A stretch of 50,732 nucleotides of DNA. Source: Candidatus Magasanikiibacteriota bacterium (GTDB lineage: Bacteria > Patescibacteriota > Patescibacteriia > Magasanikbacterales > UBA922). The position numbers and the translations under genes were made by a program. The notes beneath the pieces were generated by a model, which ran no database searches, was not told where the DNA came from, and saw nothing but the letters and a program-made list of their open reading frames with translations. The stretch is from positions 1 to 50,732 of the forward strand of contig JABIBU010000023.1 in assembly GCA_018652595.1 (NCBI GenBank), written 5' to 3'. Of this stretch, positions 1 through 50,732 are shown one piece after another; position 1 is the first letter of the stretch; each line of letters opens with the position of its first letter.

Positions 1-90
1 AAAATTCATTTTCGGAACGAAATGGAGAAAGTGCCTTTTACCCCCCCTTTATTAACTTTTGAAAAAAATTAAATTTTCATTCCTTATTTT
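1..90. repeat. Degenerate direct copy of the right flank of the R-M island
   Basis: This A+T-rich, gene-free stretch resembles 5240-5310 in the same orientation. Both have a GAACG-centred segment (TTCGGAACG here, TTCAGAACG there), then a run of C residues, then an AAAAAATyAAATTT block. No open reading frame or RNA is recognised here. It reads as a second, decayed copy of the sequence that borders the R-M genes on the right. The similarity was judged by eye. Confidence 0.5.
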
Positions 91-134
91 AAAAATCTCT
101 CTGCAAATCATTAATTTGTTAAAAAAATGATTAC

Positions 135-224
135 ATATAACATCAGGATTATGAGAAGTTCAAAATCTTTGATTTTGAATTTGGGTGAAGCCTGCAAGGC
201 GTAACCTCATAATCCTTGTTATAC
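135..224. repeat. attC-like folded recombination site (candidate)
   Basis: A 90-nt imperfect palindrome with nested structure. Outer 7-mers ATATAAC (135-141) and GTTATAC (218-224) pair at 6 of 7 positions. After unequal spacers (4 and 2 nt) the 10-mers GGATTATGAG (146-155) and CTCATAATCC (206-215) pair perfectly. The enclosed sequence folds into two more hairpins, at 159-179 (9-bp stem, TTT loop) and 190-200 (GCCT/AGGC). Paired R-like boxes, unequal spacers and a variable terminal structure are the architecture of integron attC sites. GTTATAC departs from the usual GTTRRRY box at one position. Alternatively it may be an IS or REP-type palindrome. Confidence 0.45.
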
Positions 225-351
225 GTTTTTTCTGCAAGAAAAAAAGCCGAAGGCTCAGTTCAAAAAATATTTTTCGTTCTTATTCATTTAGATAGGCTTT
301 CTTTTATTTCTTATAAATTTGATTTTTTCGTTTTTCTTTTTCCAAGAGGGG
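218..351 (+). repeat. Left arm of inverted repeat flanking the R-M genes
   Basis: Four blocks recur in inverted order at 5285-5382: GTTATACG (218-225), TTCAAAAAATATTTTTC (259-275), GATAGGCTTTCT (291-302) and ATAAATTTGATTTTTTC (313-329), ending in GAGGGG (346-351). Block matches are exact, while the spacers differ in length and sequence. The arm starts exactly at the right box of the attC-like fold. No gene lies in it; small open frames here are chance. Confidence 0.7.
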
Positions 352-381
352 CTAGGGGTGAATTGGAAAAAGGAAAACTCT

Positions 382-3114
382 TTATTCTTTTATTATTGTT
401 TCATATTCTTCCTTAAAGTTTGTATTATGATTTTCATTAAAAAATGGTAATCCTATCAATCTGTAATTGGGATTTTCTGCTTTTATTACATTTTCAAACC
501 CATATTTTTCTGATATTTCTTCTAAAAAAGTCTCTTTCCAACCTTCTTTTCCTGTTTTAAAAGTAGTATCTTCTCCTATAAATTCATTTCCTTTTGGCTC
601 TATAAATACTTGATAATATAATTTATCTTTATTTTTACTTTTTAGAAACAAGATAAAATCTGGCATAAAACCTCTTCCTTTTTTAAAATCATAAATTTTA
701 TAGACTTCTTCATTTCTCAAAAGATGAATTTTGTCATACTTGTTTTCTAAATTTCCAATAGTTTCTTTGATGAATTTTATAAGTGCTTGTTCTTCACTTG
801 TCCCTACAAATCCATCTAAAACATACCATTCATTATCTTTTGCAATATCATCATCTAAATTATTTTCATTAATTGTTTTCGTTTTTGGTTCTGTAAAAAA
901 CTTTTTGAAATTTCCTGTAATAAACTCGCTACCAATTTTTGGTGCAATATTATCTTTTAATTCTGCAAAAATATTATCTAAAAATTTTATAGTAATTCCT
1001 AGTTTATCTTCTCCAGAAATATCGTCATAAGTTTTATTTTTGCTTACGATTATTTTTACATCAAAATCAGCAAGTTTATCATTTTGCAATTCGTCAATAC
1101 TTTCTATATCTAATTCTTTTTTTAATTTTTCAAATTGAAATAGAGAGTTTTCTTGTTTCGCTTTTATGTTAATTGCTTTTTGAAAAATATGTTTTTCTAT
1201 GTTTTTAAATTTTAGACTGATGGTTTGCAGTCCTTTTTCTGACAAACTTAATCTTTGTAAATCTTCTTGATTGTTAAAATCTATTTCTTGCTCGTTAAAT
1301 TCTAAACCTTTAATCTTATATGGAACAAAAAAATCTTTTTTAATATCATCTAAAGTTTTCTTTTTTCTGTTTGGATTATCTATTTGTTTATTATGCCAAA
1401 TTTTTACATTTTTATAAAAATCACTATCTTGAAAATCTTTTTTTAATGCAAAAGTTTTGATTACTTTATCATCTCTAATATAGCCATCTTTTCTTAATTC
1501 TTGTTTTAAATGAGAAATATATCTTGAATCTTCATCGTAAGTATAATAAAAAAGTTCTTCTAAAATTCTTAATTCATTATTTAAATCATCATCAAATTTT
1601 CTTTTATTTTTGATTTTATCATTATATGTAAAAGGGCAATATCTCACACCTCTTCCGATAAGTTGTTTTTCCTTAGTTGTCGCTTCGGGAGTTTTTTTAG
1701 TGCTTCCTCCTGTATTTTGTCCTTGATAAAGTCTTACAATATCAAAAAGGTTTAATACATCCCAACCTTCCGTCAATCTATCTACAGTAAAAATTGCTCT
1801 AATATGATTATTTTTATCTTCTAAACTATTAAGTAGTTTTTCTTGCCCTTCGGTTGTTTTTTCGCTTTTTGTTTTATTTGTTTTAGAATTTGTAATAATT
1901 GTATTTTTTTCTGTAAAACTTCTTTTTATCCAATCAGCAATTTCTCCATATTTGATATTTTCATCTTTAATAAATTTTAAAACTTGTTCTGTTCTGGATT
2001 TTCCTTGTTCATAAAGATTTTTACTATCTTGAATTTTATTTGTTATAACTTTGAAAAAATCAAAATCCTTTGTTTCTAAATTTTCAGTCCAAGTTAAAAA
2101 TTCTTCATAATCTGTTTTTGATTCATCTATTGTTTTACTTCTAAAAAGTATTACTGGTTTGAAATTCGCAATACCATTTTTGAGAGCAATTTTGTGTCTA
2201 TACCATTGAAATAATAATGCTTGTAAAATTCTTTGTTTTTTATCAAGAGTAGAAGAAATAAGGTTTATCTCTTTTGTATATCCAGCACTTAGAAACTCTT
2301 TTAACGTAAACTTATAAATAATTTTATCTTCATACTTTTTTGCTACTTGTTCATTTGCTGGAATTGTTGCAGTATATTCTAACAGCACATTTTTATTCCT
2401 TTTTTTTGTTCCGTTTTTATTTAAAATCAATTCAATTACAGTGTGTTCCCAACCTTTTCTTTCAATATCATCTTTATTTGATGACGCTTTTAATTCTGTT
2501 GCTATTAATTCCTGTTGTATATCTTTCTTTTTTGTATCTGCATTAAAATGATGAGCTTCGTCAGCAAGCATTACAATATTTTTTTTATGTAAGTCTTCTA
2601 GTGTTGTCTGATTTTCTTTTTGCAAGTGAATATCATTATAGAGTTTATGAATCGTAGTAAATTTTATCTCTATCTCTTTGGGATTATCACTAAAAGATTC
2701 TACTTTTTTGATATTTACTGTTTTGTCATTAATTACAATTTTTTCTTTGAATAAGTATTTATTATGAGTATTATCTATAAAATTATTTTCTGTTTTATCT
2801 ACAATATTATTTTGATTTACAAAAAATATAAAATGTCTATATCCTTGTTGATAATAATATAAAATGTTAGAAGCCATTACAAGAGTTTTACCCGTTCCAG
2901 TAGCCATATTAAACATTAGATGAGTAGGGCTATTTGGATTTTCTTTTTCTTTGATAGCTTGAAAAGTTAAAAAGTTTTCAAAAGCCTTTTTTTGCCAATC
3001 AAAAAACTTATATTTCAAATTATTTGAAATATATTCAGATATTTCTGGAAAAGGTAATCTTAATCTGTATGCCTTTTCTCCTATAGTGTCATATAAATAT
3101 TTTATATCTGCCAT
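382..3114 (-). CDS. res: Type III restriction enzyme, Res subunit (DEAD/DEAH helicase-nuclease)
   Basis: This is the ATP-dependent restriction subunit of a type III R-M system. With Mod it cleaves DNA near pairs of unmethylated, oppositely oriented sites. The 910-residue protein has the superfamily 2 helicase motifs in order: Walker A ATGTGKT at residues 71-77, a DEAH-type box in ADEAHH, motif III TAT, and motif VI QLIGRGVRY. A C-terminal PD-(D/E)xK nuclease is visible as MPDFILF followed by FIEPKG. Length and domain order fit Res subunits, and no frameshift is seen. The start codon lies two bases beyond the mod stop codon, so the two genes are probably translationally coupled on one transcript. 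No SD is visible. The gene is very A+T-rich, like mod, and richer in A+T than the chromosomal genes to its right, which fits acquisition as a module. Confidence 0.93.
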   Translation of the reverse strand: MADIKYLYDTIGEKAYRLRLPFPEISEYISNNLKYKFFDWQKKAFENFLTFQAIKEKENPNSPTHLMFNMATGTGKTLVMASNILYYYQQGYRHFIFFVNQNNIVDKTENNFIDNTHNKYLFKEKIVINDKTVNIKKVESFSDNPKEIEIKFTTIHKLYNDIHLQKENQTTLEDLHKKNIVMLADEAHHFNADTKKKDIQQELIATELKASSNKDDIERKGWEHTVIELILNKNGTKKRNKNVLLEYTATIPANEQVAKKYEDKIIYKFTLKEFLSAGYTKEINLISSTLDKKQRILQALLFQWYRHKIALKNGIANFKPVILFRSKTIDESKTDYEEFLTWTENLETKDFDFFKVITNKIQDSKNLYEQGKSRTEQVLKFIKDENIKYGEIADWIKRSFTEKNTIITNSKTNKTKSEKTTEGQEKLLNSLEDKNNHIRAIFTVDRLTEGWDVLNLFDIVRLYQGQNTGGSTKKTPEATTKEKQLIGRGVRYCPFTYNDKIKNKRKFDDDLNNELRILEELFYYTYDEDSRYISHLKQELRKDGYIRDDKVIKTFALKKDFQDSDFYKNVKIWHNKQIDNPNRKKKTLDDIKKDFFVPYKIKGLEFNEQEIDFNNQEDLQRLSLSEKGLQTISLKFKNIEKHIFQKAINIKAKQENSLFQFEKLKKELDIESIDELQNDKLADFDVKIIVSKNKTYDDISGEDKLGITIKFLDNIFAELKDNIAPKIGSEFITGNFKKFFTEPKTKTINENNLDDDIAKDNEWYVLDGFVGTSEEQALIKFIKETIGNLENKYDKIHLLRNEEVYKIYDFKKGRGFMPDFILFLKSKNKDKLYYQVFIEPKGNEFIGEDTTFKTGKEGWKETFLEEISEKYGFENVIKAENPNYRLIGLPFFNENHNTNFKEEYETIIKE

Positions 3115-3116
3115 AA

Positions 3117-5186
3117 TTATTTCTCACTATTATAAAAATTTTCAGTTAATTTTTGGTCTTTTTTATCAATACCAAACTTCTTATCTGCCATTTCTGTTTT
3201 ATTTACATACATTTGATTATTATCAAGCATAGCAATAAACATTTTCTTTTGTTCATCTAAACTAAGATTTTTGAAATTTTCTTCTTTGACAACCTTTTTC
3301 TTAAATTCTTTTATTTTGAGATTATAATTTAAGAAATATTCCTTATACATTTCATCAAAAAACTTAATCAATTCTTTCAAATCTTTACAAGCAATGATTT
3401 TCTCTTTAGCTTTTTCATTCCATTTTGCAAGTTCAAAGTAGATGAAATCTCCACCACCTTTCCAATCATTATCTTTGCTTACTCCACTATCTTCACCATT
3501 TAATACATTTCTTATCCTTTTTGTAAGTTTCTCTGTATGATCAGATAATTGTTCTATTGTAATATATTGTCTATTAATTTTTTGTGCTGTTGCTGCTGTA
3601 GTACCACTTCCACCAAAAAAATCCATAACAATATCTTTTTCATTGGTACATAATTTAATTATTCTTTCTAATAATTTTTCGGGTTTTTTGCCGAATCTTA
3701 AATCAACACCACCCTCATTAGAAAGGTTGTTTATCCCAATATCAGTCCATATATCCCCTAAAGCTACAACTGGTGTTTTTTTACCTCTTATTTCCATTAC
3801 TTTATCAGCTGCAAAATTAACATCTTCATTTTTATAAATAAAATAATATGATTCGTCTGGGTTCACAATTTTTGAAATTTTATCTTTTTGGTACTTAGAA
3901 TAATCTGCACCTCTATTTACCGCAGTCCTAAATATCAAATCAGCATTTCTTATCTTAAAATCAGAAATAGCTTTTTTGTCTTTCATGTCTATTCCTTCGT
4001 TTTTCATCGCTTGAGTTAGCGTAATGACTTCCCACTTATTACATTCTTCATCACTAAATCCTTTTTTATTTATAAACGACTTATATCTTTCCAAAGCTTC
4101 ATCCCATGTAGCTGGTGAATATTGTGGGGTTAATTTAATTTTGCCGGACTTGGTGTAGAACAAAATAAATTCTTTTATTTTGGGTAATTTTACTTCTTTA
4201 TGAGCCATTTTTACCCCACTTAAATGGGACATTTGAACACATATAGTGGTATGGAAATTTTCTCTGTTAAAAATGTCATCACATAATATTTTTAGGTGCC
4301 CCTGTTCTATATCATTTATTTGAATAAAAATAACTCCATCATCACTCAGTAATTCTCTTGCCACCTCCAGTCTATTTTTTATAAAAGTTAACCATGTAGA
4401 GTGATTAAAATTATCATTATATCCAAAACTATCCGAGCCAGTATTATACGGAGGATCAATATAAATCAGTTTTACTTTTCCTGCAAATTCCTTTTTTAAG
4501 CTATGTAGTGCTAAAAGATTATTTCCTTTTATAATTAAGTTTTCTTTTATTGTTCCATCTTCATCTCTTTTTATCTCTTTTACTTCTTGTTCTCCATCTT
4601 TATCAAATCTTTTCCAATTAGTTAGTGCTTTATGGTCAAAAAGTCTATCTATCTCATCGTGAGCTAAAACTTGATTGAAAAATATCTCTTTTCTTTTCCC
4701 TTGTTTCTCTTTGTATCCTGCTTCTTCTTTTACTTTTTCACCTTTTACAGTTTTAGTTTTTTCTTCCTCGTATTCAAAATAAGTATCAGTTCCTTCTTCT
4801 GTGCTTTGTCCACCTTCTAACACGCAATCCTTATATGGAAAATCTAAAACTACATCATTCGTATCTTTCAAAAACTTTTTACCATCAGTTAAACCAATTC
4901 TATTTTTGTAATCAGTAAAAGAGTTATCAACCTTGTTTTCTTCTATAAAAAATCTAAAATTATTTGTTTTAAATACATAAACATCTTTGATTTTTACAAA
5001 AAACTTTTCTCTTATAGATTTTTCTTGTAAAAGCAATTCAATCACTTTTTCATCAATATGTTCTACTAAATCAATAAGTAAGGTTTCGTTTAAATCAGTT
5101 TTATTTTCATCCCAAAGCCTTTCATCTTTTTTTAAGACTTTTTCAACAAGTTGTTTTAGTTTGTTATCATCCATATTTTTCACCAT
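3117..5186 (-). CDS. mod: Type III modification methyltransferase (adenine-N6), Mod subunit
   Basis: Site-specific DNA adenine-N6 methyltransferase that recognises the target for the whole type III complex and protects host DNA. The 689-residue protein carries the catalytic motif DPPYNTG in the middle and the AdoMet-binding FFGGSGTTA later, the motif order of beta-class N6 enzymes. The variable region between them would be the target-recognition domain. It is the first gene of the mod-res operon. A promoter with TTGAAA N16 TATAAT lies just upstream and gives a leader of only about 15 nt. The first ATG (5186) is used here; an ATG four codons later is equally possible, since neither has an SD. 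The target sequence cannot be predicted by eye. Confidence 0.93.
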   Translation of the reverse strand: MVKNMDDNKLKQLVEKVLKKDERLWDENKTDLNETLLIDLVEHIDEKVIELLLQEKSIREKFFVKIKDVYVFKTNNFRFFIEENKVDNSFTDYKNRIGLTDGKKFLKDTNDVVLDFPYKDCVLEGGQSTEEGTDTYFEYEEEKTKTVKGEKVKEEAGYKEKQGKRKEIFFNQVLAHDEIDRLFDHKALTNWKRFDKDGEQEVKEIKRDEDGTIKENLIIKGNNLLALHSLKKEFAGKVKLIYIDPPYNTGSDSFGYNDNFNHSTWLTFIKNRLEVARELLSDDGVIFIQINDIEQGHLKILCDDIFNRENFHTTICVQMSHLSGVKMAHKEVKLPKIKEFILFYTKSGKIKLTPQYSPATWDEALERYKSFINKKGFSDEECNKWEVITLTQAMKNEGIDMKDKKAISDFKIRNADLIFRTAVNRGADYSKYQKDKISKIVNPDESYYFIYKNEDVNFAADKVMEIRGKKTPVVALGDIWTDIGINNLSNEGGVDLRFGKKPEKLLERIIKLCTNEKDIVMDFFGGSGTTAATAQKINRQYITIEQLSDHTEKLTKRIRNVLNGEDSGVSKDNDWKGGGDFIYFELAKWNEKAKEKIIACKDLKELIKFFDEMYKEYFLNYNLKIKEFKKKVVKEENFKNLSLDEQKKMFIAMLDNNQMYVNKTEMADKKFGIDKKDQKLTENFYNSEK

Positions 5187-5207
5187 TAGTAGTTAAAAGT
5201 TATTAGT

Positions 5208-5235
5208 ATTATATAAGTTTTGTTCTTCTTTTCAA
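5208..5235 (-). promoter_or_regulatory. Promoter of mod-res
   Basis: On the minus strand TTGAAA (5235-5230) is followed after 16 nt by TATAAT (5213-5208). The expected start of transcription lies around 5201, so the mod leader would be very short. Confidence 0.6.
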
Positions 5236-5284
5236 TTTATAAATCATCGTTTTCAGAACGGAGTGAGGAAAACACAATATTATC

Positions 5285-5382
5285 CCCCTCCTTTTTTTAG
5301 AAAAAATCAAATTTATTCCCCTTTTTAGAAAGCCTATCGTTATTATCTATCTTAGAAAAATATTTTTTGAATTGCGTATAAC
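5285..5382 (-). repeat. Right arm of inverted repeat; attI-like box at its end
   Basis: Reverse complement of the left arm: GAAAAATATTTTTTGAA (5355-5371), AGAAAGCCTATC (5327-5338) and GAAAAAATCAAATTTAT (5300-5316) match the left blocks exactly. It ends in GTATAAC (5376-5382), the complement of the GTTATAC box at 218-224. The recombinase gene starts about 80 bases further on and diverges from the R-M genes, which is where an integron would carry its attI site. The integron reading is inference. Confidence 0.65.
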
Positions 5383-5420
5383 AGGCTATATCAGAACTCC
5401 TTAAAAATTTACCTAAGATA

Positions 5421-5429
5421 TGATATAAT
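5421..5429 (+). promoter_or_regulatory. Extended -10 promoter of the tyrosine recombinase
   Basis: TGA-TATAAT, an extended -10 element (TG at 5421-5422, TATAAT at 5424-5429). No convincing -35 is seen. Transcription would start near 5436, which favours the ATG at 5461 over the upstream ATG at 5440. Confidence 0.5.
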
Positions 5430-5460
5430 TCTGTTATTAATGTGTAATCACAAGTATGTT

Positions 5461-6303
5461 ATGAATACACCTAATTATCGCCCTAGCCGAGACCCAATGG
5501 AGCTTTTGGGACAGGAAATGAAGCTTCGGGGGTTTAGTCTGAGGACGATCGAGTCATATACCCATTATATCAGCGAATGCCTTAGGTTTGCAAGTGTTTC
5601 ACCAAAGGAAGTGACGACCGCGACTGTGCGGGATTATTTGGATTTTTTGGCGACAGCTGGCAAATCAGCTTCGACTTTGAATACAGTCTATAGTGCTCTC
5701 AAGTTTTATTTTGAAAAAATCATGAAAAGAAGCTTTTTTGTGAATATTCCACGATCAAAGAACAAAAAGAGATTGCCGACAGTGCTATCAAAGGAGGAGA
5801 TAGGCAGAATGCTAGAAAAGACTATTAATCCCAAGCATAATTGTATAATCAGTATGCTTTATGGTTGTGGTTTGCGGGTGAGTGAGGTGAATAGTGTGAA
5901 GATGCTTGATATTGATTTTGATAGAAAGGTCTTGCGGATTTATCGAGGTAAGGGAGATAAAGATAGATATGTGATGTTGCCGAAAAAACTATTTTCAATA
6001 TTATCTGCTCAGGATAAAATGAAAAATAAAAATGATTACTTATTTACAAATGGTAGAAATGGCAAACTTACAACACGCTCAATTGATAAAATAGTAAAAA
6101 AGTCGGCCAATTTGGCAGGAATTAATAAAAATGTGTCTCCACATGTGCTTCGTCATAGTTTTGCCACGCATTTATTGGAAGATGGGACAGATATTCGCTA
6201 TATCCAAGAGCTGTTGGGTCATGCTCGGCTAGAGACAACGCAAATTTATACGCATGTGGCGAGTAATAATTTGGTTGGAATCGTTAGTCCTCTTGATACT
6301 TGA
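5461..6303 (+). CDS. Tyrosine recombinase, XerA/IntI-like
   Basis: DNA strand-exchange enzyme of the phage-integrase family. The 280-residue protein has an N-terminal SAM-like core-binding domain (about 12-95) and a catalytic domain with Arg139 (GLRVSE), a lysine in GKGDKDR (164-167), His228 and Arg231 (HVLRH), His254 (LLGH) and the nucleophile Tyr263 (QIYTHV). The ending VSPLD resembles XerA and integron integrases. The roughly 35-residue insert that marks true IntI between the lysine and HxxR patches is absent, so it is not a classical IntI. In Patescibacteria such proteins may serve as chromosome-dimer resolvases, but this one sits beside the inverted repeat of the R-M island and may act on it. 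The start at 5461 is chosen because an ATG seven codons upstream lies almost on the predicted transcription start. It ends in TGA. Confidence 0.9.
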   Translation: MNTPNYRPSRDPMELLGQEMKLRGFSLRTIESYTHYISECLRFASVSPKEVTTATVRDYLDFLATAGKSASTLNTVYSALKFYFEKIMKRSFFVNIPRSKNKKRLPTVLSKEEIGRMLEKTINPKHNCIISMLYGCGLRVSEVNSVKMLDIDFDRKVLRIYRGKGDKDRYVMLPKKLFSILSAQDKMKNKNDYLFTNGRNGKLTTRSIDKIVKKSANLAGINKNVSPHVLRHSFATHLLEDGTDIRYIQELLGHARLETTQIYTHVASNNLVGIVSPLDT

Positions 6304-6400
6304 TTTTTTATCTCGGATACGGTAATCTAAAAGTAGTCTATTAAATAAATAATCTAATTTACATTCTTGAGATGTGGGGAGAAGAAAAGTGGTAAAGAAA

Positions 6401-6430
6401 GGGATCCCTCCACTTCGGTCGGGATGACAA
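6401..6430. repeat. REP-like short repeat upstream of yebC
   Basis: The stretch starts GGGATCCCTCC and ends GTCGGGATGACAA. It belongs to a class of short palindrome-bearing repeats common in intergenic DNA of many environmental bacteria. It creates an open 5' extension of yebC, which is why the first in-frame ATG there is not used. Confidence 0.5.
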
Positions 6431-6441
6431 CGAAGAAAAAT

Positions 6442-7173
6442 ATGAGTGGTCATAGTAAATGGTCTAAAATTCAACACAAAAAAGGCGCGACAGATGCCAA
6501 ACGTAGTAATATTTTTACCAAATTGGGTAAAGCCGTTACTATTGCAGCTCAGCAGGGTGGTGGAGATCCAGAAATGAACTTTTCATTACGTCTGGCAATT
6601 GATCGAGCCAAAGGGGCGAATATGCCAAAGGATAATATTGAAAAAGCGATTAAGCGTGGTACAGGTGAGGGAGCAGAAGGAGTTCAGTTGCAGGAGCTTA
6701 TCTATGAAGGCTTTGGCCCGGCTGGAGTGGCCTTTTTGGTAGAGGCAGTGACTGATAATACCAATAGGACTGGTTCTGAGATAAAGAATGCTTTTAGTAA
6801 AGCAGGTGGTTCTCTCGGTGGGCCTGGGACAGTGCAGTGGCAATTTGAACAAAAGGGTGTGGTCCGATTTACTGCTGATAAAAAAGCACAGCTTTCAGAT
6901 TGGGATAGTACCCAGTTAGAATTGATGGATGCTGGGGTGGAAGATATAAAAGATGCAGAAGATGGGGTAGAGCTATTTAGCGCTAGAGAGAATTTTCAAA
7001 AAATGATGGATGTGGTCAATAAATTTGGAATTGAGCCAGATGATTCTGGATTGCAGTGGATAGCAAAAGAAGAAATTGATCTGGATGACGAGACTAGTGA
7101 AAAAGTTGAAAAGCTTTATGATACTTTGGATGAATTGGATGATGTGAAGGAAGTTTATACTAATGAGAGTTAA
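6442..7173 (+). CDS. yebC: YebC/PmpR-family (TACO1-type) protein
   Basis: Conserved protein of the YebC/TACO1 family. Members are described either as transcriptional regulators or as ribosome-associated factors that relieve stalling on proline-rich stretches. The 243-residue product starts with the family signature MSGHSKWSKIQHKK and contains IDRAKGANMPKDNIEKAI and the glycine-rich GPAGVAFLVEAVTDN segment, ending in an acidic C-terminal domain. Length is typical (about 240-250). The start is the ATG at 6442; an upstream ATG at 6367 would add 25 residues encoded by a repeat and is rejected. It lies upstream of ruvC, a neighbourhood often seen in bacteria (yebC-ruvC), with a MITE-like palindrome between the two. 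It could be co-transcribed with ruvC. Confidence 0.95.
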   Translation: MSGHSKWSKIQHKKGATDAKRSNIFTKLGKAVTIAAQQGGGDPEMNFSLRLAIDRAKGANMPKDNIEKAIKRGTGEGAEGVQLQELIYEGFGPAGVAFLVEAVTDNTNRTGSEIKNAFSKAGGSLGGPGTVQWQFEQKGVVRFTADKKAQLSDWDSTQLELMDAGVEDIKDAEDGVELFSARENFQKMMDVVNKFGIEPDDSGLQWIAKEEIDLDDETSEKVEKLYDTLDELDDVKEVYTNES

Positions 7174-7180
7174 TAATTGT

Positions 7181-7286
7181 GTCATTGCGAGGAATGTGAA
7201 ACAATGACGAAGCAATCCCAGTGAATTTGCTACGTTGCTGGTCCACTGGGATTGCCACGTCTTGTATTCTCACTCCTCGCAATGAT
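7181..7286. repeat. MITE-like palindromic repeat, copy 1
   Basis: The ends GTCATTGCGAGGA and TCCTCGCAATGAT are inverted repeats, and AGCAATCCCAGTG near the centre pairs with CACTGGGATTGC, so the unit folds into one long imperfect hairpin of about 106 bases. A second copy lies at 7882-7980, on the other side of ruvC. No coding capacity. It supplies most of the spurious upstream open frame of ruvC. Confidence 0.85.
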
Positions 7287-7301
7287 AGGTACTTTATTTT
7301 T

Positions 7302-7835
7302 ATGAAAAAAATAGAATCACAACGAATTTTGGGTATAGATCCCGGCTTCGGACGTACGGGCTGGGGAGTGATAGAAAAAGTCGGCGCTGATTCCTCCCGA
7401 GGCGGACAGGAGTGGCAGCTGGTGGCTTATGGCTGTATAGAGACTAGTGCAAAAAAAGATTTTATTAGTCGGGTAGATGAGCTACATTTTGAGTTGGTAA
7501 AAGTTATAAAAAAATATAAACCGACCCGATCGGGAGTAGAGGATTTGTTTTTTGCAAAAAATGTAACAACCGCCATGAAAGTGGGGCAGGCCAGAGGTGT
7601 GATATTACTTACCTTGCACCAAGCTGAGATTCCGATAGATGAGTTTACACCACTGCAGATAAAACAAGCCCTAACTGGCTATGGACGAGCTGAAAAGGGG
7701 CAGGTGCAAAAGATGGTGGAGATGATTTTGCAGATAAAAAAGAAAATTAGGCCAGATGATGCTGCCGATGCCTTGGCAGTGGCCATTACTTGTGGGGCGA
7801 GCATGAAAATGAGATCAAAAACAAGTGTAAGGTAA
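7302..7835 (+). CDS. ruvC: Crossover junction endodeoxyribonuclease RuvC
   Basis: Holliday-junction resolvase that nicks two opposing strands of the four-way junction, normally with RuvAB. The 177-residue protein has Asp13 in GIDPG, Glu80 in VEDLFFAKN, and Asp153 and Asp156 in RPDDAADALAVA, the four acidic active-site positions. Length matches the family. Residues about 29-38 (DSSRGGQEWQ) look like a small insertion between two core strands. It is encoded by CCTCCCGAGGCGG-type palindromic DNA and is likely a short repeat captured in frame. The start is the ATG at 7302; longer starts read into the flanking MITE-like repeat. The terminator hairpin overlaps the stop codon. MITE-like repeats lie on both sides of the gene. 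Confidence 0.94.
   Translation: MKKIESQRILGIDPGFGRTGWGVIEKVGADSSRGGQEWQLVAYGCIETSAKKDFISRVDELHFELVKVIKKYKPTRSGVEDLFFAKNVTTAMKVGQARGVILLTLHQAEIPIDEFTPLQIKQALTGYGRAEKGQVQKMVEMILQIKKKIRPDDAADALAVAITCGASMKMRSKTSVR
7391..7410. repeat. Short palindromic repeat inserted in ruvC
   Basis: The core CCTCCCGAGGCGG is partly self-complementary and far richer in G+C than the surrounding gene. It encodes extra residues in a loop of RuvC. It belongs to the set of in-frame repeats also seen in pgk, ileS, gpmI, valS, the U32 gene and a glycosyltransferase. Confidence 0.5.
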
Positions 7836-7848
7836 CACTTGTTTTTTA
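7817..7848 (+). terminator. Terminator overlapping the ruvC stop codon
   Basis: ACAAGTGT (7821-7828) pairs with ACACTTGT (7835-7842) and is followed by a T run. The ruvC TAA lies inside the hairpin. Confidence 0.8.
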
Positions 7849-7881
7849 ACTCTGTCCACGTTATAATATGTATACTATTCT

Positions 7882-7980
7882 GTCATTGCGAGGAGTGTGA
7901 AACAATGACGAAGCAATCCCAGTGAATTATTTACGTTGCTGATTCAATGAGATTGCTGCGTCGTACCTCCTCGCAATGAC
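7882..7980. repeat. MITE-like palindromic repeat, copy 2
   Basis: Starts GTCATTGCGAGGAGTGTG and ends CCTCCTCGCAATGAC. It shares its first ~45 bases with copy 1 almost exactly (for example AACAATGACGAAGCAATCCC) and has the same overall hairpin. It lies between ruvC and gap and does not encode a protein. Confidence 0.85.
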
Positions 7981-8009
7981 AGGAATTTATTTAATTAAGA
8001 TATAATACT

Positions 8010-9008
8010 ATGATTAAATTGGCAATAAATGGTTTTGGGAGGATTGGGAGACATACTTTTAAAGTTGCTTTGGGTAAGGAGGATATTGAAATCGTTGCGA
8101 TAAATGACCTCACAGACAACAAGACCTTGGCACATCTTTTGAAATACGATACAGCCTATCCAGATATGGGATTGGAGATTTCTTATGATGATGATAATTT
8201 GATAGTGAATGGAAAAAAGATAAAAGCATTTTCAGAAAAAGACCCAAGTAAACTTCCATGGAAAGATTTGGAAGTAGATGTGGTGGTAGAGTCCACCGGA
8301 GTATTCCGTACCAAAGAAAAAGCCGAATTGCACATAAAGGCTGGAGCCAAAAAAGTAGTTTTGTCAGCCCCAGGTAAGGGCGAAGGAATAAATACTTATG
8401 TTCGTGGAGTTAATTGTGATGATTGTGGAGCAGATGAGCAGGTAATAGACAACGCATCTTGCACAACTAACTGTACCGCACCAGTTATTCGTGTGATGAA
8501 TGATATTTTTGGAGTTGAGAAGGCAATGCTTACTACTATTCATTCTTATACAGCTGACCAAAATCTTCAAGATGGTCCGCATAGGGATCTCCGTCGCGCT
8601 AGGGCAGCTGCACAAAATATGGTACCGACTTCAACCGGTGCTGCAGTGGCCACTACCAAAGTGATTCCAGAGCTAGAAGGAAAGTTTGACGGTATATCTG
8701 TTCGTGTTCCTACTATTACAGTCTCTCTTGTTGATTTTACTCTAGTGCTAAAAAAAGATGTAACAGTAGAGGAAGTAAATGAAGCGCTGACAAACGCATC
8801 TGAAGGATATTTGAAAGGAATTTTGACAACAACAGACGAGCCATTAGTTTCTTCTGATTTTATCGGTAATCCATATTCTTCTATTGCTGACCTTGGCATG
8901 ACAAAAGTTGTTGGTGGTAATCTAGTCAAAATAATTTCTTGGTATGATAATGAATGGGGTTATGCTAATAGATTGGTGGAAATGGTTGGGATAGTTGGGA
9001 AGTCATAA
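8010..9008 (+). CDS. gap: Glyceraldehyde-3-phosphate dehydrogenase, type I
   Basis: Oxidises and phosphorylates glyceraldehyde-3-phosphate to 1,3-bisphosphoglycerate with NAD reduction, the entry to lower glycolysis. The 332-residue protein has the Rossmann motif INGFGRIGR (7-14), Asp33 in AINDLTD, which favours NAD over NADP, the active-site Cys151 in NASCTTNC, and His178 in TTIHSYT. Complete and of normal length. The ATG at 8010 has no SD, and TATAAT (8001-8006) lies only four bases before it, so transcription probably starts elsewhere. It is followed by a small membrane protein gene and pgk on the same strand. Confidence 0.97.
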   Translation: MIKLAINGFGRIGRHTFKVALGKEDIEIVAINDLTDNKTLAHLLKYDTAYPDMGLEISYDDDNLIVNGKKIKAFSEKDPSKLPWKDLEVDVVVESTGVFRTKEKAELHIKAGAKKVVLSAPGKGEGINTYVRGVNCDDCGADEQVIDNASCTTNCTAPVIRVMNDIFGVEKAMLTTIHSYTADQNLQDGPHRDLRRARAAAQNMVPTSTGAAVATTKVIPELEGKFDGISVRVPTITVSLVDFTLVLKKDVTVEEVNEALTNASEGYLKGILTTTDEPLVSSDFIGNPYSSIADLGMTKVVGGNLVKIISWYDNEWGYANRLVEMVGIVGKS

Positions 9009-9042
9009 GTGGTAAGTATTAATATTTAATATTCAAAAACAT

Positions 9043-9531
9043 ATGAAAAAAATAATAATTTTGTCAGTAGTAATAGTTATAATAGTTTCTGTATTCTATT
9101 TTGGTAATGCTTATTATCAAAAAGAGATGTCACCAGACCAGTCAAATACTATAGATAACAAAACAATCCTTGAGTTTGAGGTTCCTGTTGGTTATGAAAA
9201 GGTATCGGGTGGGTACAATAATAATGAAGCAGTGTATCTATTTGGAGAGGGGCTTGCCCCCAAAGGAAATAGTGATGTAAAAGCTCCCTTAACAATTATT
9301 ATTGCTGATGAATCATTTATAGAGAACTATAGTAGTGAAGAAAAAATACTGGAAAGTCTAGGAAAAAGCACCATAGGTAATTTTGATGGCCAACTTTATA
9401 AATTTTCCACAAAAGATGGGTTTTTAGAAAATGAGATTTTATTTGTGGTTGGTGTAGAAGAAAATATTTTATATATTGAAACAAATAATCAAGACCTACT
9501 AGAGGATGTCGTTTCTACATTGATTTTTTAA
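9043..9531 (+). CDS. Hypothetical single-pass membrane-anchored protein
   Basis: Family not recognised. The 162-residue protein starts with MKK and one hydrophobic segment (about residues 4-24), a signal anchor or signal peptide. There is no lipobox cysteine. The rest is a polar, acidic, probably extracytoplasmic domain of about 135 residues without cysteines. It lies between gap and pgk with 34 and 13 bases to its neighbours, so it is probably co-transcribed with them. That does not by itself imply a role in glycolysis. No SD is seen. Confidence 0.75.
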   Translation: MKKIIILSVVIVIIVSVFYFGNAYYQKEMSPDQSNTIDNKTILEFEVPVGYEKVSGGYNNNEAVYLFGEGLAPKGNSDVKAPLTIIIADESFIENYSSEEKILESLGKSTIGNFDGQLYKFSTKDGFLENEILFVVGVEENILYIETNNQDLLEDVVSTLIF

Positions 9532-9544
9532 ATTTGTAATTATT

Positions 9545-10768
9545 ATGCACCTGAAGACAATCAAACAACTTCGTAATCTATCTGGCAAGACGGTCTTAGT
9601 CCGAGTAGACTTCAACGTGCCAATAAAGCGTAAAAAAGTATTAGACAATACGCGTTTATTAGCAAGTTTACCAACGATTAAATATTTAACTGAAAAAAAA
9701 GCTAAAGTTATTTTGATTACACATGTTGGTCGTCCTGCTGGTAAGGTTGTTGCGAGTTTGAAAGTGAATCCGATTGTTGAAGAACTGAGTGGTTTGTTGA
9801 AAAAGAAGATCAAGAAACTCGAGACAGGGTCATGGCCCTCCTCCGCTAAAGCTACGGCGGATAAAATGCGTCTTAAACTACTTAAAGATGTTGAAGGATT
9901 AAAACCAGGTCAGGTGGCAATGATGGAGAATATTCGTTTTAGTTCTGATGAAAAAAATAATACTGGCACACTGAGCCAGGAATTGGCAAATTTGGTAGAT
10001 TATTTTGTATTGGATGGTTTTGCTGTGGCACATCGAGATTCAGCTTCAGTTACTGGTGTGGCTGAATATGTTCCTGCCTATGCTGGTCTGCTTTTGGAAA
10101 GTGAAATAAAAGGCTTGAGCAAAGTCACCACTAAGCCAAAAAAACCATTTGTAGTCGTGATTGGTGGAATTAAGACTGAAACTAAGATTCCGGTTATAAA
10201 AAATTTACTACCAAAGACAGATAATGTTTTGGTTAGCGGTGGAATTTTCAATACGTATTTGAAAGCAAAAGGCTACAAGGTTGGCGCATCACTTGTTGAT
10301 AAGAATTATGAAAAAGAAGTGTTGAAATACTGCAAGTCTAGAAAAGTCATCTTACCAACTGACGTAATAGTAGGTACTATGGATGGAAAGCATTTTCGTC
10401 CAGTTAAACTTCTTAAAAAACCACATCAAGTTTGTAAAAAGAATGAAGCAATACTAGATATGGGTCCAGAAACGATTCATTTATTTGCAAAATATATCAA
10501 AAAAGCTCAAACACTAGTTTGGAATGGAGCAATGGGATATTTTGAACAAAAACCATATGATATCGGCACCCTATCAATTGCTCGTTTGGTAGCCTCTCGT
10601 TCAAAAGGAAAGGCCTTTGGCGTGATAGGCGGTGGAGAGACACTGCAGTCTATGGATTTGGTTGGTATGAGTGAACATGTAGATTTAATTTCAACCGGTG
10701 GTGGAGCGATGTTGGAGTTTTTGAGCGGAAAAGAATTACCAGGAATAAAAGCTGTTACAAAAAAGTAA
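9545..10768 (+). CDS. pgk: Phosphoglycerate kinase
   Basis: Transfers the acyl phosphate of 1,3-bisphosphoglycerate to ADP. The 407-residue protein has the N-terminal motif VLVRVDFNVP, LITHVGRPAGK, MENIRF, and the C-terminal nucleotide-binding signature GGGETLQS followed by STGGGAMLEFLSG. It is complete. At about residues 98-109 it carries an extra segment (SWPSSAKATADK) encoded by a palindromic, G+C-rich repeat. This sits between the N-domain helix and the conserved LKPGQ, where family members are variable. It is the second glycolytic gene after gap and is followed by a promoter for the SIMPL gene. Confidence 0.96.
   Translation: MHLKTIKQLRNLSGKTVLVRVDFNVPIKRKKVLDNTRLLASLPTIKYLTEKKAKVILITHVGRPAGKVVASLKVNPIVEELSGLLKKKIKKLETGSWPSSAKATADKMRLKLLKDVEGLKPGQVAMMENIRFSSDEKNNTGTLSQELANLVDYFVLDGFAVAHRDSASVTGVAEYVPAYAGLLLESEIKGLSKVTTKPKKPFVVVIGGIKTETKIPVIKNLLPKTDNVLVSGGIFNTYLKAKGYKVGASLVDKNYEKEVLKYCKSRKVILPTDVIVGTMDGKHFRPVKLLKKPHQVCKKNEAILDMGPETIHLFAKYIKKAQTLVWNGAMGYFEQKPYDIGTLSIARLVASRSKGKAFGVIGGGETLQSMDLVGMSEHVDLISTGGGAMLEFLSGKELPGIKAVTKK
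9836..9868. repeat. In-frame palindromic repeat inside pgk
   Basis: The core TCCGCTAAAGCTACGGCGGA is close to a palindrome. It matches the repeat in the U32 gene (16937-16970) at most positions (shared pattern CCCTCCTyCGyTAAArCTACGGCGG) and the one in valS (26271-26306) more loosely. Confidence 0.75.
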
Positions 10769-10783
10769 AAAATGTGGTATAAT
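10754..10783 (+). promoter_or_regulatory. Promoter upstream of the SIMPL gene
   Basis: Extended -10 TGG-TATAAT (TATAAT at 10778-10783) with a -35-like GTTACA (10754-10759) 18 bases upstream, overlapping the pgk 3' end. Confidence 0.6.
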
Positions 10784-10787
10784 ATTG

Positions 10788-10858
10788 AAGTAGAAAGGTA
10801 AAGGTAGAAAGTAGAAAGATTTTTTACTATTACTTTATACTTTCTACTTTATACTTTT
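10788..10858. repeat. Intergenic hairpin built of short-period repeats
   Basis: AAAGTAGAAAG (10808-10818) pairs perfectly with CTTTCTACTTT (10840-10850), and each arm sits in a run of related 7-mers. It lies in the leader of the SIMPL gene, after the promoter. It may be an attenuator-like structure, a pgk terminator or only a repeat. Confidence 0.5.
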
Positions 10859-10870
10859 AACTAATTTTCT

Positions 10871-11719
10871 ATGCCTGTCAAAAAGAAACCTCTAAAGCCG
10901 GCTGAGGTAATGCTGGAAAAAAAATCTTGCTGTTCATCAATGGGGGGTGGTTGCTGTGATATGATGAAAAAACTCTTTGTTACATTGTTTGGAATTTTAT
11001 TGGTATATGTGATTGTATTAGTTGGATCAATGATCCGCAATAACTTACAAGAGTATATCTATATTGGCCAAGCCGATAGAATGGAAAGAACTATCACAGT
11101 AGAAGCCGAAGGAAAAGTAACTGCAACTCCTGATATTGCCATGACTACCATGGGAATGGTATCAGAAGGCGAGACAGTCGCCGAAGCACAAGAAAAAAAT
11201 ACTTTGGTAATGAATGAGCTAACAAATAAATTAATGAACCTTGGAATTTCTGAAGATGATTTGCAAACAATGAACTACAATGTCTATCCTCGTTATAATT
11301 ATACAGAAGATGAAGGTAGAGTATTAGAGGGTTATGAAGTCCACCAAAGTTTGAAAGTAAAAATTAGAGATCTAGATTTGGCTAATAATGTATTGGCTCT
11401 AGCTGGAGAAGTGGGGACCAACAGTGTAAGCGGATTGGACTTTACTTTGGATGATGATGAAGTTTATAAAGCAAGGGCCAGAGAAGAAGCATTGAAAAAA
11501 GTAGGAGAAAAGACTAGGGTATTGGCACGATCACTTGGTCTAGAGGTGATAAAAGTAGTTTCTTATGATGAATATGAGTCTGGTGGAAATGGTATGCCAG
11601 TTTATAAAGCTTACGCCGAATCAGCGTATGGAATTGGCGGTGGTATCCCTTCACCAGATGTCCAGGCTGGCAGTACAGAAGTAATGATGAATGTGGCTGT
11701 GACTTTTGAGATCAGATAG
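10871..11719 (+). CDS. SIMPL-domain (DUF541) membrane-anchored protein
   Basis: A member of the SIMPL/DUF541 family, periplasmic or surface proteins of uncertain biochemical role (BP26 and interleukin-receptor-associated types). The 282-residue protein has a short cytoplasmic tail with a cysteine-rich patch (KKSCCSSMGGGCCDMM, residues 17-32), one transmembrane helix (about 36-55), then a SIMPL domain starting ITVEAEGKVTATPD. It shows the typical AEAQEKN, YNVYPRYNY and SLKVKIRDL segments. The patch of paired cysteines before the membrane helix is unusual and could bind metal or carry a lipid modification. Its own promoter lies upstream, and a terminator follows before the ileS T-box. The start is the only reasonable ATG. 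Confidence 0.88.
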   Translation: MPVKKKPLKPAEVMLEKKSCCSSMGGGCCDMMKKLFVTLFGILLVYVIVLVGSMIRNNLQEYIYIGQADRMERTITVEAEGKVTATPDIAMTTMGMVSEGETVAEAQEKNTLVMNELTNKLMNLGISEDDLQTMNYNVYPRYNYTEDEGRVLEGYEVHQSLKVKIRDLDLANNVLALAGEVGTNSVSGLDFTLDDDEVYKARAREEALKKVGEKTRVLARSLGLEVIKVVSYDEYESGGNGMPVYKAYAESAYGIGGGIPSPDVQAGSTEVMMNVAVTFEIR

Positions 11720-11754
11720 CATTGATTTCACGGATCTAAAAAAGATTTTATTGA

Positions 11755-11780
11755 AGACCCTTCTAACGGAGGGTCTTTCT
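11755..11780 (+). terminator. Terminator after the SIMPL gene
   Basis: AGACCCT (11755-11761) and AGGGTCT (11770-11776) form a 7-bp stem with a T-rich tail, directly before the ileS promoter. Confidence 0.8.
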
Positions 11781-11781
11781 A

Positions 11782-11810
11782 TTGACAAAATATCGTTATT
11801 TAGTTATAAT
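11782..11810 (+). promoter_or_regulatory. Consensus sigma-70-type promoter of ileS
   Basis: TTGACA (11782-11787), 17-base spacer, TATAAT (11805-11810). A perfect consensus promoter. Transcription would start near 11817, at the beginning of the T-box leader. Confidence 0.88.
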
Positions 11811-11816
11811 TTATCT

Positions 11817-11982
11817 ACAATTACAAAGGCGTTAGTACTCGTTATCAGCGAGAAGCTAAGGAAAGAAATTCCTTTTGGGAAAGTAGAATCCTTCGGATAA
11901 GCCCGTAATAGCTGTAAATGAAGCACCAAAGTAGGGTGGTACCGTCCGTAATGGACCCCTACACTTATATTGGTGTTTTTTT
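11817..11982 (+). promoter_or_regulatory. T-box leader controlling ileS, apparent ultrashort stem I type
   Basis: T-box leaders sense uncharged tRNA: a specifier codon pairs with the anticodon, and the T-box bulge pairs with the tRNA 3' end. The conserved T-box GGGTGGTACCG is at 11934-11944, inside an antiterminator fold where GTAGGG (11931-11936) pairs with CCCTAC (11957-11962) and GTCC with GGAC. Stem I is very short: TTAG/CTAA and CTCG/CGAG enclose a 7-nt loop TTATCAG that contains ATC (11844-11846), an isoleucine codon. A specifier in the terminal loop is the mark of the ultrashort class known from actinobacterial ileS. CACCAA (11924-11929) can pair with TTGGTG (11970-11975) before a run of seven T, suggesting transcriptional control. 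Details of the switch are inferred. Confidence 0.88.
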
Positions 11983-12007
11983 AATTAAAAATTTTAAATT
12001 TAATAAT

Positions 12008-14983
12008 ATGGTATACAATGCTAGTGAACAAGAAAATAAAGTATTAAAATTTTGGGATGAGGATAAGACTTTTGAGAAGTCTGTGGAATCTCGTCCAAAA
12101 GATAATCCTTATGTATTTTATGATGGACCTCCTTTTGCCACAGGTCTTCCTCACTATGGGCATATTATCGCATCTCTTATGAAAGATGTAGTGCCAAGAT
12201 ACTGGACTATGCAAGGCAAGCGAGTGGAACGTCGTTGGGGTTGGGATTGCCATGGTTTGCCAGTTGAAAATATTATTGAAAAGGATTTGAAATTAAAAGA
12301 TAGGCAAGCTATCGAAGACATGGGTATTGGTAAATTCAATGAGGCTTGTTGTAATACGGTTCTCAAATATGCAGAAGAATGGAAGACGACTATAAAGCGC
12401 ATGGGGCGTTGGGTGGATATGTCCGACCAAGACGGATCCGCCTCTGGTGGAGAAAATTATGGAGAACATAGTTATAAAACTATGGATATACAGTATATGG
12501 AATCTGTCTGGTGGGTTTTCAAAGAGCTTTGGGATAAAGGGTTGATTTATGAAGGTAAAAAATCAATGCATGTTTGTCCGCGTTGTGTAACGCCACTTTC
12601 AAATTTTGAAGTAACACAAGGATATAAAGATGTTAAGGATTTATCTGTTACTGCTAAATTCAAATTAAAAAATGCAAAAGAAAAATTAGATTTAGATGGC
12701 GATGTGTATGTTCTTGCCTGGACCACTACGCCGTGGACGTTGCCGGGGAATGTCTTATTGGCTGTTGGTGGAGATGTTGAGTATTCAGTTGTAAAAAATG
12801 AAAATGAATATTTTATTATTGCAAAAGATAGGACCGAAGAAGTGATGAAAGATAAAGAATATGAAGTGGTAAAAAAATTAAAAGGATCAGATTTGGTTGA
12901 TCTAGAATATGAACCATTGTTCCCATATTTTTCTGATACGGAAAATGCTTTTCGTGTGGTGACAGCTGATTTTGTGACTACAGAAGATGGCACTGGTGTG
13001 GTACATATTGCACCAGCTTTTGGTGAGGATGATTATCAAGTTGGTCTGCGAGAAAATACTGGTTGGGTACAGCACGTTACGATGGAAGGAAAGTTTACCG
13101 AAGAAGCGACTGATTTTGTGGGACAGGAAGTAAAGCCAAAAGAAGATCCAACCAAGACTGATGTAGAAATTATAAAATATTTAGCAGGAAAAGGATTGTT
13201 ATTTGCAAAGAAAAAAATTGAACATTCCTATCCGCATTGTTGGCGTTGTGATACTCCACTTCTCAATTATTCTACCTCATCTTGGTTTGTGCGTGTAACT
13301 GATCTAAAAGATGATCTACTAAAAAATAATGAGAAGACCAATTGGGTGCCAGACCATGTAAAGGATGGTAGATTTGGAAAATGGCTAGAAGGTGCTAGGG
13401 ACTGGGCAATATCGCGCAATCGTTTTTGGGGAAGCCCTTTACCAGTTTGGAAAAGTGAAGATGGTGATGTGCTTTGTATTGGAAGTGTAGAAGAGTTAGA
13501 AAAATTATCAGGAAAAAAAGTAGAAGATCTACATAAGCATGTGGTAGATGAAATAGTAATTACAAAAGATGGAAAAGAATATAGACGTATTCCAGAAGTA
13601 TTAGATTGTTGGTTTGAGTCTGGTTCCATGCCTTATGGTCAGATGCACTATCCATTTGAAAATAAAGAAAAATTTGAAGCAGGTTATCCAGCTGAATTTA
13701 TTGCCGAGGGTCAAGATCAGACTCGTGGTTGGTTTTATACCTTGCATGTGTTGGCCACAGCTCTTACAAGTGGTAAGAATCCTTCTATTCCCAAGACTGA
13801 GACTTGCCCAGCATTTAAGAATGTAATTGTAAATGGAATTGTCTTGGCAGAAGATGGAAAGAAGATGAGTAAGAGATTAAAAAATTATCCAGATCCTTTG
13901 GAGGTCTTGGAAAAGTACGGAGCTGACGCAATGCGTTATTATTTTGTGTCTTCACCAGCCATGCATTCCGAAAGTCTTAATTTTTCGGAGGCAAGTGTGA
14001 GGGAGATGTACAATAAGGTGATAAATACACTTCATAATGTTTTTGTTTTTTACCAGACGTTTGCAAGCCAACAAGCCAACAAGCCAACAATCCAGTCCAC
14101 AAACGTCTTGGATAAGTGGATTTTGGCGAAGTTGCAAATATTGGTTCGTGATGTGACAGAGAATATGAATGAATATAAGCTTGCTGAAGCTAGTAGGCCA
14201 ATCTTAGATTTTGTTACTGAGCTTTCGCAATGGTATGTTCGTCGTAGCCGTGATCGTTTCAAGGGTGAGAACGAAGAAGACAAGCAATTTGCAATTGCAA
14301 CTTTGCGAGAAGTCTTGCTTACTTTGAGTAAAGTAATGGCACCGTTTACACCGTTTATTTCTGAGAGTATTTATAAGGAAGTTAGCGGAGAAGTAGAAAG
14401 TGTTCATTTGGAAAAGTGGCCCGGGCTTCGCACAGCTACGCCCGGTGAACAAGCTGTTGTAGAGGAGATGAGCAAAGCAAGAAAGATTGTTGAGATGGGG
14501 CACTCGCTTAGAAAAGAAGTAAGTATTCCTGTTAGACAGCCACTCGGTGAATTACGAGTTGTTAATTATGAATTAGGTAAAGATTTAGGAAAAATTGTTG
14601 CCGAAGAATTAAATGTTAAAAATGTAGAGACGCAAGATTTTGCGTCTGATGGTGAGTGGGTAACCAAAGAAGATGCTGATTTGAAAGTTGGTTTAAACAC
14701 AGAGATAACCGAAGAGCTAAAAAAAGAAGGTTTAGTTCGTGAGATTGTTCGTGCTATAAATCAAATGCGTAAAGAGCAGAAATTGACCATTGAGGATGTT
14801 GTGACAGTTGAATATCATGTGGAAGATGAATTGTTGCAAGCTGTATTCGAAGATTATGCTGAAGAAATTAAAAAACAAACTTTGGCTCGTGATCTAATTC
14901 GAGAAAAGATATTACTTGATGAATCTGATGATGTGGCGAAGAAGATTGATGGCAAGGATGTCTTACTAGCAGTAAAGAAGTAG
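12008..14983 (+). CDS. ileS: Isoleucyl-tRNA synthetase, eukaryote/archaea-like (IleRS2) form
   Basis: Charges tRNA-Ile and edits mischarged valine. The 991-residue class I synthetase has the HIGH-type motif GLPHYGH in PPFATGLPHYGH, the segment RRWGWDCHGLPVE typical of the IleRS2 branch, a CP1 editing domain, two CxxC pairs (CPRC, CWRC), the KMSKS motif GKKMSKRLKNYPDP, and a C-terminal anticodon-binding region. IleRS2 enzymes are often mupirocin-tolerant; here that is only an inference from type. Two repeat-derived segments lie in frame in the C-terminal half (DNA 14055-14108 and 14420-14450). The start at 12008 is the ATG after the T-box terminator; the open frame extending upstream runs through the T-box itself and is rejected. 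Confidence 0.96.
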   Translation: MVYNASEQENKVLKFWDEDKTFEKSVESRPKDNPYVFYDGPPFATGLPHYGHIIASLMKDVVPRYWTMQGKRVERRWGWDCHGLPVENIIEKDLKLKDRQAIEDMGIGKFNEACCNTVLKYAEEWKTTIKRMGRWVDMSDQDGSASGGENYGEHSYKTMDIQYMESVWWVFKELWDKGLIYEGKKSMHVCPRCVTPLSNFEVTQGYKDVKDLSVTAKFKLKNAKEKLDLDGDVYVLAWTTTPWTLPGNVLLAVGGDVEYSVVKNENEYFIIAKDRTEEVMKDKEYEVVKKLKGSDLVDLEYEPLFPYFSDTENAFRVVTADFVTTEDGTGVVHIAPAFGEDDYQVGLRENTGWVQHVTMEGKFTEEATDFVGQEVKPKEDPTKTDVEIIKYLAGKGLLFAKKKIEHSYPHCWRCDTPLLNYSTSSWFVRVTDLKDDLLKNNEKTNWVPDHVKDGRFGKWLEGARDWAISRNRFWGSPLPVWKSEDGDVLCIGSVEELEKLSGKKVEDLHKHVVDEIVITKDGKEYRRIPEVLDCWFESGSMPYGQMHYPFENKEKFEAGYPAEFIAEGQDQTRGWFYTLHVLATALTSGKNPSIPKTETCPAFKNVIVNGIVLAEDGKKMSKRLKNYPDPLEVLEKYGADAMRYYFVSSPAMHSESLNFSEASVREMYNKVINTLHNVFVFYQTFASQQANKPTIQSTNVLDKWILAKLQILVRDVTENMNEYKLAEASRPILDFVTELSQWYVRRSRDRFKGENEEDKQFAIATLREVLLTLSKVMAPFTPFISESIYKEVSGEVESVHLEKWPGLRTATPGEQAVVEEMSKARKIVEMGHSLRKEVSIPVRQPLGELRVVNYELGKDLGKIVAEELNVKNVETQDFASDGEWVTKEDADLKVGLNTEITEELKKEGLVREIVRAINQMRKEQKLTIEDVVTVEYHVEDELLQAVFEDYAEEIKKQTLARDLIREKILLDESDDVAKKIDGKDVLLAVKK
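14055..14108. repeat. In-frame hairpin with 9-base tandem repeat inside ileS
   Basis: AGACGTTTG (14055-14063) pairs perfectly with CAAACGTCT (14100-14108). The loop holds three tandem copies of a CAAGCCAA-type unit and encodes FASQQANKPTIQSTN just before the conserved LDKWILAKL. It resembles the short-period hairpins found between genes in this window. Confidence 0.7.
14420..14450. repeat. In-frame palindromic repeat inside ileS
   Basis: CCCGGGCTTCGC and GCTACGCCCGG flank a short centre, giving a G+C-rich palindrome with the core TTCGCnnAGCTACG related to the pgk, U32 and valS repeats. It encodes GLRTATPGE between VHLEKWP and the next helix. Confidence 0.6.
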
Positions 14984-15012
14984 TTGACCAGAGGTTTAAT
15001 TCATGCTACAAT
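14984..15012 (+). promoter_or_regulatory. Promoter of the NIF3-like gene
   Basis: TTGACC (14984-14989) directly after the ileS stop codon, 17-base spacer, TACAAT (15007-15012) preceded by TG. Confidence 0.65.
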
Positions 15013-15044
15013 AGTATTATATAAACTAATAAACTAATAAAAAT

Positions 15045-16004
15045 ATGAAAGTACAAGAAATATTTGATTTAGCCCTAAAGGTGGGAATGAAATCAGATCC
15101 TAGAGGGTCAAAAGGCGTGAAGGAGTATTTGGAGCGTGTGAAAAAGGAATATGAAAACATGAAGCCGGCTGACAAAAAATATTTTAACAAAAATTTGCTG
15201 TCCAATCCTTATCCAGATAGTCATATTCATGCTAGTGGTGGCAAAGAAACTGTAAAACGTGTGATGGCTGGTATTGATATTGGCCCAGCAGAGCTTTTGG
15301 TAGCTTCCCAGTTAGAAGAAAGAGGAAAGACAGTTGATTTGGTTATTGCACATCACCCAGTTGGTTTGGGATTAGCGAATCTGCATGTGGTAATGGATAT
15401 GCAAATTGAAATTTTTGTAAATGCTGGTGTACCTGTTCATATTGCTGAAAAAATAATGGAAGAAAGAATAAAGGAAGTTGGTCGCGGTGTGCATCCGGCC
15501 AATCATGATCGCGTGACTGATATTGCAAAGCTTTTAAAAATAAATTTGATCAATACTCATACCATGACAGATAATTTGGTAACTGAGTTTTTGAACAAGC
15601 ACTTGGCAAAAAGAAATCCAAAAACAGTCAGCGATTTGGTTGATGCACTTTTGGAAATTCCAGAGTATCAAGAAGCCAAGAAAAGAGGGGCGGGACCCAA
15701 CTTATTTACTGGTAGTCCAAATCATAAAGTTGGTAAATATTTGGTAGAAATGACTGGTGGCACTAGTCCATCTGATAAAATCTACGAAGAGCTGTCTCGA
15801 TTTGGTGTGAGCACTATTGTTGGTATGCATATGCGTGATACTGGTAGAGAAAAAGCTGGTGATCATCACATGAATGTGGTAATTGCTGGTCATATGGCAT
15901 CAGATTCGTTGGGAATGAATTTATTTTTGGATGAATTAGAAAAGAAAGGGATTGAGATTGTTCCTTGTAGTGGGCTTATGAGAGTTAGTAGGGTCAAAAA
16001 ATAA
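15045..16004 (+). CDS. NIF3/DUF34-like metal-binding protein
   Basis: Resembles the NIF3/DUF34 family, widely conserved dinuclear-metal proteins of unsettled function (often mislabelled GTP cyclohydrolase I type 2). The 319-residue protein has a central IAHHPVGLG segment with two adjacent histidines, THTMTDNLV in the middle, and a C-terminal DHHMNVVIAGHMASDSLG with several candidate metal ligands. It begins with a roughly 75-residue N-terminal extension that is charged and helical. It is preceded by its own promoter and followed by a large inverted repeat. The family assignment rests on these histidine-rich motifs and overall pattern, so some doubt remains. Confidence 0.72.
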   Translation: MKVQEIFDLALKVGMKSDPRGSKGVKEYLERVKKEYENMKPADKKYFNKNLLSNPYPDSHIHASGGKETVKRVMAGIDIGPAELLVASQLEERGKTVDLVIAHHPVGLGLANLHVVMDMQIEIFVNAGVPVHIAEKIMEERIKEVGRGVHPANHDRVTDIAKLLKINLINTHTMTDNLVTEFLNKHLAKRNPKTVSDLVDALLEIPEYQEAKKRGAGPNLFTGSPNHKVGKYLVEMTGGTSPSDKIYEELSRFGVSTIVGMHMRDTGREKAGDHHMNVVIAGHMASDSLGMNLFLDELEKKGIEIVPCSGLMRVSRVKK

Positions 16005-16023
16005 TTTTAGTTTACAAGTTAGC

Positions 16024-16085
16024 AAGTACTCAAGCTAACAAGTCATGTTTACTTGCAGACTTGCCAACTTGAGTACTTATTTTTT
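16024..16085 (+). terminator. Terminator-like inverted repeat before the U32 gene
   Basis: AAGTACTCAAG (16024-16034) and CTTGAGTACTT (16068-16078) are perfect complements and a T run follows. The arms and loop are built of repeated CAAGT/AACAAG units. The U32 start codon follows immediately after the T run. Confidence 0.6.
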
Positions 16086-17360
16086 ATGAAGAAAAAAAAT
16101 AAAATTGAATTATTGGCTCCAGCTGGTAGTCCCGAAAAAATGGACTATGCTTTTACATATGGAGCGGACGCAGTATACATGGGCATACCTGATTTTTCTT
16201 TGCGTGTCAGAATAAATAAATTTGCATTGGGTGATGTAAAAAAAGCAATTGCCCATGCCCACAAGTGGGGAAAGAAAGTGTATGTTACTGCCAATATTTA
16301 TGCTCACAATGAACACTTGAAAAAGTTGCCGAGTTATTTGAAAAAACTAAATACTTGGAAACCAGATGCCTTGATCATCTCTGATCCTGGTGTGATGCAG
16401 ATGGCAAAACAATATGCTCCAGACATTCCTATACATGTTTCTACTCAAGCCAATGTTACCAATTGGCAGGCTGTGAAATTTTGGGCAGACCAAGGTGTGG
16501 AGAGAGTAATTTTAGGTCGTGAAGTGACCCTAGAAGAAATAAAAGAAATTCACAAGCGCGTTCCAAAAGTTGAATTAGAATATTTTGTTCATGGTGCAAT
16601 GTGTATGAGTTATTCTGGGCGTTGCATGTTGTCAGCTTGGCTTACTGGGCGAAGTGCAAATCTGGGAGACTGTGTTCAGCCTTGTCGTTGGAATTATAAA
16701 GTTGCAGAAGTAGAAGATCCAAATCGTCCCGATATGAAAATACCGGTTGAAGAGGATGATCATGGCACTTATATTTTCAATTCCAAAGACATGTGTTTTA
16801 TTGAGTATCTGGATGAGCTTATTGATTCCGGGATAGTAAGTTTGAAAATAGAAGGCCGAGCTAAAAGTGTGGCTTATTTGTCCAGTGTGATAAAAGCCTA
16901 TCGAGAGGGGATTGATTTCATAAATACTGAAAAAGACCCTCCTTCGTTAAAACTACGGCGGGCAAGTAAAACTAAAATAAAACGAAAATTAAAAACACTC
17001 AAGAAAAAATATTTAGATAGTCTGATGCATCGAGGATATACTACTGGATTTTTATTTGGCCGTGATACTGTGGAACAAGAGACAAAAGTTAGTCATCTTG
17101 AATCAAAAGAAGAATTTGTTGGAGAAGTAATAAAAAGTGAAAATGGGAAAATATTTATCAAGCCTCACAATGCACTACGAGTGGGAGATAAGATTAGAAT
17201 TATACAACCAAATGAAAATGATTTGCTTTTAGTAATAAAAAAAATGTATAATGAAAAAGATGAAGAAGTGGAGTCTGCTCATGGTGGAGCAGGATATATG
17301 GTTTATGTGAAAATGCGGAACTATATTGAAGATTTTTCTATTTTAATGAGATTAAAATAA
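16086..17360 (+). CDS. U32-family (peptidase-like / tRNA-rRNA hydroxylation) protein
   Basis: U32 proteins were first called collagenase-like peptidases; well-studied members (TrhP/YegQ, RlhA, UbiU/V) act in RNA or ubiquinone hydroxylation with an Fe-S cluster. The 424-residue protein starts with the signature KIELLAPAGSPEKMDYAF and contains FVHGAMCMSYSGRC, LGDCVQPCRW and later SLKIEGRAKSVAY. The four cysteines (CMSYSGRC, GDC, QPCR) match the cluster ligands of TrhP-type members. The domain ends in a beta-barrel-like C terminus. Residues about 284-295 (DPPSLKLRRASK) are encoded by a palindromic repeat and look inserted. TrhP-like is the most likely subtype, but this is inference. The start at 16086 is used because the longer frame reads through the inverted repeat. 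Confidence 0.9.
   Translation: MKKKNKIELLAPAGSPEKMDYAFTYGADAVYMGIPDFSLRVRINKFALGDVKKAIAHAHKWGKKVYVTANIYAHNEHLKKLPSYLKKLNTWKPDALIISDPGVMQMAKQYAPDIPIHVSTQANVTNWQAVKFWADQGVERVILGREVTLEEIKEIHKRVPKVELEYFVHGAMCMSYSGRCMLSAWLTGRSANLGDCVQPCRWNYKVAEVEDPNRPDMKIPVEEDDHGTYIFNSKDMCFIEYLDELIDSGIVSLKIEGRAKSVAYLSSVIKAYREGIDFINTEKDPPSLKLRRASKTKIKRKLKTLKKKYLDSLMHRGYTTGFLFGRDTVEQETKVSHLESKEEFVGEVIKSENGKIFIKPHNALRVGDKIRIIQPNENDLLLVIKKMYNEKDEEVESAHGGAGYMVYVKMRNYIEDFSILMRLK
16937..16970. repeat. In-frame palindromic repeat inside the U32 gene
   Basis: Shares CCCTCCTyCGyTAAArCTACGGCGG with the pgk repeat at 9836-9868. It adds about 11 residues in a region that is variable in the family. Confidence 0.7.
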
Positions 17361-17363
17361 ATT

Positions 17364-17582
17364 ATGTCAGATAATATTTTGAAAAAACCAAGTAAGAAAG
17401 AATTAGAAGAATTAAACAAGCTGATGGTGGATCCTAGAAAACGTCTAGAAATTCTAAAAGAATTCAATCGATTGATGGAAGAATTTTTTGTTTGGCAAAA
17501 GCAAGAAAAAAATAAACAAAAAATTCAAAAACAAGATAAGAGCATGATTGGAAAGTTACTTGAAAAAATTAAAAAAATGTAA
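17364..17582 (+). CDS. Small charged hypothetical protein
   Basis: Not recognised. It has 72 residues, is lysine- and glutamate-rich, predicted wholly helical (KKELEELNKLM, KRLEILKEFNRLMEEFF), and has a basic C terminus with many K and Q. It starts four bases after the U32 stop codon and ends eleven bases before the next gene, so the three are likely one transcript. No cysteines, signal sequence or membrane segment. It may be a small cytosolic coiled-coil partner of a neighbour, but there is no direct evidence. Confidence 0.65.
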   Translation: MSDNILKKPSKKELEELNKLMVDPRKRLEILKEFNRLMEEFFVWQKQEKNKQKIQKQDKSMIGKLLEKIKKM

Positions 17583-17592
17583 TTGAAATATT

Positions 17593-19464
17593 ATGTCAGA
17601 AATAATGAGATCGCCAAATCCTGATATAGATGATAACCAAGCTAATCCTGAGGGGGAGGAGAAATTGCATGTATTAAAGTATGAGCAAGGTGAGGATGGT
17701 TTGGAGGAAATAGCTGAAGAGAAGCCGGATGTTGATAAATTATATGGTGCTGGTGAAGGGCAGCCACTAAGTAGAGAAGAGAGGCAAGAGCTGGATAAAT
17801 ATGTCAGAGAGGTCGAAGAAAAAAGAAAACAATGGGAAAAAGACAAAGATCCGACCTTGTTGGGTAAGTTTTTGGAAAAGGCGGTTAATAATAGATTTTT
17901 TAAAGTCGTAATTCCTGCTTTTTTGATATGGGGATATTCACATAGTATGGATCAAAGTGATGCACGGGCCGAGACAAAGCAAACACTTGAGGAGGGGGCA
18001 CTACGAGTTGGTGAACAGAATGAAAAAAATAAAAAAACGGCCGGTGAATTGAAAGAGGTTATCAAAGATTTGAGTGATAGCATACCAAAGATTATATTTG
18101 GAGAGAAAAAAATTAGTTTTAGTAAAGTAAAAGAAGGTGAGACACGCCCTGTCATTACAGAGTCTGAAACTAGTAAGATGGTTGTGTCTGAACCAGAAAA
18201 GGTGTCAATGAAATGGGCGCGTAGTTATGATGTTGATAAGATGGAAGAAGGCGAAGTTGAAGATTTGACCGGCAAGATTGATAAAATAATTGATAAATTT
18301 TTATCTGAAAATAATCTTACGCTAGAGGATTTGCAAAAATTAAAAGACCAGGGAGTAAAAAATGAATTAGTTATTTCTGGTTTGGCTAGTCCAGAGGGGG
18401 ATGAGTCTAAAAATGAAGAAGTAAAAGAGGGTAGAGCAAAATTGGCCAAGAAGTTGACAGAAGACAGATTAGAAGAAAAAGGATTATCAGATTTTTTTGA
18501 TGTAGTCGATGATACAAGAGAAGGAGGAGACGTATTTGTGGATGGAGAGTGGGAGAGTAAGGATGATGCTTTTGAAAAAATAAAACAGGCTTTTTCCGTA
18601 GACAATGAGAGAGATCTTTTAGATTTAATTAAGAAGTATAATCGCGGAGATCTATCAGAGACTGACATGACTTCAGAACAGGCGAAATTGATGAAAGAAG
18701 TTTTTGATAATAATAGAGGAGTAAGTATACAGTTTGTAGGCGGAGTAATTGAGATCAATCCGGATATTGATTTTGAAAAAGACCCTGATAGTGTAGAGGA
18801 AGTAGAATTTAAGATTCCTACTCTTACACCGGAGTGGCCAGAGCCATCACCAGATCCCATACCAGCCCCCATCCCAGATCCCACCCCAAAACCCACGCCA
18901 GATCCAATACCAGAAGTACCAGTATTAAGAGAAGTTGATAAGGGTGTATTTGAGCAACACGTTGGGGTTCAAGATCCACAGATTTATGAAGATTTGCCTT
19001 TGGGTAAGAAAAAAGTGGAAATCAATACTAAGGATATAGAAGAGGGCGAATTAGAAAAAATTCCACCAGAACCGAGATTGCCAGATCCCTTGTTTCCACC
19101 TCCACCTCCAGATGGTAATCCACCACCACCCATTAGAGTTATAGATGTGGAGCCTGATACTACTAAGGCTGGTTTACGTGAAATACAATCAATGAGGCGA
19201 GGTCGTCTCGGTAAAAAAGAATTAGAAAAAGTTGCAACCGGGACTGGTCATGGTAAAGGAAAAGAGAGACCGAAAAAGTATTATCGGAGTAAAGTTGAAT
19301 TGGATGGTTCGGGAGAGGTGGTCTCGTTGGATCAGCAGCCACAAGAATCTTCTCGTTCACCAAAATCCAAAATAAAGCGTGAGCGAGTTAAGGCTAGCAA
19401 AGAAAGAACAAAAAAAATAAAAGCCGAAAGGAAATTTGTTAGAGGTAAAAAAGGTAATAGTTAA
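17593..19464 (+). CDS. Single-pass membrane protein with OmpA-like segment and proline-rich linker
   Basis: No close family recognised. The 623-residue protein has an acidic N-terminal cytoplasmic part (about 1-95), one transmembrane segment around residues 98-115 (KVVIPAFLIWGYS), and a long charged region containing LVISGLASPEGDESKNEEV followed by GRAKLAKKL. That pattern resembles the OmpA/MotB peptidoglycan-binding fold (GxASPEG, then RA). A proline-aspartate linker of PxPxP type follows (about 413-440), then another proline-rich stretch, and the protein ends in a strongly basic tail. An envelope-spanning or wall-anchoring role is plausible, with the proline linker crossing the wall. The OmpA-like call is weak and unaided. 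A strong terminator follows the gene. Confidence 0.7.
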   Translation: MSEIMRSPNPDIDDNQANPEGEEKLHVLKYEQGEDGLEEIAEEKPDVDKLYGAGEGQPLSREERQELDKYVREVEEKRKQWEKDKDPTLLGKFLEKAVNNRFFKVVIPAFLIWGYSHSMDQSDARAETKQTLEEGALRVGEQNEKNKKTAGELKEVIKDLSDSIPKIIFGEKKISFSKVKEGETRPVITESETSKMVVSEPEKVSMKWARSYDVDKMEEGEVEDLTGKIDKIIDKFLSENNLTLEDLQKLKDQGVKNELVISGLASPEGDESKNEEVKEGRAKLAKKLTEDRLEEKGLSDFFDVVDDTREGGDVFVDGEWESKDDAFEKIKQAFSVDNERDLLDLIKKYNRGDLSETDMTSEQAKLMKEVFDNNRGVSIQFVGGVIEINPDIDFEKDPDSVEEVEFKIPTLTPEWPEPSPDPIPAPIPDPTPKPTPDPIPEVPVLREVDKGVFEQHVGVQDPQIYEDLPLGKKKVEINTKDIEEGELEKIPPEPRLPDPLFPPPPPDGNPPPPIRVIDVEPDTTKAGLREIQSMRRGRLGKKELEKVATGTGHGKGKERPKKYYRSKVELDGSGEVVSLDQQPQESSRSPKSKIKRERVKASKERTKKIKAERKFVRGKKGNS

Positions 19465-19472
19465 ATCAATTG

Positions 19473-19502
19473 AAAATACCCCGTTCTAAGTCGGGGTATT
19501 TT
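19473..19502 (+). terminator. Intrinsic terminator
   Basis: AAAATACCCCG pairs with CGGGGTATTTT around an 8-base loop; the T-rich arm and tail make it effective. It separates the proline-rich membrane protein gene from eno. Confidence 0.92.
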
Positions 19503-19518
19503 AATTTTATGTATATTT

Positions 19519-19527
19519 TGCTATACT
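19519..19527 (+). promoter_or_regulatory. Extended -10 promoter of eno
   Basis: TGC-TATACT (TATACT at 19522-19527). No clear -35. Leader about 25 nt without SD. Confidence 0.5.
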
Positions 19528-19556
19528 AATGACAATAATCAATTTATTTTATATTT

Positions 19557-20813
19557 ATGAAAAAAACAACAATAAAACAAATTACAGCTCGTGAGATTAT
19601 TGATTCACGTGGTAATCCTACAGTTGAGGCTACAGTTGAACTAAAAGATGGTTCAATTGGTGTGGCAGCAGTGCCATCAGGCGCTTCTACCGGTGTACAC
19701 GAGGCATTAGAATTGCGTGACGGCTCTACCAAGCGTTATGGTGGTAAGGGGGTCTTGAGGGCTGTTAAAAATGTTAATACTACCATCGCCAAGAATCTGA
19801 AGGGTAGGGATTCTAGAGACCAAAAAGCTATTGACCAGTCTATGTTGGATGCTGATGGTACTGAGAATAAGTCAAAACTTGGTGCTAATGCTATTTTGGC
19901 AGTGTCTATGGCAAATGTTCGTGCGGCTGCTATTAGTACCAAAACACCACTTTACAAGTATATCCGTAGTACTTACAAACTAAAAGAAAAAGGTTATCGT
20001 ATGCCGGTCGCAACTATGAATGTCTTAAATGGTGGGCGCCATGCTGATAATAATTTGAGTATTCAGGAATTCATGATTGTGCCAGTTAATCGTAAATTCA
20101 AAGAGAGGGTTAGAATGGGCTCACAAATCTTTCATTCTCTCGCTGGAATATTAAATAAAAAAGGCTATAGCACAGGAGTGGGAGATGAGGGTGGATTTGC
20201 TCCAGACTTGCTCAATAATGAGAGAGCTTTGCAACTTTTGGTTCAAGCAATAAGAGCGTCTGGTTTTATTCCAGGTAAGCATGTTCATCTTGCCATGGAT
20301 ATTGCAGCATCTGAATTTTATCGCAAGGGAAAATACTATTTTTCCAATCAAAAGACTGCTTACACTGCTGAGAAAGTCAGCCGTGTATTAGAAAGTTGGG
20401 TAAAGAAATATCCAATTGTTTCAATCGAAGATCCTCTGGCCGAAGATGACTGGGATAATTGGAAAAAAATGACAAAAAAACTTGGCAAAAAAGTTTCCAT
20501 AGTCGGTGATGATTTGTTTGTTACCAATCCAAAGCGAATAAAACAGGGGATTGATAACAAAGTGGCCAATGCAGTCTTAATTAAACTAAATCAGATTGGA
20601 ACTTTAACAGAGACTATTGAGGCAATTTATTTGGCAAAGAAAAATAATTATAAAGTTTCAGTTTCCCACCGATCTGGCGAGACTGCTGATACTTTTATTG
20701 CCGATCTATCCGTAGCAGTGAATGCTGAGTTTATAAAGACAGGTTCCATGTCTAGAAGTGAGCGTGTTGAAAAATATAATAGATTGATGAAGATTGAGGA
20801 AGAGGTTGGTTGA
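19557..20813 (+). CDS. eno: Enolase
   Basis: Dehydrates 2-phosphoglycerate to phosphoenolpyruvate. The 418-residue protein has [14 protein letters not shown] near the start, [15 protein letters not shown], the metal-ligand regions around [21 protein letters not shown] and VGDDLFVTN, the catalytic lysine in [12 protein letters not shown], and [18 protein letters not shown]. All expected elements are present and the length is normal. The gene has its own extended -10 promoter and a strong terminator, so it is transcribed alone, directly upstream of the two gpmI genes that make its substrate. Confidence 0.97.
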
Positions 20814-20833
20814 GTGTTTTTTTTGATAAAAAA

Positions 20834-20857
20834 GAACCCCGTTTTTTCGGGGTTTTT
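20834..20857 (+). terminator. Intrinsic terminator after eno
   Basis: AACCCCG (20835-20841) and CGGGGTT (20848-20854) with a T tail. Confidence 0.92.
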
Positions 20858-20886
20858 GGCATATTGAACAAAATGGTGTTTTGAGC

Positions 20887-20892
20887 TATAAT
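20887..20892 (+). promoter_or_regulatory. -10 element upstream of the first gpmI gene
   Basis: TATAAT only 11 bases before the start codon. The mRNA would have a leader of about five bases. Confidence 0.45.
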
Positions 20893-20903
20893 ATACACAA
20901 TCT

Positions 20904-22481
20904 ATGATAAAAAAAGATGTTAAAAATAAGCCTACTATCCTATTGATTTTGGATGGTTTTGGTCTGGCAGATCCAAAAAATCCAGGTAATGCCATCACAC
21001 CGGAGACAGCTCCGCATATTTTTGAGTATATAAAAAAATATCCCAGCTCAGAACTGAAAACCTATGGTGAGTATGTGGGACTTTTTAAGGGGCAACAAGG
21101 AAATTCTGAGGCAGGGCATATGAATATAGGTGCTGGTCGGATTATAAAACAGGATTTAGTGCAGATATCAGATGCAATTCATGATGGTACTTTTTATAAA
21201 AAAGAAGCCTTCAAACAAGCTGTGCATCATGTAAAAAAGTATGGCACAGCTGTGCATGTAATGGGGATGTTGACTGACGGGAATAGTGCACATGCCTATC
21301 CTGAACACCTTTATGCCATGCTAGAATATTTTCGCAGAGAAGAAGTAGAAAAAGTATATTTACATTTATTCACTGATGGGCGTGATTCTTCTCCGCATGG
21401 GGCAGCAGAATTCTTGCGAGAATTGCGTGGTCATATGTTGGCACATGAAAAAATTGCCACAATTATGGGTCGGTTTTATGCAATGGATAGAAATAAAATT
21501 TGGAAAAGAATTCAAAAAGCATACGATGCAATGGTGTTGGGCAAGGGGTGTGTCGCTACCAGTGCCGAAGATGCTTTGTCGCAATCGTATAACCGTGATG
21601 AGACTGATGAATTTATTTGTCCTACTGTTATTGTAGAAAATGAACCTTCAACTGGTTCAGGTCAAGCTAAGCCAGTCGCAACTATAAATGATAATGACGC
21701 AATCTTTTTTATAAATGCTAGAAGTGATAGAGCTAGGGAGATTACCAAAGTGTTTGTACAAAAAGATTTTAACAAAAAAAATAAAGGAGCTTTCCGACGC
21801 ACCAAGACTCCCAAAAATATTCGTTTTGTGGCTATGACTGATTTTGGTCCAGACCTGGATACTGTTATGACGGCTTTTCCTTCTCCTGATCTGGATGATA
21901 CTTTACCAATGGGATTGAAGGGGAAAAGACAACTGTATATTGCAGAATCAGAAAAGTATGCTCATGTAACTTATTTTATAAATGGCGGTTATGCTGATCA
22001 TGTGGCTGGTGAAATTAGGATGAAAATAGATTCAAAAATTGTTTTGAATTATAAAGAAAAACCTGAGATGTCGGCTGTTGAAATAACAGATGAGGTTATT
22101 CGTTATATGGATAAAGTGGATTTTATTTGTATTAATTTAGCAAATGTTGATATGGTGGGGCATACCGGAGATGTAAAAGCTGCCAAAAAAGCAGTAAAAA
22201 TTGTAGATGAATGTGTTGCTAAAATAACAGAGGCATTACTGACAAAAGATGGGCAGATGCTAATCACAGCTGATCATGGTAATGCAGACAAGATGGTAGA
22301 TTTAAAGACAAAAGAAATGATGACAGGACACACTGTGAATCCTGTACCATGTATTTTTGTCGCAAATAATATCAAGAATATAAAAATGAAAAACGGTACT
22401 TTGATAGATGTTGCGCCAACAATTTTTAAGATGATGAAAGTAGATAAACCAGAAAAAATGACAGGCAGGAGTTTAATTTAA
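20904..22481 (+). CDS. gpmI: 2,3-bisphosphoglycerate-independent phosphoglycerate mutase, copy 1
   Basis: Interconverts 3- and 2-phosphoglycerate through a phosphoserine intermediate with two metal ions. The 525-residue protein has the metal-binding LILDGFG, the nucleophile Ser68 in QGNSEAGHMNIGAGR, TDGRDSSPHGA, GRFYAMDRNKIW, DMVGHTG and TADHGNADKM. A substrate-binding segment reads NARSDRARE where most enzymes have NFRPDRARE; both arginines are kept. Residues 250-257 (PSTGSGQA) are encoded by a known type of dispersed repeat and are missing from the paralogue, so they are a clean in-frame insertion. It is the first of two tandem gpmI genes, 44 bases apart. The start gives a near-leaderless mRNA. 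Confidence 0.95.
   Translation: MIKKDVKNKPTILLILDGFGLADPKNPGNAITPETAPHIFEYIKKYPSSELKTYGEYVGLFKGQQGNSEAGHMNIGAGRIIKQDLVQISDAIHDGTFYKKEAFKQAVHHVKKYGTAVHVMGMLTDGNSAHAYPEHLYAMLEYFRREEVEKVYLHLFTDGRDSSPHGAAEFLRELRGHMLAHEKIATIMGRFYAMDRNKIWKRIQKAYDAMVLGKGCVATSAEDALSQSYNRDETDEFICPTVIVENEPSTGSGQAKPVATINDNDAIFFINARSDRAREITKVFVQKDFNKKNKGAFRRTKTPKNIRFVAMTDFGPDLDTVMTAFPSPDLDDTLPMGLKGKRQLYIAESEKYAHVTYFINGGYADHVAGEIRMKIDSKIVLNYKEKPEMSAVEITDEVIRYMDKVDFICINLANVDMVGHTGDVKAAKKAVKIVDECVAKITEALLTKDGQMLITADHGNADKMVDLKTKEMMTGHTVNPVPCIFVANNIKNIKMKNGTLIDVAPTIFKMMKVDKPEKMTGRSLI
21645..21667 (+). repeat. In-frame repeat inside gpmI copy 1
   Basis: Begins CCTTCAACTGG and ends TTCAGGTCAAGC; encodes PSTGSGQA between VENE and KPVATI. 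The adjacent paralogue reads straight through at this point (KEGKPTATV), which defines the ends of the insertion. Confidence 0.8.
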
Positions 22482-22525
22482 TTTATAACCACGGGGACGT
22501 CAATATTCCCTGAAAATTTTTAATT

Positions 22526-24106
22526 ATGTCCAAACGCCCAAAACCACTAGTACTCGCTATCCTTGATGGTTGGGGGGTAGCACCAGATCACGAAGGTAAT
22601 GCGATTTTGAAAGCCAAGACGCCGAATTTTGATAAGTTTATTCGTGAATATCCCGTAATGACCATAAATGCTTCTGGAAATGAGGTTGGTCTTATGTTTG
22701 GCGAGATGGGAAATTCCGAAGTAGGGCATTTGAATATTGGTGCTGGGCGTGTTTACTATCAGACACTTCCGCGCATAAATCGTGAAATCACGGATAAGAG
22801 TTTTTTTGAAAACAAGGCACTCCTTTCGGCTACGGGTCAGGCCAAAAAAAATAAATCTTCTTTGCATTTGATAGGATTGGTTAGTCCTGGTAATGTTCAC
22901 GCTAGTCAAGACCATCTTTATAATTTGCTAAAACTTTGTAAAAAAGAAAAAGTAAAACAAGTTTATATACATGTGATTTTGGATGGGCGTGACTCTACAC
23001 TTGATTCGGGGATTGATTTTGTAAAATCTTTGAAGAAAAAAATAAAAGAATATGGACGTGGAAAAATAGCTTCTGTTTCAGGAAGATTTTATGCCATGGA
23101 TAGAGACAATCGTTGGGATAGAGTAGAAAAGGCTTACAATGCTATGGCCTTGGGTCAGGCCGAGGAATATTTCAAAGATGCGGAAGATGCTGTGGAGGAG
23201 TCTTATAAGAAAAAAGTTTTTGATGAAGAATTTATACCTGTCGTAATTGGCAAAGAAGGAAAACCCACCGCAACAGTTCAATCTGGTGATTCAGTAATAT
23301 TTTTTAACTTTCGCCCAGACAGAGCACGCGAACTTACAAAAGCTTTTGTTTTGCCCGGTTTCTCTAAGTTTAATCGTGATTATATAAAGGATTTGAATTT
23401 TGTCACCATGACTGAATATGAAAAAGAGTTACCAGTCACGGTTGCTTATCCACCACAAGTTGTCAATAATTGTTTGGCCGAAGTTTTGAGTAATAATAAT
23501 TTAAAGCACTTTCATATTGCTGAGACAGAAAAGTATGCTCATATGACTTTTTTCTTAAACGGTACTGTGGAGGATCCTTTTCCGGGTGAAGAGCGCAAAA
23601 TTATTCCATCTCCAAAAGTTTCCTCTTATGATCAAGCTCCAGAGATGTCTGCTCCAAAGATCACCAAAGAGGTGATAAAAGCAATTGAGTCTGATAAGCA
23701 TGATGTAATTTTGTTAAACTATGCCAATGCTGATATGGTGGCACATACTGCGAACATAAAGCCGGCTGTAAAAGGTATTGAAGAAATTGATAAGGGTATC
23801 GGCAAAATTGCAGACTATGTATTAGCAAAAGATGGGGTGCTACTTATCACGGCCGATCATGGTAATGCCGAAGAGATGATAAATTTACAAACAGATTCCA
23901 AATACAAAGAACATAGCACCAACCCAGTACCGTTTGTAATTATTGGTAATAAGTATAAAGGCGAAGCTGGGCCAACTGGAGACGTGATCGAGGGCGATCT
24001 TAGTCTAATGCATGCAGTAGGTATGTTGGCAGATGTGGCACCGACGATGTTGAGTATTCTAGGCATTAAGAAACCAAAAGAAATGACAGGGCGTTCTTTA
24101 ATTTGA
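22526..24106 (+). CDS. gpmI: 2,3-bisphosphoglycerate-independent phosphoglycerate mutase, copy 2
   Basis: Second iPGM of 526 residues with AILDGWG, Ser64 in MGNSEVGHLNIGAGR, LDGRDSTLDSG, GRFYAMDRDNRWDR, the canonical NFRPDRARE, DMVAHTAN in place of DMVGHTG, and TADHGNAEEM. All metal ligands and the nucleophile are kept, so it is probably active. It is clearly diverged from copy 1 and lies closer to the usual bacterial consensus in the substrate loop but not in the DMVxHT loop. This could mean an old duplication, or acquisition of one copy followed by specialisation. Both genes probably share a transcript. The gene ends at a bidirectional terminator facing the minus-strand DHH-family gene. Confidence 0.94.
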   Translation: MSKRPKPLVLAILDGWGVAPDHEGNAILKAKTPNFDKFIREYPVMTINASGNEVGLMFGEMGNSEVGHLNIGAGRVYYQTLPRINREITDKSFFENKALLSATGQAKKNKSSLHLIGLVSPGNVHASQDHLYNLLKLCKKEKVKQVYIHVILDGRDSTLDSGIDFVKSLKKKIKEYGRGKIASVSGRFYAMDRDNRWDRVEKAYNAMALGQAEEYFKDAEDAVEESYKKKVFDEEFIPVVIGKEGKPTATVQSGDSVIFFNFRPDRARELTKAFVLPGFSKFNRDYIKDLNFVTMTEYEKELPVTVAYPPQVVNNCLAEVLSNNNLKHFHIAETEKYAHMTFFLNGTVEDPFPGEERKIIPSPKVSSYDQAPEMSAPKITKEVIKAIESDKHDVILLNYANADMVAHTANIKPAVKGIEEIDKGIGKIADYVLAKDGVLLITADHGNAEEMINLQTDSKYKEHSTNPVPFVIIGNKYKGEAGPTGDVIEGDLSLMHAVGMLADVAPTMLSILGIKKPKEMTGRSLI

Positions 24107-24112
24107 AATTTG

Positions 24113-24150
24113 AAATTTACAATTTAAAAACAATTTCAAATTGTAAATTT
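24113..24150. repeat. A+T-only inverted repeat
   Basis: AAATTTACAATTT (24113-24125) and AAATTGTAAATTT (24138-24150) are perfect complements. It belongs to the short-period hairpins seen in several intergenic gaps here. Confidence 0.6.
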
Positions 24151-24164
24151 ACCACTGGATAATT

Positions 24165-24195
24165 AAAAAAAACTGTAATAAAAATACAGTTTTTT
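24165..24195. terminator. Bidirectional terminator between convergent genes
   Basis: AAAAAACTGTA and TACAGTTTTTT flank a short loop; the stem has an A run on one side and a T run on the other and so can serve gpmI copy 2 (plus) and the DHH-family gene (minus). Confidence 0.85.
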
Positions 24196-24214
24196 GTTTT
24201 AATAATAAGGTTAT

Positions 24215-25363
24215 TTATACCGAAATGATTTTTCTAATATGTTCCACCACTTCTTCTTCCACCTGTTTTAGGCTTTTGTCGGAAATAGTTGCAACGGCTT
24301 GTTTTTTGTCACCAGTCGGCTGATAAGGCTTTAGAAGTTCATCAGCATTGTACTCTTTATCAGTATCTAGTATTACTTTTGTTGCTTGTTTTTTGTCAGA
24401 GGCGATATCTTCATGAAGAAGTAAAATCAGTTTTGCCTCAGGTGAATTGCCAATAAGTTCTTCTACAATTTCGTGTAGATCATTTGAGCTAGCTCCTGAG
24501 CGAATTAGATCATCACGTGTAATAGTGGTCCAGACTAGGCCGATTTTTTTGTCATATTGTAGGTGTGATAGGGCTTGGCCCCAAAGTTTTAGGGTAGATA
24601 GACTGCGAGTACGATATAGGTTTTGTACTATATAATCCCTGTCAGCTCCCAGGTGCATCAGCTTGCTTGCCAGATGTAAAGTCTGAGGTCTTACATTGCC
24701 AGTTTTGAAACTGCGAGTATTTACAATCATTCCAGTAAGTAGAGCAGTGGATACTTCTTCACTAAGATCTTCTTTTTTCCAGTTATTAAACAGATTAAAT
24801 AATATTTCTGCATTAGATGTAGCAGTAATGTCTACAACATTTATGTCGCCAAATTGAGCATTACTTGGGTTTTGATCAATATTTACTATCGGGCACTTAT
24901 AAAAAAACTCGGTATTGTCATGGTAGGTTAAACCTAGTTGTTCTAGGTCTTGTGTGCCAATAGTAAAAATAATATCATACTTAAAATCTGATTGAGTAGT
25001 ACGGATATTATCACGAGTCAAATGATTTTGTTTTGGGGTTATAAATATTCTTAGTTTATCATCTTTATTATCATAACTAAGTTCGTGTACCCCAGTTTTT
25101 TTTGTGTCTACAGTGATAACAAATTTTTGTAAATGGTCCAAAGTAGATTTTATTAGTTTGGTTTTTTTGATAAATTTCAGTTGATTTGGGATTTCAATAT
25201 CCTCACATACCACATCTACGCGTTTTCCTTGCTTTTGCAGGAATGCCAAAAGAGCGATGGCACTAGTCATTGCATCACCTTTGTCAGTTTTTGGAAAAGT
25301 GATCAAGATATTTTTCTTATCTTCCAAAATTTTGTCTAGTTGTTGTGCTTGAGTATCAAACAT
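24215..25363 (-). CDS. DHH/DHHA1-family phosphoesterase homologue lacking its metal ligands
   Basis: The 382-residue protein has the overall pattern of NrnA/RecJ-type DHH phosphoesterases, which degrade oligonucleotides or cyclic dinucleotides. The sequence ILITFPKTDKGDAMTSAIAL aligns with the first metal motif but lacks its histidine. The DHH signature itself is DQN (residues 163-165 in NIDQNPSN), and the downstream DTG motif is NTR (MIVNTRSFKTGN). Several of the aspartates and histidines that bind the two Mn ions are thus replaced. The fold seems intact, with no frameshift, so it is more likely a pseudoenzyme with a binding or regulatory role than a decaying gene. A C-terminal DHHA1-like region follows. 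It stands alone on the minus strand between convergent and divergent neighbours. Confidence 0.82.
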   Translation of the reverse strand: MFDTQAQQLDKILEDKKNILITFPKTDKGDAMTSAIALLAFLQKQGKRVDVVCEDIEIPNQLKFIKKTKLIKSTLDHLQKFVITVDTKKTGVHELSYDNKDDKLRIFITPKQNHLTRDNIRTTQSDFKYDIIFTIGTQDLEQLGLTYHDNTEFFYKCPIVNIDQNPSNAQFGDINVVDITATSNAEILFNLFNNWKKEDLSEEVSTALLTGMIVNTRSFKTGNVRPQTLHLASKLMHLGADRDYIVQNLYRTRSLSTLKLWGQALSHLQYDKKIGLVWTTITRDDLIRSGASSNDLHEIVEELIGNSPEAKLILLLHEDIASDKKQATKVILDTDKEYNADELLKPYQPTGDKKQAVATISDKSLKQVEEEVVEHIRKIISV

Positions 25364-25420
25364 ACTTTAGCAATGGTTTAATGTCTATAGGGTATAAGTG
25401 TTCTCTGAAAATTGGTCATC

Positions 25421-25449
25421 TTCAGAACACTAAAACTTAATGTTCTGAA
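25421..25449. promoter_or_regulatory. Palindrome between the micro-operon and the DHH-family gene
   Basis: TTCAGAACA (25421-25429) and TGTTCTGAA (25441-25449) form a perfect 9-bp inverted repeat upstream of the minus-strand DHH-family gene. It lacks a T run, so an operator is as likely as a terminator. Confidence 0.4.
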
Positions 25450-25452
25450 TTT

Positions 25453-25481
25453 GACCCCTCCTTTCCTCCTTGTTTGGGGTC
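25453..25481 (-). terminator. Possible terminator of the small two-gene operon
   Basis: On the minus strand GACCCC is followed by a purine-rich loop and GGGGTC. No T run follows, so termination here is uncertain. Confidence 0.35.
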
Positions 25482-25487
25482 TTGTTT

Positions 25488-25688
25488 TCATTCCAACCTC
25501 TTGAAAAGAGGGCGGCTGAAGATGATGGCCAGTGACCAGCATCCAATGGTGACTGCTCCAGCGAAGATTCCCGCTACTCCGTAGGTCTCAAAACCTTCGG
25601 CCATGGGGGTTTTCATAGCAGTGTCATATGCCACGAGAAAGAATAGTCCCGATAGCGGAAAAGGGATTATCCCCAATATGTGTCTCAT
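25488..25688 (-). CDS. Small two-helix membrane protein
   Basis: Not recognised. It has 66 residues with two hydrophobic stretches, about 4-22 (ILGIIPFPLSGLFFLVAY) and 38-57 (GVAGIFAGAVTIGCWSLAII), and a basic C terminus. The start at 25688 is chosen because a strong SD (AGGAGGAGG) lies 7-13 bases upstream; an in-frame upstream ATG would read through that SD. The ATG overlaps the stop codon of the preceding 47-residue frame as ATGA. Strong SDs and G+C-richer codons set this gene apart from its neighbours, which have neither. Together these suggest recent acquisition or high translation. Function unknown; small paired membrane peptides occur in toxin systems and envelope complexes. Confidence 0.7.
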   Translation of the reverse strand: MRHILGIIPFPLSGLFFLVAYDTAMKTPMAEGFETYGVAGIFAGAVTIGCWSLAIIFSRPLFKRLE

Positions 25689-25828
25689 TTCTGTTCCTCC
25701 TCCTTTTTTTCTTGGCTCTTTCGAGCACATTTTACAGCCTCCATTCCTGGGCAAACGAAGACGAACTCGTCAGCTCGGCCCATGATCAGCAAAAAAAACG
25801 CATGAAGCAAAAACCGTACTTCGCTCAT
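25685..25828 (-). CDS. Short secreted or membrane peptide, first gene of a micro-operon
   Basis: A 47-residue frame. It begins MSEVRFLLHAFFLLIMG, a hydrophobic N-terminal segment, continues with two cysteines (residues 26 and 34), and ends in a charged tail (KSQEKKEEEQK). An SD-like AGGGGG lies six bases before the ATG, and a perfect promoter lies further upstream. The stop overlaps the next start as ATGA, and the tail codons themselves form the SD of the next gene, the sign of translational coupling. No homologue is recognised. The alternative is a non-coding leader whose only job is to couple translation of the 66-residue protein. Confidence 0.55.
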   Translation of the reverse strand: MSEVRFLLHAFFLLIMGRADEFVFVCPGMEAVKCARKSQEKKEEEQK

Positions 25829-25863
25829 CCTGTACCCCCTATTGTACTTTTAGTGGATAGATC

Positions 25864-25892
25864 ATTATACCAAGTATACGCTTTTCTGTCAA
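25864..25892 (-). promoter_or_regulatory. Consensus promoter of the micro-operon
   Basis: On the minus strand TTGACA (25892-25887), 17-base spacer, TATAAT (25869-25864) with an extended TGG. Confidence 0.88.
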
Positions 25893-25998
25893 CTTAGCCA
25901 AAAAGATAATATTGTGGATAAGAATTTGGCTAAGGTTAGGGGTTTCTTGCAATTTTGGGGTGTGTGGTGTAAAATAAGAGTAATCATTAAGTTGTTAT

Positions 25999-26250
25999 AT
26001 GAGCATAGAACAAAGGATAGGGAATATAGAAGAGAGAAATAGGCGAGTAGAATCAGACAAAGCTTGGGAGACATCCCTTCTAAGGAGGTTGTCAATTTTG
26101 GTTTTGACCTACTTGGTAGTAGTTGTCTTTATGTATTTTAGTAAGATAGAAAAACCATTTTTAAATGCAATTGTTCCATCCATGGCCTTTGTTTTGTCCA
26201 CCCTAACTCTACCTTTTATAAAGAAGTGGTGGTTAAAGAAAAATAAATAA
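25999..26250 (+). CDS. Small membrane protein with N-terminal coiled coil
   Basis: Not recognised. It has 83 residues: a charged helical N terminus (IEQRIGNIEERNRRVESDKAWE) that may be a coiled coil, then two transmembrane helices (about 32-47 and 57-73) separated by a short polar turn, and a basic C-terminal tail KKWWLKKNK that would face the cytoplasm. It ends two bases before the valS start codon and so is very likely co-transcribed with it. No SD. The pairing with valS may be incidental. Confidence 0.7.
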   Translation: MSIEQRIGNIEERNRRVESDKAWETSLLRRLSILVLTYLVVVVFMYFSKIEKPFLNAIVPSMAFVLSTLTLPFIKKWWLKKNK

Positions 26251-26252
26251 AT

Positions 26253-28937
26253 ATGAAAGAATTACCAAAACCCAACTTCGCCAAGGCTACGCTGGATAAA
26301 GCCTACGAGGCAACAAAATACGAAGATGATATTTATAAGCTTTGGGAAGAGTCTGGTTTTTTTAATCCCGATAAATGCATTGAAAAAGGTGTTTGTAAAA
26401 AAGATGCAAAGCATTTTAGTATAGTTTTGCCACCGCCCAATGTAACCGGCACACTCCATATTGGACATGCAGTGATGTTTGCAGTCGAAGATCTAATGGT
26501 GCGCTATCATAGGATGAGGGGTGACCGAACACTATGGGTGCCTGGAACTGATCATGCTGCTATTGCCACACAAGAAAAGGTAGAGCGTATTTTGTGGGAT
26601 GAGGAAAAAAAGACCCGTCACGATCTTGGTCGTGAGGTATTTCTTGATAAGGTTAATAAGTTTGCTAGTGATAGTCATGATGGTATTGTGAATCAAGCAA
26701 AAAAAATGGGGACTTCAATGGATTGGTCTCGTGAATACTACTCTCTTGATGAAAAACGTAATCTTGCAGTCAGAAAAGCATTCAAAAAAATGTATGACGA
26801 AGGATTGATTTATAGAGGTGATCGTATTGTAAATTGGGATCCAAAGATGCAATCCAATGTTTCGGATATTGAGGTTGTTAGAAAAGAAGAAAAAGCGCAA
26901 TTTTACTATTTTCAGTATGGCCCATTTGTAATCGGAACATCTCGACCAGAGACTAAGTTTGGTGATAAGTATGTAGTCATGCATCCAGATGATAAGAGGT
27001 ATAAGAAATACAAACATGGCGATACATTTGAGTGTGAGTGGATTAACGGAAAAATTAGCGCGACTATCATAAAGGACGAAGCGGTTGATCCAGAATTTGG
27101 AACTGGAGTAATGACTATTACTCCTTGGCATGATGCGACTGACTTTTTTATGGCAGAACGACATGACTTAGACAAAGAACAAGTAATTGATCTCGATGGA
27201 AATTTGATGAGTGCTGCCGGAGAATTTTCTGGGATGCATATTTTGGATGCACGACCAAAAATAGTAGAGAAATTGAAAGAAAAAGGTTTGCTTGTAAAAA
27301 TTGATGAAGATTATATGCATGCCAAGGCCACAAATAGTCGTGGTGGGGGATTGATCGAACCACAGATTATGAAACAGTGGTGGGTGGATGTAAAGAAAAA
27401 GTTTGTGATGCAAAATTCAAAAATTGAAGGGATTGATAATGGAAAAGAGTATAGTTTGCAAGAATTGTTACAACACGTTGTTCGTTCAGAGCAAATCGAA
27501 ATATTACCCGAGAGATTTAAAAAACAGTATTTCAACTGGGTAGACAACTTGCTTGATTGGTGTCTATCGCGTCAAATTTGGTTTGGGCATCAGGTGCCCG
27601 CTTGGTATAAGGGTGACGAGGTTTATGTAGGTGTTGAAACTCCTGAGGGTGGGGGTTGGGCGCAAGATCCAGACACTCTTGATACTTGGTTTAGTGCTGG
27701 TATGTTTAGTTTTACACCACTTGGTGGAGTAGACGAAGAGACTGACGATCTAAAAGCTTATCATCCTACCAGTGTTCTCGAGACTGGATATGATATACTC
27801 ACTTTTTGGGTAGTGCGAATGATCATGATGACAACTTATATGCGTGGCGAGATTCCATTTGAGACTGTTTATTTGCACGGTCTTGTTCGTGATGATCAAG
27901 GTAGAAAAATGAGCAAGTCGCTAGATAATATTATAGACCCGCTGGATGTTTCAAAAAAGTTTGGAACAGACGCGGTCCGATTGTCTCTTATTATAGGAGC
28001 GTCTCCAGGAAATGATTCAAAACTGAGCGAAGAAAAGATTGGCGGATTTAGAAATTTTGCGAATAAACTCTGGAACATCTCAAGATTTATGCTCATGAAT
28101 ATTGATGAGCCAAAGATCAGTGTAAAAAAACCAGAAGCAAAGACTTTGGCAGATAGATGGATTCTAGAAGAATTAGAAAATATTAAATATAAAGTAAAAA
28201 ATGGTTTTGATATATATAATTTTTCTTTTGCTGGTGAACAACTTCGTGATTTTACATGGAATGAATTAGCCGATTGGTATTTAGAAATTTCTAAGATTGA
28301 GGGCGATAAAAGCGAAATTTTAAATTATGTTTTAAATACTATTTTGAAATTGTGGCATCCTTTCATGCCATTTGTTACTGAAGCCATTTGGCAAGAAGTT
28401 TATGATGAAGAGAATTTGTTGATGGTAGAAAAATGGCCTGAAACAAAAGATTCTACTGTATATACAAATGATAGTGTAAATTTATCAGATATTAAAAATA
28501 TAATTACTGGTATTAGGTCACTAAAATCAGATTATAAAATCGATCCAGTAAAAAAATTAAAAGTTGTAATTTCAGCTGGAAATAAGAAAGGAATGCTTGA
28601 AGAGAATGTCGCAGTAATAAAAGGATTGGCCAGATTGGAGAATTTACAAATTGAAGAGACAGTTGAAAAACCAGAAGGACATGTTGGTTTTGTAGAGGGT
28701 GGCGCAGAAGTTTTCGTAGATCTGACTGGTATAGTTGATTTTGAAAAAGAAAAAAAGCGATTGCAAGACGAAATAAATAGTCTACAAAAATATACCAAAG
28801 GCTTGGAAGGAAAATTGTCTAATAAAAGTTTTGTAGATAACGCTCCGGAAGAAGTCATCGTAAAAGAAAAAGAAAAACTTGAAGAATCAAAAACAAAGCT
28901 AGAAAAATTGGAGGGGCAGGTAAGTAATTTGAATTAA
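26253..28937 (+). CDS. valS: Valyl-tRNA synthetase
   Basis: Charges tRNA-Val and edits threonine. The 894-residue class I enzyme has PPPNVTGTLHIGHAV (HIGH motif), a CP1 editing domain with TSRPETKFGD, the KMSKS motif GRKMSKSLDN, an anticodon-binding region, and the C-terminal coiled-coil arm typical of ValRS (FEKEKKRLQDEINSLQK onward). The N terminus carries an inserted PNFAKATLDK (about residues 7-16) encoded by a palindromic repeat between KELPK and AYEATKYED, sequences that would otherwise join directly. The gene lies two bases after the small membrane protein gene and four bases before a histidine-kinase-like gene. Confidence 0.96.
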   Translation: MKELPKPNFAKATLDKAYEATKYEDDIYKLWEESGFFNPDKCIEKGVCKKDAKHFSIVLPPPNVTGTLHIGHAVMFAVEDLMVRYHRMRGDRTLWVPGTDHAAIATQEKVERILWDEEKKTRHDLGREVFLDKVNKFASDSHDGIVNQAKKMGTSMDWSREYYSLDEKRNLAVRKAFKKMYDEGLIYRGDRIVNWDPKMQSNVSDIEVVRKEEKAQFYYFQYGPFVIGTSRPETKFGDKYVVMHPDDKRYKKYKHGDTFECEWINGKISATIIKDEAVDPEFGTGVMTITPWHDATDFFMAERHDLDKEQVIDLDGNLMSAAGEFSGMHILDARPKIVEKLKEKGLLVKIDEDYMHAKATNSRGGGLIEPQIMKQWWVDVKKKFVMQNSKIEGIDNGKEYSLQELLQHVVRSEQIEILPERFKKQYFNWVDNLLDWCLSRQIWFGHQVPAWYKGDEVYVGVETPEGGGWAQDPDTLDTWFSAGMFSFTPLGGVDEETDDLKAYHPTSVLETGYDILTFWVVRMIMMTTYMRGEIPFETVYLHGLVRDDQGRKMSKSLDNIIDPLDVSKKFGTDAVRLSLIIGASPGNDSKLSEEKIGGFRNFANKLWNISRFMLMNIDEPKISVKKPEAKTLADRWILEELENIKYKVKNGFDIYNFSFAGEQLRDFTWNELADWYLEISKIEGDKSEILNYVLNTILKLWHPFMPFVTEAIWQEVYDEENLLMVEKWPETKDSTVYTNDSVNLSDIKNIITGIRSLKSDYKIDPVKKLKVVISAGNKKGMLEENVAVIKGLARLENLQIEETVEKPEGHVGFVEGGAEVFVDLTGIVDFEKEKKRLQDEINSLQKYTKGLEGKLSNKSFVDNAPEEVIVKEKEKLEESKTKLEKLEGQVSNLN
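26271..26306. repeat. In-frame palindromic repeat at the 5' end of valS
   Basis: Core TTCGCCAAGGCTACGCTGG, related to the pgk and U32 repeats (TTCGyyAArrCTACG pattern). It adds about ten residues six codons after the start. Confidence 0.7.
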
Positions 28938-28941
28938 AAAT

Positions 28942-29964
28942 ATGGAAGGATTACATGAGGCCCACGTGGAGGAGTACAAAATAAGATTAGAAGAAGAAAA
29001 AAAAGAAAAAAAAGTTTTTTTAGAGCAGATAAAAAGATTTGAGGAGAGCTTGGTCCCAATGATTAGAGTTTTTTTCTCAACTGAAAGTGAGGAGGATTTT
29101 GAAAAAATTCAAGAATTATTAGCAGATTTAAAGTTTTTAGACTCTGAGTCTTATATTAAATTGAGCAAAGACGAAAGTGATCCTCAATTTATGCATGATC
29201 TAACTAATTTTGCATCGCCAACTAATGGATTTAGAGGTTTATTGCTTGCAAAAAGCAAGTTTGACCCAGAAAGAAGGAGAAAGCAACTAAATTTTTTTTA
29301 TGAAAATAGTTTGCCATATACTATGGTAATGGAAGATTTGTTATCACGAGACAAAAGTGATGATATTCAAGAAACTGTGGAGAGAAGACCATTGGATTTG
29401 GAAAGTGTATCAACATGTCTCGATGTTTTATCAGAAAGTAGGGGTATGAGAGGTCTAATAAAAGAAAAGTTTAAATTTAAAAAAGAAGATATCTCCAATT
29501 TATTAGAAGAGGGCGAAGAAATTATTACTGTGCCCGGTGCTATTGCTAATAGCTTAATGAATATGGTGAGAAATTCTTGTATGGAGAGAACCATTGCTAC
29601 TTTAGCCGAAGTAGATATAAAAAGGGATAGTGATCAAATAGTTTTTATGGTTTTTGACAATGGTAAGGGCATGGATCGTCAGCATCTAGAAAAAGATCAT
29701 GCTGAAAATGGTTATGTATTTGATAAGGGTGAAAAAAGCTCAGGGTCTGGTAGTACTGGTTTGGGTTTGGCGCATCTAGACAAGAGGATAACATCTCTAA
29801 ATGGAATATTGCGAGTAGTGAGTAAAAGAAAATTTTCAGAAAAAGATGGTAAGCAAGTAAACTTTACAACTGAAACAGATGAAGAAAAATTGCCCAATAT
29901 AGAATTAGTAGAAGATCAGTCAACTATTTTTGAAATTCGTTTACCAATTACCAAGAAAAAATAA
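28942..29964 (+). CDS. Soluble histidine-kinase-like ATPase
   Basis: A cytosolic protein of 340 residues with no membrane segment. An N-terminal coiled coil (about 5-35) precedes a possible phospho-acceptor His85 in FMHDLTNF, which resembles the HDLxN H-box of some kinases. A GHKL ATPase domain follows: N-box NMVRNS, G1 box DNGKGMD, G2 box GSTGLGLAH. It ends with a beta strand and IRLPITKK. No receiver domain or response regulator gene is nearby, so it is an orphan. It starts four bases after valS and probably shares its transcript, an unusual partnership. It could instead be an anti-sigma-type ATPase, but the HDL motif favours a kinase. Confidence 0.82.
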   Translation: MEGLHEAHVEEYKIRLEEEKKEKKVFLEQIKRFEESLVPMIRVFFSTESEEDFEKIQELLADLKFLDSESYIKLSKDESDPQFMHDLTNFASPTNGFRGLLLAKSKFDPERRRKQLNFFYENSLPYTMVMEDLLSRDKSDDIQETVERRPLDLESVSTCLDVLSESRGMRGLIKEKFKFKKEDISNLLEEGEEIITVPGAIANSLMNMVRNSCMERTIATLAEVDIKRDSDQIVFMVFDNGKGMDRQHLEKDHAENGYVFDKGEKSSGSGSTGLGLAHLDKRITSLNGILRVVSKRKFSEKDGKQVNFTTETDEEKLPNIELVEDQSTIFEIRLPITKKK

Positions 29965-30046
29965 ATTTAATCTTATATATACATATAATCTCATTCATTC
30001 GAAAATGTCTTTGTAAACAGAGCCATTTCACTCACTCATTTCGATT

Positions 30047-31249
30047 ATGAAAATAAATACAGATCCAAAATTAATTGAAGAAGTTTTGACTCGGTCTATA
30101 GATACTATTTATCCGACCAAGGCTGATTTTAAGAAGAAATTAGAATCTGGTGAGCAGTTGACTATCTATGTTGGTATTGATCCGACTGCGACTTATGTCC
30201 ATCTAGGTCACGCTACTAATTATATTATTTTGAAGCGTCTTCATGATCTTGGTCATAAGATTATTGTTTTGGTAGGAGACTTTACTGCAAAGATAGGGGA
30301 TCCGAGTGATAAGGATGCAGCTCGCAAGCGCTTGACCGATGAAGATGTAAAGACAAATGTAAAAACTTTCAAAGACCAGATCGGAAAAGTTTTAAATTTT
30401 GAAGATAAAAAAAATCCAATTGAGTTTAGGTTCAATTCAGAGTGGCTTGCAAAGTTAACATTTGAGGATGTAGTGGATTTGGCATCAAACTTTACAGTCC
30501 AACGCATGCTTGAGCGTGATAATTTTGAAAAACGTATCAAGGATCAAAAACCTCTTTATGTGCATGAATTTTTTTATCCACTAATGCAGGGCTATGACAG
30601 CGTGGCTATGGATGTGGATGTAGAGCTAGGTGGGACTGACCAGACATTTAATATGCTTGCAGGTCGCACACTTCTAAAAAATTACAAAAATAAAGAAAAG
30701 ATTGTCGTTACTACTACACTTTTGGAAAATCCAGTTACAGGCGAAAAGCTTATGAGCAAGAGTCTGGGTACTGGAATAGGTCTGGATGAATCTCCAAACG
30801 AGATGTTTGGTAAGACTATGCGCATGCCAGATGAAGCAATTGTCCAAGTCTTTATTGATTGCACATACAAAACAATGGAAGAAATTGATGAGATGAAAAA
30901 ACAGCTTGAGAGTGGTACAAATCCACGTGACTTAAAAGTTGCTTTGGCAAAAGAAATTGTAAAGACATATCACAGCGAAGAAGAGGCTGAGAAAGCCGAA
31001 GAGTACTTTATAAATACATTTAAGAACAAGGAAATTCCAGACGAAATTCCAGAATTAAAGCCAACAACAAACAATATTGTTGATGTTTTGGTTGAAAGTA
31101 AAATTTGCAAAAGCAAATCAGAGGCTAGGCAGATGATAGAGCAAGGTGGTGTAAAAGTGAATGATGAAAAAGTTGAATCAATTGAGTTGGAAGTTCAGAG
31201 TGGTGATGTGGTGCAAAAAGGTAAACGTTTTTTTGTAAAAATAAAATAA
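30047..31249 (+). CDS. tyrS: Tyrosyl-tRNA synthetase
   Basis: Class I enzyme that charges tRNA-Tyr. The 400-residue protein has the HIGH-type motif TYVHLGHATN, GDFTAKIGDPS, GGTDQTFN for substrate binding, the KMSKS-type motif KLMSKSLGTG, and a C-terminal S4 RNA-binding domain (SKSEARQMIEQGGVKVNDEKV). Length and order fit the TyrS group with KLMSKS. One base separates it from argS, so tyrS and argS form an operon. The 83-base gap before the gene holds a TATAAT-like box near 29986 and no SD. Confidence 0.96.
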   Translation: MKINTDPKLIEEVLTRSIDTIYPTKADFKKKLESGEQLTIYVGIDPTATYVHLGHATNYIILKRLHDLGHKIIVLVGDFTAKIGDPSDKDAARKRLTDEDVKTNVKTFKDQIGKVLNFEDKKNPIEFRFNSEWLAKLTFEDVVDLASNFTVQRMLERDNFEKRIKDQKPLYVHEFFYPLMQGYDSVAMDVDVELGGTDQTFNMLAGRTLLKNYKNKEKIVVTTTLLENPVTGEKLMSKSLGTGIGLDESPNEMFGKTMRMPDEAIVQVFIDCTYKTMEEIDEMKKQLESGTNPRDLKVALAKEIVKTYHSEEEAEKAEEYFINTFKNKEIPDEIPELKPTTNNIVDVLVESKICKSKSEARQMIEQGGVKVNDEKVESIELEVQSGDVVQKGKRFFVKIK

Positions 31250-31250
31250 C

Positions 31251-32924
31251 ATGTTAGAAGCAATAGAATCACAATTGAAGGATCTTCTCAAAAAAGCCGG
31301 AGTTACTGGCGAGGTTGAGTTTTCCAAACCACCAAAATCAGATATGGGTGACGTTGCATTTGTCTGCTTTGGGCTGGGTAAGAACCCAAAGGAAGAAGCA
31401 GAAAAATTGGCTAAAGTATTGAAGATTGATAGTCTTGAGTTGATTGATGAAGTAAAAGCTTTTGGACCTTATGTAAATTTCTTTTTCAATGCTGGCGAAT
31501 TAGCCTGCCTCACTTTAGAAGAGGCGAGTAAGAAGGAATATGGATCAAATAATTCTGGCAAAGACAAAAAAGTTTTGATTGAATACCCATCACAAAATAC
31601 ACACAAAGAATTTCATATTGGACACTTTAGAAATGTTTGTATTGGTAATCCTTTGGTTCAGTTTTATCGAAAGAGTGGTTACAAGGTTATTCCAATAAAT
31701 TATGTAAATGATTTTGGGCGTCATGTGGTAAAGGCGCTGTGGTATATACAAAAATTTGATAAGAAGCCCAAGGGAAACAAGCAAAAATGGTTAGGTGAGA
31801 TTTATGCCGAAGCAAGTAAGCATATTGAAGAAAACAAAGAAGAAGTCACACCAGAATTAGACGAATTACAAACAAAACTTGAAGCGCGCGAACCAGAGAC
31901 AATGAAACTTTTTGAAGAAACAAAGAGTTGGAGTGTGGGCGGTTTTAAGAATCTAATGGATGAGCTCGATGTAGAACATGATTCAATTATTTATGAAAGT
32001 GAAGTGAAGGATCGTGGCCAGGAAATAGTCGATGAATTATTAGAGAAGAATATTGCCGAAGTGGGGGAGAGGGGTGCAATTATTATTGATTTGGAAAAAT
32101 ATAATTTGGGTATTGCAGTACTTCGTAAAAGTACTGGTGGTGGGCTATATCACACTAGTGATTTGGCTTTGGCAGAAAAGAAATTCAAAAAATATAAAGT
32201 AGAAGAGAGTATTAATATTACGGGTACTGAACAAAATCACTATTTCAAACAGCTTTTCAAAATTTTGGAGCTAAACGGCTTCAAACATAAGATGACCCAC
32301 ATTGGTTACGGATTGGTAAATCTACCGAGTGGCAAAATGAGCTCTAGAGCTGGTAATGTTATTTTATACGAAGATTTGCGTGACGAAGTTTTTGCTAGTC
32401 TAAAAAAAGAAACAGCCGAGAGACATGCTGACTGGAGTGAAGAAAAAATAAACAAAACAGTACACACCCTAACTATGGCAGTTTTGAAATTCACTATGCA
32501 AAAGCATGAGTCAAACAAAATTATCACTTTTGATATGGAAGAGGCAATGAGTTTCGATGGTTATAGTGCGCCATATATTTTGTACGCTACTGCTCGTATC
32601 AATAGCCTGTTGCGTAAAGGGGGAAAAGCGAAGAAGATTAATACCGCCTTGTTAAAAGAAGCTGAAGAAAAAAAGCTATTAATGTTGCTAGGGGAATATG
32701 GTGAAGTAGTAGAAAAAGCTCTAGAAAATTACAATCCATCTACAGTTGCAAGGTACTGTTTCGAGCTTGCCCAAGCCTTTAATGATTTTTATAATAAACA
32801 TAGTATTCTAAATGTAGAAGACAAAGATTTGGTTAGTATTAGACTGGCCCTAAGTGGCGCTGTTGGGCAGGTTATAACAGATTCGTTGGGATTGCTGACA
32901 ATCGAGACGGTAGAAGAAATGTAG
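31251..32924 (+). CDS. argS: Arginyl-tRNA synthetase
   Basis: Class I synthetase that needs tRNA-Arg for amino acid activation. The 557-residue protein has an N-terminal Add-1 domain, the HIGH motif in SQNTHKEFHIGHFRN, the INYVNDFGRH segment, YHTSDLALAEKK, a KMSKS equivalent SGKMSSRAGN, and a C-terminal DALR anticodon-binding domain (AQAFNDFYNKHSIL). Complete. The start codon follows the tyrS stop after one base. A strong terminator lies behind the gene, ending the tyrS-argS unit. Confidence 0.96.
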   Translation: MLEAIESQLKDLLKKAGVTGEVEFSKPPKSDMGDVAFVCFGLGKNPKEEAEKLAKVLKIDSLELIDEVKAFGPYVNFFFNAGELACLTLEEASKKEYGSNNSGKDKKVLIEYPSQNTHKEFHIGHFRNVCIGNPLVQFYRKSGYKVIPINYVNDFGRHVVKALWYIQKFDKKPKGNKQKWLGEIYAEASKHIEENKEEVTPELDELQTKLEAREPETMKLFEETKSWSVGGFKNLMDELDVEHDSIIYESEVKDRGQEIVDELLEKNIAEVGERGAIIIDLEKYNLGIAVLRKSTGGGLYHTSDLALAEKKFKKYKVEESINITGTEQNHYFKQLFKILELNGFKHKMTHIGYGLVNLPSGKMSSRAGNVILYEDLRDEVFASLKKETAERHADWSEEKINKTVHTLTMAVLKFTMQKHESNKIITFDMEEAMSFDGYSAPYILYATARINSLLRKGGKAKKINTALLKEAEEKKLLMLLGEYGEVVEKALENYNPSTVARYCFELAQAFNDFYNKHSILNVEDKDLVSIRLALSGAVGQVITDSLGLLTIETVEEM

Positions 32925-32968
32925 CTCACTAATTTTAACACAAATTATAACGAATTATATTGAAAGAT

Positions 32969-32993
32969 AAAATCGCCCTTGGGCGATTTTATT
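32969..32993 (+). terminator. Intrinsic terminator after argS
   Basis: AAAATCGCCC and GGGCGATTTT with a two-base centre, followed by AT-rich DNA. It can work in both directions. Confidence 0.88.
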
Positions 32994-33022
32994 AGTGTCG
33001 ATTTGTGCCAAGATTTGTGGGT

Positions 33023-33067
33023 TTATCCACAGGTGCACTTTACAGTGCACCTGATAAGGTGTACTAT
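33023..33067 (+). promoter_or_regulatory. Promoter with overlapping palindromic operator and a DnaA-box match
   Basis: TTTACA (33039-33044), 17-base spacer, TACTAT (33062-33067). A perfect palindrome, AGGTGCACT (33031-33039) and AGTGCACCT (33044-33052), overlaps the -35 and is a likely operator for the ribbon-helix-helix protein encoded next. TTATCCACA (33023-33031), a perfect consensus DnaA box, abuts it. A single box is not evidence of an origin. Confidence 0.65.
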
Positions 33068-33093
33068 AAATAGTGAGTAGCTAATAAACAAAT

Positions 33094-33294
33094 ATGCCAA
33101 AAAAAAATAAAGAAACAAGTGAGCGCATGGTAATAAAAATTCCTAAGACTGTAGCTGATTATTTTCGTGTTACTTTTCCACATGGCAAGCGAAGTGATTT
33201 TGTGACCCAATGTGTTCTTGATTATAAGAATAAAAGAGAGATTGAAGGAATGGAAGAGGAGTTGCGCAAAGCAGGTAAAAAAAGACAAAAATAA
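33094..33294 (+). CDS. Ribbon-helix-helix-like antitoxin candidate
   Basis: 66 residues. The central part ERMVIKIPKTVADYF followed by SDFVTQCVLDYKNKREIE has a short strand followed by two helices, the pattern of ribbon-helix-helix DNA-binding proteins. Both ends are rich in lysine and charged. It is the first gene of a three-gene operon ending in a MazF-like toxin and follows a promoter with a perfect 9-bp palindrome, so autorepression is likely. It could bind the toxin directly or through the next protein. The RHH call is by pattern only. Confidence 0.65.
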   Translation: MPKKNKETSERMVIKIPKTVADYFRVTFPHGKRSDFVTQCVLDYKNKREIEGMEEELRKAGKKRQK

Positions 33295-33299
33295 AAAAT

Positions 33300-33569
33300 A
33301 TGTCTTTATCTTCAATAAATCCAGACTTACTAAAGTCTCTGTCACAAAAAGACCGAGCCCTGGTTGGTGGTTTGGTAAAAAAGATGGAAGACAGTGAGGA
33401 GTCCACCCAAAAAGTTTGTATTTATCTGGCCAGTAAATTTGGACAAGATGAGGCGCATTTTATGGAAATTGAATCTGAAATGAGAATTCAAGCTTGTATA
33501 AACTATTTAATTATTGCTCTGGCTTCTGGTGATGTGAACAAAAAAGACATAGAAAATATTTTACAATAG
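33300..33569 (+). CDS. Hypothetical middle protein of a toxin module
   Basis: Not recognised. It has 89 residues, is predicted mainly helical (LLKSLSQKDRALVGGLVKKMED, SEMRIQACINYLIIALASG), with one hydrophobic helix too short and polar to be a clear membrane span. It begins five bases after the RHH-like gene and ends one base before the MazF-like gene. In position it corresponds to the antitoxin of a MazEF pair, so it may neutralise the toxin while the first protein regulates transcription. Confidence 0.6.
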   Translation: MSLSSINPDLLKSLSQKDRALVGGLVKKMEDSEESTQKVCIYLASKFGQDEAHFMEIESEMRIQACINYLIIALASGDVNKKDIENILQ

Positions 33570-33570
33570 T

Positions 33571-33933
33571 ATGGATTTTGATCTAGATAAAATGTATTGT
33601 GGAAAAATTAGACGTGGTGGTATTTTTTTGTATGAAGTGGAGGATAAGGAAAAAGCAATTGTTATTTTACAAGACGATGTCTTAAACGAGGGTTTGCCAA
33701 CTATAGTCGGTGCTAGTATTGAGCCATACAAAAAAGATGAGAAAATTTTCCCCAATGAAGTATTATTGAAAAAAGAAGAGACTGGACTTGGTAAAGATGG
33801 AATTTGTATGTTGCACAAAATAATAACAGTGGATAGAGGAGTAATGATTTCAAAAAAAGGTGAATTAAAAACAGACAAATTACAAGAAATTTATAAGGCG
33901 TTAGATATTAATTTGGGTAGGTTTAGAGATTAG
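33571..33933 (+). CDS. MazF/PemK-like toxin (endoribonuclease)
   Basis: 120 residues with the order of elements seen in MazF/PemK toxins: GKIRRGGIFLYEV (first strands, with the conserved arginine and glycine), KAIVILQDDVLN, TIVGASIEP, PNEVLLKKEETGLGKDG and CMLHKIITVDR (the segment just before the last helix). MazF enzymes cleave mRNA at short sequences and are held inactive by an antitoxin. The gene is the last of a compact three-gene operon with a strong terminator. Only the family resemblance is claimed; toxic activity and target are unknown. Confidence 0.75.
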   Translation: MDFDLDKMYCGKIRRGGIFLYEVEDKEKAIVILQDDVLNEGLPTIVGASIEPYKKDEKIFPNEVLLKKEETGLGKDGICMLHKIITVDRGVMISKKGELKTDKLQEIYKALDINLGRFRD

Positions 33934-33936
33934 CAT

Positions 33937-34004
33937 AAAAAAAGAGGGAAGTGGAAAGAGAGAAAATTAAAATAATTTTCCACTTTCTTTATCCCTCTTT
34001 TTTT
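33937..34004 (+). terminator. Long terminator after the toxin module
   Basis: A run of A then GAGGGA, and GTGGAAA, pair with TTTCCAC and TCCCTC followed by a T run; a long stem with a small internal bulge. The next gene, the foreign-looking KAS III-like gene, begins 119 bases further on. Confidence 0.85.
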
Positions 34005-34024
34005 ATACTGTTCTTTAAAATATT

Positions 34025-34116
34025 CAGACCGTTTCGTTTTGGTCATTTTGTGATTAGAGCGAAATGGTCTGTGGCAAAAATTTCACAACGCCCAAATAGG
34101 GCATACACACAGGGAG
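34025..34116 (+). promoter_or_regulatory. Leader of the KAS III-like gene: inverted repeat and strong SD
   Basis: CAGACCGTTTCG (34025-34036) pairs, with one G-T, with CGAAATGGTCTG (34060-34071). An SD AGGGAG (34111-34116) lies six bases before the ATG. No clear -10/-35 pair was found. Confidence 0.5.
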
Positions 34117-34122
34117 CTAAAG

Positions 34123-35337
34123 ATGAAAAAGTGTAATCCAGTCGTCATTGGAAGTGGGGAGTTTTTTCCTCCGCAGGTATTTGACAACAAAACCCTCATT
34201 CGGAGCTTCGATCTCCGTTATCCCGAGGGTATGCCTGGGAAGGGGGGAGAACTTCTCGGTTCTGACATGCCAGAGAGGTTGTGGGGGATCAAGGCACGTC
34301 GCCTCAACTTGGTTGCTGACGCAGCAGGCCTCCTCTACAAGAAGCCACTGGGAAAGGGAGGGTGGTACGACTGCAACATGGGAGCCGAAGCGGCCAAGCA
34401 GGCAATCTGTCAGGCTGCGCAGCGAGAGGGTATGACCGAGGTGGAGCTCACCGACAAGATCCGCGTGGTGATCGAAGCCAGCGCAACTCTGCCCATCGGG
34501 GTGGGAGACCACCAAGGTCACTACATCAAGGAGCTGGGGCTCAACAACCCCGATTTTGATTCCAAGATGGTGGGGTGTGGTGGCATGCTTACGGCACTGA
34601 ACTCAGCCCGGCGTGCACTGAGCGCTGGGGAGGACTACGTCCTTGTGGTGTTCTCAAACTGCCCTTCTCAGCACTTCGCGACTTTGAAGGATCGCCAGGG
34701 GTATGGCGGGGAGATGGGCAACAAAGCCTGCGCACTCATGTTCTCCGACGGGGCCACGGCTTTCGTTCTCGGGCGTACCGAGAAAGATCAGGGATTCATC
34801 GAGTGGACCCACAACGTCGATCTCGGCACGGAGTACACACTCATTGAGGTTCCGAACAACGTGTACTACATGCACGTTGACAATGTGGGAAACACTTTTG
34901 TTCCCACGATGATGAAGAACTACGAATCTGCACGGACGATCTTCAAAGATCGTTTCGGGGTCGACGATCCCGCTGAGAAGATCGCACGTCTCGTCTCTCA
35001 TCAGGCAAGCCTGCCCGGTGTGATCGAGACTGTATGGAGGACAGGATTGATATGTAAGATTGACAGAGATCTTTCTGTTCGTTTGAGTACCTACTACACG
35101 CTCGACAAGCGCGAGCGCCGGCAGCAAATGTCCTTCATCCTCGAGGCAGCGGAGAAGATTCGTCGTGTCGTTCCCACCATGATGCAGAGCTTTGGTAACC
35201 CTGCGGTTGCCAGTTCCGCGACGATTCTCCATCGCGCGCTCAACGATGGGGTGGGGCCCGACTCTACACTGCTCGGGATGGTCATCGGTGCGGGACGTGG
35301 CGGAACAGAGTACGGTGTATTCGTCTACCAGACCTGA
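34123..35337 (+). CDS. KAS III-like 3-oxoacyl-ACP synthase / thiolase-fold enzyme
   Basis: Thiolase-fold condensing enzyme of 404 residues with the Cys-His-Asn triad of KAS III-type proteins: Cys152 in VGCGGMLTAL, His293 in VSHQASLP and Asn359 in FGNPAVASS. KAS III starts fatty-acid chains; relatives make hydrocarbons, polyketides or signal molecules. The protein is longer than FabH (about 320), and its C terminus ends GRGGTEYGVFVYQ. Its base composition is clearly richer in G+C than both neighbours, it has a strong SD, and its codons are unlike theirs. No other lipid gene is in the window, and Patescibacteria generally lack fatty-acid synthesis. A horizontally acquired gene with a special role is the best reading. 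The apparent reading frames on the opposite strand are by-products of its composition. Confidence 0.85.
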   Translation: MKKCNPVVIGSGEFFPPQVFDNKTLIRSFDLRYPEGMPGKGGELLGSDMPERLWGIKARRLNLVADAAGLLYKKPLGKGGWYDCNMGAEAAKQAICQAAQREGMTEVELTDKIRVVIEASATLPIGVGDHQGHYIKELGLNNPDFDSKMVGCGGMLTALNSARRALSAGEDYVLVVFSNCPSQHFATLKDRQGYGGEMGNKACALMFSDGATAFVLGRTEKDQGFIEWTHNVDLGTEYTLIEVPNNVYYMHVDNVGNTFVPTMMKNYESARTIFKDRFGVDDPAEKIARLVSHQASLPGVIETVWRTGLICKIDRDLSVRLSTYYTLDKRERRQQMSFILEAAEKIRRVVPTMMQSFGNPAVASSATILHRALNDGVGPDSTLLGMVIGAGRGGTEYGVFVYQT

Positions 35338-35367
35338 TAGGTCTGTGTATAGTCGATGGGTAGTTGT

Positions 35368-35440
35368 GAAGGCCGGCATGTGGTATAATAGGACTACTCG
35401 CATTCGTGCGTGTATTTCTAAAAAACCCATGTCGGCTTTC
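35368..35440 (+). promoter_or_regulatory. Promoter inside an inverted repeat, upstream of the histidine kinase
   Basis: GAAGGCCGGCATG (35368-35380) and CATGTCGGCTTTC (35428-35440) pair at 11 of 13 positions and flank an extended -10, TGG-TATAAT (35384-35389). The structure may terminate the upstream gene and also govern the promoter it contains. Confidence 0.6.
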
Positions 35441-35446
35441 GTGTTT

Positions 35447-37096
35447 ATGAATATAATTTTTACTTTTTCAGACTATCTTTTGTTTTTTGTTGGCACTTTG
35501 AATCTAGTACTCTCGGTATTTATTTTGATCAATGAACCAAAAAATAAAGTAAACACCTCATTTGCCATATTTGCTTTTTTTCTTACTGTCTGGACGATTT
35601 TGTTACTTCTGTTTAAAAATATACCTCTAGAATTTTCTGCTTTTGTGATGCGTGCTATATATGTCTCTGGACTTTGTATAGCTGTGGGGCTTTGGTATTT
35701 TGTACATCAGTTTCCCAAGAGATCAAAAATAAATGTTTGGCATCATGCCATAACACTGATAATAACAAGCGTCGTCATAATATTGATGTTTATTCCGGGG
35801 TTTATAGTAAAAGGTACTTTTTTACTTTCTGATGGTAGTAGGTCAATTTTATTAAATCCAATTGGTTTTTATGTGTTTGCCATACCTTTTGGCTTTTTTT
35901 ATTTAGGAGGACTCGCATTACTTTGGAAGAGGTTGAGGGGTTTGGAAAATATATTGAAAAAGTCTTCTTTTTTGTTGTTGGTTGGACTTGCGATCGCTGT
36001 ATTTTTTGGAGCATTTTTTAATATAATCTTACCATCTCCATTTTTTCTTAATTATCGCTATATACATCTTGGTCCACCATTTACTTTTGCTATTGTTGTA
36101 TCGGTTGCTTACGGTATAGCAAAGTATCAATTGATGAATATAAAGGCTTTGATTACAGAAGTCTTTGTTATACTTTTGATTTTGATTCAGTTATTACAAG
36201 TTATTTTTTCTACCAGTACAGTCAGCATACTGATAAATAGCGGGGTTCTTTTGGCGGTGCTAACAGTTGGCTTTCTACTCATTCGTTCAACCTTAAACGA
36301 ATACAAGCGTCGCGAACAGGTAACAAAATTAGCCCACTCTCTAGAAAAAGCCAATCTCCGTCTTAAGGAAATAGATAGACAAAAAACAGACTTTCTTTCA
36401 ATTGCTTCTCATCAGCTTCGAACCCCACTGTCTATTGCCAAGGGGTATATCGAATTAATTCAAGATGGTGCTTATGGTGACATAACAAAAAAGACAAACG
36501 GTATTTTAAATGATATGAATGATAGTAACGAGCATTTAGTAAAGCTTGTCGATGAGTTTTTGGATATCACTCGTATCGAACAGGGGCGTACAAAATTTTC
36601 TTTTGCTAATATCAATATAAACAATTTGTCTGATGGGGTTGTAAAGGAATTGACTCCACGGGCAAAAGATGAGGGCTTGAAGCTTGTGTGGAAGTCACAA
36701 AAAAACCTAAAAGAGATAGAAATGGATGAGGAAAAAGTTCGTCATGTGATATTTAATTTTATAGACAATGCTATAAAGTATAGCAATAAAGGATCTATAA
36801 TGGTTTCTTCAGAAAAAGAAGGCAAGGGTATTGCCATTAGAGTAAGGGATAAAGGTTTCGGTTTCGGAAAAGAAGATGAGGCTAATTTTTTCCAAAAGTT
36901 TTATCGTGGCAAAAATGTAGAAGGTACCAATGTTACTGGTACCGGTCTAGGACTATATGTATGTCGCAAATTTATAGAATCACACGGTGGACATGTCTGG
37001 GCCAAGAGTCCTGGTCTAGGAAAGGGGAGCGAGTTTGGTTTTTGGATTCCATATGGCAAAAAGACAGACAAAATGGCCAATAAAAACATAAAGTAA
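35447..37096 (+). CDS. Membrane sensor histidine kinase with 7-8 transmembrane helices
   Basis: 549 residues from the chosen start. The N-terminal ~280 residues are hydrophobic with seven or eight helices and resemble the 7TM input domain of histidine kinases. A short coiled coil follows, then a HisKA domain with His322 in IASHQLRTPLSIAKG, then the ATPase domain: N-box NFIDNAIKYS, G1 RVRDKGFGFG, G2 GTGLGLYV. It should autophosphorylate and pass phosphate to a response regulator, but none is encoded nearby. The open frame runs upstream into the KAS III-like gene; that part is in a different reading frame of that gene and is rejected. ATG 35447 is preferred to 35429, which lies in the inverted repeat. 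Confidence 0.9.
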   Translation: MNIIFTFSDYLLFFVGTLNLVLSVFILINEPKNKVNTSFAIFAFFLTVWTILLLLFKNIPLEFSAFVMRAIYVSGLCIAVGLWYFVHQFPKRSKINVWHHAITLIITSVVIILMFIPGFIVKGTFLLSDGSRSILLNPIGFYVFAIPFGFFYLGGLALLWKRLRGLENILKKSSFLLLVGLAIAVFFGAFFNIILPSPFFLNYRYIHLGPPFTFAIVVSVAYGIAKYQLMNIKALITEVFVILLILIQLLQVIFSTSTVSILINSGVLLAVLTVGFLLIRSTLNEYKRREQVTKLAHSLEKANLRLKEIDRQKTDFLSIASHQLRTPLSIAKGYIELIQDGAYGDITKKTNGILNDMNDSNEHLVKLVDEFLDITRIEQGRTKFSFANININNLSDGVVKELTPRAKDEGLKLVWKSQKNLKEIEMDEEKVRHVIFNFIDNAIKYSNKGSIMVSSEKEGKGIAIRVRDKGFGFGKEDEANFFQKFYRGKNVEGTNVTGTGLGLYVCRKFIESHGGHVWAKSPGLGKGSEFGFWIPYGKKTDKMANKNIK

Positions 37097-37140
37097 AGAC
37101 CACTTGAATTATTAATTTATATATTGTATTATACATATAC

Positions 37141-37146
37141 TATAAT
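37141..37146 (+). promoter_or_regulatory. -10 element upstream of the bactofilin gene
   Basis: TATAAT 18 bases before the ATG. No clear -35 is seen. Leader about 12 nt. Confidence 0.45.
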
Positions 37147-37164
37147 TTTTAAAAATGAAATAAT

Positions 37165-37650
37165 ATGTTTCAAAAAACTACTTCAGACAATAGCCACCAG
37201 CCAAATCAAGATGAAAAACATAAAACTTCTCATGATGATGTGGAGACAGTGGTCGGGCCTTCAGTAAAGGTGGAGGGTGATTTTTCTTCAGAAGGTAATA
37301 TTGTGGTAAAGGGAATTGTCTCTGGTAGTGTAAAAACTATCAAATTATTAACAGTGGAAAATGGTGCAAAAATTTTTGCAAATGTAATTGCTGGTGATGC
37401 CGTTATTTCTGGGAGTATAAAAGGGAATGTAAAAGTGACCGATAGGTTAGAACTAACAGAGACTGCTCAGGTCCAAGGTGATATAAATTGTAAAGTTTTC
37501 AATGTGGCTCCGGGGGCTCTGATTCATGGAAAAATAATAATGAAAGGTATCAACCTAAAAGATGAAGGATCTGACAAACAAGATAAAAAAAGAATAAGTT
37601 TGGGTCGTACTAGATCCAAAGACGGGGAGGAAAAAAAGGCGGGTGAGTAA
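37165..37650 (+). CDS. Bactofilin (polymer-forming cytoskeletal protein)
   Basis: 161 residues. A polar N-terminal tail leads into the right-handed beta-helix core of bactofilins, visible as short repeated strands with hydrophobic and small residues: VKVEGDFSSEGNIVVKG, VSGSVKTIKLLTVENGAKI, ANVIAGDAVISGSIKG, VKVTDRLELTETAQVQGDI, KVFNVAPGALIHGKIIMKG. A basic, disordered C-terminal tail follows. Bactofilins polymerise without nucleotides and help shape cells or place wall enzymes. Length is typical. It lies between a histidine kinase gene and the DAG-kinase-like gene and has its own -10. Confidence 0.92.
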   Translation: MFQKTTSDNSHQPNQDEKHKTSHDDVETVVGPSVKVEGDFSSEGNIVVKGIVSGSVKTIKLLTVENGAKIFANVIAGDAVISGSIKGNVKVTDRLELTETAQVQGDINCKVFNVAPGALIHGKIIMKGINLKDEGSDKQDKKRISLGRTRSKDGEEKKAGE

Positions 37651-37678
37651 TTAAAAGTTTTTTAGAAAGTACCGCCAT

Positions 37679-38437
37679 ATGTATGTTTATCTTTATGACA
37701 ATTTTTTGCGTGGGAAAAAGTATGATTCAACTGTAAAAGCAATGGAAACGCGGTTGACAGATTTTGGTATAGCTGGTAAGATAATCCGACTGCAAAATTT
37801 TACAGATTCCAAAGCTATAATAGAAGATGAAATAAAAAAAGGTGTTTCAGGTATTGTGATAGTTGGGAATGATGCAACTTTTGGACATGTATTATCGCGG
37901 GCAGCAACCTGCGATGTTTTATTTGGTTTTTTACCAGTAGGAGGAGACAATCAGATAGCCGAAGTTTTAGGAATTCCAGTTGGGGTTGATGCTTGTGATG
38001 TTTTGTCCAAGAGACGAAAGGTAAAATTGGATGTAGGATGGTTTAATAATCGATATTTTGTGTCCAAACTCCATATTCCGTCTAGTAAAATAACTGTGGA
38101 GTATGATGAAAAGTTCAAGGTCTCTACGAAAGGCAAGGTAGAACTCGTTGTGTGTAATTTGCAACCGTTTGAATGGAAGGGGAAGGGCTCAAAGATTCAT
38201 GTTGTTCACCCTCAAGATGGCAAGTTAGAGGCGTTTTTGCGTCCTATGTCAGGCAAGGGAATATTCAAAGAAAAATACGAAGACCCAAGCATCTTTCCTT
38301 TTCAGGAAATGGTAGTTAGCTCTAGAAAACCTTTTGTAGTAGAGGCAGACGGCAAACAGTCAAAGGAAACCAAAATCAAGATTAAATTGACCAGGAAGAG
38401 GATTGAGATGATAGTAGGTCGTGAGAGAAAATTTTGA
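37679..38437 (+). CDS. Diacylglycerol-kinase-like protein with altered nucleotide motifs
   Basis: 252 residues with the outline of the DAG kinase/lipid kinase catalytic fold. The segment GIVIVGNDATFGHVLSRA occupies the place of the GGDGT motif, FGFLPVGGDNQIAEVLGIP that of PLGTxNDFA, and KVKLDVGWFNNRYFVSKL the start of the second domain. In known kinases GGDGT binds ATP phosphates; here it reads GNDAT, and the downstream glycine loop also differs. The protein may be an inactive or retargeted relative, perhaps binding a lipid or nucleotide. Its second half is all-beta, as expected for YegS-type proteins. The start at 37679 has no SD. Family placement is from fold pattern by eye. Confidence 0.65.
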   Translation: MYVYLYDNFLRGKKYDSTVKAMETRLTDFGIAGKIIRLQNFTDSKAIIEDEIKKGVSGIVIVGNDATFGHVLSRAATCDVLFGFLPVGGDNQIAEVLGIPVGVDACDVLSKRRKVKLDVGWFNNRYFVSKLHIPSSKITVEYDEKFKVSTKGKVELVVCNLQPFEWKGKGSKIHVVHPQDGKLEAFLRPMSGKGIFKEKYEDPSIFPFQEMVVSSRKPFVVEADGKQSKETKIKIKLTRKRIEMIVGRERKF

Positions 38438-38509
38438 ATTTATAATTTTGAAATTCAATCGTACTCACATAGCATCAGTATTCTCTGAAAATTCAAAATT
38501 CAACACAAC

Positions 38510-38590
38510 GCGCGAGTCGTTAAATTGGTACCGTGCACCACAAGGGTGCACGGCCATGTACCCTTGTGGTACATGGAACACGCTAAATTG
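38510..38590 (+). pseudogene. 5' part of a tRNA-Leu-like gene, interrupted in its D loop
   Basis: GCGCGAG (38510-38516) fits a tRNA acceptor 5' strand, followed by TC, a D-stem GTT and the D-loop AAATTGGTA typical of tRNA-Leu. A twin hairpin (38531-38576) then intervenes, and AACACGCTAAATTG (38577-38590) resumes as D-stem 3' strand and anticodon-stem 5' strand. The complementary acceptor strand CTCGCGC lies at 39010-39016. Either a tRNA gene broken by insertions or a relic of duplication. Confidence 0.55.
38531..38576. repeat. Twin hairpin with complementary loops, copy 1
   Basis: Two perfect 9-bp hairpins lie directly side by side: stem 38531-38539/38545-38553 with loop ACAAG, and stem 38554-38562/38568-38576 with loop CTTGT. 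The loops are reverse complements of one another, as is the whole ACCACAAGGGT/ACCCTTGTGGT core. A near-identical 10-mer (CGTTAAATTG at 38519-38528, CGCTAAATTG at 38581-38590) flanks the unit. Confidence 0.85.
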
Positions 38591-38595
38591 TTTAT

Positions 38596-38850
38596 ATGTA
38601 TTACGTCTATATTTTATTGATGTCAAATAAAAAGTTTTATATAGGTTATACATCTAATTTAAAAAGAAGAATAACCGAGCACAGAAGTGGTGGTAATAAG
38701 ACAACAAAAAAGTTTTTACCTGTGAAATTAATATTTTATGAATGTTATCTAAACAAAGATGATGCGACGAGGAGAGAAGGATATTTTAAAACAAGTAAAG
38801 GTAAAACAGCACTTAGAATAATGTTGACTAAAACTTTAGAAAATAATTAA
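38596..38850 (+). CDS. GIY-YIG nuclease-domain protein
   Basis: An 84-residue stand-alone GIY-YIG domain: YYVYILLMSNKKFYIGYTSN carries the two signature strands (YVYIL and FYIGYT, with the second tyrosine and glycine), Arg27 or Arg28 is in LKRRITEH, and a glutamate in RREGYFK is the metal ligand. The family includes UvrC, YhbQ-like proteins and intron- or mobile-element homing enzymes. Here the gene begins six bases after the anticodon-stem segment of a broken tRNA-Leu-like gene and sits between two twin hairpins, so a homing or mobile-element role is plausible. A housekeeping YhbQ-like role is the alternative. No SD is seen. Confidence 0.88.
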   Translation: MYYVYILLMSNKKFYIGYTSNLKRRITEHRSGGNKTTKKFLPVKLIFYECYLNKDDATRREGYFKTSKGKTALRIMLTKTLENN

Positions 38851-38852
38851 AT

Positions 38853-38935
38853 GCTCAGGTGGCGGAATGGTAGACGCGCTAGCTTGAGGGGCTAGTAGGG
38901 GCAACCCTGTGGAGGTTCAAATCCTCTTCTGAGCA
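38853..38935 (+). tRNA. tRNA-Leu (anticodon GAG)
   Basis: Full cloverleaf with a long variable arm. Acceptor GCTCAGG pairs with TCTGAGC (one G-T), discriminator A at 38935, anticodon stem CTAGC/GCTAG around the loop TTGAGGG (anticodon GAG), T arm GGAGG TTCAAAT CCTCT. The CCA end is not encoded. It lies only two bases after the GIY-YIG stop codon. Confidence 0.95.
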
Positions 38936-38940
38936 CTGTA

Positions 38941-39017
38941 TATAGGTTCACCATGAACCACAAGGGTTCATGGTAGTAGTGCACCCTTGTGGTGCTCTAC
39001 AAGTCCTCTCTCGCGCA
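38941..39017 (+). pseudogene. 3' part of a tRNA-Leu-like gene, interrupted in its T loop
   Basis: TATAGGTTCA (38941-38950) looks like the 5' half of a T arm. A twin hairpin (38951-39000) follows, then AAGTCCTCT (39001-39009), CTCGCGC (39010-39016) and a discriminator A (39017). CTCGCGC is the exact complement of GCGCGAG at 38510-38516. There is no anticodon arm in this part. A decayed duplicate of the 3' end of another tRNA-Leu is the alternative. Confidence 0.55.
38951..39000. repeat. Twin hairpin with complementary loops, copy 2
   Basis: First hairpin: 9-bp stem 38951-38959/38965-38973, loop ACAAG. Second hairpin: stem 38976-38985/38991-39000 with one T-T mismatch, loop CTTGT. Stem sequences differ from copy 1, but pairing and the complementary loops are kept, and a six-base overlap region separates the two hairpins. 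Confidence 0.85.
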
Positions 39018-39023
39018 CTAATG

Positions 39024-39059
39024 AAAGACCTTGACAGAGGGGTCTTTTTATGATATAAT
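39024..39059 (+). promoter_or_regulatory. rnpB promoter interlocked with the tRNA terminator
   Basis: TTGACA (39031-39036), 17-base spacer, TATAAT (39054-39059, extended TGA) form a perfect promoter whose start would be at about 39066, the first bases of rnpB. The -35 lies in the loop of a terminator hairpin, AAAGACC (39024-39030) and GGTCTTT (39041-39047) plus T run, that ends the tRNA transcript. Confidence 0.85.
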
Positions 39060-39066
39060 ACTTCAG

Positions 39067-39475
39067 CTTATTACATAGTGGATGACAGCTCTTGAGCCCC
39101 GTGCTTAGGAGAGGAAAGTCCGGACTTTCTCCCGATTTAATCGGGAAAAAAGGTAGTGGGTAACACCCGTCGGTCGTGAGACTTGAGATGCGAGCAGTGA
39201 CGTGCTAGACCGAAAGGTCGAGCAACCCGATTTATCGGGATAATCCTGTAGTAATACAGGGGTGAAACGGCTAAATTCTTACCTGAGAGAAAGAGCAGCC
39301 CTTCGACTCACTTCGTTCGCTCAGAGCAAGCCATCAAGCTTGTTTTGAGTGAATGAAGCAGAGTTGATTGGAAAAGTTAGCTCGTTTGAGCTAGATAGTA
39401 ATATCTAGCCTAGAGAAATTGTCGTCATCCCGACTTAGTCGGGATACAAAATTCGGCTTATAGCTATGTGATAAG
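39067..39475 (+). ncRNA. rnpB: RNase P RNA (bacterial type A)
   Basis: Catalytic RNA that removes 5' leaders from pre-tRNAs. Seen: the P1 helix, CTTATTACATAG (39067-39078) with CTATGTGATAAG (39464-39475); the near-universal GAGGAAAGTCCGG; the GGGTGAAACGG segment; and AGAGAAAT near the 3' part. The RNA carries at least four repeat-derived hairpins: TCCCGA/TCGGGA at 39130-39146, CCCGAT/ATCGGG at 39226-39240, a long stem at about 39311-39360, and ATCCCGA/TCGGGAT at 39427-39445. These are likely peripheral helices modified by insertion. Ends are set by P1. Confidence 0.92.
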
Positions 39476-39478
39476 TAA

Positions 39479-39513
39479 CAAAAACACCCTTGAAATGAGG
39501 GTGTTTTTGTTTT
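39479..39513 (+). terminator. Terminator of rnpB
   Basis: AACACCC (39483-39489) and GGGTGTT (39499-39505) plus T run. Confidence 0.9.
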
Positions 39514-39524
39514 TATAGTAAATA

Positions 39525-39598
39525 TTGACTTTTTTATAAAAATACGCTATGTTATAGGTGGTTCCTTTTTTATTGACAGTTCTTTGGCTTTTAAGGAG
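39525..39598 (+). promoter_or_regulatory. Promoter and strong SD of the orphan gene
   Basis: TTGACT (39525-39530), 17-base spacer, TATGTT (39548-39553). The SD AAGGAG (39593-39598) is six bases before the ATG, one of very few good SDs in the window. Confidence 0.65.
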
Positions 39599-39604
39599 TG
39601 CGTT

Positions 39605-40201
39605 ATGACTTTTGATAAAGTCGAAGTGGGGAAGGTCTTTGGTCTGATCAGGACATGTCTCATCGGGTTTGGTCTCAACAAGAGCCAGGTTCTTTCAAGC
39701 AAGCATATCAAGAGCTTGAGAGGTCTTATCGATGAGGTAGATCGTTTCTTGATCATTGCGATTGCTTTTCAACCTCAGGGGATAGATTTTTTGGAGCGCA
39801 AGCTCTACACCCTGCTTGAGGATGGGAAAACTCAAATAGGGTTGAAACGCGCACAAGCCTTCCATCTGCGTTTACAGAATTTGTCTGGTCAGTGTGTTTT
39901 GGCAAGGCAGATAGTTTTGAGACAGGAGGTCGAGCTACTGTCGATATACCGACATTTGAAAGAGAATACTAACGGTAACTCTTTTTCTGTCTTGGGGTAT
40001 TTGGTGACAAAGGACGGAGGCGTTGCCAAGAGTGCAGAGTTACTGAAGCTTTTTGATACAAGTAACCGCTGTGTGTTGGTCAGTGCAGTGGAGAGTCTTA
40101 GGAGAACTGGTCTTGTCAGGCGTGTCCGATATGGATATTACGCTGCGACAGAGTTTGGTCGAGGTGTGTGGGCAATTCACACATCTTATGTGTCCAAATA
40201 A
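39605..40201 (+). CDS. Orphan protein with possible winged-helix C terminus
   Basis: Family not recognised. 198 residues. The N-terminal ~135 residues are predicted helical, with several hydrophobic helices (VGKVFGLIRTCLIGFG, VDRFLIIAIAF) but no clear membrane span. The C-terminal ~65 residues (FSVLGYLVTKDGGVAKSAEL, then SAVESLRRTGLVRRVRYGYY) have a helix-turn-helix plus wing look, as in DNA-binding winged-helix proteins. The codons are richer in G+C than those of the neighbours, and a strong SD precedes the ATG at 39605; an in-frame TTG upstream is rejected. It has its own promoter and terminator. These features match the two other foreign-looking units at 25488-25828 and 34123-35337. Confidence 0.7.
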   Translation: MTFDKVEVGKVFGLIRTCLIGFGLNKSQVLSSKHIKSLRGLIDEVDRFLIIAIAFQPQGIDFLERKLYTLLEDGKTQIGLKRAQAFHLRLQNLSGQCVLARQIVLRQEVELLSIYRHLKENTNGNSFSVLGYLVTKDGGVAKSAELLKLFDTSNRCVLVSAVESLRRTGLVRRVRYGYYAATEFGRGVWAIHTSYVSK

Positions 40202-40219
40202 CAAGGGGGTGTATATAAG

Positions 40220-40255
40220 GAGAAGCCGATCCATTGGGTCGGCTTCGTTGTTGTT
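40220..40255 (+). terminator. Terminator after the orphan gene
   Basis: AGAAGCCGA and TCGGCTTC with a T-rich tail (GTTGTTGTTT). Confidence 0.8.
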
Positions 40256-40292
40256 TAGTTGACCTTGGCTATAAAATAAGCTATTATATTAG

Positions 40293-40298
40293 TATAAT
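40293..40298 (+). promoter_or_regulatory. -10 element upstream of the phosphoglycosyl transferase gene
   Basis: TATAAT 15 bases before the ATG; leader of about eight bases. Confidence 0.45.
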
Positions 40299-40313
40299 TT
40301 GTATAAAAAAACT

Positions 40314-41732
40314 ATGAAACGCTCAGAAATAATTTTGATGATCTTAAAGGTCCCGTTAGATCTTTTTATGCTGATTTTGGCAGGAATATCAGCTTACTAT
40401 CTGCGTTTTTCGGATTGGGCTATTGGGCTAAAACCAGTTATTTTCGAGCTCACTTTGCTTAGTTTTGTTGAGATTACTAGTTGGGTAGCGGTAGTTTGGA
40501 TATTAATTTTTGCACTTACGGGTCTGTATTCTACTGATCCAAATAGAAAACTGTCGCGAGATTTGACTAGAATTTTACTTGCTTGTTCAGCTGGCTTATC
40601 AGTGGTAGCATTGTACATTATGTTTGCTCAGTTGCAGTTTGACTCTCGCTTCTTGGTCGCTGCTGGGTGGGGATTTTCAGTTGTTTATGTAGCTGTGGGA
40701 AGAATTTTTATGCGCGGTGTTAAGGGTGTTTTGTATCGGTTAGGTATTGGCTTGCGCAAAGTAGTAGTAATTGGGTCTGAAAATTTATCTGGAGAAATAA
40801 TTAATTCATTAGAAAAGAGAAAAGAATTGGGCTATAGGGTGGTAGGTCATTTTAACAATTTTTCTCGCGATATAAAAACCAAATTAGAAAAATTAAAGTT
40901 TGATGAGATGATTTTTATCAATCCGCGTGCCGATGAAAAAGAAACTTTGGCGGCAATGAATTTTTGTGATCAGCGTCATCGAGTTTTCAAGTATAGTGCT
41001 GATCTTTTTTCTGCCTATAGTGCCAACATGGTGGTTAGTCCTTTGGCGGGTGTTCCTGTTGTAGAGCTCAAGAAAACCCCGCTTGATGGTTGGGGTAGGG
41101 TGGCAAAAAGGATTTTTGATATTATCATGGGAATATTCGTGATAATTGTCACTAGTCCAATAATGTTATTGTCTACACTTATAATTTTGATGGAGACAGG
41201 GCGACCTGTAATTTACAAAAATGAAAGAGTTGGTATTCGTGGTCACAAGTTTTTTACATTGAAATTTAGATCAATGTTTCAAAAAGATTCCACTGGTTCA
41301 CAGTTTGGCAAAGCTGGTGAAAAGGCACAGGAAGCTGAAAAGGAATTAATAAAAAAACAAAGTACACGCAAAGGGCCAATTTATAAAATTGCCGATGATC
41401 CTCGCGTTACAAAGTTTGGTCGCTTTATTCGTCGATGGAGTGTAGACGAGTTACCACAGTTTTTCAACGTGCTAAAAGGTGAGATGAGTATAGTAGGACC
41501 TCGCCCACACCAGCCACGCGAAGTGGAAAAGTATGAAGAAAAATACCGAAAAGTTTTTACCCTAAAGCCGGGTATTACGGGCCTTGCTCAGATTTCTGGT
41601 CGTAGCGATCTAGATTTTGAAGAAGAGATGAAATTAGATGTTTTTTATATAGAAAAGTGGTCATTGTTGCTTGATGTGATTATTTTCGTTAAGACACCGT
41701 TTATTCTCTTTAAAAGAAGGAAAGTATTATGA
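40314..41732 (+). CDS. Polyprenyl-phosphate phosphoglycosyl transferase (WbaP/CpsE type)
   Basis: Transfers a sugar-1-phosphate from a nucleotide sugar to undecaprenyl phosphate, the first membrane step in capsule, O-antigen or glycoprotein glycan synthesis. The 472-residue protein has four or five N-terminal transmembrane helices, a central Rossmann-like region (KVVVIGSENLSG), another membrane-associated helix (about residues 270-295), and the C-terminal bacterial sugar transferase domain with ERVGIRGHKFFTLKFRSM, RRWSVDELPQFFNVLKGEMS, VGPRPH and PGITGLAQISGR. It is complete. The start at 40314 follows a TATAAT; an upstream in-frame TTG is rejected. It overlaps the next glycosyltransferase by four bases (ATGA), so the two are one operon. 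The sugar cannot be told from the sequence. Confidence 0.93.
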   Translation: MKRSEIILMILKVPLDLFMLILAGISAYYLRFSDWAIGLKPVIFELTLLSFVEITSWVAVVWILIFALTGLYSTDPNRKLSRDLTRILLACSAGLSVVALYIMFAQLQFDSRFLVAAGWGFSVVYVAVGRIFMRGVKGVLYRLGIGLRKVVVIGSENLSGEIINSLEKRKELGYRVVGHFNNFSRDIKTKLEKLKFDEMIFINPRADEKETLAAMNFCDQRHRVFKYSADLFSAYSANMVVSPLAGVPVVELKKTPLDGWGRVAKRIFDIIMGIFVIIVTSPIMLLSTLIILMETGRPVIYKNERVGIRGHKFFTLKFRSMFQKDSTGSQFGKAGEKAQEAEKELIKKQSTRKGPIYKIADDPRVTKFGRFIRRWSVDELPQFFNVLKGEMSIVGPRPHQPREVEKYEEKYRKVFTLKPGITGLAQISGRSDLDFEEEMKLDVFYIEKWSLLLDVIIFVKTPFILFKRRKVL

Positions 41733-42853
41733 AAGTAGCTCTGGTTCACGACTATCTCTCTCAAGACGGTGGAGCGGAGAGAGTTTTAAAAGCGTTTCAT
41801 GAGCTTTGGCCTGAAGCACCGATTTTTGTTTTGTTTTATGATAAGAAAAAAATAATAGGTTTTGAGGATGCAAAAATTAAACAATCGTTTATTTCAAAAA
41901 TTCCTTTTGGTAAAACAAAATATCAGTGGTTTCTGCCTTGGATGCCATTGGCAACTGAGCGACACAACTTGCATGATTTCGATGTAGTAATTTCATCCAC
42001 CTCAGCTTTTGCAAAAGGGGTTCTTACTCGTCCAGATACCTTGCATATTTCATATTGCCATACTCCTACGAGATATCTTTGGACTGATACCCACGAATAT
42101 ATTGAAGAATTAAAATACAATAGATTGGTAAAGGCAGTTTTGCCCAAATTAATTCATCATCTACGAATTTGGGACAAGATGAGTGTGGATAGAGTAGATC
42201 ATTTTATTGCCAATTCAGGTACTGTAAAAAATAGGATTCAAAAATACTATCGACGTGACTCAGATATTATTTATCCTCCAGTAGACACTCAGAATTTTGA
42301 AATTAGCGAAGATGTGGGAGATTATTTTGTAACTGGGGGGCGCTTAGTACCCTATAAAAGGTTTGATTTGGTAGTTCAGGTGTTTAATCGTTTGGGTTGG
42401 CCCTTGATTATATTTGGGACTGGGCCTGAGATGAAAAAATTAAAAAAACTAGCCAAAGACAATATAAAATTTTTGGGTAGAGTGGGCGACGAAGAAAAAG
42501 CCCGACTACTTTCTCGTGCTCGTGCGTTCATCCATCCGCAGATAGAGGATTTGGGTATCACACCAATTGAATCTATGGCTGCCGGTAGACCAGTAATTGC
42601 TTATCCAGTGGGTGGAGCGGGCGAGACAGTCATTCCAGGTGAGACAGGGGTATTTTTCAAAGAGCAATCATGGGAATCATTGTTTGATACAATTTTACAT
42701 TTTAATCATGAATTGTGGGATAGTGAAAAAATCAGAAATCGTGCAGAAAAGTTTAGTGCTTATAATTTTAAAGACAGGGTTGAACGTTATGTGGGTGATA
42801 GATACGAAGAATTTAGGCAGGGGATGGATCAGTGTGCGCTTGATATTAGATAG
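41729..42853 (+). CDS. GT4-family glycosyltransferase
   Basis: Retaining GT-B enzyme of glycosyltransferase family 4, 374 residues. The N-terminal domain begins KVALVHDYLSQDGGAERV, with a glycine-rich loop and the HxY-like histidine region. The C-terminal domain has GGRLVPYKRFDLVVQVF, FLGRVGDEEKARLLSRARAFIHP, and the donor-binding GITPIESMAAGRPVIAYPVGG with the glutamate of the EX7E motif. It probably adds the second sugar to the lipid-linked sugar made by the preceding enzyme, with which it overlaps by four bases. Donor and acceptor are unknown. Confidence 0.92.
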   Translation: MKVALVHDYLSQDGGAERVLKAFHELWPEAPIFVLFYDKKKIIGFEDAKIKQSFISKIPFGKTKYQWFLPWMPLATERHNLHDFDVVISSTSAFAKGVLTRPDTLHISYCHTPTRYLWTDTHEYIEELKYNRLVKAVLPKLIHHLRIWDKMSVDRVDHFIANSGTVKNRIQKYYRRDSDIIYPPVDTQNFEISEDVGDYFVTGGRLVPYKRFDLVVQVFNRLGWPLIIFGTGPEMKKLKKLAKDNIKFLGRVGDEEKARLLSRARAFIHPQIEDLGITPIESMAAGRPVIAYPVGGAGETVIPGETGVFFKEQSWESLFDTILHFNHELWDSEKIRNRAEKFSAYNFKDRVERYVGDRYEEFRQGMDQCALDIR

Positions 42854-42934
42854 CAGGTAAGCAGATTAAGTTATAAGCAGAATAAGCAAACAAATTCTAT
42901 TGCTTAATCTGCCTAATCTGCTTATAAACTTATT
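42851..42934. repeat. Intergenic hairpin built of short-period repeats
   Basis: GCAGATTAAG (42861-42870) pairs with CTTAATCTGC (42903-42912), and neighbouring repeats of the same 8- to 9-mer extend the pairing. No T run; probably not a classical terminator. Similar in design to 10788-10858 and 16024-16078. Confidence 0.55.
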
Positions 42935-42943
42935 AGCTGAAAT

Positions 42944-44077
42944 ATGAATATAGCCATCGACATTAGGTCTCTAATGAACAAACAAAGAACTGGTGTGGGG
43001 GAGTATGCTTACGAACTTCTCGACGCTGTTTTTAAAAACGCTGATGATAATCAGTATTTTTTATTTTATAATTCTTATAAAGATGTATCAGATAATATTC
43101 CAAAGTGGAATTATGAAAATGTTCACTATTTGTTCACAAGGTGGCCGAATAAATTATTTAGTCTGTTTACATGGTTGGGTTTTATAAAGTTGGATAGACT
43201 AATAAAACAAAAGGTCGATTGGTTTTTTGCACCGAATATTAATTTTTTATCATTGTCGAGAAAGACAAAATTTATTCTAACTGTTCATGATTTGAGTTTT
43301 GAAATTCTGCCAGAGTGTTATACTTGGAAAAGAAGATTGTGGCACAAGGCTTTACGACCAAAAAAGATGTGTCGGCGTGCTGATATTATTTTGACACCAT
43401 CAGAGAACACGAGAAGGGACGTTATGCGAGAGTGGTGGATTGAGGGAGATAAAATTAAAGTTTTGTATCCAGGACTTTCTTCGGTTATCGGTTATCCCTC
43501 CAATTCGGCGGGCAGGCAGATATCAGATAACAACGAGCCTAGAAGTGAAGAGATAAAACGAAAATATGGTTTGCCTGATAAATATATTTTGTATCTAGGT
43601 ACGATTGAGCCGCGGAAGAATATTTTGGGCATTATTGAGGCGTATAAAAAAAGTTTATTATTGAATGACAAGTATATGCTCGTAGTTGCTGGTGCCAGCG
43701 GTTGGAAGAATGAAGAAGTGTTAGAATCACTAGAAAAAACTACCGGAGTAAAATATATTGGTTATGTGAAAGATGAGGACAAGGCTATGCTCTATAAAAA
43801 TGCAGACCTTTTTGTATTTCCAAGTCTATATGAGGGCTTTGGTCTGCCAGTTTTAGAAGCATTGGCTTGTGGTACACCAGTTATTACATCAGATAGGTCG
43901 TCCTTATCAGAAGTTTTTGGAGATCATGCTACACTAGTTAACCCAAATAATATAAGCGAAATTAGTAGAGCCATGAAGGTGGTTTTGAATAGTAAAATAG
44001 AGACTCCTAAGATAGATTTGGAAAAGTTTGATTGGGGTAAGGTGGCCGAAAAATTTTTGGACTTGACAAATACTTGA
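42944..44077 (+). CDS. GT4-family glycosyltransferase
   Basis: 377 residues, GT-B fold. Begins MNIAIDIRSLMNKQRTGVGEY; the C-terminal domain has YILYLGTIEPRKNILGIIEAY, YIGYVKDEDKAMLYKNADLFVFPS and YEGFGLPVLEALACGTPVIT, the GT4 donor-binding signature. It is similar in style to the mannosyltransferases that begin with this type of N terminus, but the sugar is not known. Residues around 184-196 (YPSNSAGRQISDN) are encoded by a palindromic repeat between YPGLSSV and SEEIKRKYG. The TGA stop overlaps the -35 of the next gene. Confidence 0.92.
   Translation: MNIAIDIRSLMNKQRTGVGEYAYELLDAVFKNADDNQYFLFYNSYKDVSDNIPKWNYENVHYLFTRWPNKLFSLFTWLGFIKLDRLIKQKVDWFFAPNINFLSLSRKTKFILTVHDLSFEILPECYTWKRRLWHKALRPKKMCRRADIILTPSENTRRDVMREWWIEGDKIKVLYPGLSSVIGYPSNSAGRQISDNNEPRSEEIKRKYGLPDKYILYLGTIEPRKNILGIIEAYKKSLLLNDKYMLVVAGASGWKNEEVLESLEKTTGVKYIGYVKDEDKAMLYKNADLFVFPSLYEGFGLPVLEALACGTPVITSDRSSLSEVFGDHATLVNPNNISEISRAMKVVLNSKIETPKIDLEKFDWGKVAEKFLDLTNT
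43496..43519 (+). repeat. In-frame palindromic repeat in a glycosyltransferase gene
   Basis: Core CCAATTCGGCGGGCAGGCA, G+C-rich in an A+T-rich gene, encoding PSNSAGR. A dispersed-repeat type like those in pgk and gpmI, but with a different core. Confidence 0.55.
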
Positions 44078-44102
44078 CAAAAGGCTAAAAATGTGCTATA
44101 AT
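44074..44102 (+). promoter_or_regulatory. Consensus promoter of the large secreted protein gene
   Basis: TTGACA (44074-44079, overlapping the upstream stop codon), 17-base spacer, TATAAT (44097-44102) with extended TGC. A perfect consensus promoter with a leader of about 38 nt, fitting strong expression of a surface protein. Confidence 0.9.
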
Positions 44103-44146
44103 GTATTTATAATTTAAGTTAAAGATTAATTTTTAACATTGTATTT

Positions 44147-47100
44147 ATGTTTCTAAACAGATACAAAACATTGGTCCTCGCCTTATTGGTGGTAGGATTT
44201 TTTTGTTTTTTAGGGAGTGTTTCAGCTGTCTCAGCTGAAGGGGTAGAGTTGGACAGTTATTCAAATATTAGTGCTGGTAATCCCACAGTAATAGATTTTG
44301 AGGATACTAGTGTGGATATTGAAAATGGTTATGCCAGTCTTGGTGTAACTTTTGAATCGGAAGACGGTGGTTATTTTAGTTATTTAAATTATAATGCTAG
44401 AGGTGGTTATGGTACTTTTTCTGGTACTTATTCTATAAGTCAGGCATATACATGGCCAGAAACTAGCCAAGACAGAGCGCTTTTTGTCAATTTTACAAAT
44501 CCTGTTAAAAAAGTAGGTTTTTATCTTGGAAATGGTAGTGGCTCTCGTTCTTGGGAGTTGCCTGCAAAAGTAACTGTTTATGGTGAAAACAACATTGTGT
44601 TGGATATTATTAGTATAGATGATGTTACTAGTCAGTCTGTTATAGAATTTGTTGGTTTTAAATCAGAATTACCTGTATACAAAGTTGGAATTAATTATGA
44701 AGATGATCTTATTACAGAAGAATTAGATTATTTGATGTTTGTTCCATTTGATCAGGAAGCATATGACTGCTATCAAGAGACTGGTGAAGATTCTTGTTAT
44801 GACGCCGATACTTCAGACAATAGCTTTGCACAAGGTGAAGGTCCGGCAGATCTGGCTATTACTGGCACAGTAAAAGTTGGTAATCAAACAACTGAATGGG
44901 GTGGTACTATCACTTTGACACCAGATGATGTCCTTCTTCTTGCTCCACAAAATAATGCCGCAGCTTTTAACCTCTATTATTCTGAGGTTAATAACGGTGG
45001 GGCAAAGGCTTTAGATTATAGAAATCAAGTTGATTTTGAGGGTAAGATGGTTGCACAACAAACTAATCGTTCTCTCGAGAGCTTGACTTCGTATGATGTT
45101 TGGACACAGCCATACTTTACGCTAGGTGACGACACTTATGAAATGGTCTTGAATTTGGATGCAGACGGGCAGCTCAAAGAAGGTAATGAAGATGATAACA
45201 CTAATAAAATTTATATAAAGTTTTCTGGTTTTGATGAGGAAGAAGTAGAAGAAGTTAGAGAAGAGACCAGAGAAGAGGTACTTCCAGCTTATGATGAAAC
45301 TAGATCAAGCGATAGCTCACGTGAGTCAGCTAGAGCTAGAGAGGTAACTCAGGCCAGAGAAGCTACAGCAGATGTCTTTACTAGAATGTCTTGCGGAGAT
45401 TCAGCTGGTGGCAATGGATTGTATAGCCTGTGTAAAGGGGATATGTTTTATCATGACCTAGGCTTTACCGTGTACAACCGTGCTTATGATGGTGGTGATT
45501 TGAAATTAAAGGCCACTGGTCTGACTGATAGTTATGTAAGGCTCAAAAAAAATACACCAATGACAGTATATCATACTGACAGAGAAAACATTTTTGTTCT
45601 AGAGTATACTGAAAAATCAAATCAATATGGCGCTTTCTTGCAAGTTAGCCGGGATGGCGAAACTGGTACTGTTGACCAGACAGAAGATATGTTGCCTGCC
45701 ACAGACGACAGCAAAAAAGATGATGCTAGAGATTGTGAGACAATCAAGACTGGTGGTAAGAGGGTAATTGCATTTGGTGATAGTAAGGTTTATTATGCAT
45801 ATAGAGGTTACAAATATTGGTTCCCAAATGAAGAAATTTACTTGAGTTGGTTCAGCAATTTTGCTGGTATTACAGTAGTTAGCGCATCAGAATTGTCTAG
45901 TTATGATCTTGGAGATCCAGTATGTAAAAATAATGCCAATGTGAGAGTGTCAGAAGGTAACGACACTGCCAGAGGTTCAACAATGTTACCAGCATTTGAT
46001 GAATCAAAATTGGGCAAAGCAATAAGAAAAAGATCTGAGAGAAGAGTAGCTAATATGTCTTGTGGTGATTCAGAAGGTGGAGATGGCTTATATAGTGGTT
46101 GTAAGGGGGACACTATTTATCATAGTAGTGGTCTAAAAATAATGATTCGAGCTTATGATAAATCCAAAGTAAAATTTTTATTGTCCGGTGCTGAGAAAAC
46201 TTATGTTCGTGCTGGTGTAGATAAAACTGTAGAGGTAAAAAGTGCAGATGGTACATTGACTTTGCGATTAACTTATACAGAGAAATCTGCTAAATATGGT
46301 GCGTTTGTTCAAGTTGCTACTTCAGTTGGTGAAGCCGTAGAAGAAGTTGAGGACGTTGTGGAGGAAGAGGTGGTTGAAGAAGTTGAGGATGTAGATTCCA
46401 ATGATTCAAACGATCGTAATCAATATGCAGATCTTGTTTGTACTGACAAAGGTGGAAATGATTATTACTCAAAGACTTATTCCAGAGGTTTGAATACATT
46501 TAGTAACAAGCCAATGAGTTATGTAGATTATTGTCAGACTAGCGCTGCAAATGTTAGATATGCTTTGCGTAGCGATTATATGGGCGAGCGTTATTGTGAT
46601 GGTCAATATATTAAGACTAGGGTAATAAAGTGTGAGTTTGGTTGTTATGACGGCGCCTGTCTAAGGGAGAGAGCAACAAATACTGAAGTCGAAGAAGTTG
46701 TAGAGGAAGAAGAAACAAGGGTAGAAGAAGTTGTGGAGGAAGAGGTGGTTGAGGAAGAAACAAGAGTAGAAGAGGTTGTTGAGGAAGAAATAGTAGAAGA
46801 GGAAACAAGAGTAGAGGAAGTTGTAGAAACAGCTTCATGGGGTTGGAAATTGGCCCCTACCGCTTCAGACGCACATAATTTTATAAATGGTTTGGGTTCT
46901 TATGATAGTCCTCATGCTGTGCAAAGTGTTGCTGCAAATAACAGCGGATTCTATGTGTTCTATAGAACTGATCAAGCTGGAAGTAACAGCTGGGGCTGGA
47001 AGCTTGGTCCAGATGAAAGTGATATTTATAATTTTTTGAACATGAGTGGTGCTTATAGCGGTGTACCAAAAGATAATGTACACGTAGCATACAAGGGAAC

Positions 47101-47437
47101 TGGGACATACGTCTTCTATAGTGGTACTGACTCAAACGCAAGTTGGGGTTGGAAGCGCTCTACTAGTATCACTGATATGTATAATTATATAAACGGAGCC
47201 TCTGTTTATGGTGATTCTCAGTATGGTGCAATCGGCGGTACTGGCACTAGTGATATTTATATGTACTATAGGGGTGACAAGACTGGTAATAACGACTGGG
47301 GATGGAAGGTTGCATATAGTATAGAAGATGCTCACAATTTCTTAAATGGATTGGGTGCTTACGGAGATCCAGTAGATGAATCTAATATTTTTGCTACTGA
47401 TGGTGGTGCTTTTTACATATTCTATCGTATGAATTAA
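44147..47437 (+). CDS. Large secreted repeat protein (probable surface protein)
   Basis: 1096 residues. Signal peptide about 1-30 (LALLVVGFFCFLGSVSA). Then a beta-rich domain (about 45-205), a CARDB-like domain (about 225-365: GPADLAITGTVKVGNQ, then LDADGQLKEGNEDDNTN), and two copies of an ~85-residue cysteine-bearing domain starting MSCGDSxGGxGLYS (about 415 and 636) with a YxYRGYKYWFPN segment between. A short cysteine domain and an extremely acidic linker of repeated VEEVVEEE blocks follow. The C terminus is four tandem repeats of about 50 residues beginning SWGWK or DWGWK and ending YxFYR. No sortase or membrane anchor is visible at the C terminus. Likely a structural or adhesive surface protein. 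Confidence 0.85.
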   Translation: MFLNRYKTLVLALLVVGFFCFLGSVSAVSAEGVELDSYSNISAGNPTVIDFEDTSVDIENGYASLGVTFESEDGGYFSYLNYNARGGYGTFSGTYSISQAYTWPETSQDRALFVNFTNPVKKVGFYLGNGSGSRSWELPAKVTVYGENNIVLDIISIDDVTSQSVIEFVGFKSELPVYKVGINYEDDLITEELDYLMFVPFDQEAYDCYQETGEDSCYDADTSDNSFAQGEGPADLAITGTVKVGNQTTEWGGTITLTPDDVLLLAPQNNAAAFNLYYSEVNNGGAKALDYRNQVDFEGKMVAQQTNRSLESLTSYDVWTQPYFTLGDDTYEMVLNLDADGQLKEGNEDDNTNKIYIKFSGFDEEEVEEVREETREEVLPAYDETRSSDSSRESARAREVTQAREATADVFTRMSCGDSAGGNGLYSLCKGDMFYHDLGFTVYNRAYDGGDLKLKATGLTDSYVRLKKNTPMTVYHTDRENIFVLEYTEKSNQYGAFLQVSRDGETGTVDQTEDMLPATDDSKKDDARDCETIKTGGKRVIAFGDSKVYYAYRGYKYWFPNEEIYLSWFSNFAGITVVSASELSSYDLGDPVCKNNANVRVSEGNDTARGSTMLPAFDESKLGKAIRKRSERRVANMSCGDSEGGDGLYSGCKGDTIYHSSGLKIMIRAYDKSKVKFLLSGAEKTYVRAGVDKTVEVKSADGTLTLRLTYTEKSAKYGAFVQVATSVGEAVEEVEDVVEEEVVEEVEDVDSNDSNDRNQYADLVCTDKGGNDYYSKTYSRGLNTFSNKPMSYVDYCQTSAANVRYALRSDYMGERYCDGQYIKTRVIKCEFGCYDGACLRERATNTEVEEVVEEEETRVEEVVEEEVVEEETRVEEVVEEEIVEEETRVEEVVETASWGWKLAPTASDAHNFINGLGSYDSPHAVQSVAANNSGFYVFYRTDQAGSNSWGWKLGPDESDIYNFLNMSGAYSGVPKDNVHVAYKGTGTYVFYSGTDSNASWGWKRSTSITDMYNYINGASVYGDSQYGAIGGTGTSDIYMYYRGDKTGNNDWGWKVAYSIEDAHNFLNGLGAYGDPVDESNIFATDGGAFYIFYRMN

Positions 47438-47464
47438 GTTAGCTTAAAATACACAGTTATTAGG

Positions 47465-47490
47465 AGAGGGTTCACACCCTCTTCTTTTTT
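47465..47490 (+). terminator. Intrinsic terminator of the secreted protein gene
   Basis: AGAGGGT and ACCCTCT around a short loop with a T run. Confidence 0.9.
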
Positions 47491-47501
47491 ATTGCCCCCA
47501 C

Positions 47502-47530
47502 TTGAATGTTTTAAGAAAAAATAGTATATT
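47502..47530 (+). promoter_or_regulatory. Promoter of the next glycosyltransferase
   Basis: TTGAAT (47502-47507), 17-base spacer, TATATT (47525-47530). Confidence 0.6.
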
Positions 47531-47556
47531 AGATTGAGATCTATAGTCTAAAAAAT

Positions 47557-48681
47557 ATGAAAATAGGAATTGATTGTCGTATGTTTGGGTCAGGCTTTGG
47601 TTTGGCACGGTATACGGAACAATTGGTAAAACACTTACTCGAAATTGATTTAGAAAATCAATATATTTTGTTTTTTAGGAATGAGAATGTAAAGGAGCTT
47701 GTTGCTGGAAGCAACAAAAATGTAAAAATCGTGATTGCTGATATCCCTTGGTATTCTTGGGCTGAACAAATTAAATTTAAGAAAATTATAAGACAACAAA
47801 AAGTTGATCTGATGCATTTTCCTCATTGGAATGTGCCTTTATTTTATAATGATCCGTTTGTCGTGACAGTGCACGATCTCATTATGTACCACTATCCGAG
47901 ACCAGAGGCGACCACATTGGGGCCAATCAAGTTTTGGATAAAGGACAGATTGCATAGAATAGTTTTGGGTCATGCTATAAAAAAAGCCAAGCATATAATT
48001 GTAACTAGTGAATTTACCAAGCAAGATATTCATGATACTTTGAAAGTTTCAAATGATAAGATGATCACGACATACCAAGCACCGTTTAGTTATAATATTT
48101 CTAGTCTAAAGGATAATGAATTTGTATTGCAAAAGTACGGAATAAAAAAACCTTATGTGATGTATGTGGGCACTGCATATCCTCATAAAAATATAGAAGG
48201 GTTGCTAAATGCATGGCTGAAATTCCAAGAATTGCATGGCGATGAGTATCAGTTGGTTTTGGTTGGTAAGGAAAATTATTTTTACCAACGGCTTTTGGTA
48301 CAGCAGGCTACTCACGAGATTAAGAATTTTGTCTACACTGGGTTTGTGGAGGATGACGAATTATCAGCTATATATCTTCAGTCGTCTCTGTATGTCTTCC
48401 CTAGTTTTTATGAGGGTTTTGGTTTACCACCACTAGAGGCTCAGGATCATGGTGTACCAGTGGTGTCATCCAATGCCTCTTGTTTGCCAGAGGTGCTGGG
48501 TGATTCTGTGTTGTATTTTGATCCAAATAGTCCGGATCAGATGGCCGATATGATTCATAAGGCTTTGGATGATGAGGGTGTTCGTAGTGAGCTCAAACAA
48601 AATGCAAAAGAAAATTTGAAGAGATTTTCTTGGGAAGGGTTAGCAGAAAAGACTTTGGATTTGTATAGAAAATTTGCATAA
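47557..48681 (+). CDS. GT4-family glycosyltransferase
   Basis: 374 residues, GT-B fold. Begins MKIGIDCRMFGSGFGLARYTE, the N terminus seen in mannosyl- and rhamnosyl-type GT4 enzymes. The C-terminal half has YVMYVGTAYPHKNIEGLL, FVYTGFVEDDELSAIYLQSSLYVFPS and YEGFGLPPLEAQDHGVPVVSSNASCLPEV. It is the third GT4 gene in the cluster but is transcribed from its own promoter, after the secreted protein gene. It may glycosylate the same surface polymer or the secreted protein; this is inference from position. Confidence 0.92.
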   Translation: MKIGIDCRMFGSGFGLARYTEQLVKHLLEIDLENQYILFFRNENVKELVAGSNKNVKIVIADIPWYSWAEQIKFKKIIRQQKVDLMHFPHWNVPLFYNDPFVVTVHDLIMYHYPRPEATTLGPIKFWIKDRLHRIVLGHAIKKAKHIIVTSEFTKQDIHDTLKVSNDKMITTYQAPFSYNISSLKDNEFVLQKYGIKKPYVMYVGTAYPHKNIEGLLNAWLKFQELHGDEYQLVLVGKENYFYQRLLVQQATHEIKNFVYTGFVEDDELSAIYLQSSLYVFPSFYEGFGLPPLEAQDHGVPVVSSNASCLPEVLGDSVLYFDPNSPDQMADMIHKALDDEGVRSELKQNAKENLKRFSWEGLAEKTLDLYRKFA

Positions 48682-48703
48682 TTTTTTGAGTATTTGTTAA
48701 TTT

Positions 48704-48733
48704 AAAAACCGTCCACATTTTGGATGGTTTTTT
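48704..48733 (+). terminator. Intrinsic terminator
   Basis: AACCGTCCA and TGGATGGTT (one G-T) with flanking A and T runs; can serve both strands. Confidence 0.88.
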
Positions 48734-48754
48734 GTTCCAAAAGGGGATTAATTG

Positions 48755-48763
48755 TGGTATAAT
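48755..48763 (+). promoter_or_regulatory. Extended -10 promoter of the DUF4012 gene
   Basis: TGG-TATAAT (TATAAT at 48758-48763), the same TGTGGTATAAT string found at 10773-10783 and, less one base, at 35380-35389. Confidence 0.6.
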
Positions 48764-48810
48764 TGAATAAAGAAAAGCCCATATCTAAATTGGGTAAATT
48801 GTCGTTACAC

Positions 48811-50732
48811 ATGCTTGAAAGTGACAAGAAAAATAAAAGAAAGTGTTCTGTTTGTCGTGAGGTCGGGCACAATAAAAGAAAGTGTCCCGATTTGATGAAG
48901 ACAGAGAAAAAAACAAACACCCGGAAAAGTCCGATGGTGGCTGTTAGTGTTGGAAAATTACATAGGAAGTCTCCGCATGTGGTCAATTTGCGGGGGGAAA
49001 AAAAAGAAGACGTATGGAGTAAGGTGGATGTGTATCGTGATGAGTCGGTGGTGAAAGAGGAGAGGAGAGTGGTTAGTCTGGCTGAGATGGTGAGGCAAGC
49101 GAATAGTCAAAGAGTAGAAAGTAGTACCCAGGGGGCATCAGTCTACGCTGAAAAGTTAAAAGTAGAAAGTAGAAAGAAAGAGACGACTAGTGCTAGAAGA
49201 AAAGAAAAGAAGGTCAAAACAAAAAAGATTACGTTCAAAAGTCCTATGCCTTATGTTTTAGGTCTTAAGTCTGGAATACAGAAAAAAGTTTCATCAACGC
49301 TTAGTAGTGTGATTCAGACACAAAAAGATTTTGTATCCGCCTTCAATTTCAAACGTTTCGCTTATAGCATGGTTGCATTGTTTTTATTGGTAGCGATTCC
49401 TTTTCCAGCTATTGGTTATTATAATAATATAAAAAATACCGGCAATTTGGTGGTAGAGCAGAGCACCAATGCCTTCATGTCTTTGCAGTCTTCTACTGTG
49501 GCAGCGCTCAATTCCAATTTGGATCAAGCACAATATGATTTGAATTCAGCTTTGCAGTCATTTGGTAATGCTAGTTCAGTTCTAGAAAAAGAACATCGTG
49601 CTTTGCAATTTGTCGCTGGAGTATTACCTGTGATTGGCAAGCAGATCAAGAGCCGACAGCATTTGCTAGTGGCAGGACATCATTTGGCACTGGGCAATAC
49701 TTATCTTGTAAAAGGTATTAGGTCTCTAGAAGAACAGACTGATTTACATTTGACTGACAAAATTGGAATTCTAGCAGCTCATCTAAAGGGTGCTATACCA
49801 CAATATAAAGAAGCTTTGGAAGAGCTGGGTGGAGTGGACCAAAAGTCTATTCCAGTAGAGTATCAAGAAAGTTTTGATGATTTTAGATTGCTCTTTACCG
49901 CTTTTGTGGATGATATGCAAGACATTTCCAATTTGGCAGAGACTACAGAGATGATTTTTGGCGGTAGTGAATTTAGAAGATATTTATTAGTTTTCCAAAA
50001 TAATAATGAGATTCGTCCAACCGGTGGATTTATGGGCAGTTTTGCGATAATGGATGTTCAAAAAGGAAAAATTGTAAATCTAGATGTCCCAGGTGGTGGG
50101 ACTTACGATCTGCAAGGTCAGCTGGATACATATGTGAAGCCTCCATTACCACTTCAACTTATCAATGACCGTTGGGAATTTCAAGATGCCAATTGGTTTC
50201 CAGATTTTGCAGCTTCGGCTCAGAAGATGGCTTGGTTTTATGAACATGGTAGAGGTGCAACAGTGGATGGTGTAATGGCAATCAACGCAACAGTGCTCGA
50301 AAGGATGCTCTCAGTCTTGGGTCCAATGGTAAGTATGGATCATGGTTTGGAAATAGCGAGTGATAATGCTTTGGAAGTTTTGCAGTATGAAGTAGAGGTA
50401 GATTATGACAAAGAAAAAAATCAACCAAAAGAAGTTATTGGTGATCTGGCCCAGCAATTTTTGGGCAGTCTTGGAGATCTCGAAACTGTAGACGCTCTTA
50501 GGCTTTTGTCAGAGCTAAACGAGTCTTTGCAAAACAAAGAAATCCAGGTATATTTTTCTGAAGATAATTTGCAACAAAAACTAACGAGCTTTAATTGGAC
50601 AGGTCAGATATTACCAACAGCAGAAGGACAAGATTATTTGCAAGTTGTTAATACTAATATTCGCGGTCAAAAATCTGATGCCAAAATTGAACAGACAATT
50701 GAACACCAAGCTCTAATAGAAGATGATGGTAG
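48811..50732 (+). CDS. DUF4012 membrane protein with N-terminal zinc knuckle (truncated by window end)
   Basis: Open from 48811 to the window end (640 codons, no stop). Residues 12-25 (CSVCREVGHNKRKC) form a perfect CX2CX4HX4C zinc knuckle, followed by a basic, disordered cytoplasmic region of about 150 residues. One transmembrane helix follows (about 182-206), then a large extracytoplasmic part. The part from LVVFQNNNEIRPTGGFMGSFA onward matches DUF4012, a domain of unknown function common in Patescibacteria and some Actinobacteria next to polysaccharide genes. Zinc knuckles bind single-stranded nucleic acid or protein and are rare in bacteria. Residues 112-135 include REP-like AGTAGAAAGT repeats. 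The start is the first ATG after the promoter; no SD. Confidence 0.85.
   Translation, partial: MLESDKKNKRKCSVCREVGHNKRKCPDLMKTEKKTNTRKSPMVAVSVGKLHRKSPHVVNLRGEKKEDVWSKVDVYRDESVVKEERRVVSLAEMVRQANSQRVESSTQGASVYAEKLKVESRKKETTSARRKEKKVKTKKITFKSPMPYVLGLKSGIQKKVSSTLSSVIQTQKDFVSAFNFKRFAYSMVALFLLVAIPFPAIGYYNNIKNTGNLVVEQSTNAFMSLQSSTVAALNSNLDQAQYDLNSALQSFGNASSVLEKEHRALQFVAGVLPVIGKQIKSRQHLLVAGHHLALGNTYLVKGIRSLEEQTDLHLTDKIGILAAHLKGAIPQYKEALEELGGVDQKSIPVEYQESFDDFRLLFTAFVDDMQDISNLAETTEMIFGGSEFRRYLLVFQNNNEIRPTGGFMGSFAIMDVQKGKIVNLDVPGGGTYDLQGQLDTYVKPPLPLQLINDRWEFQDANWFPDFAASAQKMAWFYEHGRGATVDGVMAINATVLERMLSVLGPMVSMDHGLEIASDNALEVLQYEVEVDYDKEKNQPKEVIGDLAQQFLGSLGDLETVDALRLLSELNESLQNKEIQVYFSEDNLQQKLTSFNWTGQILPTAEGQDYLQVVNTNIRGQKSDAKIEQTIEHQALIEDDG

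What the first reader, a model, noticed from the sequence alone, without database searches (positions are those of the whole stretch)
1..6303. Type III R-M island with integron-like boundaries next to a XerA/IntI-like recombinase
The R-M pair points away from the recombinase gene. A GTTATAC box lies between them (5376-5382, minus strand), where attI would be, and a folded attC-like site with R-type boxes and terminal hairpins lies at the far end (135-224). The sequences next to both sites are related to each other (blocks at 218-351, 5285-5382 and, more weakly, 1-90). This could be a cassette-capture system carrying a 5 kb defence cassette and run by an integrase without the usual IntI insert. 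Integron cassettes with two long genes and such integrases would both be unusual.
Basis: partly seen in the sequence, partly recalled or inferred. Interest (0 to 1): 0.7.

Follow-up and report, generated by a model that had tools for sequence, protein, structure and literature searches.

The report
Integron-like gene-capture system in Patescibacteria
Tiny, mostly uncultured bacteria (Patescibacteria) appear to own an integron, a genetic shelf that captures and swaps genes, run by an enzyme that lacks the part thought to be indispensable for it; here the shelf holds a 5 kb anti-virus restriction system.

Summary
The window is one whole contig of a 0.96 Mb genome; its base 1 is an assembly end just past the attC-like site. 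A tyrosine recombinase (5440-6303, +) faces a conserved attI-like site (5380-5397). Behind it lies a 5241-bp cassette (141-5381, -) with a type III R-M pair and an attC site (135-225, fold z about -7). In relatives the same recombinase and site stand before different, unrelated genes, often in multi-cassette arrays. Twenty sites aligned across relatives form a covarying hairpin family. Each cassette's R'' box tends to match its own 5' end rather than its neighbour's (20/48 perfect against 2/48; permutations at most 11), as circularising cassettes require. A model of the site hits 47 of 95 relatives and 40 of 286 genomes of the phylum. The recombinase lacks the ~42-residue IntI insert (I2 helix) held necessary for cassette capture; none of 95 relatives has a protein over the IntI cut-off. 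In another genus the same cassette ends (97.6% identical tail) enclose a different gene. I file it as a new variant: an integron-like system with non-IntI integrases. Recombination itself is inferred, not shown.

The parts
5440..6303 (+). integrase (tyrosine recombinase, clade A of Patescibacteria; probable start 5461)
   Evidence: NF040815 248.8 bits (cut-off 220), TIGR02249 233.6 bits (cut-off 265) in two stretches; best PDB sequence relative IntI4 2A3V; 65 residues between GKG and HxLRH motifs against 107-108 in IntI
5380..5397 (-). attI-like site GTTCTGATATAGCCTGTT; its last GTT is the start of R box GTTATAC (5382-5376)
   Evidence: same 18-nt architecture upstream of the recombinase in 23 of 24 loci
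5424..5429 (+). TATAAT -10 element of the integrase, in a stretch conserved among relatives
   Evidence: read in the upstream sequences; inference
141..5381 (-). cassette 1, 5241 bp, from the crossover in attI to the crossover in attC
   Evidence: boundaries from R boxes and from comparison with 50 cassettes
5187..5381 (-). cassette 5' leader, with a TATAAT at 5213-5208
   Evidence: 83-85% identical leaders in G027 (L061), G005 (L052) and, at 80%, G040 (L009), in front of other genes
3117..5186 (-). type III DNA methyltransferase (Mod)
   Evidence: PF01555, PF12564; PADLOC MTase_III 717 bits
382..3114 (-). type III restriction subunit (Res)
   Evidence: PF04851 91 bits
226..351 (-). cassette 3' tail, inverted repeat of the leader (5285-5375)
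   Evidence: tail 381-257 is 97.6% identical over 124 bp to a G027 cassette tail
135..225 (-). attC-like site: R'' CGTATAAC 225-218, L'' 216-206, L' 155-145 with extrahelical TT 157-156, R' GTTATAT 141-135
   Evidence: CM R1 55.4 bits; fold; covariation
1..140 (-). start of the next cassette, cut by the contig end
   Evidence: follows the attC crossover; contig C27 is 50732 bases

Best explanation
The locus is the integrase end of a chromosomal integron-like array. The recombinase binds a double-stranded attI-like site (5380-5397) and the folded single strand of a cassette's attC-like hairpin, cuts at G|TT in the R boxes and inserts circular cassettes next to attI, gene pointing away from the integrase. 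The R-M pair is the cassette in first position; its attC is at 135-225, and the next cassette begins at 140 and runs off the contig. Contig C2 of the same genome holds two more attC sites and is probably the far end of the array. Shown: conserved attI, attC family with covariation, cassette arrays, exchange of cargo, complementarity of R'' with the cassette's own start, association of recombinase and attC, absence of IntI. Inferred: that this enzyme without the I2 helix does the recombination, on single-stranded attC, and that joining C27 to C2 is right.
For: attI in 23 of 24 loci with unrelated first genes. Alignment of 20 attC sites: L helix 94.3% paired, 10 of 14 pairs with changes on both sides; covariation score 0.442 for the whole structure against shuffles 0.128 +- 0.017 and slid versions at most 0.089. 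Model R1: 47 of 95 relatives, 40 of 286 genomes of the phylum; it gives only 5 weak hits (at most 29 bits) in 947 kb around other integrases. Own R'' match 20/48 perfect against 2/48 for the neighbour, permuted mean 3.3, maximum 11 of 20,000 runs. 45 of 48 cassettes have their longest ORF in cassette direction; median length 1084 bp. Recombinase and attC co-occur, odds ratio 13, p 4e-8. Contigs often end just upstream of the recombinase, as repeat arrays make them do. No relative has a protein over the IntI cut-off. Same cassette ends around different genes in other genera. G000:C2 attC 42-141 and 543-660.
Against: No recombination was observed. 13 genomes with the recombinase show no attC at E <= 0.001 and 8 show attC without it. 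About a third of cassettes, as delimited, have a poor own R'' match, partly through missed sites. The I2 helix is reported as necessary for cassette capture in IntI (PMC7790495, citing Messier and Roy 2001), which speaks against this enzyme doing the same reaction in the same way. The model R1 was built from sites found in these loci, although about 35 further genomes that gave no training site also match.
Confidence: 0.85

Rival explanations
1. The R-M pair is cargo of an element with terminal inverted repeats that a Xer-like recombinase moves as double-stranded DNA; the resemblance to integrons is superficial.
For: The cassette has inverted repeats of about 80-100 bp beyond the R boxes, and 14 of 50 cassettes exceed the null 99th percentile.
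Against: Most cassettes lack long repeats yet share the same attC; arrays are head to tail with one site per border, not paired ends; the L helix covaries within each site; the enzyme's closest solved relative by sequence is an IntI.
Confidence: 0.05
2. The arrays are real attC cassettes but a canonical IntI, lost, in the host cell or elsewhere, made them; the neighbouring recombinase has another role.
For: 8 of 95 genomes have attC sites without the recombinase; the I2 helix is held to be needed (PMC7790495).
Against: 0 of 95 genomes have a protein over the IntI cut-off; attI-like site and cassettes start at a fixed place beside this recombinase in 23 of 24 loci; co-occurrence p 4e-8; R1 found no class 1 integron attC in L103.
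Confidence: 0.07
3. It is an ordinary integron with a divergent IntI.
For: Layout attI, cassettes, attC, opposed integrase; C-terminal SPLD shared with IntI; TIGR02249 match at 234 bits.
Against: Insert absent, score under the IntI cut-off, IntI is a separate clade with 100/100 support and the Patescibacteria enzymes are two clades outside it.
Confidence: 0.06
4. Ordinary genomic island beside a chromosomal Xer gene; site and repeats are chance.
For: XerA-family annotation.
Against: Fold z about -7, family-wide covariation, arrays, another Xer-like recombinase elsewhere in the genome.
Confidence: 0.01

Closest known systems
Chromosomal (sedentary) integrons with IntI, attI and attC
   Same: Integrase opposed to the cassettes, attI beside it, head-to-tail cassettes with usually one ORF, attC at the 3' end, G|TT crossover, R''/L''/L'/R' hairpin with extrahelical bases, R box changing with each insertion.
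   Different: Integrase without the I2 insert and outside the IntI clade; attC forms its own family (AACA...WT bulge, uneven spacers); some cassettes carry inverted repeats beyond the R boxes; gene-less cassettes ending in A|TT; hosts are Patescibacteria.
Integrons of Archaea (PMC9668308)
   Same: Cassette arrays outside the usual bacterial clades, found in MAGs.
   Different: Archaeal IntIs keep the IntI-specific domain.
XerA / single-Xer tyrosine recombinases (4A8E, 5HXY; NF040815)
   Same: Overall length and architecture; NF040815 match above cut-off; 4A8E is the top structural match (Z 23.1, rmsd 8.9, 255 aligned).
   Different: Not a lone chromosome-resolution enzyme: it sits at a cassette array, while the genome has a second, Xer-like recombinase at C18.
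IMEX / CTX-phi type use of XerC on folded DNA
   Same: Recombination of folded single strands by enzymes without I2 (as described in PMC7790495).
   Different: Those elements borrow host Xer and dif; here there is a dedicated integrase, attI and arrays.

Membership tests
Integron (as a system) | attI-like site beside the integrase gene, cassettes inserted at it | tested here: met
   23 of 24 loci
Integron (as a system) | attC sites that fold, with conserved paired boxes and extrahelical bases | tested here: met
   WT bulge between columns C43 and C46 in A1
Integron (as a system) | array of interchangeable cassettes, genes mostly in one direction | tested here: met
   45 of 48 cassettes; different cargo per genome
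Integron (as a system) | integrase has the IntI-specific additional domain (PMC9668308, PMC7790495) | tested here: not met
   65-75 residues (86 in one) between motifs against 107-108; gap in alignment to IntI4
IntI family TIGR02249 | score above curated cut-off 265 | tested here: not met
   233.6 bits; 0 of 95 relatives over it
IntI family TIGR02249 | falls in the IntI clade | tested here: not met
   IntI 100/100 and clade A 97/97 are separate
Integron (as a system) | integrase recombines single-stranded attC with attI | not testable with these tools
   needs an assay; co-occurrence only
attC as modelled by IntegronFinder/HattCI | match to the published attC covariance model | not testable with these tools
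   model not on hand; the reverse test, R1 on a class 1 integron (L103), gave no hit
NF040815 recomb_XerA_Arch | score above curated cut-off 220 | tested here: met
   248.8 bits
Type III restriction-modification | Mod and Res genes adjacent | tested here: met

The most novel reading that the evidence does not exclude
Patescibacteria run integrons with integrases that never had, or do not need, the I2 helix, recognising folded attC by other means; this would be an independent route to, or a surviving early stage of, single-strand cassette recombination, spread over dozens of families and much used for anti-phage systems.
Probability: 0.6. Interest if true: 0.88.

Novelty: new variant of a known kind. 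Interest (0 to 1): 0.8.

Why it matters
The I2 helix is taken as the innovation that let a tyrosine recombinase use single-stranded attC, said to be found in no other protein, with intermediates lacking (PMC7790495). Natural cassette arrays served by integrases without it would make that idea directly testable. They would also extend integrons to one of the largest bacterial groups, where tools that require the IntI domain cannot find a complete integron, and give bacteria with about 1 Mb genomes a way to swap restriction and other defence genes.

Tried and rejected
Search for the window attC by DNA similarity in its own genome gave only short chance hits; the pattern ACATCNNNTAACA found none there; the covariance model was needed. 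A first mechanical attC scan requiring R''/R' pairing missed most sites because R' belongs to the neighbouring cassette. Fixed synteny of recombinase with yebC/ruvC was not seen in the fetched loci apart from L030 and, at a distance, L059. Literature searches found no paper on integrons in Patescibacteria/CPR; preprints and most subscription journals are not held, so prior description cannot be ruled out. A first fold of the joined attC used wrong end coordinates and was replaced. The weak R1 hit at window 43396-43429 (20.6 bits) is taken as chance.

Full report
What is there. The window is the whole contig C27 (50732 bases) of a 0.96 Mb, 95% complete genome in 27 contigs. Its relatives include a contig of the same length (11615 bases) in the same order named Candidatus Magasanikbacteria (G054 against L106), so it is very probably a Patescibacterium of that order; this is inference. 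Base 1 is an assembly end. On the minus strand lie a type III Mod (3117-5186) and Res (382-3114) gene; on the plus strand a tyrosine recombinase (5440-6303). The site at 135-225 folds far better than shuffles, z about -7 on both strands, and in the joined form predicted for a cassette circle it pairs through both R boxes.

The attI-like site. In 23 of 24 related loci the sequence just upstream of the recombinase, read away from it, has a conserved form of about 18 nt (typically GTT, then S, G, an AT-rich core and a final GTT), and the next sequence leads into a gene that differs from genome to genome; among the first proteins only one pair of methylases is related. Many of these contigs stop within a few hundred bases of the recombinase, as expected where an array of repeats begins.

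The attC family. Twenty sites at the 3' ends of cassettes align without doubt: invariant AACA after R'', an 11-bp L helix, a GTT/AAC pair block set off by an extrahelical dinucleotide, an uneven spacer and G|TT or A|TT. The L helix is 94.3% paired with changes on both sides in 10 of 14 pairs, and the covariation score of the whole structure is 0.442 against 0.128 +- 0.017 in shuffles and at most 0.089 in slid versions. The window site shares these features. A covariance model finds such sites in 47 of 95 relatives and in 40 of 286 genomes drawn from the phylum at E <= 1e-5. It finds only five weak hits, none above 29 bits, in 947 kb around other integrases, and none in a class 1 integron with five resistance-gene cassettes. 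Twelve genomes supplied the training sites, so about 35 of the 47 are independent.

Cassettes. Fifty intervals between consecutive sites have a median length near 1.1 kb, usually one ORF, and 45 of 48 with an ORF point away from the integrase end. The R'' box of a cassette matches its own first bases, which in the array lie at its far end, much better than the bases next to it: 20 of 48 perfect against 2 of 48, permuted mean 3.3 and maximum 11 in 20,000 runs. In the window, R'' CGTATAAC (225-218) is the exact complement of the cassette start GTTATACG (5382-5375), 5.1 kb away, while the adjacent R' is GTTATATG. This is what circularising cassettes produce and what a fixed island would not.

Cargo and exchange. 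The Mod protein is absent from 93 of 94 relatives; the remaining one (G001) has a 102-residue fragment. Cassettes elsewhere hold Fic proteins (7 of 72 cargo proteins), DNA methylases, HpaII-type R-M with an AAA protein, a MutH-like and a T5orf172 protein, Abi-alpha, kinases and NUDIX enzymes. The 5' leader and 3' tail of the window cassette recur in a single-contig genome of another genus (G027; 83% and 97.6% identical) around one unrelated gene, which by its sequence looks like a DUF262/GmrSD-type protein (my reading of the translation, not searched), and in G005 around a small oxidase-like gene (same caveat). The tail also recurs behind a methylase and a second gene in G033. The G027 and G033 arrays stand beside integrases of a second clade, so cassette ends are shared across integrase clades. 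Fourteen of 50 cassettes, this one included, have inverted repeats that extend the hairpin beyond the R boxes; in the circle this would give a basal stem of up to about 100 bp.

The same genome. Contig C2 (5448 bases) begins inside a cassette, has attC sites at 42-141 and 543-660 around a small membrane protein, then a small ORF and two genes that read as mscL and rpoC. It is most simply the far end of the array whose near end is C27.

The enzyme. Its best sequence relative of known structure is IntI4 (2A3V), aligned in two stretches with a gap where IntI has its insert. The distance between the GKG and HxLRH motifs is 65-75 residues in the Patescibacteria enzymes (86 in one) and 107-108 in the IntIs measured. 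No relative has a protein above the IntI cut-off. In a tree IntI is one clade (100/100), the window's clade A another (97/97), and a second Patescibacteria clade B lies elsewhere; both A and B adjoin attC sites of the same family. The predicted structure (mean pLDDT 82) matches XerA 4A8E (Z 23.1, rmsd 8.9) and IntI4 (Z 21.4, rmsd 4.0) best. Published work calls the insert defining and necessary (PMC9668308, PMC7790495); [quoted passage not shown]

Mechanism. Shown by sequence: fixed attI beside the integrase, folded attC with one per border, replacement of cargo, self-matching R boxes, co-occurrence of enzyme and sites (39 of 52 against 8 of 43 genomes, p 4e-8). Inferred: folded single strands of attC are exchanged with double-stranded attI by this enzyme. 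How it does so without I2 is open; the extended stem and the uneven spacers are candidates for what it reads.

Verdict. It works like an integron and fails the IntI membership test. I call it a new variant of a known kind. Prior publication outside the open library cannot be excluded.

Noticed in passing
L047 (G026), L054 (G020), L056 (G069), L093:1595-1771 and 4586-4761 (G001): Gene-less units of about 175-220 nt, mostly GC-rich, behave as cassettes, end in A|TT instead of G|TT, and recur several times in one array, sometimes directly at attI. Their function is unknown.
   Followed up: partly
G001:C8, G002:C4, G019:C17, G044, G077:C10: Clusters of attC sites in genomes without a detected recombinase of clades A or B, like CALINs.
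   Followed up: partly
G091:C1:835754-836608, G049:C5, G032:C39: Some recombinase genes carry an in-frame stop or frameshift although attC sites remain, as in decayed integrons.
   Followed up: no
L061:1426-3935 (G027, single-contig genome): The same cassette ends as in the window (tail 97.6% identical over 124 bp) enclose a 680-residue protein that reads like a GmrSD/DUF262 type restriction protein, at the attI position of a clade B integrase.
   Followed up: partly
G000:C18:27774-28286: Second tyrosine recombinase of the genome, Xer-like in the tree, presumably the chromosome-dimer enzyme.
   Followed up: partly
L134 (Spirochaetota) 9704-9811, L118 11907-11983: Weak matches of the attC model near I2-less integrases outside Patescibacteria (29.0 and 25.7 bits); such systems may be wider than this phylum.
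   Followed up: no

Follow-up and report, generated by a model that had tools for sequence, protein, structure and literature searches.

A GIY-YIG nuclease gene within a broken tRNA-Leu(GAG) gene of a Magasanikbacteria genome: a probable copy of a widespread minimal mobile element of tRNA genes

The stretch of DNA analyzed here (the window; 50,732 nucleotides) is contig 27 of a 0.96-Mb genome, and the loci of the same family with which it was compared come from Candidatus Magasanikbacteria. In the region between a gene for a protein with a diacylglycerol kinase domain (DAGK) and the RNase P RNA gene, it carries the remains of one tRNA gene, a complete second tRNA gene, a small nuclease gene, and two composite hairpins, arranged as follows.

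37679..38437, plus strand: DAGK gene (PF00781), outside the element; a conserved neighbor that anchors the empty-site comparison.
38510..38530, plus strand: 5' remnant of the native tRNA-Leu(GAG) gene, consisting of the acceptor strand GCGCGAG (38510-38516) and the 5' part of the D arm (sequence; match to the orthologous tRNA).
38531..38576, no strand assigned: D-loop twin hairpin (38531-38553 and 38554-38576, with the complementary loops ACAAG and CTTGT), recognized by inverted repeats and folding at -31 kcal/mol.
38577..38590, plus strand: rest of the 5' remnant, with the 3' D stem and the start of the anticodon arm (AACACGCTAAATTG), where the native tRNA breaks off (ortholog match).
38596..38850, plus strand: gene for a GIY-YIG nuclease of 84 aa that falls in clade 3, which is tRNA linked (PF01541, E value 2.3e-16; tree).
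38853..38936, plus strand: intact tRNA-Leu(GAG), the sole one found in the genome and closest to the tRNAs of another bacterial family (tRNA calls; identity comparison).
38944..38949, plus strand: 3' remnant of the native tRNA-Leu(GAG) gene, T-arm AGGTTC (sequence; ortholog match).
38950..39000, no strand assigned: T-loop twin hairpin, an inverted copy of the D-loop twin, recognized by inverted repeats and folding at -27.5 kcal/mol.
39001..39017, plus strand: rest of the 3' remnant, AAGTCCTCT with the acceptor strand CTCGCGC (39010-39016) and the discriminator A (sequence; ortholog match).
39070..39476, plus strand: downstream RNase P RNA gene (RF00010, 104.5 bits), outside the element.

The initial annotation had taken GCGCGAG at 38510 and CTCGCGC at 39010 for the acceptor strands of a single tRNA, with a D arm and the start of an anticodon stem on the left and a T arm on the right, and the sequence bears out both the pairing and the tRNA character of the flanks. 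Compared with the hairpins removed (left, GCGCGAGTCGTTAAATTGGTA+AACACGCTAAATTG; right, AGGTTC+AAGTCCTCTCTCGCGCAC), the remnant pieces are up to 88% identical to the orthologous tRNA-Leu(GAG) genes of relatives (83% and 96% for the best match of each piece), whereas shuffled pieces reached a maximum of 69% against the same tRNAs in 500 tries. The relatives carry a tRNA-Leu(GAG) that matches the pieces; in one of them (L167), the acceptor stem GCGCGAG...CTCGCGC recurs unchanged in an unbroken tRNA. A native tRNA-Leu(GAG) gene has been broken in two here, one end lying at 38510-38590 and the other at 38944-39017. It lacks about 16 nt that would have formed the variable arm and the 3' side of the anticodon arm, and it is therefore a broken gene rather than one that splicing could make whole. 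The spliced or trans-assembled product that had been envisaged is unsupported, given this gap in the native tRNA and the failure to find an intron.

The complete tRNA-Leu(GAG) in the middle is, like the GIY-YIG gene that precedes it, a solid assignment, and it is the only Leu(GAG) among the 41 distinct tRNAs found in the genome. Its best matches among 286 genomes of the class lie in other families (93% identity in family f26, against at most 86% in its own family), and its match to the window remnant is weaker (66% and 88%). An intact tRNA-Leu with the acceptor GCGCGAG elsewhere in the genome, which had been raised as a check, is not among the 41 distinct tRNAs. As the foreign-looking tRNA is the only Leu(GAG) found and an intact GCGCGAG tRNA is lacking from this set, it seems that the foreign tRNA took over the job. 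To judge from its sequence, the intact middle tRNA appears to be a working replacement, foreign in origin and now serving the cell, and we infer that it came together with the nuclease gene; no element-bearing donor was found, the close matches in other families being without the nuclease gene. The same genome offers a second case at a Leu(CAA) locus (L013), where the downstream remnant, compared by eye, looks like a tRNA from a different genome (L094) and unlike the adjoining intact copy. The window and probably L013 are exceptions in this respect: most remnants at the other loci are identical to the intact copy, which indicates local duplication rather than a foreign donor and counts against our main reading.

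Comparison with relatives showed that the site is usually empty. The DAGK gene was found in 44 of the 46 genomes of the family, and in the 30 orthologous loci taken it is followed by a tRNA-Leu(GAG). All but one other of these 30 family loci have a single unbroken tRNA-Leu(GAG) at the site of the window, and a nuclease gene is present there only in the window and in genome G033 (L078), where the RNase P RNA also adjoins an independent element. Genus g27 shows both states at two sites with matching flanks: at Leu(CAA), G035 carries an element and G032, G033, and G034 do not; at Asp, G032 and G034 carry one, and the site of G035 is empty. A gene that lies inside a conserved host gene and has empty alleles in relatives conforms to the pattern of a free-standing homing endonuclease. 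We also considered a tRNA-integrating genomic island and rejected it: the insert consists of the nuclease gene and the tRNA only, and the break is in the anticodon loop, not at the 3' end of the tRNA. The flanking genes searched (coding for a histidine kinase, bactofilin, DAGK, a sugar transferase, and one protein without a Pfam match) include no integrase. In phage and plasmid records, tblastn found no related gene, which we count against our main reading. At locus L282, a tRNA remnant with a D-loop hairpin lies upstream of tRNA-Leu(GAG), and another tRNA remnant lies beside an intact tRNA-Val(TAC), both without a nuclease gene; these are apparent relics left after loss of that gene.

The window GIY-YIG protein retains the invariant residues Y5, Y15, G17, R25, H29, and E61, and its fold and catalytic Tyr, Arg, and Glu residues make it a member of the GIY-YIG superfamily. 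The AlphaFold model (pLDDT 91.8) predicts a fold whose nearest solved counterparts are UPF0213, SLX1, and I-TevI. PF01541 covers residues 1-70 of the 84-aa protein, in which a DNA-binding domain of the I-TevI type (NUMOD or similar) was not found, a bareness that we count against a homing function. Clade 3 proteins are under purifying selection, with dN/dS values of 0.11-0.24 in the three pairs with an estimable dS (dS being saturated in the others).

The host genome of the window codes for nine GIY-YIG proteins, and six of the nine genes abut tRNA genes; across the family, the number per genome ranges from 1 to 12. We examined 125 GIY-YIG ORFs with their surroundings from the 46 genomes of the family, and a tree divided them into three clades. 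The clade to which the window gene belongs, clade 3 (66 genes; support 97/88), is tRNA linked: a same-strand tRNA lies at most 160 nt away in 51 of its 66 genes and a tRNA fragment is present in 9 more, whereas 0 of the 55 genes of the other two clades in the same genomes are so linked (Fisher P = 6e-21). The initial annotation had suggested a mobile element targeting tRNA-Leu genes and a search for its recurrence in or beside such genes in related genomes; the recurrence is there, and it extends beyond tRNA-Leu to tRNA genes of at least 16 isotypes. That a common small nuclease gene merely came to lie beside tRNAs that had undergone ordinary duplication and decay might be entertained on account of the sheer number of GIY-YIG genes, but the difference between sister clades, the invariably shared strand, the recurrent break point described below, and the presence and absence of the gene within one genus all argue against such chance, to which we assign practically no probability.

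The linkage extends well beyond this family. In a wider bacterial scan, a same-strand tRNA was present at most 160 nt away in 44 of 80 loci (these being the best matches to one query, so that the share is not a census), and all 44 tRNAs were on the gene's own strand; the 80 loci come from many phyla and groups, with Patescibacteria, Omnitrophota, Planctomycetota, Bacteroidota, Rickettsiales, and Ignavibacteria represented. The clade 3 protein tree clusters by tRNA isotype, requiring 23 changes against 36.2 upon shuffling, with none of 200 shuffles as low, and the upstream or downstream architecture is random on the same tree (11 versus 10.9 changes). Isotype clustering combined with random architecture is expected for target-specific nucleases. 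A different GIY-YIG group, seen at L048, L073, L088 (second gene), and L126, has a short T-arm-like match beside the gene; at L048 this match adjoins the tmRNA gene, and an association with tmRNA is possible.

The loci usually display one of two layouts. In the commonest, a 5' tRNA half (to position 34-37) is followed by the nuclease gene and then by a complete tRNA that often overlaps the stop codon; in the reverse layout, a complete tRNA is followed by the nuclease gene and a 3' tRNA half. In many cases, the partial copies end at positions 34-37 or begin at 32-37, and they are often 100% identical to the intact copy (the automatic remnant search misses about 10 loci with diverged or interrupted remnants). 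The usual break, in the window as in the other elements, is in the anticodon loop. An earlier suggestion that the locus is a relic of repeated tRNA duplication holds in part, in that duplication of half a tRNA belongs to the way in which the element occupies its site, but this is duplication in a different sense than the one proposed. At L134, L147, and L151, units of remnant plus nuclease gene are repeated in tandem on one side of a single tRNA, before it or behind it. Either several insertions or unequal crossing-over may have given rise to them, unless they reflect an assembly error.

The anticodon loop is a classical site of introns in tRNAs. An open reading frame in this position could belong to a group I intron spliced from the tRNA, and the protein does weakly resemble a group I intron endonuclease model. 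However, RF00028 was found at the insertion neither in the window nor in the 20 linked loci searched, the single hit being a group I intron at L091 (1156-1384) that lies beyond the tRNA, just past a tRNA-Ala carrying a GIY-YIG element. Moreover, the complete tRNA that follows the ORF makes splicing unnecessary, and the GIY-YIG inserts of CPR rRNA are not introns either (PMC11270868). We hold the intron explanation to be very improbable.

As for the twin hairpins, the placement of one in the D loop and another in the T loop was confirmed. The D-loop twin has two perfect 9-bp stems, and the T-loop twin has a perfect 10-bp stem and a weaker stem; in either twin, one loop is complementary to the other, and the T-loop twin is an inverted copy of the D-loop twin. 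With a relaxed criterion, a strict one (stem of at least 7) having missed most remnant hairpins, a GC-rich hairpin was found on 44 of 51 remnant sides, part of these being the tRNA's own arms (T-arm hairpin), against 824 of 3,970 random windows, and a twin hairpin was found on 11 of 51 sides against 37 of 3,970 windows. In remnants that can be aligned across the insert, the latter is as a rule exactly the hairpin; it abuts the tRNA match directly and lies in the D, anticodon, or T loop. A frequent layout is a hairpin followed by its own reverse complement. The reverse complement of RAWTSGAAC, the motif of the phage enzyme SegB discussed below, is GTTCSAWTY, which we take to be a tRNA T-arm sequence, and the T-loop hairpin cases lie in the sequence corresponding to this motif.

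The enrichment on remnant sides, the exact and flush insertion, and the hairpin that interrupts a protein-gene remnant at L083 favor a functional role for the twin hairpins within the element (as its ends, nuclease recognition sites, or RNA structures) over their being passengers. Against it stand the T-arm hairpins that contribute to the count and the occurrence of dispersed palindromes outside the element. Although the window twin itself yielded self-matches only in the genome, palindromes built in the same way are scattered through it: TCCCGA..TCGGGA palindromes occur 14 times, twice within the RNase P RNA of the window (39130-39146 and 39428-39444), and an apparent ClpB gene, near which no nuclease gene was found, contains in frame a twin hairpin (TCCGCCCAAGGCGGATCCGCCTTGGGCGGA; L292, approximately 820-850; G000:C25:19422-19451). 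Since such palindromes occur elsewhere, hairpins of this kind exist independently of the element, and a functional role, though it merits consideration, is rather unlikely. Our conclusion is that they form a dispersed palindrome family of their own, which favors or accumulates in the dead tRNA copy. Double-hairpin elements and Rickettsia palindromic elements are short palindromes inserted in RNA loops and coding genes. They resemble the twin hairpins, and the palindromes described here differ in their enrichment in dead tRNA copies next to GIY-YIG genes; the twin inside the ClpB-like gene may be likened to a Rickettsia palindromic element.

A few relatives of the window gene lie outside tRNA genes. 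At L099, a clade 3 gene (near 1565-1822, minus strand) is situated close to the 3' end of a protein gene, the coding end of which is duplicated (98 bp, 84% identity), and at L083 (1538-1783), one occupies the end of an apparent glycyl-tRNA synthetase gene, whose old end persists downstream, interrupted by a hairpin. At L140, a clade 3 gene lies in 16S rRNA, and at L199, from the wider scan, a GIY-YIG gene lies in 23S rRNA. The common thread of these exceptions is that the host gene is restored or spared. In both rRNA inserts, at L140 and L199, a long stem closes the loop in which the gene lies (CCCCACACCTT/AAGGTGTGGGG; CCCGCACCTTTT/AAAAGGTGCGGG).

We consider it highly probable that the window contains a copy of a minimal mobile element that is widespread: a free-standing GIY-YIG gene that enters tRNA genes, in most cases at the anticodon loop, without depriving the host of a functional tRNA. 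The best reading of the sequences is that such elements would be free-standing and homing-endonuclease-like, restoring or replacing the tRNA that they interrupt. We infer DNA cutting, homing, and any role of the hairpins along the following lines. The nuclease would cut an empty tRNA gene, and repair from an element-bearing copy would insert the nuclease gene together with the replacement tRNA part. The leftover remnant would be free to decay and would gather palindromic hairpins, perhaps at the cut sites of the nuclease. In the window, the native tRNA-Leu(GAG) would have been broken in this way by an element that brought a complete foreign tRNA-Leu(GAG). The resemblance of the restored tRNA to an intact target counts against this reading.

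The adjacency of the gene to a tRNA in most loci would also suit an RNase or toxin-like tRNA cutter, rather than a homing enzyme, with the linked tRNA as its antidote or reserve, and tRNA-cutting systems with compensating tRNAs are known (SegB/Septu; PMC13096335). Half-tRNA duplications, a single insertion site, and empty sites are instead marks of insertion at the DNA level, and members of the same clade also occur in protein genes and 16S rRNA. PADLOC matches are weak and partial, and on this count a defense system was rejected as well. A tRNA cutter is hence improbable in our assessment, and we retain the mobile, homing-like element as the preferred reading.

We would put somewhat short of even chances on a broader proposal, namely, that bacteria harbor a large and ancient family of selfish genes that persist in tRNA genes by rebuilding them. 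At times, such a gene would replace the host's single copy of an essential tRNA by a foreign one, on which the host then depends; the nuclease lineages would be specialized by isotype, and the hairpins of the dead copies would mark cut sites. tRNA genes are among the most conserved targets; they are also essential, so that their invasion should be hard. The way in for this family would be to bring along the missing tRNA half or the whole tRNA. This would account for tRNA-gene fragments beside intact copies and for very small GIY-YIG genes without an assigned role, and it would provide a route for the horizontal replacement of a tRNA isoacceptor. Small natural nucleases that are apparently sorted by isotype should be useful for understanding how GIY-YIG domains find their targets without a DNA-binding domain. 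To occupy essential genes in this manner, without killing the host, appears to be a mode of life not yet described; the open-license literature yielded no account of bacterial GIY-YIG genes that rebuild tRNAs, a scope that falls short of proof of novelty.

Among known systems, small proteins of the UPF0213 and Slx1-like kind provide the closest solved folds (1zg2, 1ywl, SLX1), but in these genomes neither of the remaining two GIY-YIG clades is tRNA linked. A 2024 survey of inserts in CPR rRNA, which holds no tRNA data, reported GIY-YIG ORFs that are not introns and judged them to be outside a homing context (PMC11270868); these share the host group and the nonintron GIY-YIG ORFs with the elements described here, and the clade 3 gene in the 16S rRNA of L140 falls into the same setting. 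The nearest known enzyme in habit is SegB of T-even phages. In T4/T6, it is a free-standing GIY-YIG homing enzyme with the motif RAWTSGAAC; its gene lies beside tRNA genes, and the enzyme cuts inside tRNA genes and spreads or amplifies the linked tRNA region (PMC13096335). It differs in that its gene is the neighbor of a phage tRNA cluster, and the source gives no account of its splitting and rebuilding a tRNA (PMC13096335), whereas the genes reported here are bacterial, clustered by isotype, inserted into the tRNA, and confined to a bare domain. The nearest systems in organization are the mobile ORFs of fungal mitochondria, which make gene hybrids in Allomyces atp6 and in Glomus atp6, atp9, cox2, and nad3 (PMC3630166). 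In these, an endonuclease ORF enters an essential gene with a replacement gene end, sometimes a foreign one, and the old end is left as a remnant (PMC3630166), just as the elements here carry a replacement gene part and leave the old part as a remnant. The fungal ORFs occupy mitochondrial protein genes and are mostly of the LAGLIDADG type, in contrast to the bacterial genes and, for the most part, tRNA targets of the present family, of which L099 and L083 are the bacterial protein-gene counterpart of the fungal hybrids. By analogy, the similarity between the two would be one in the way of working.
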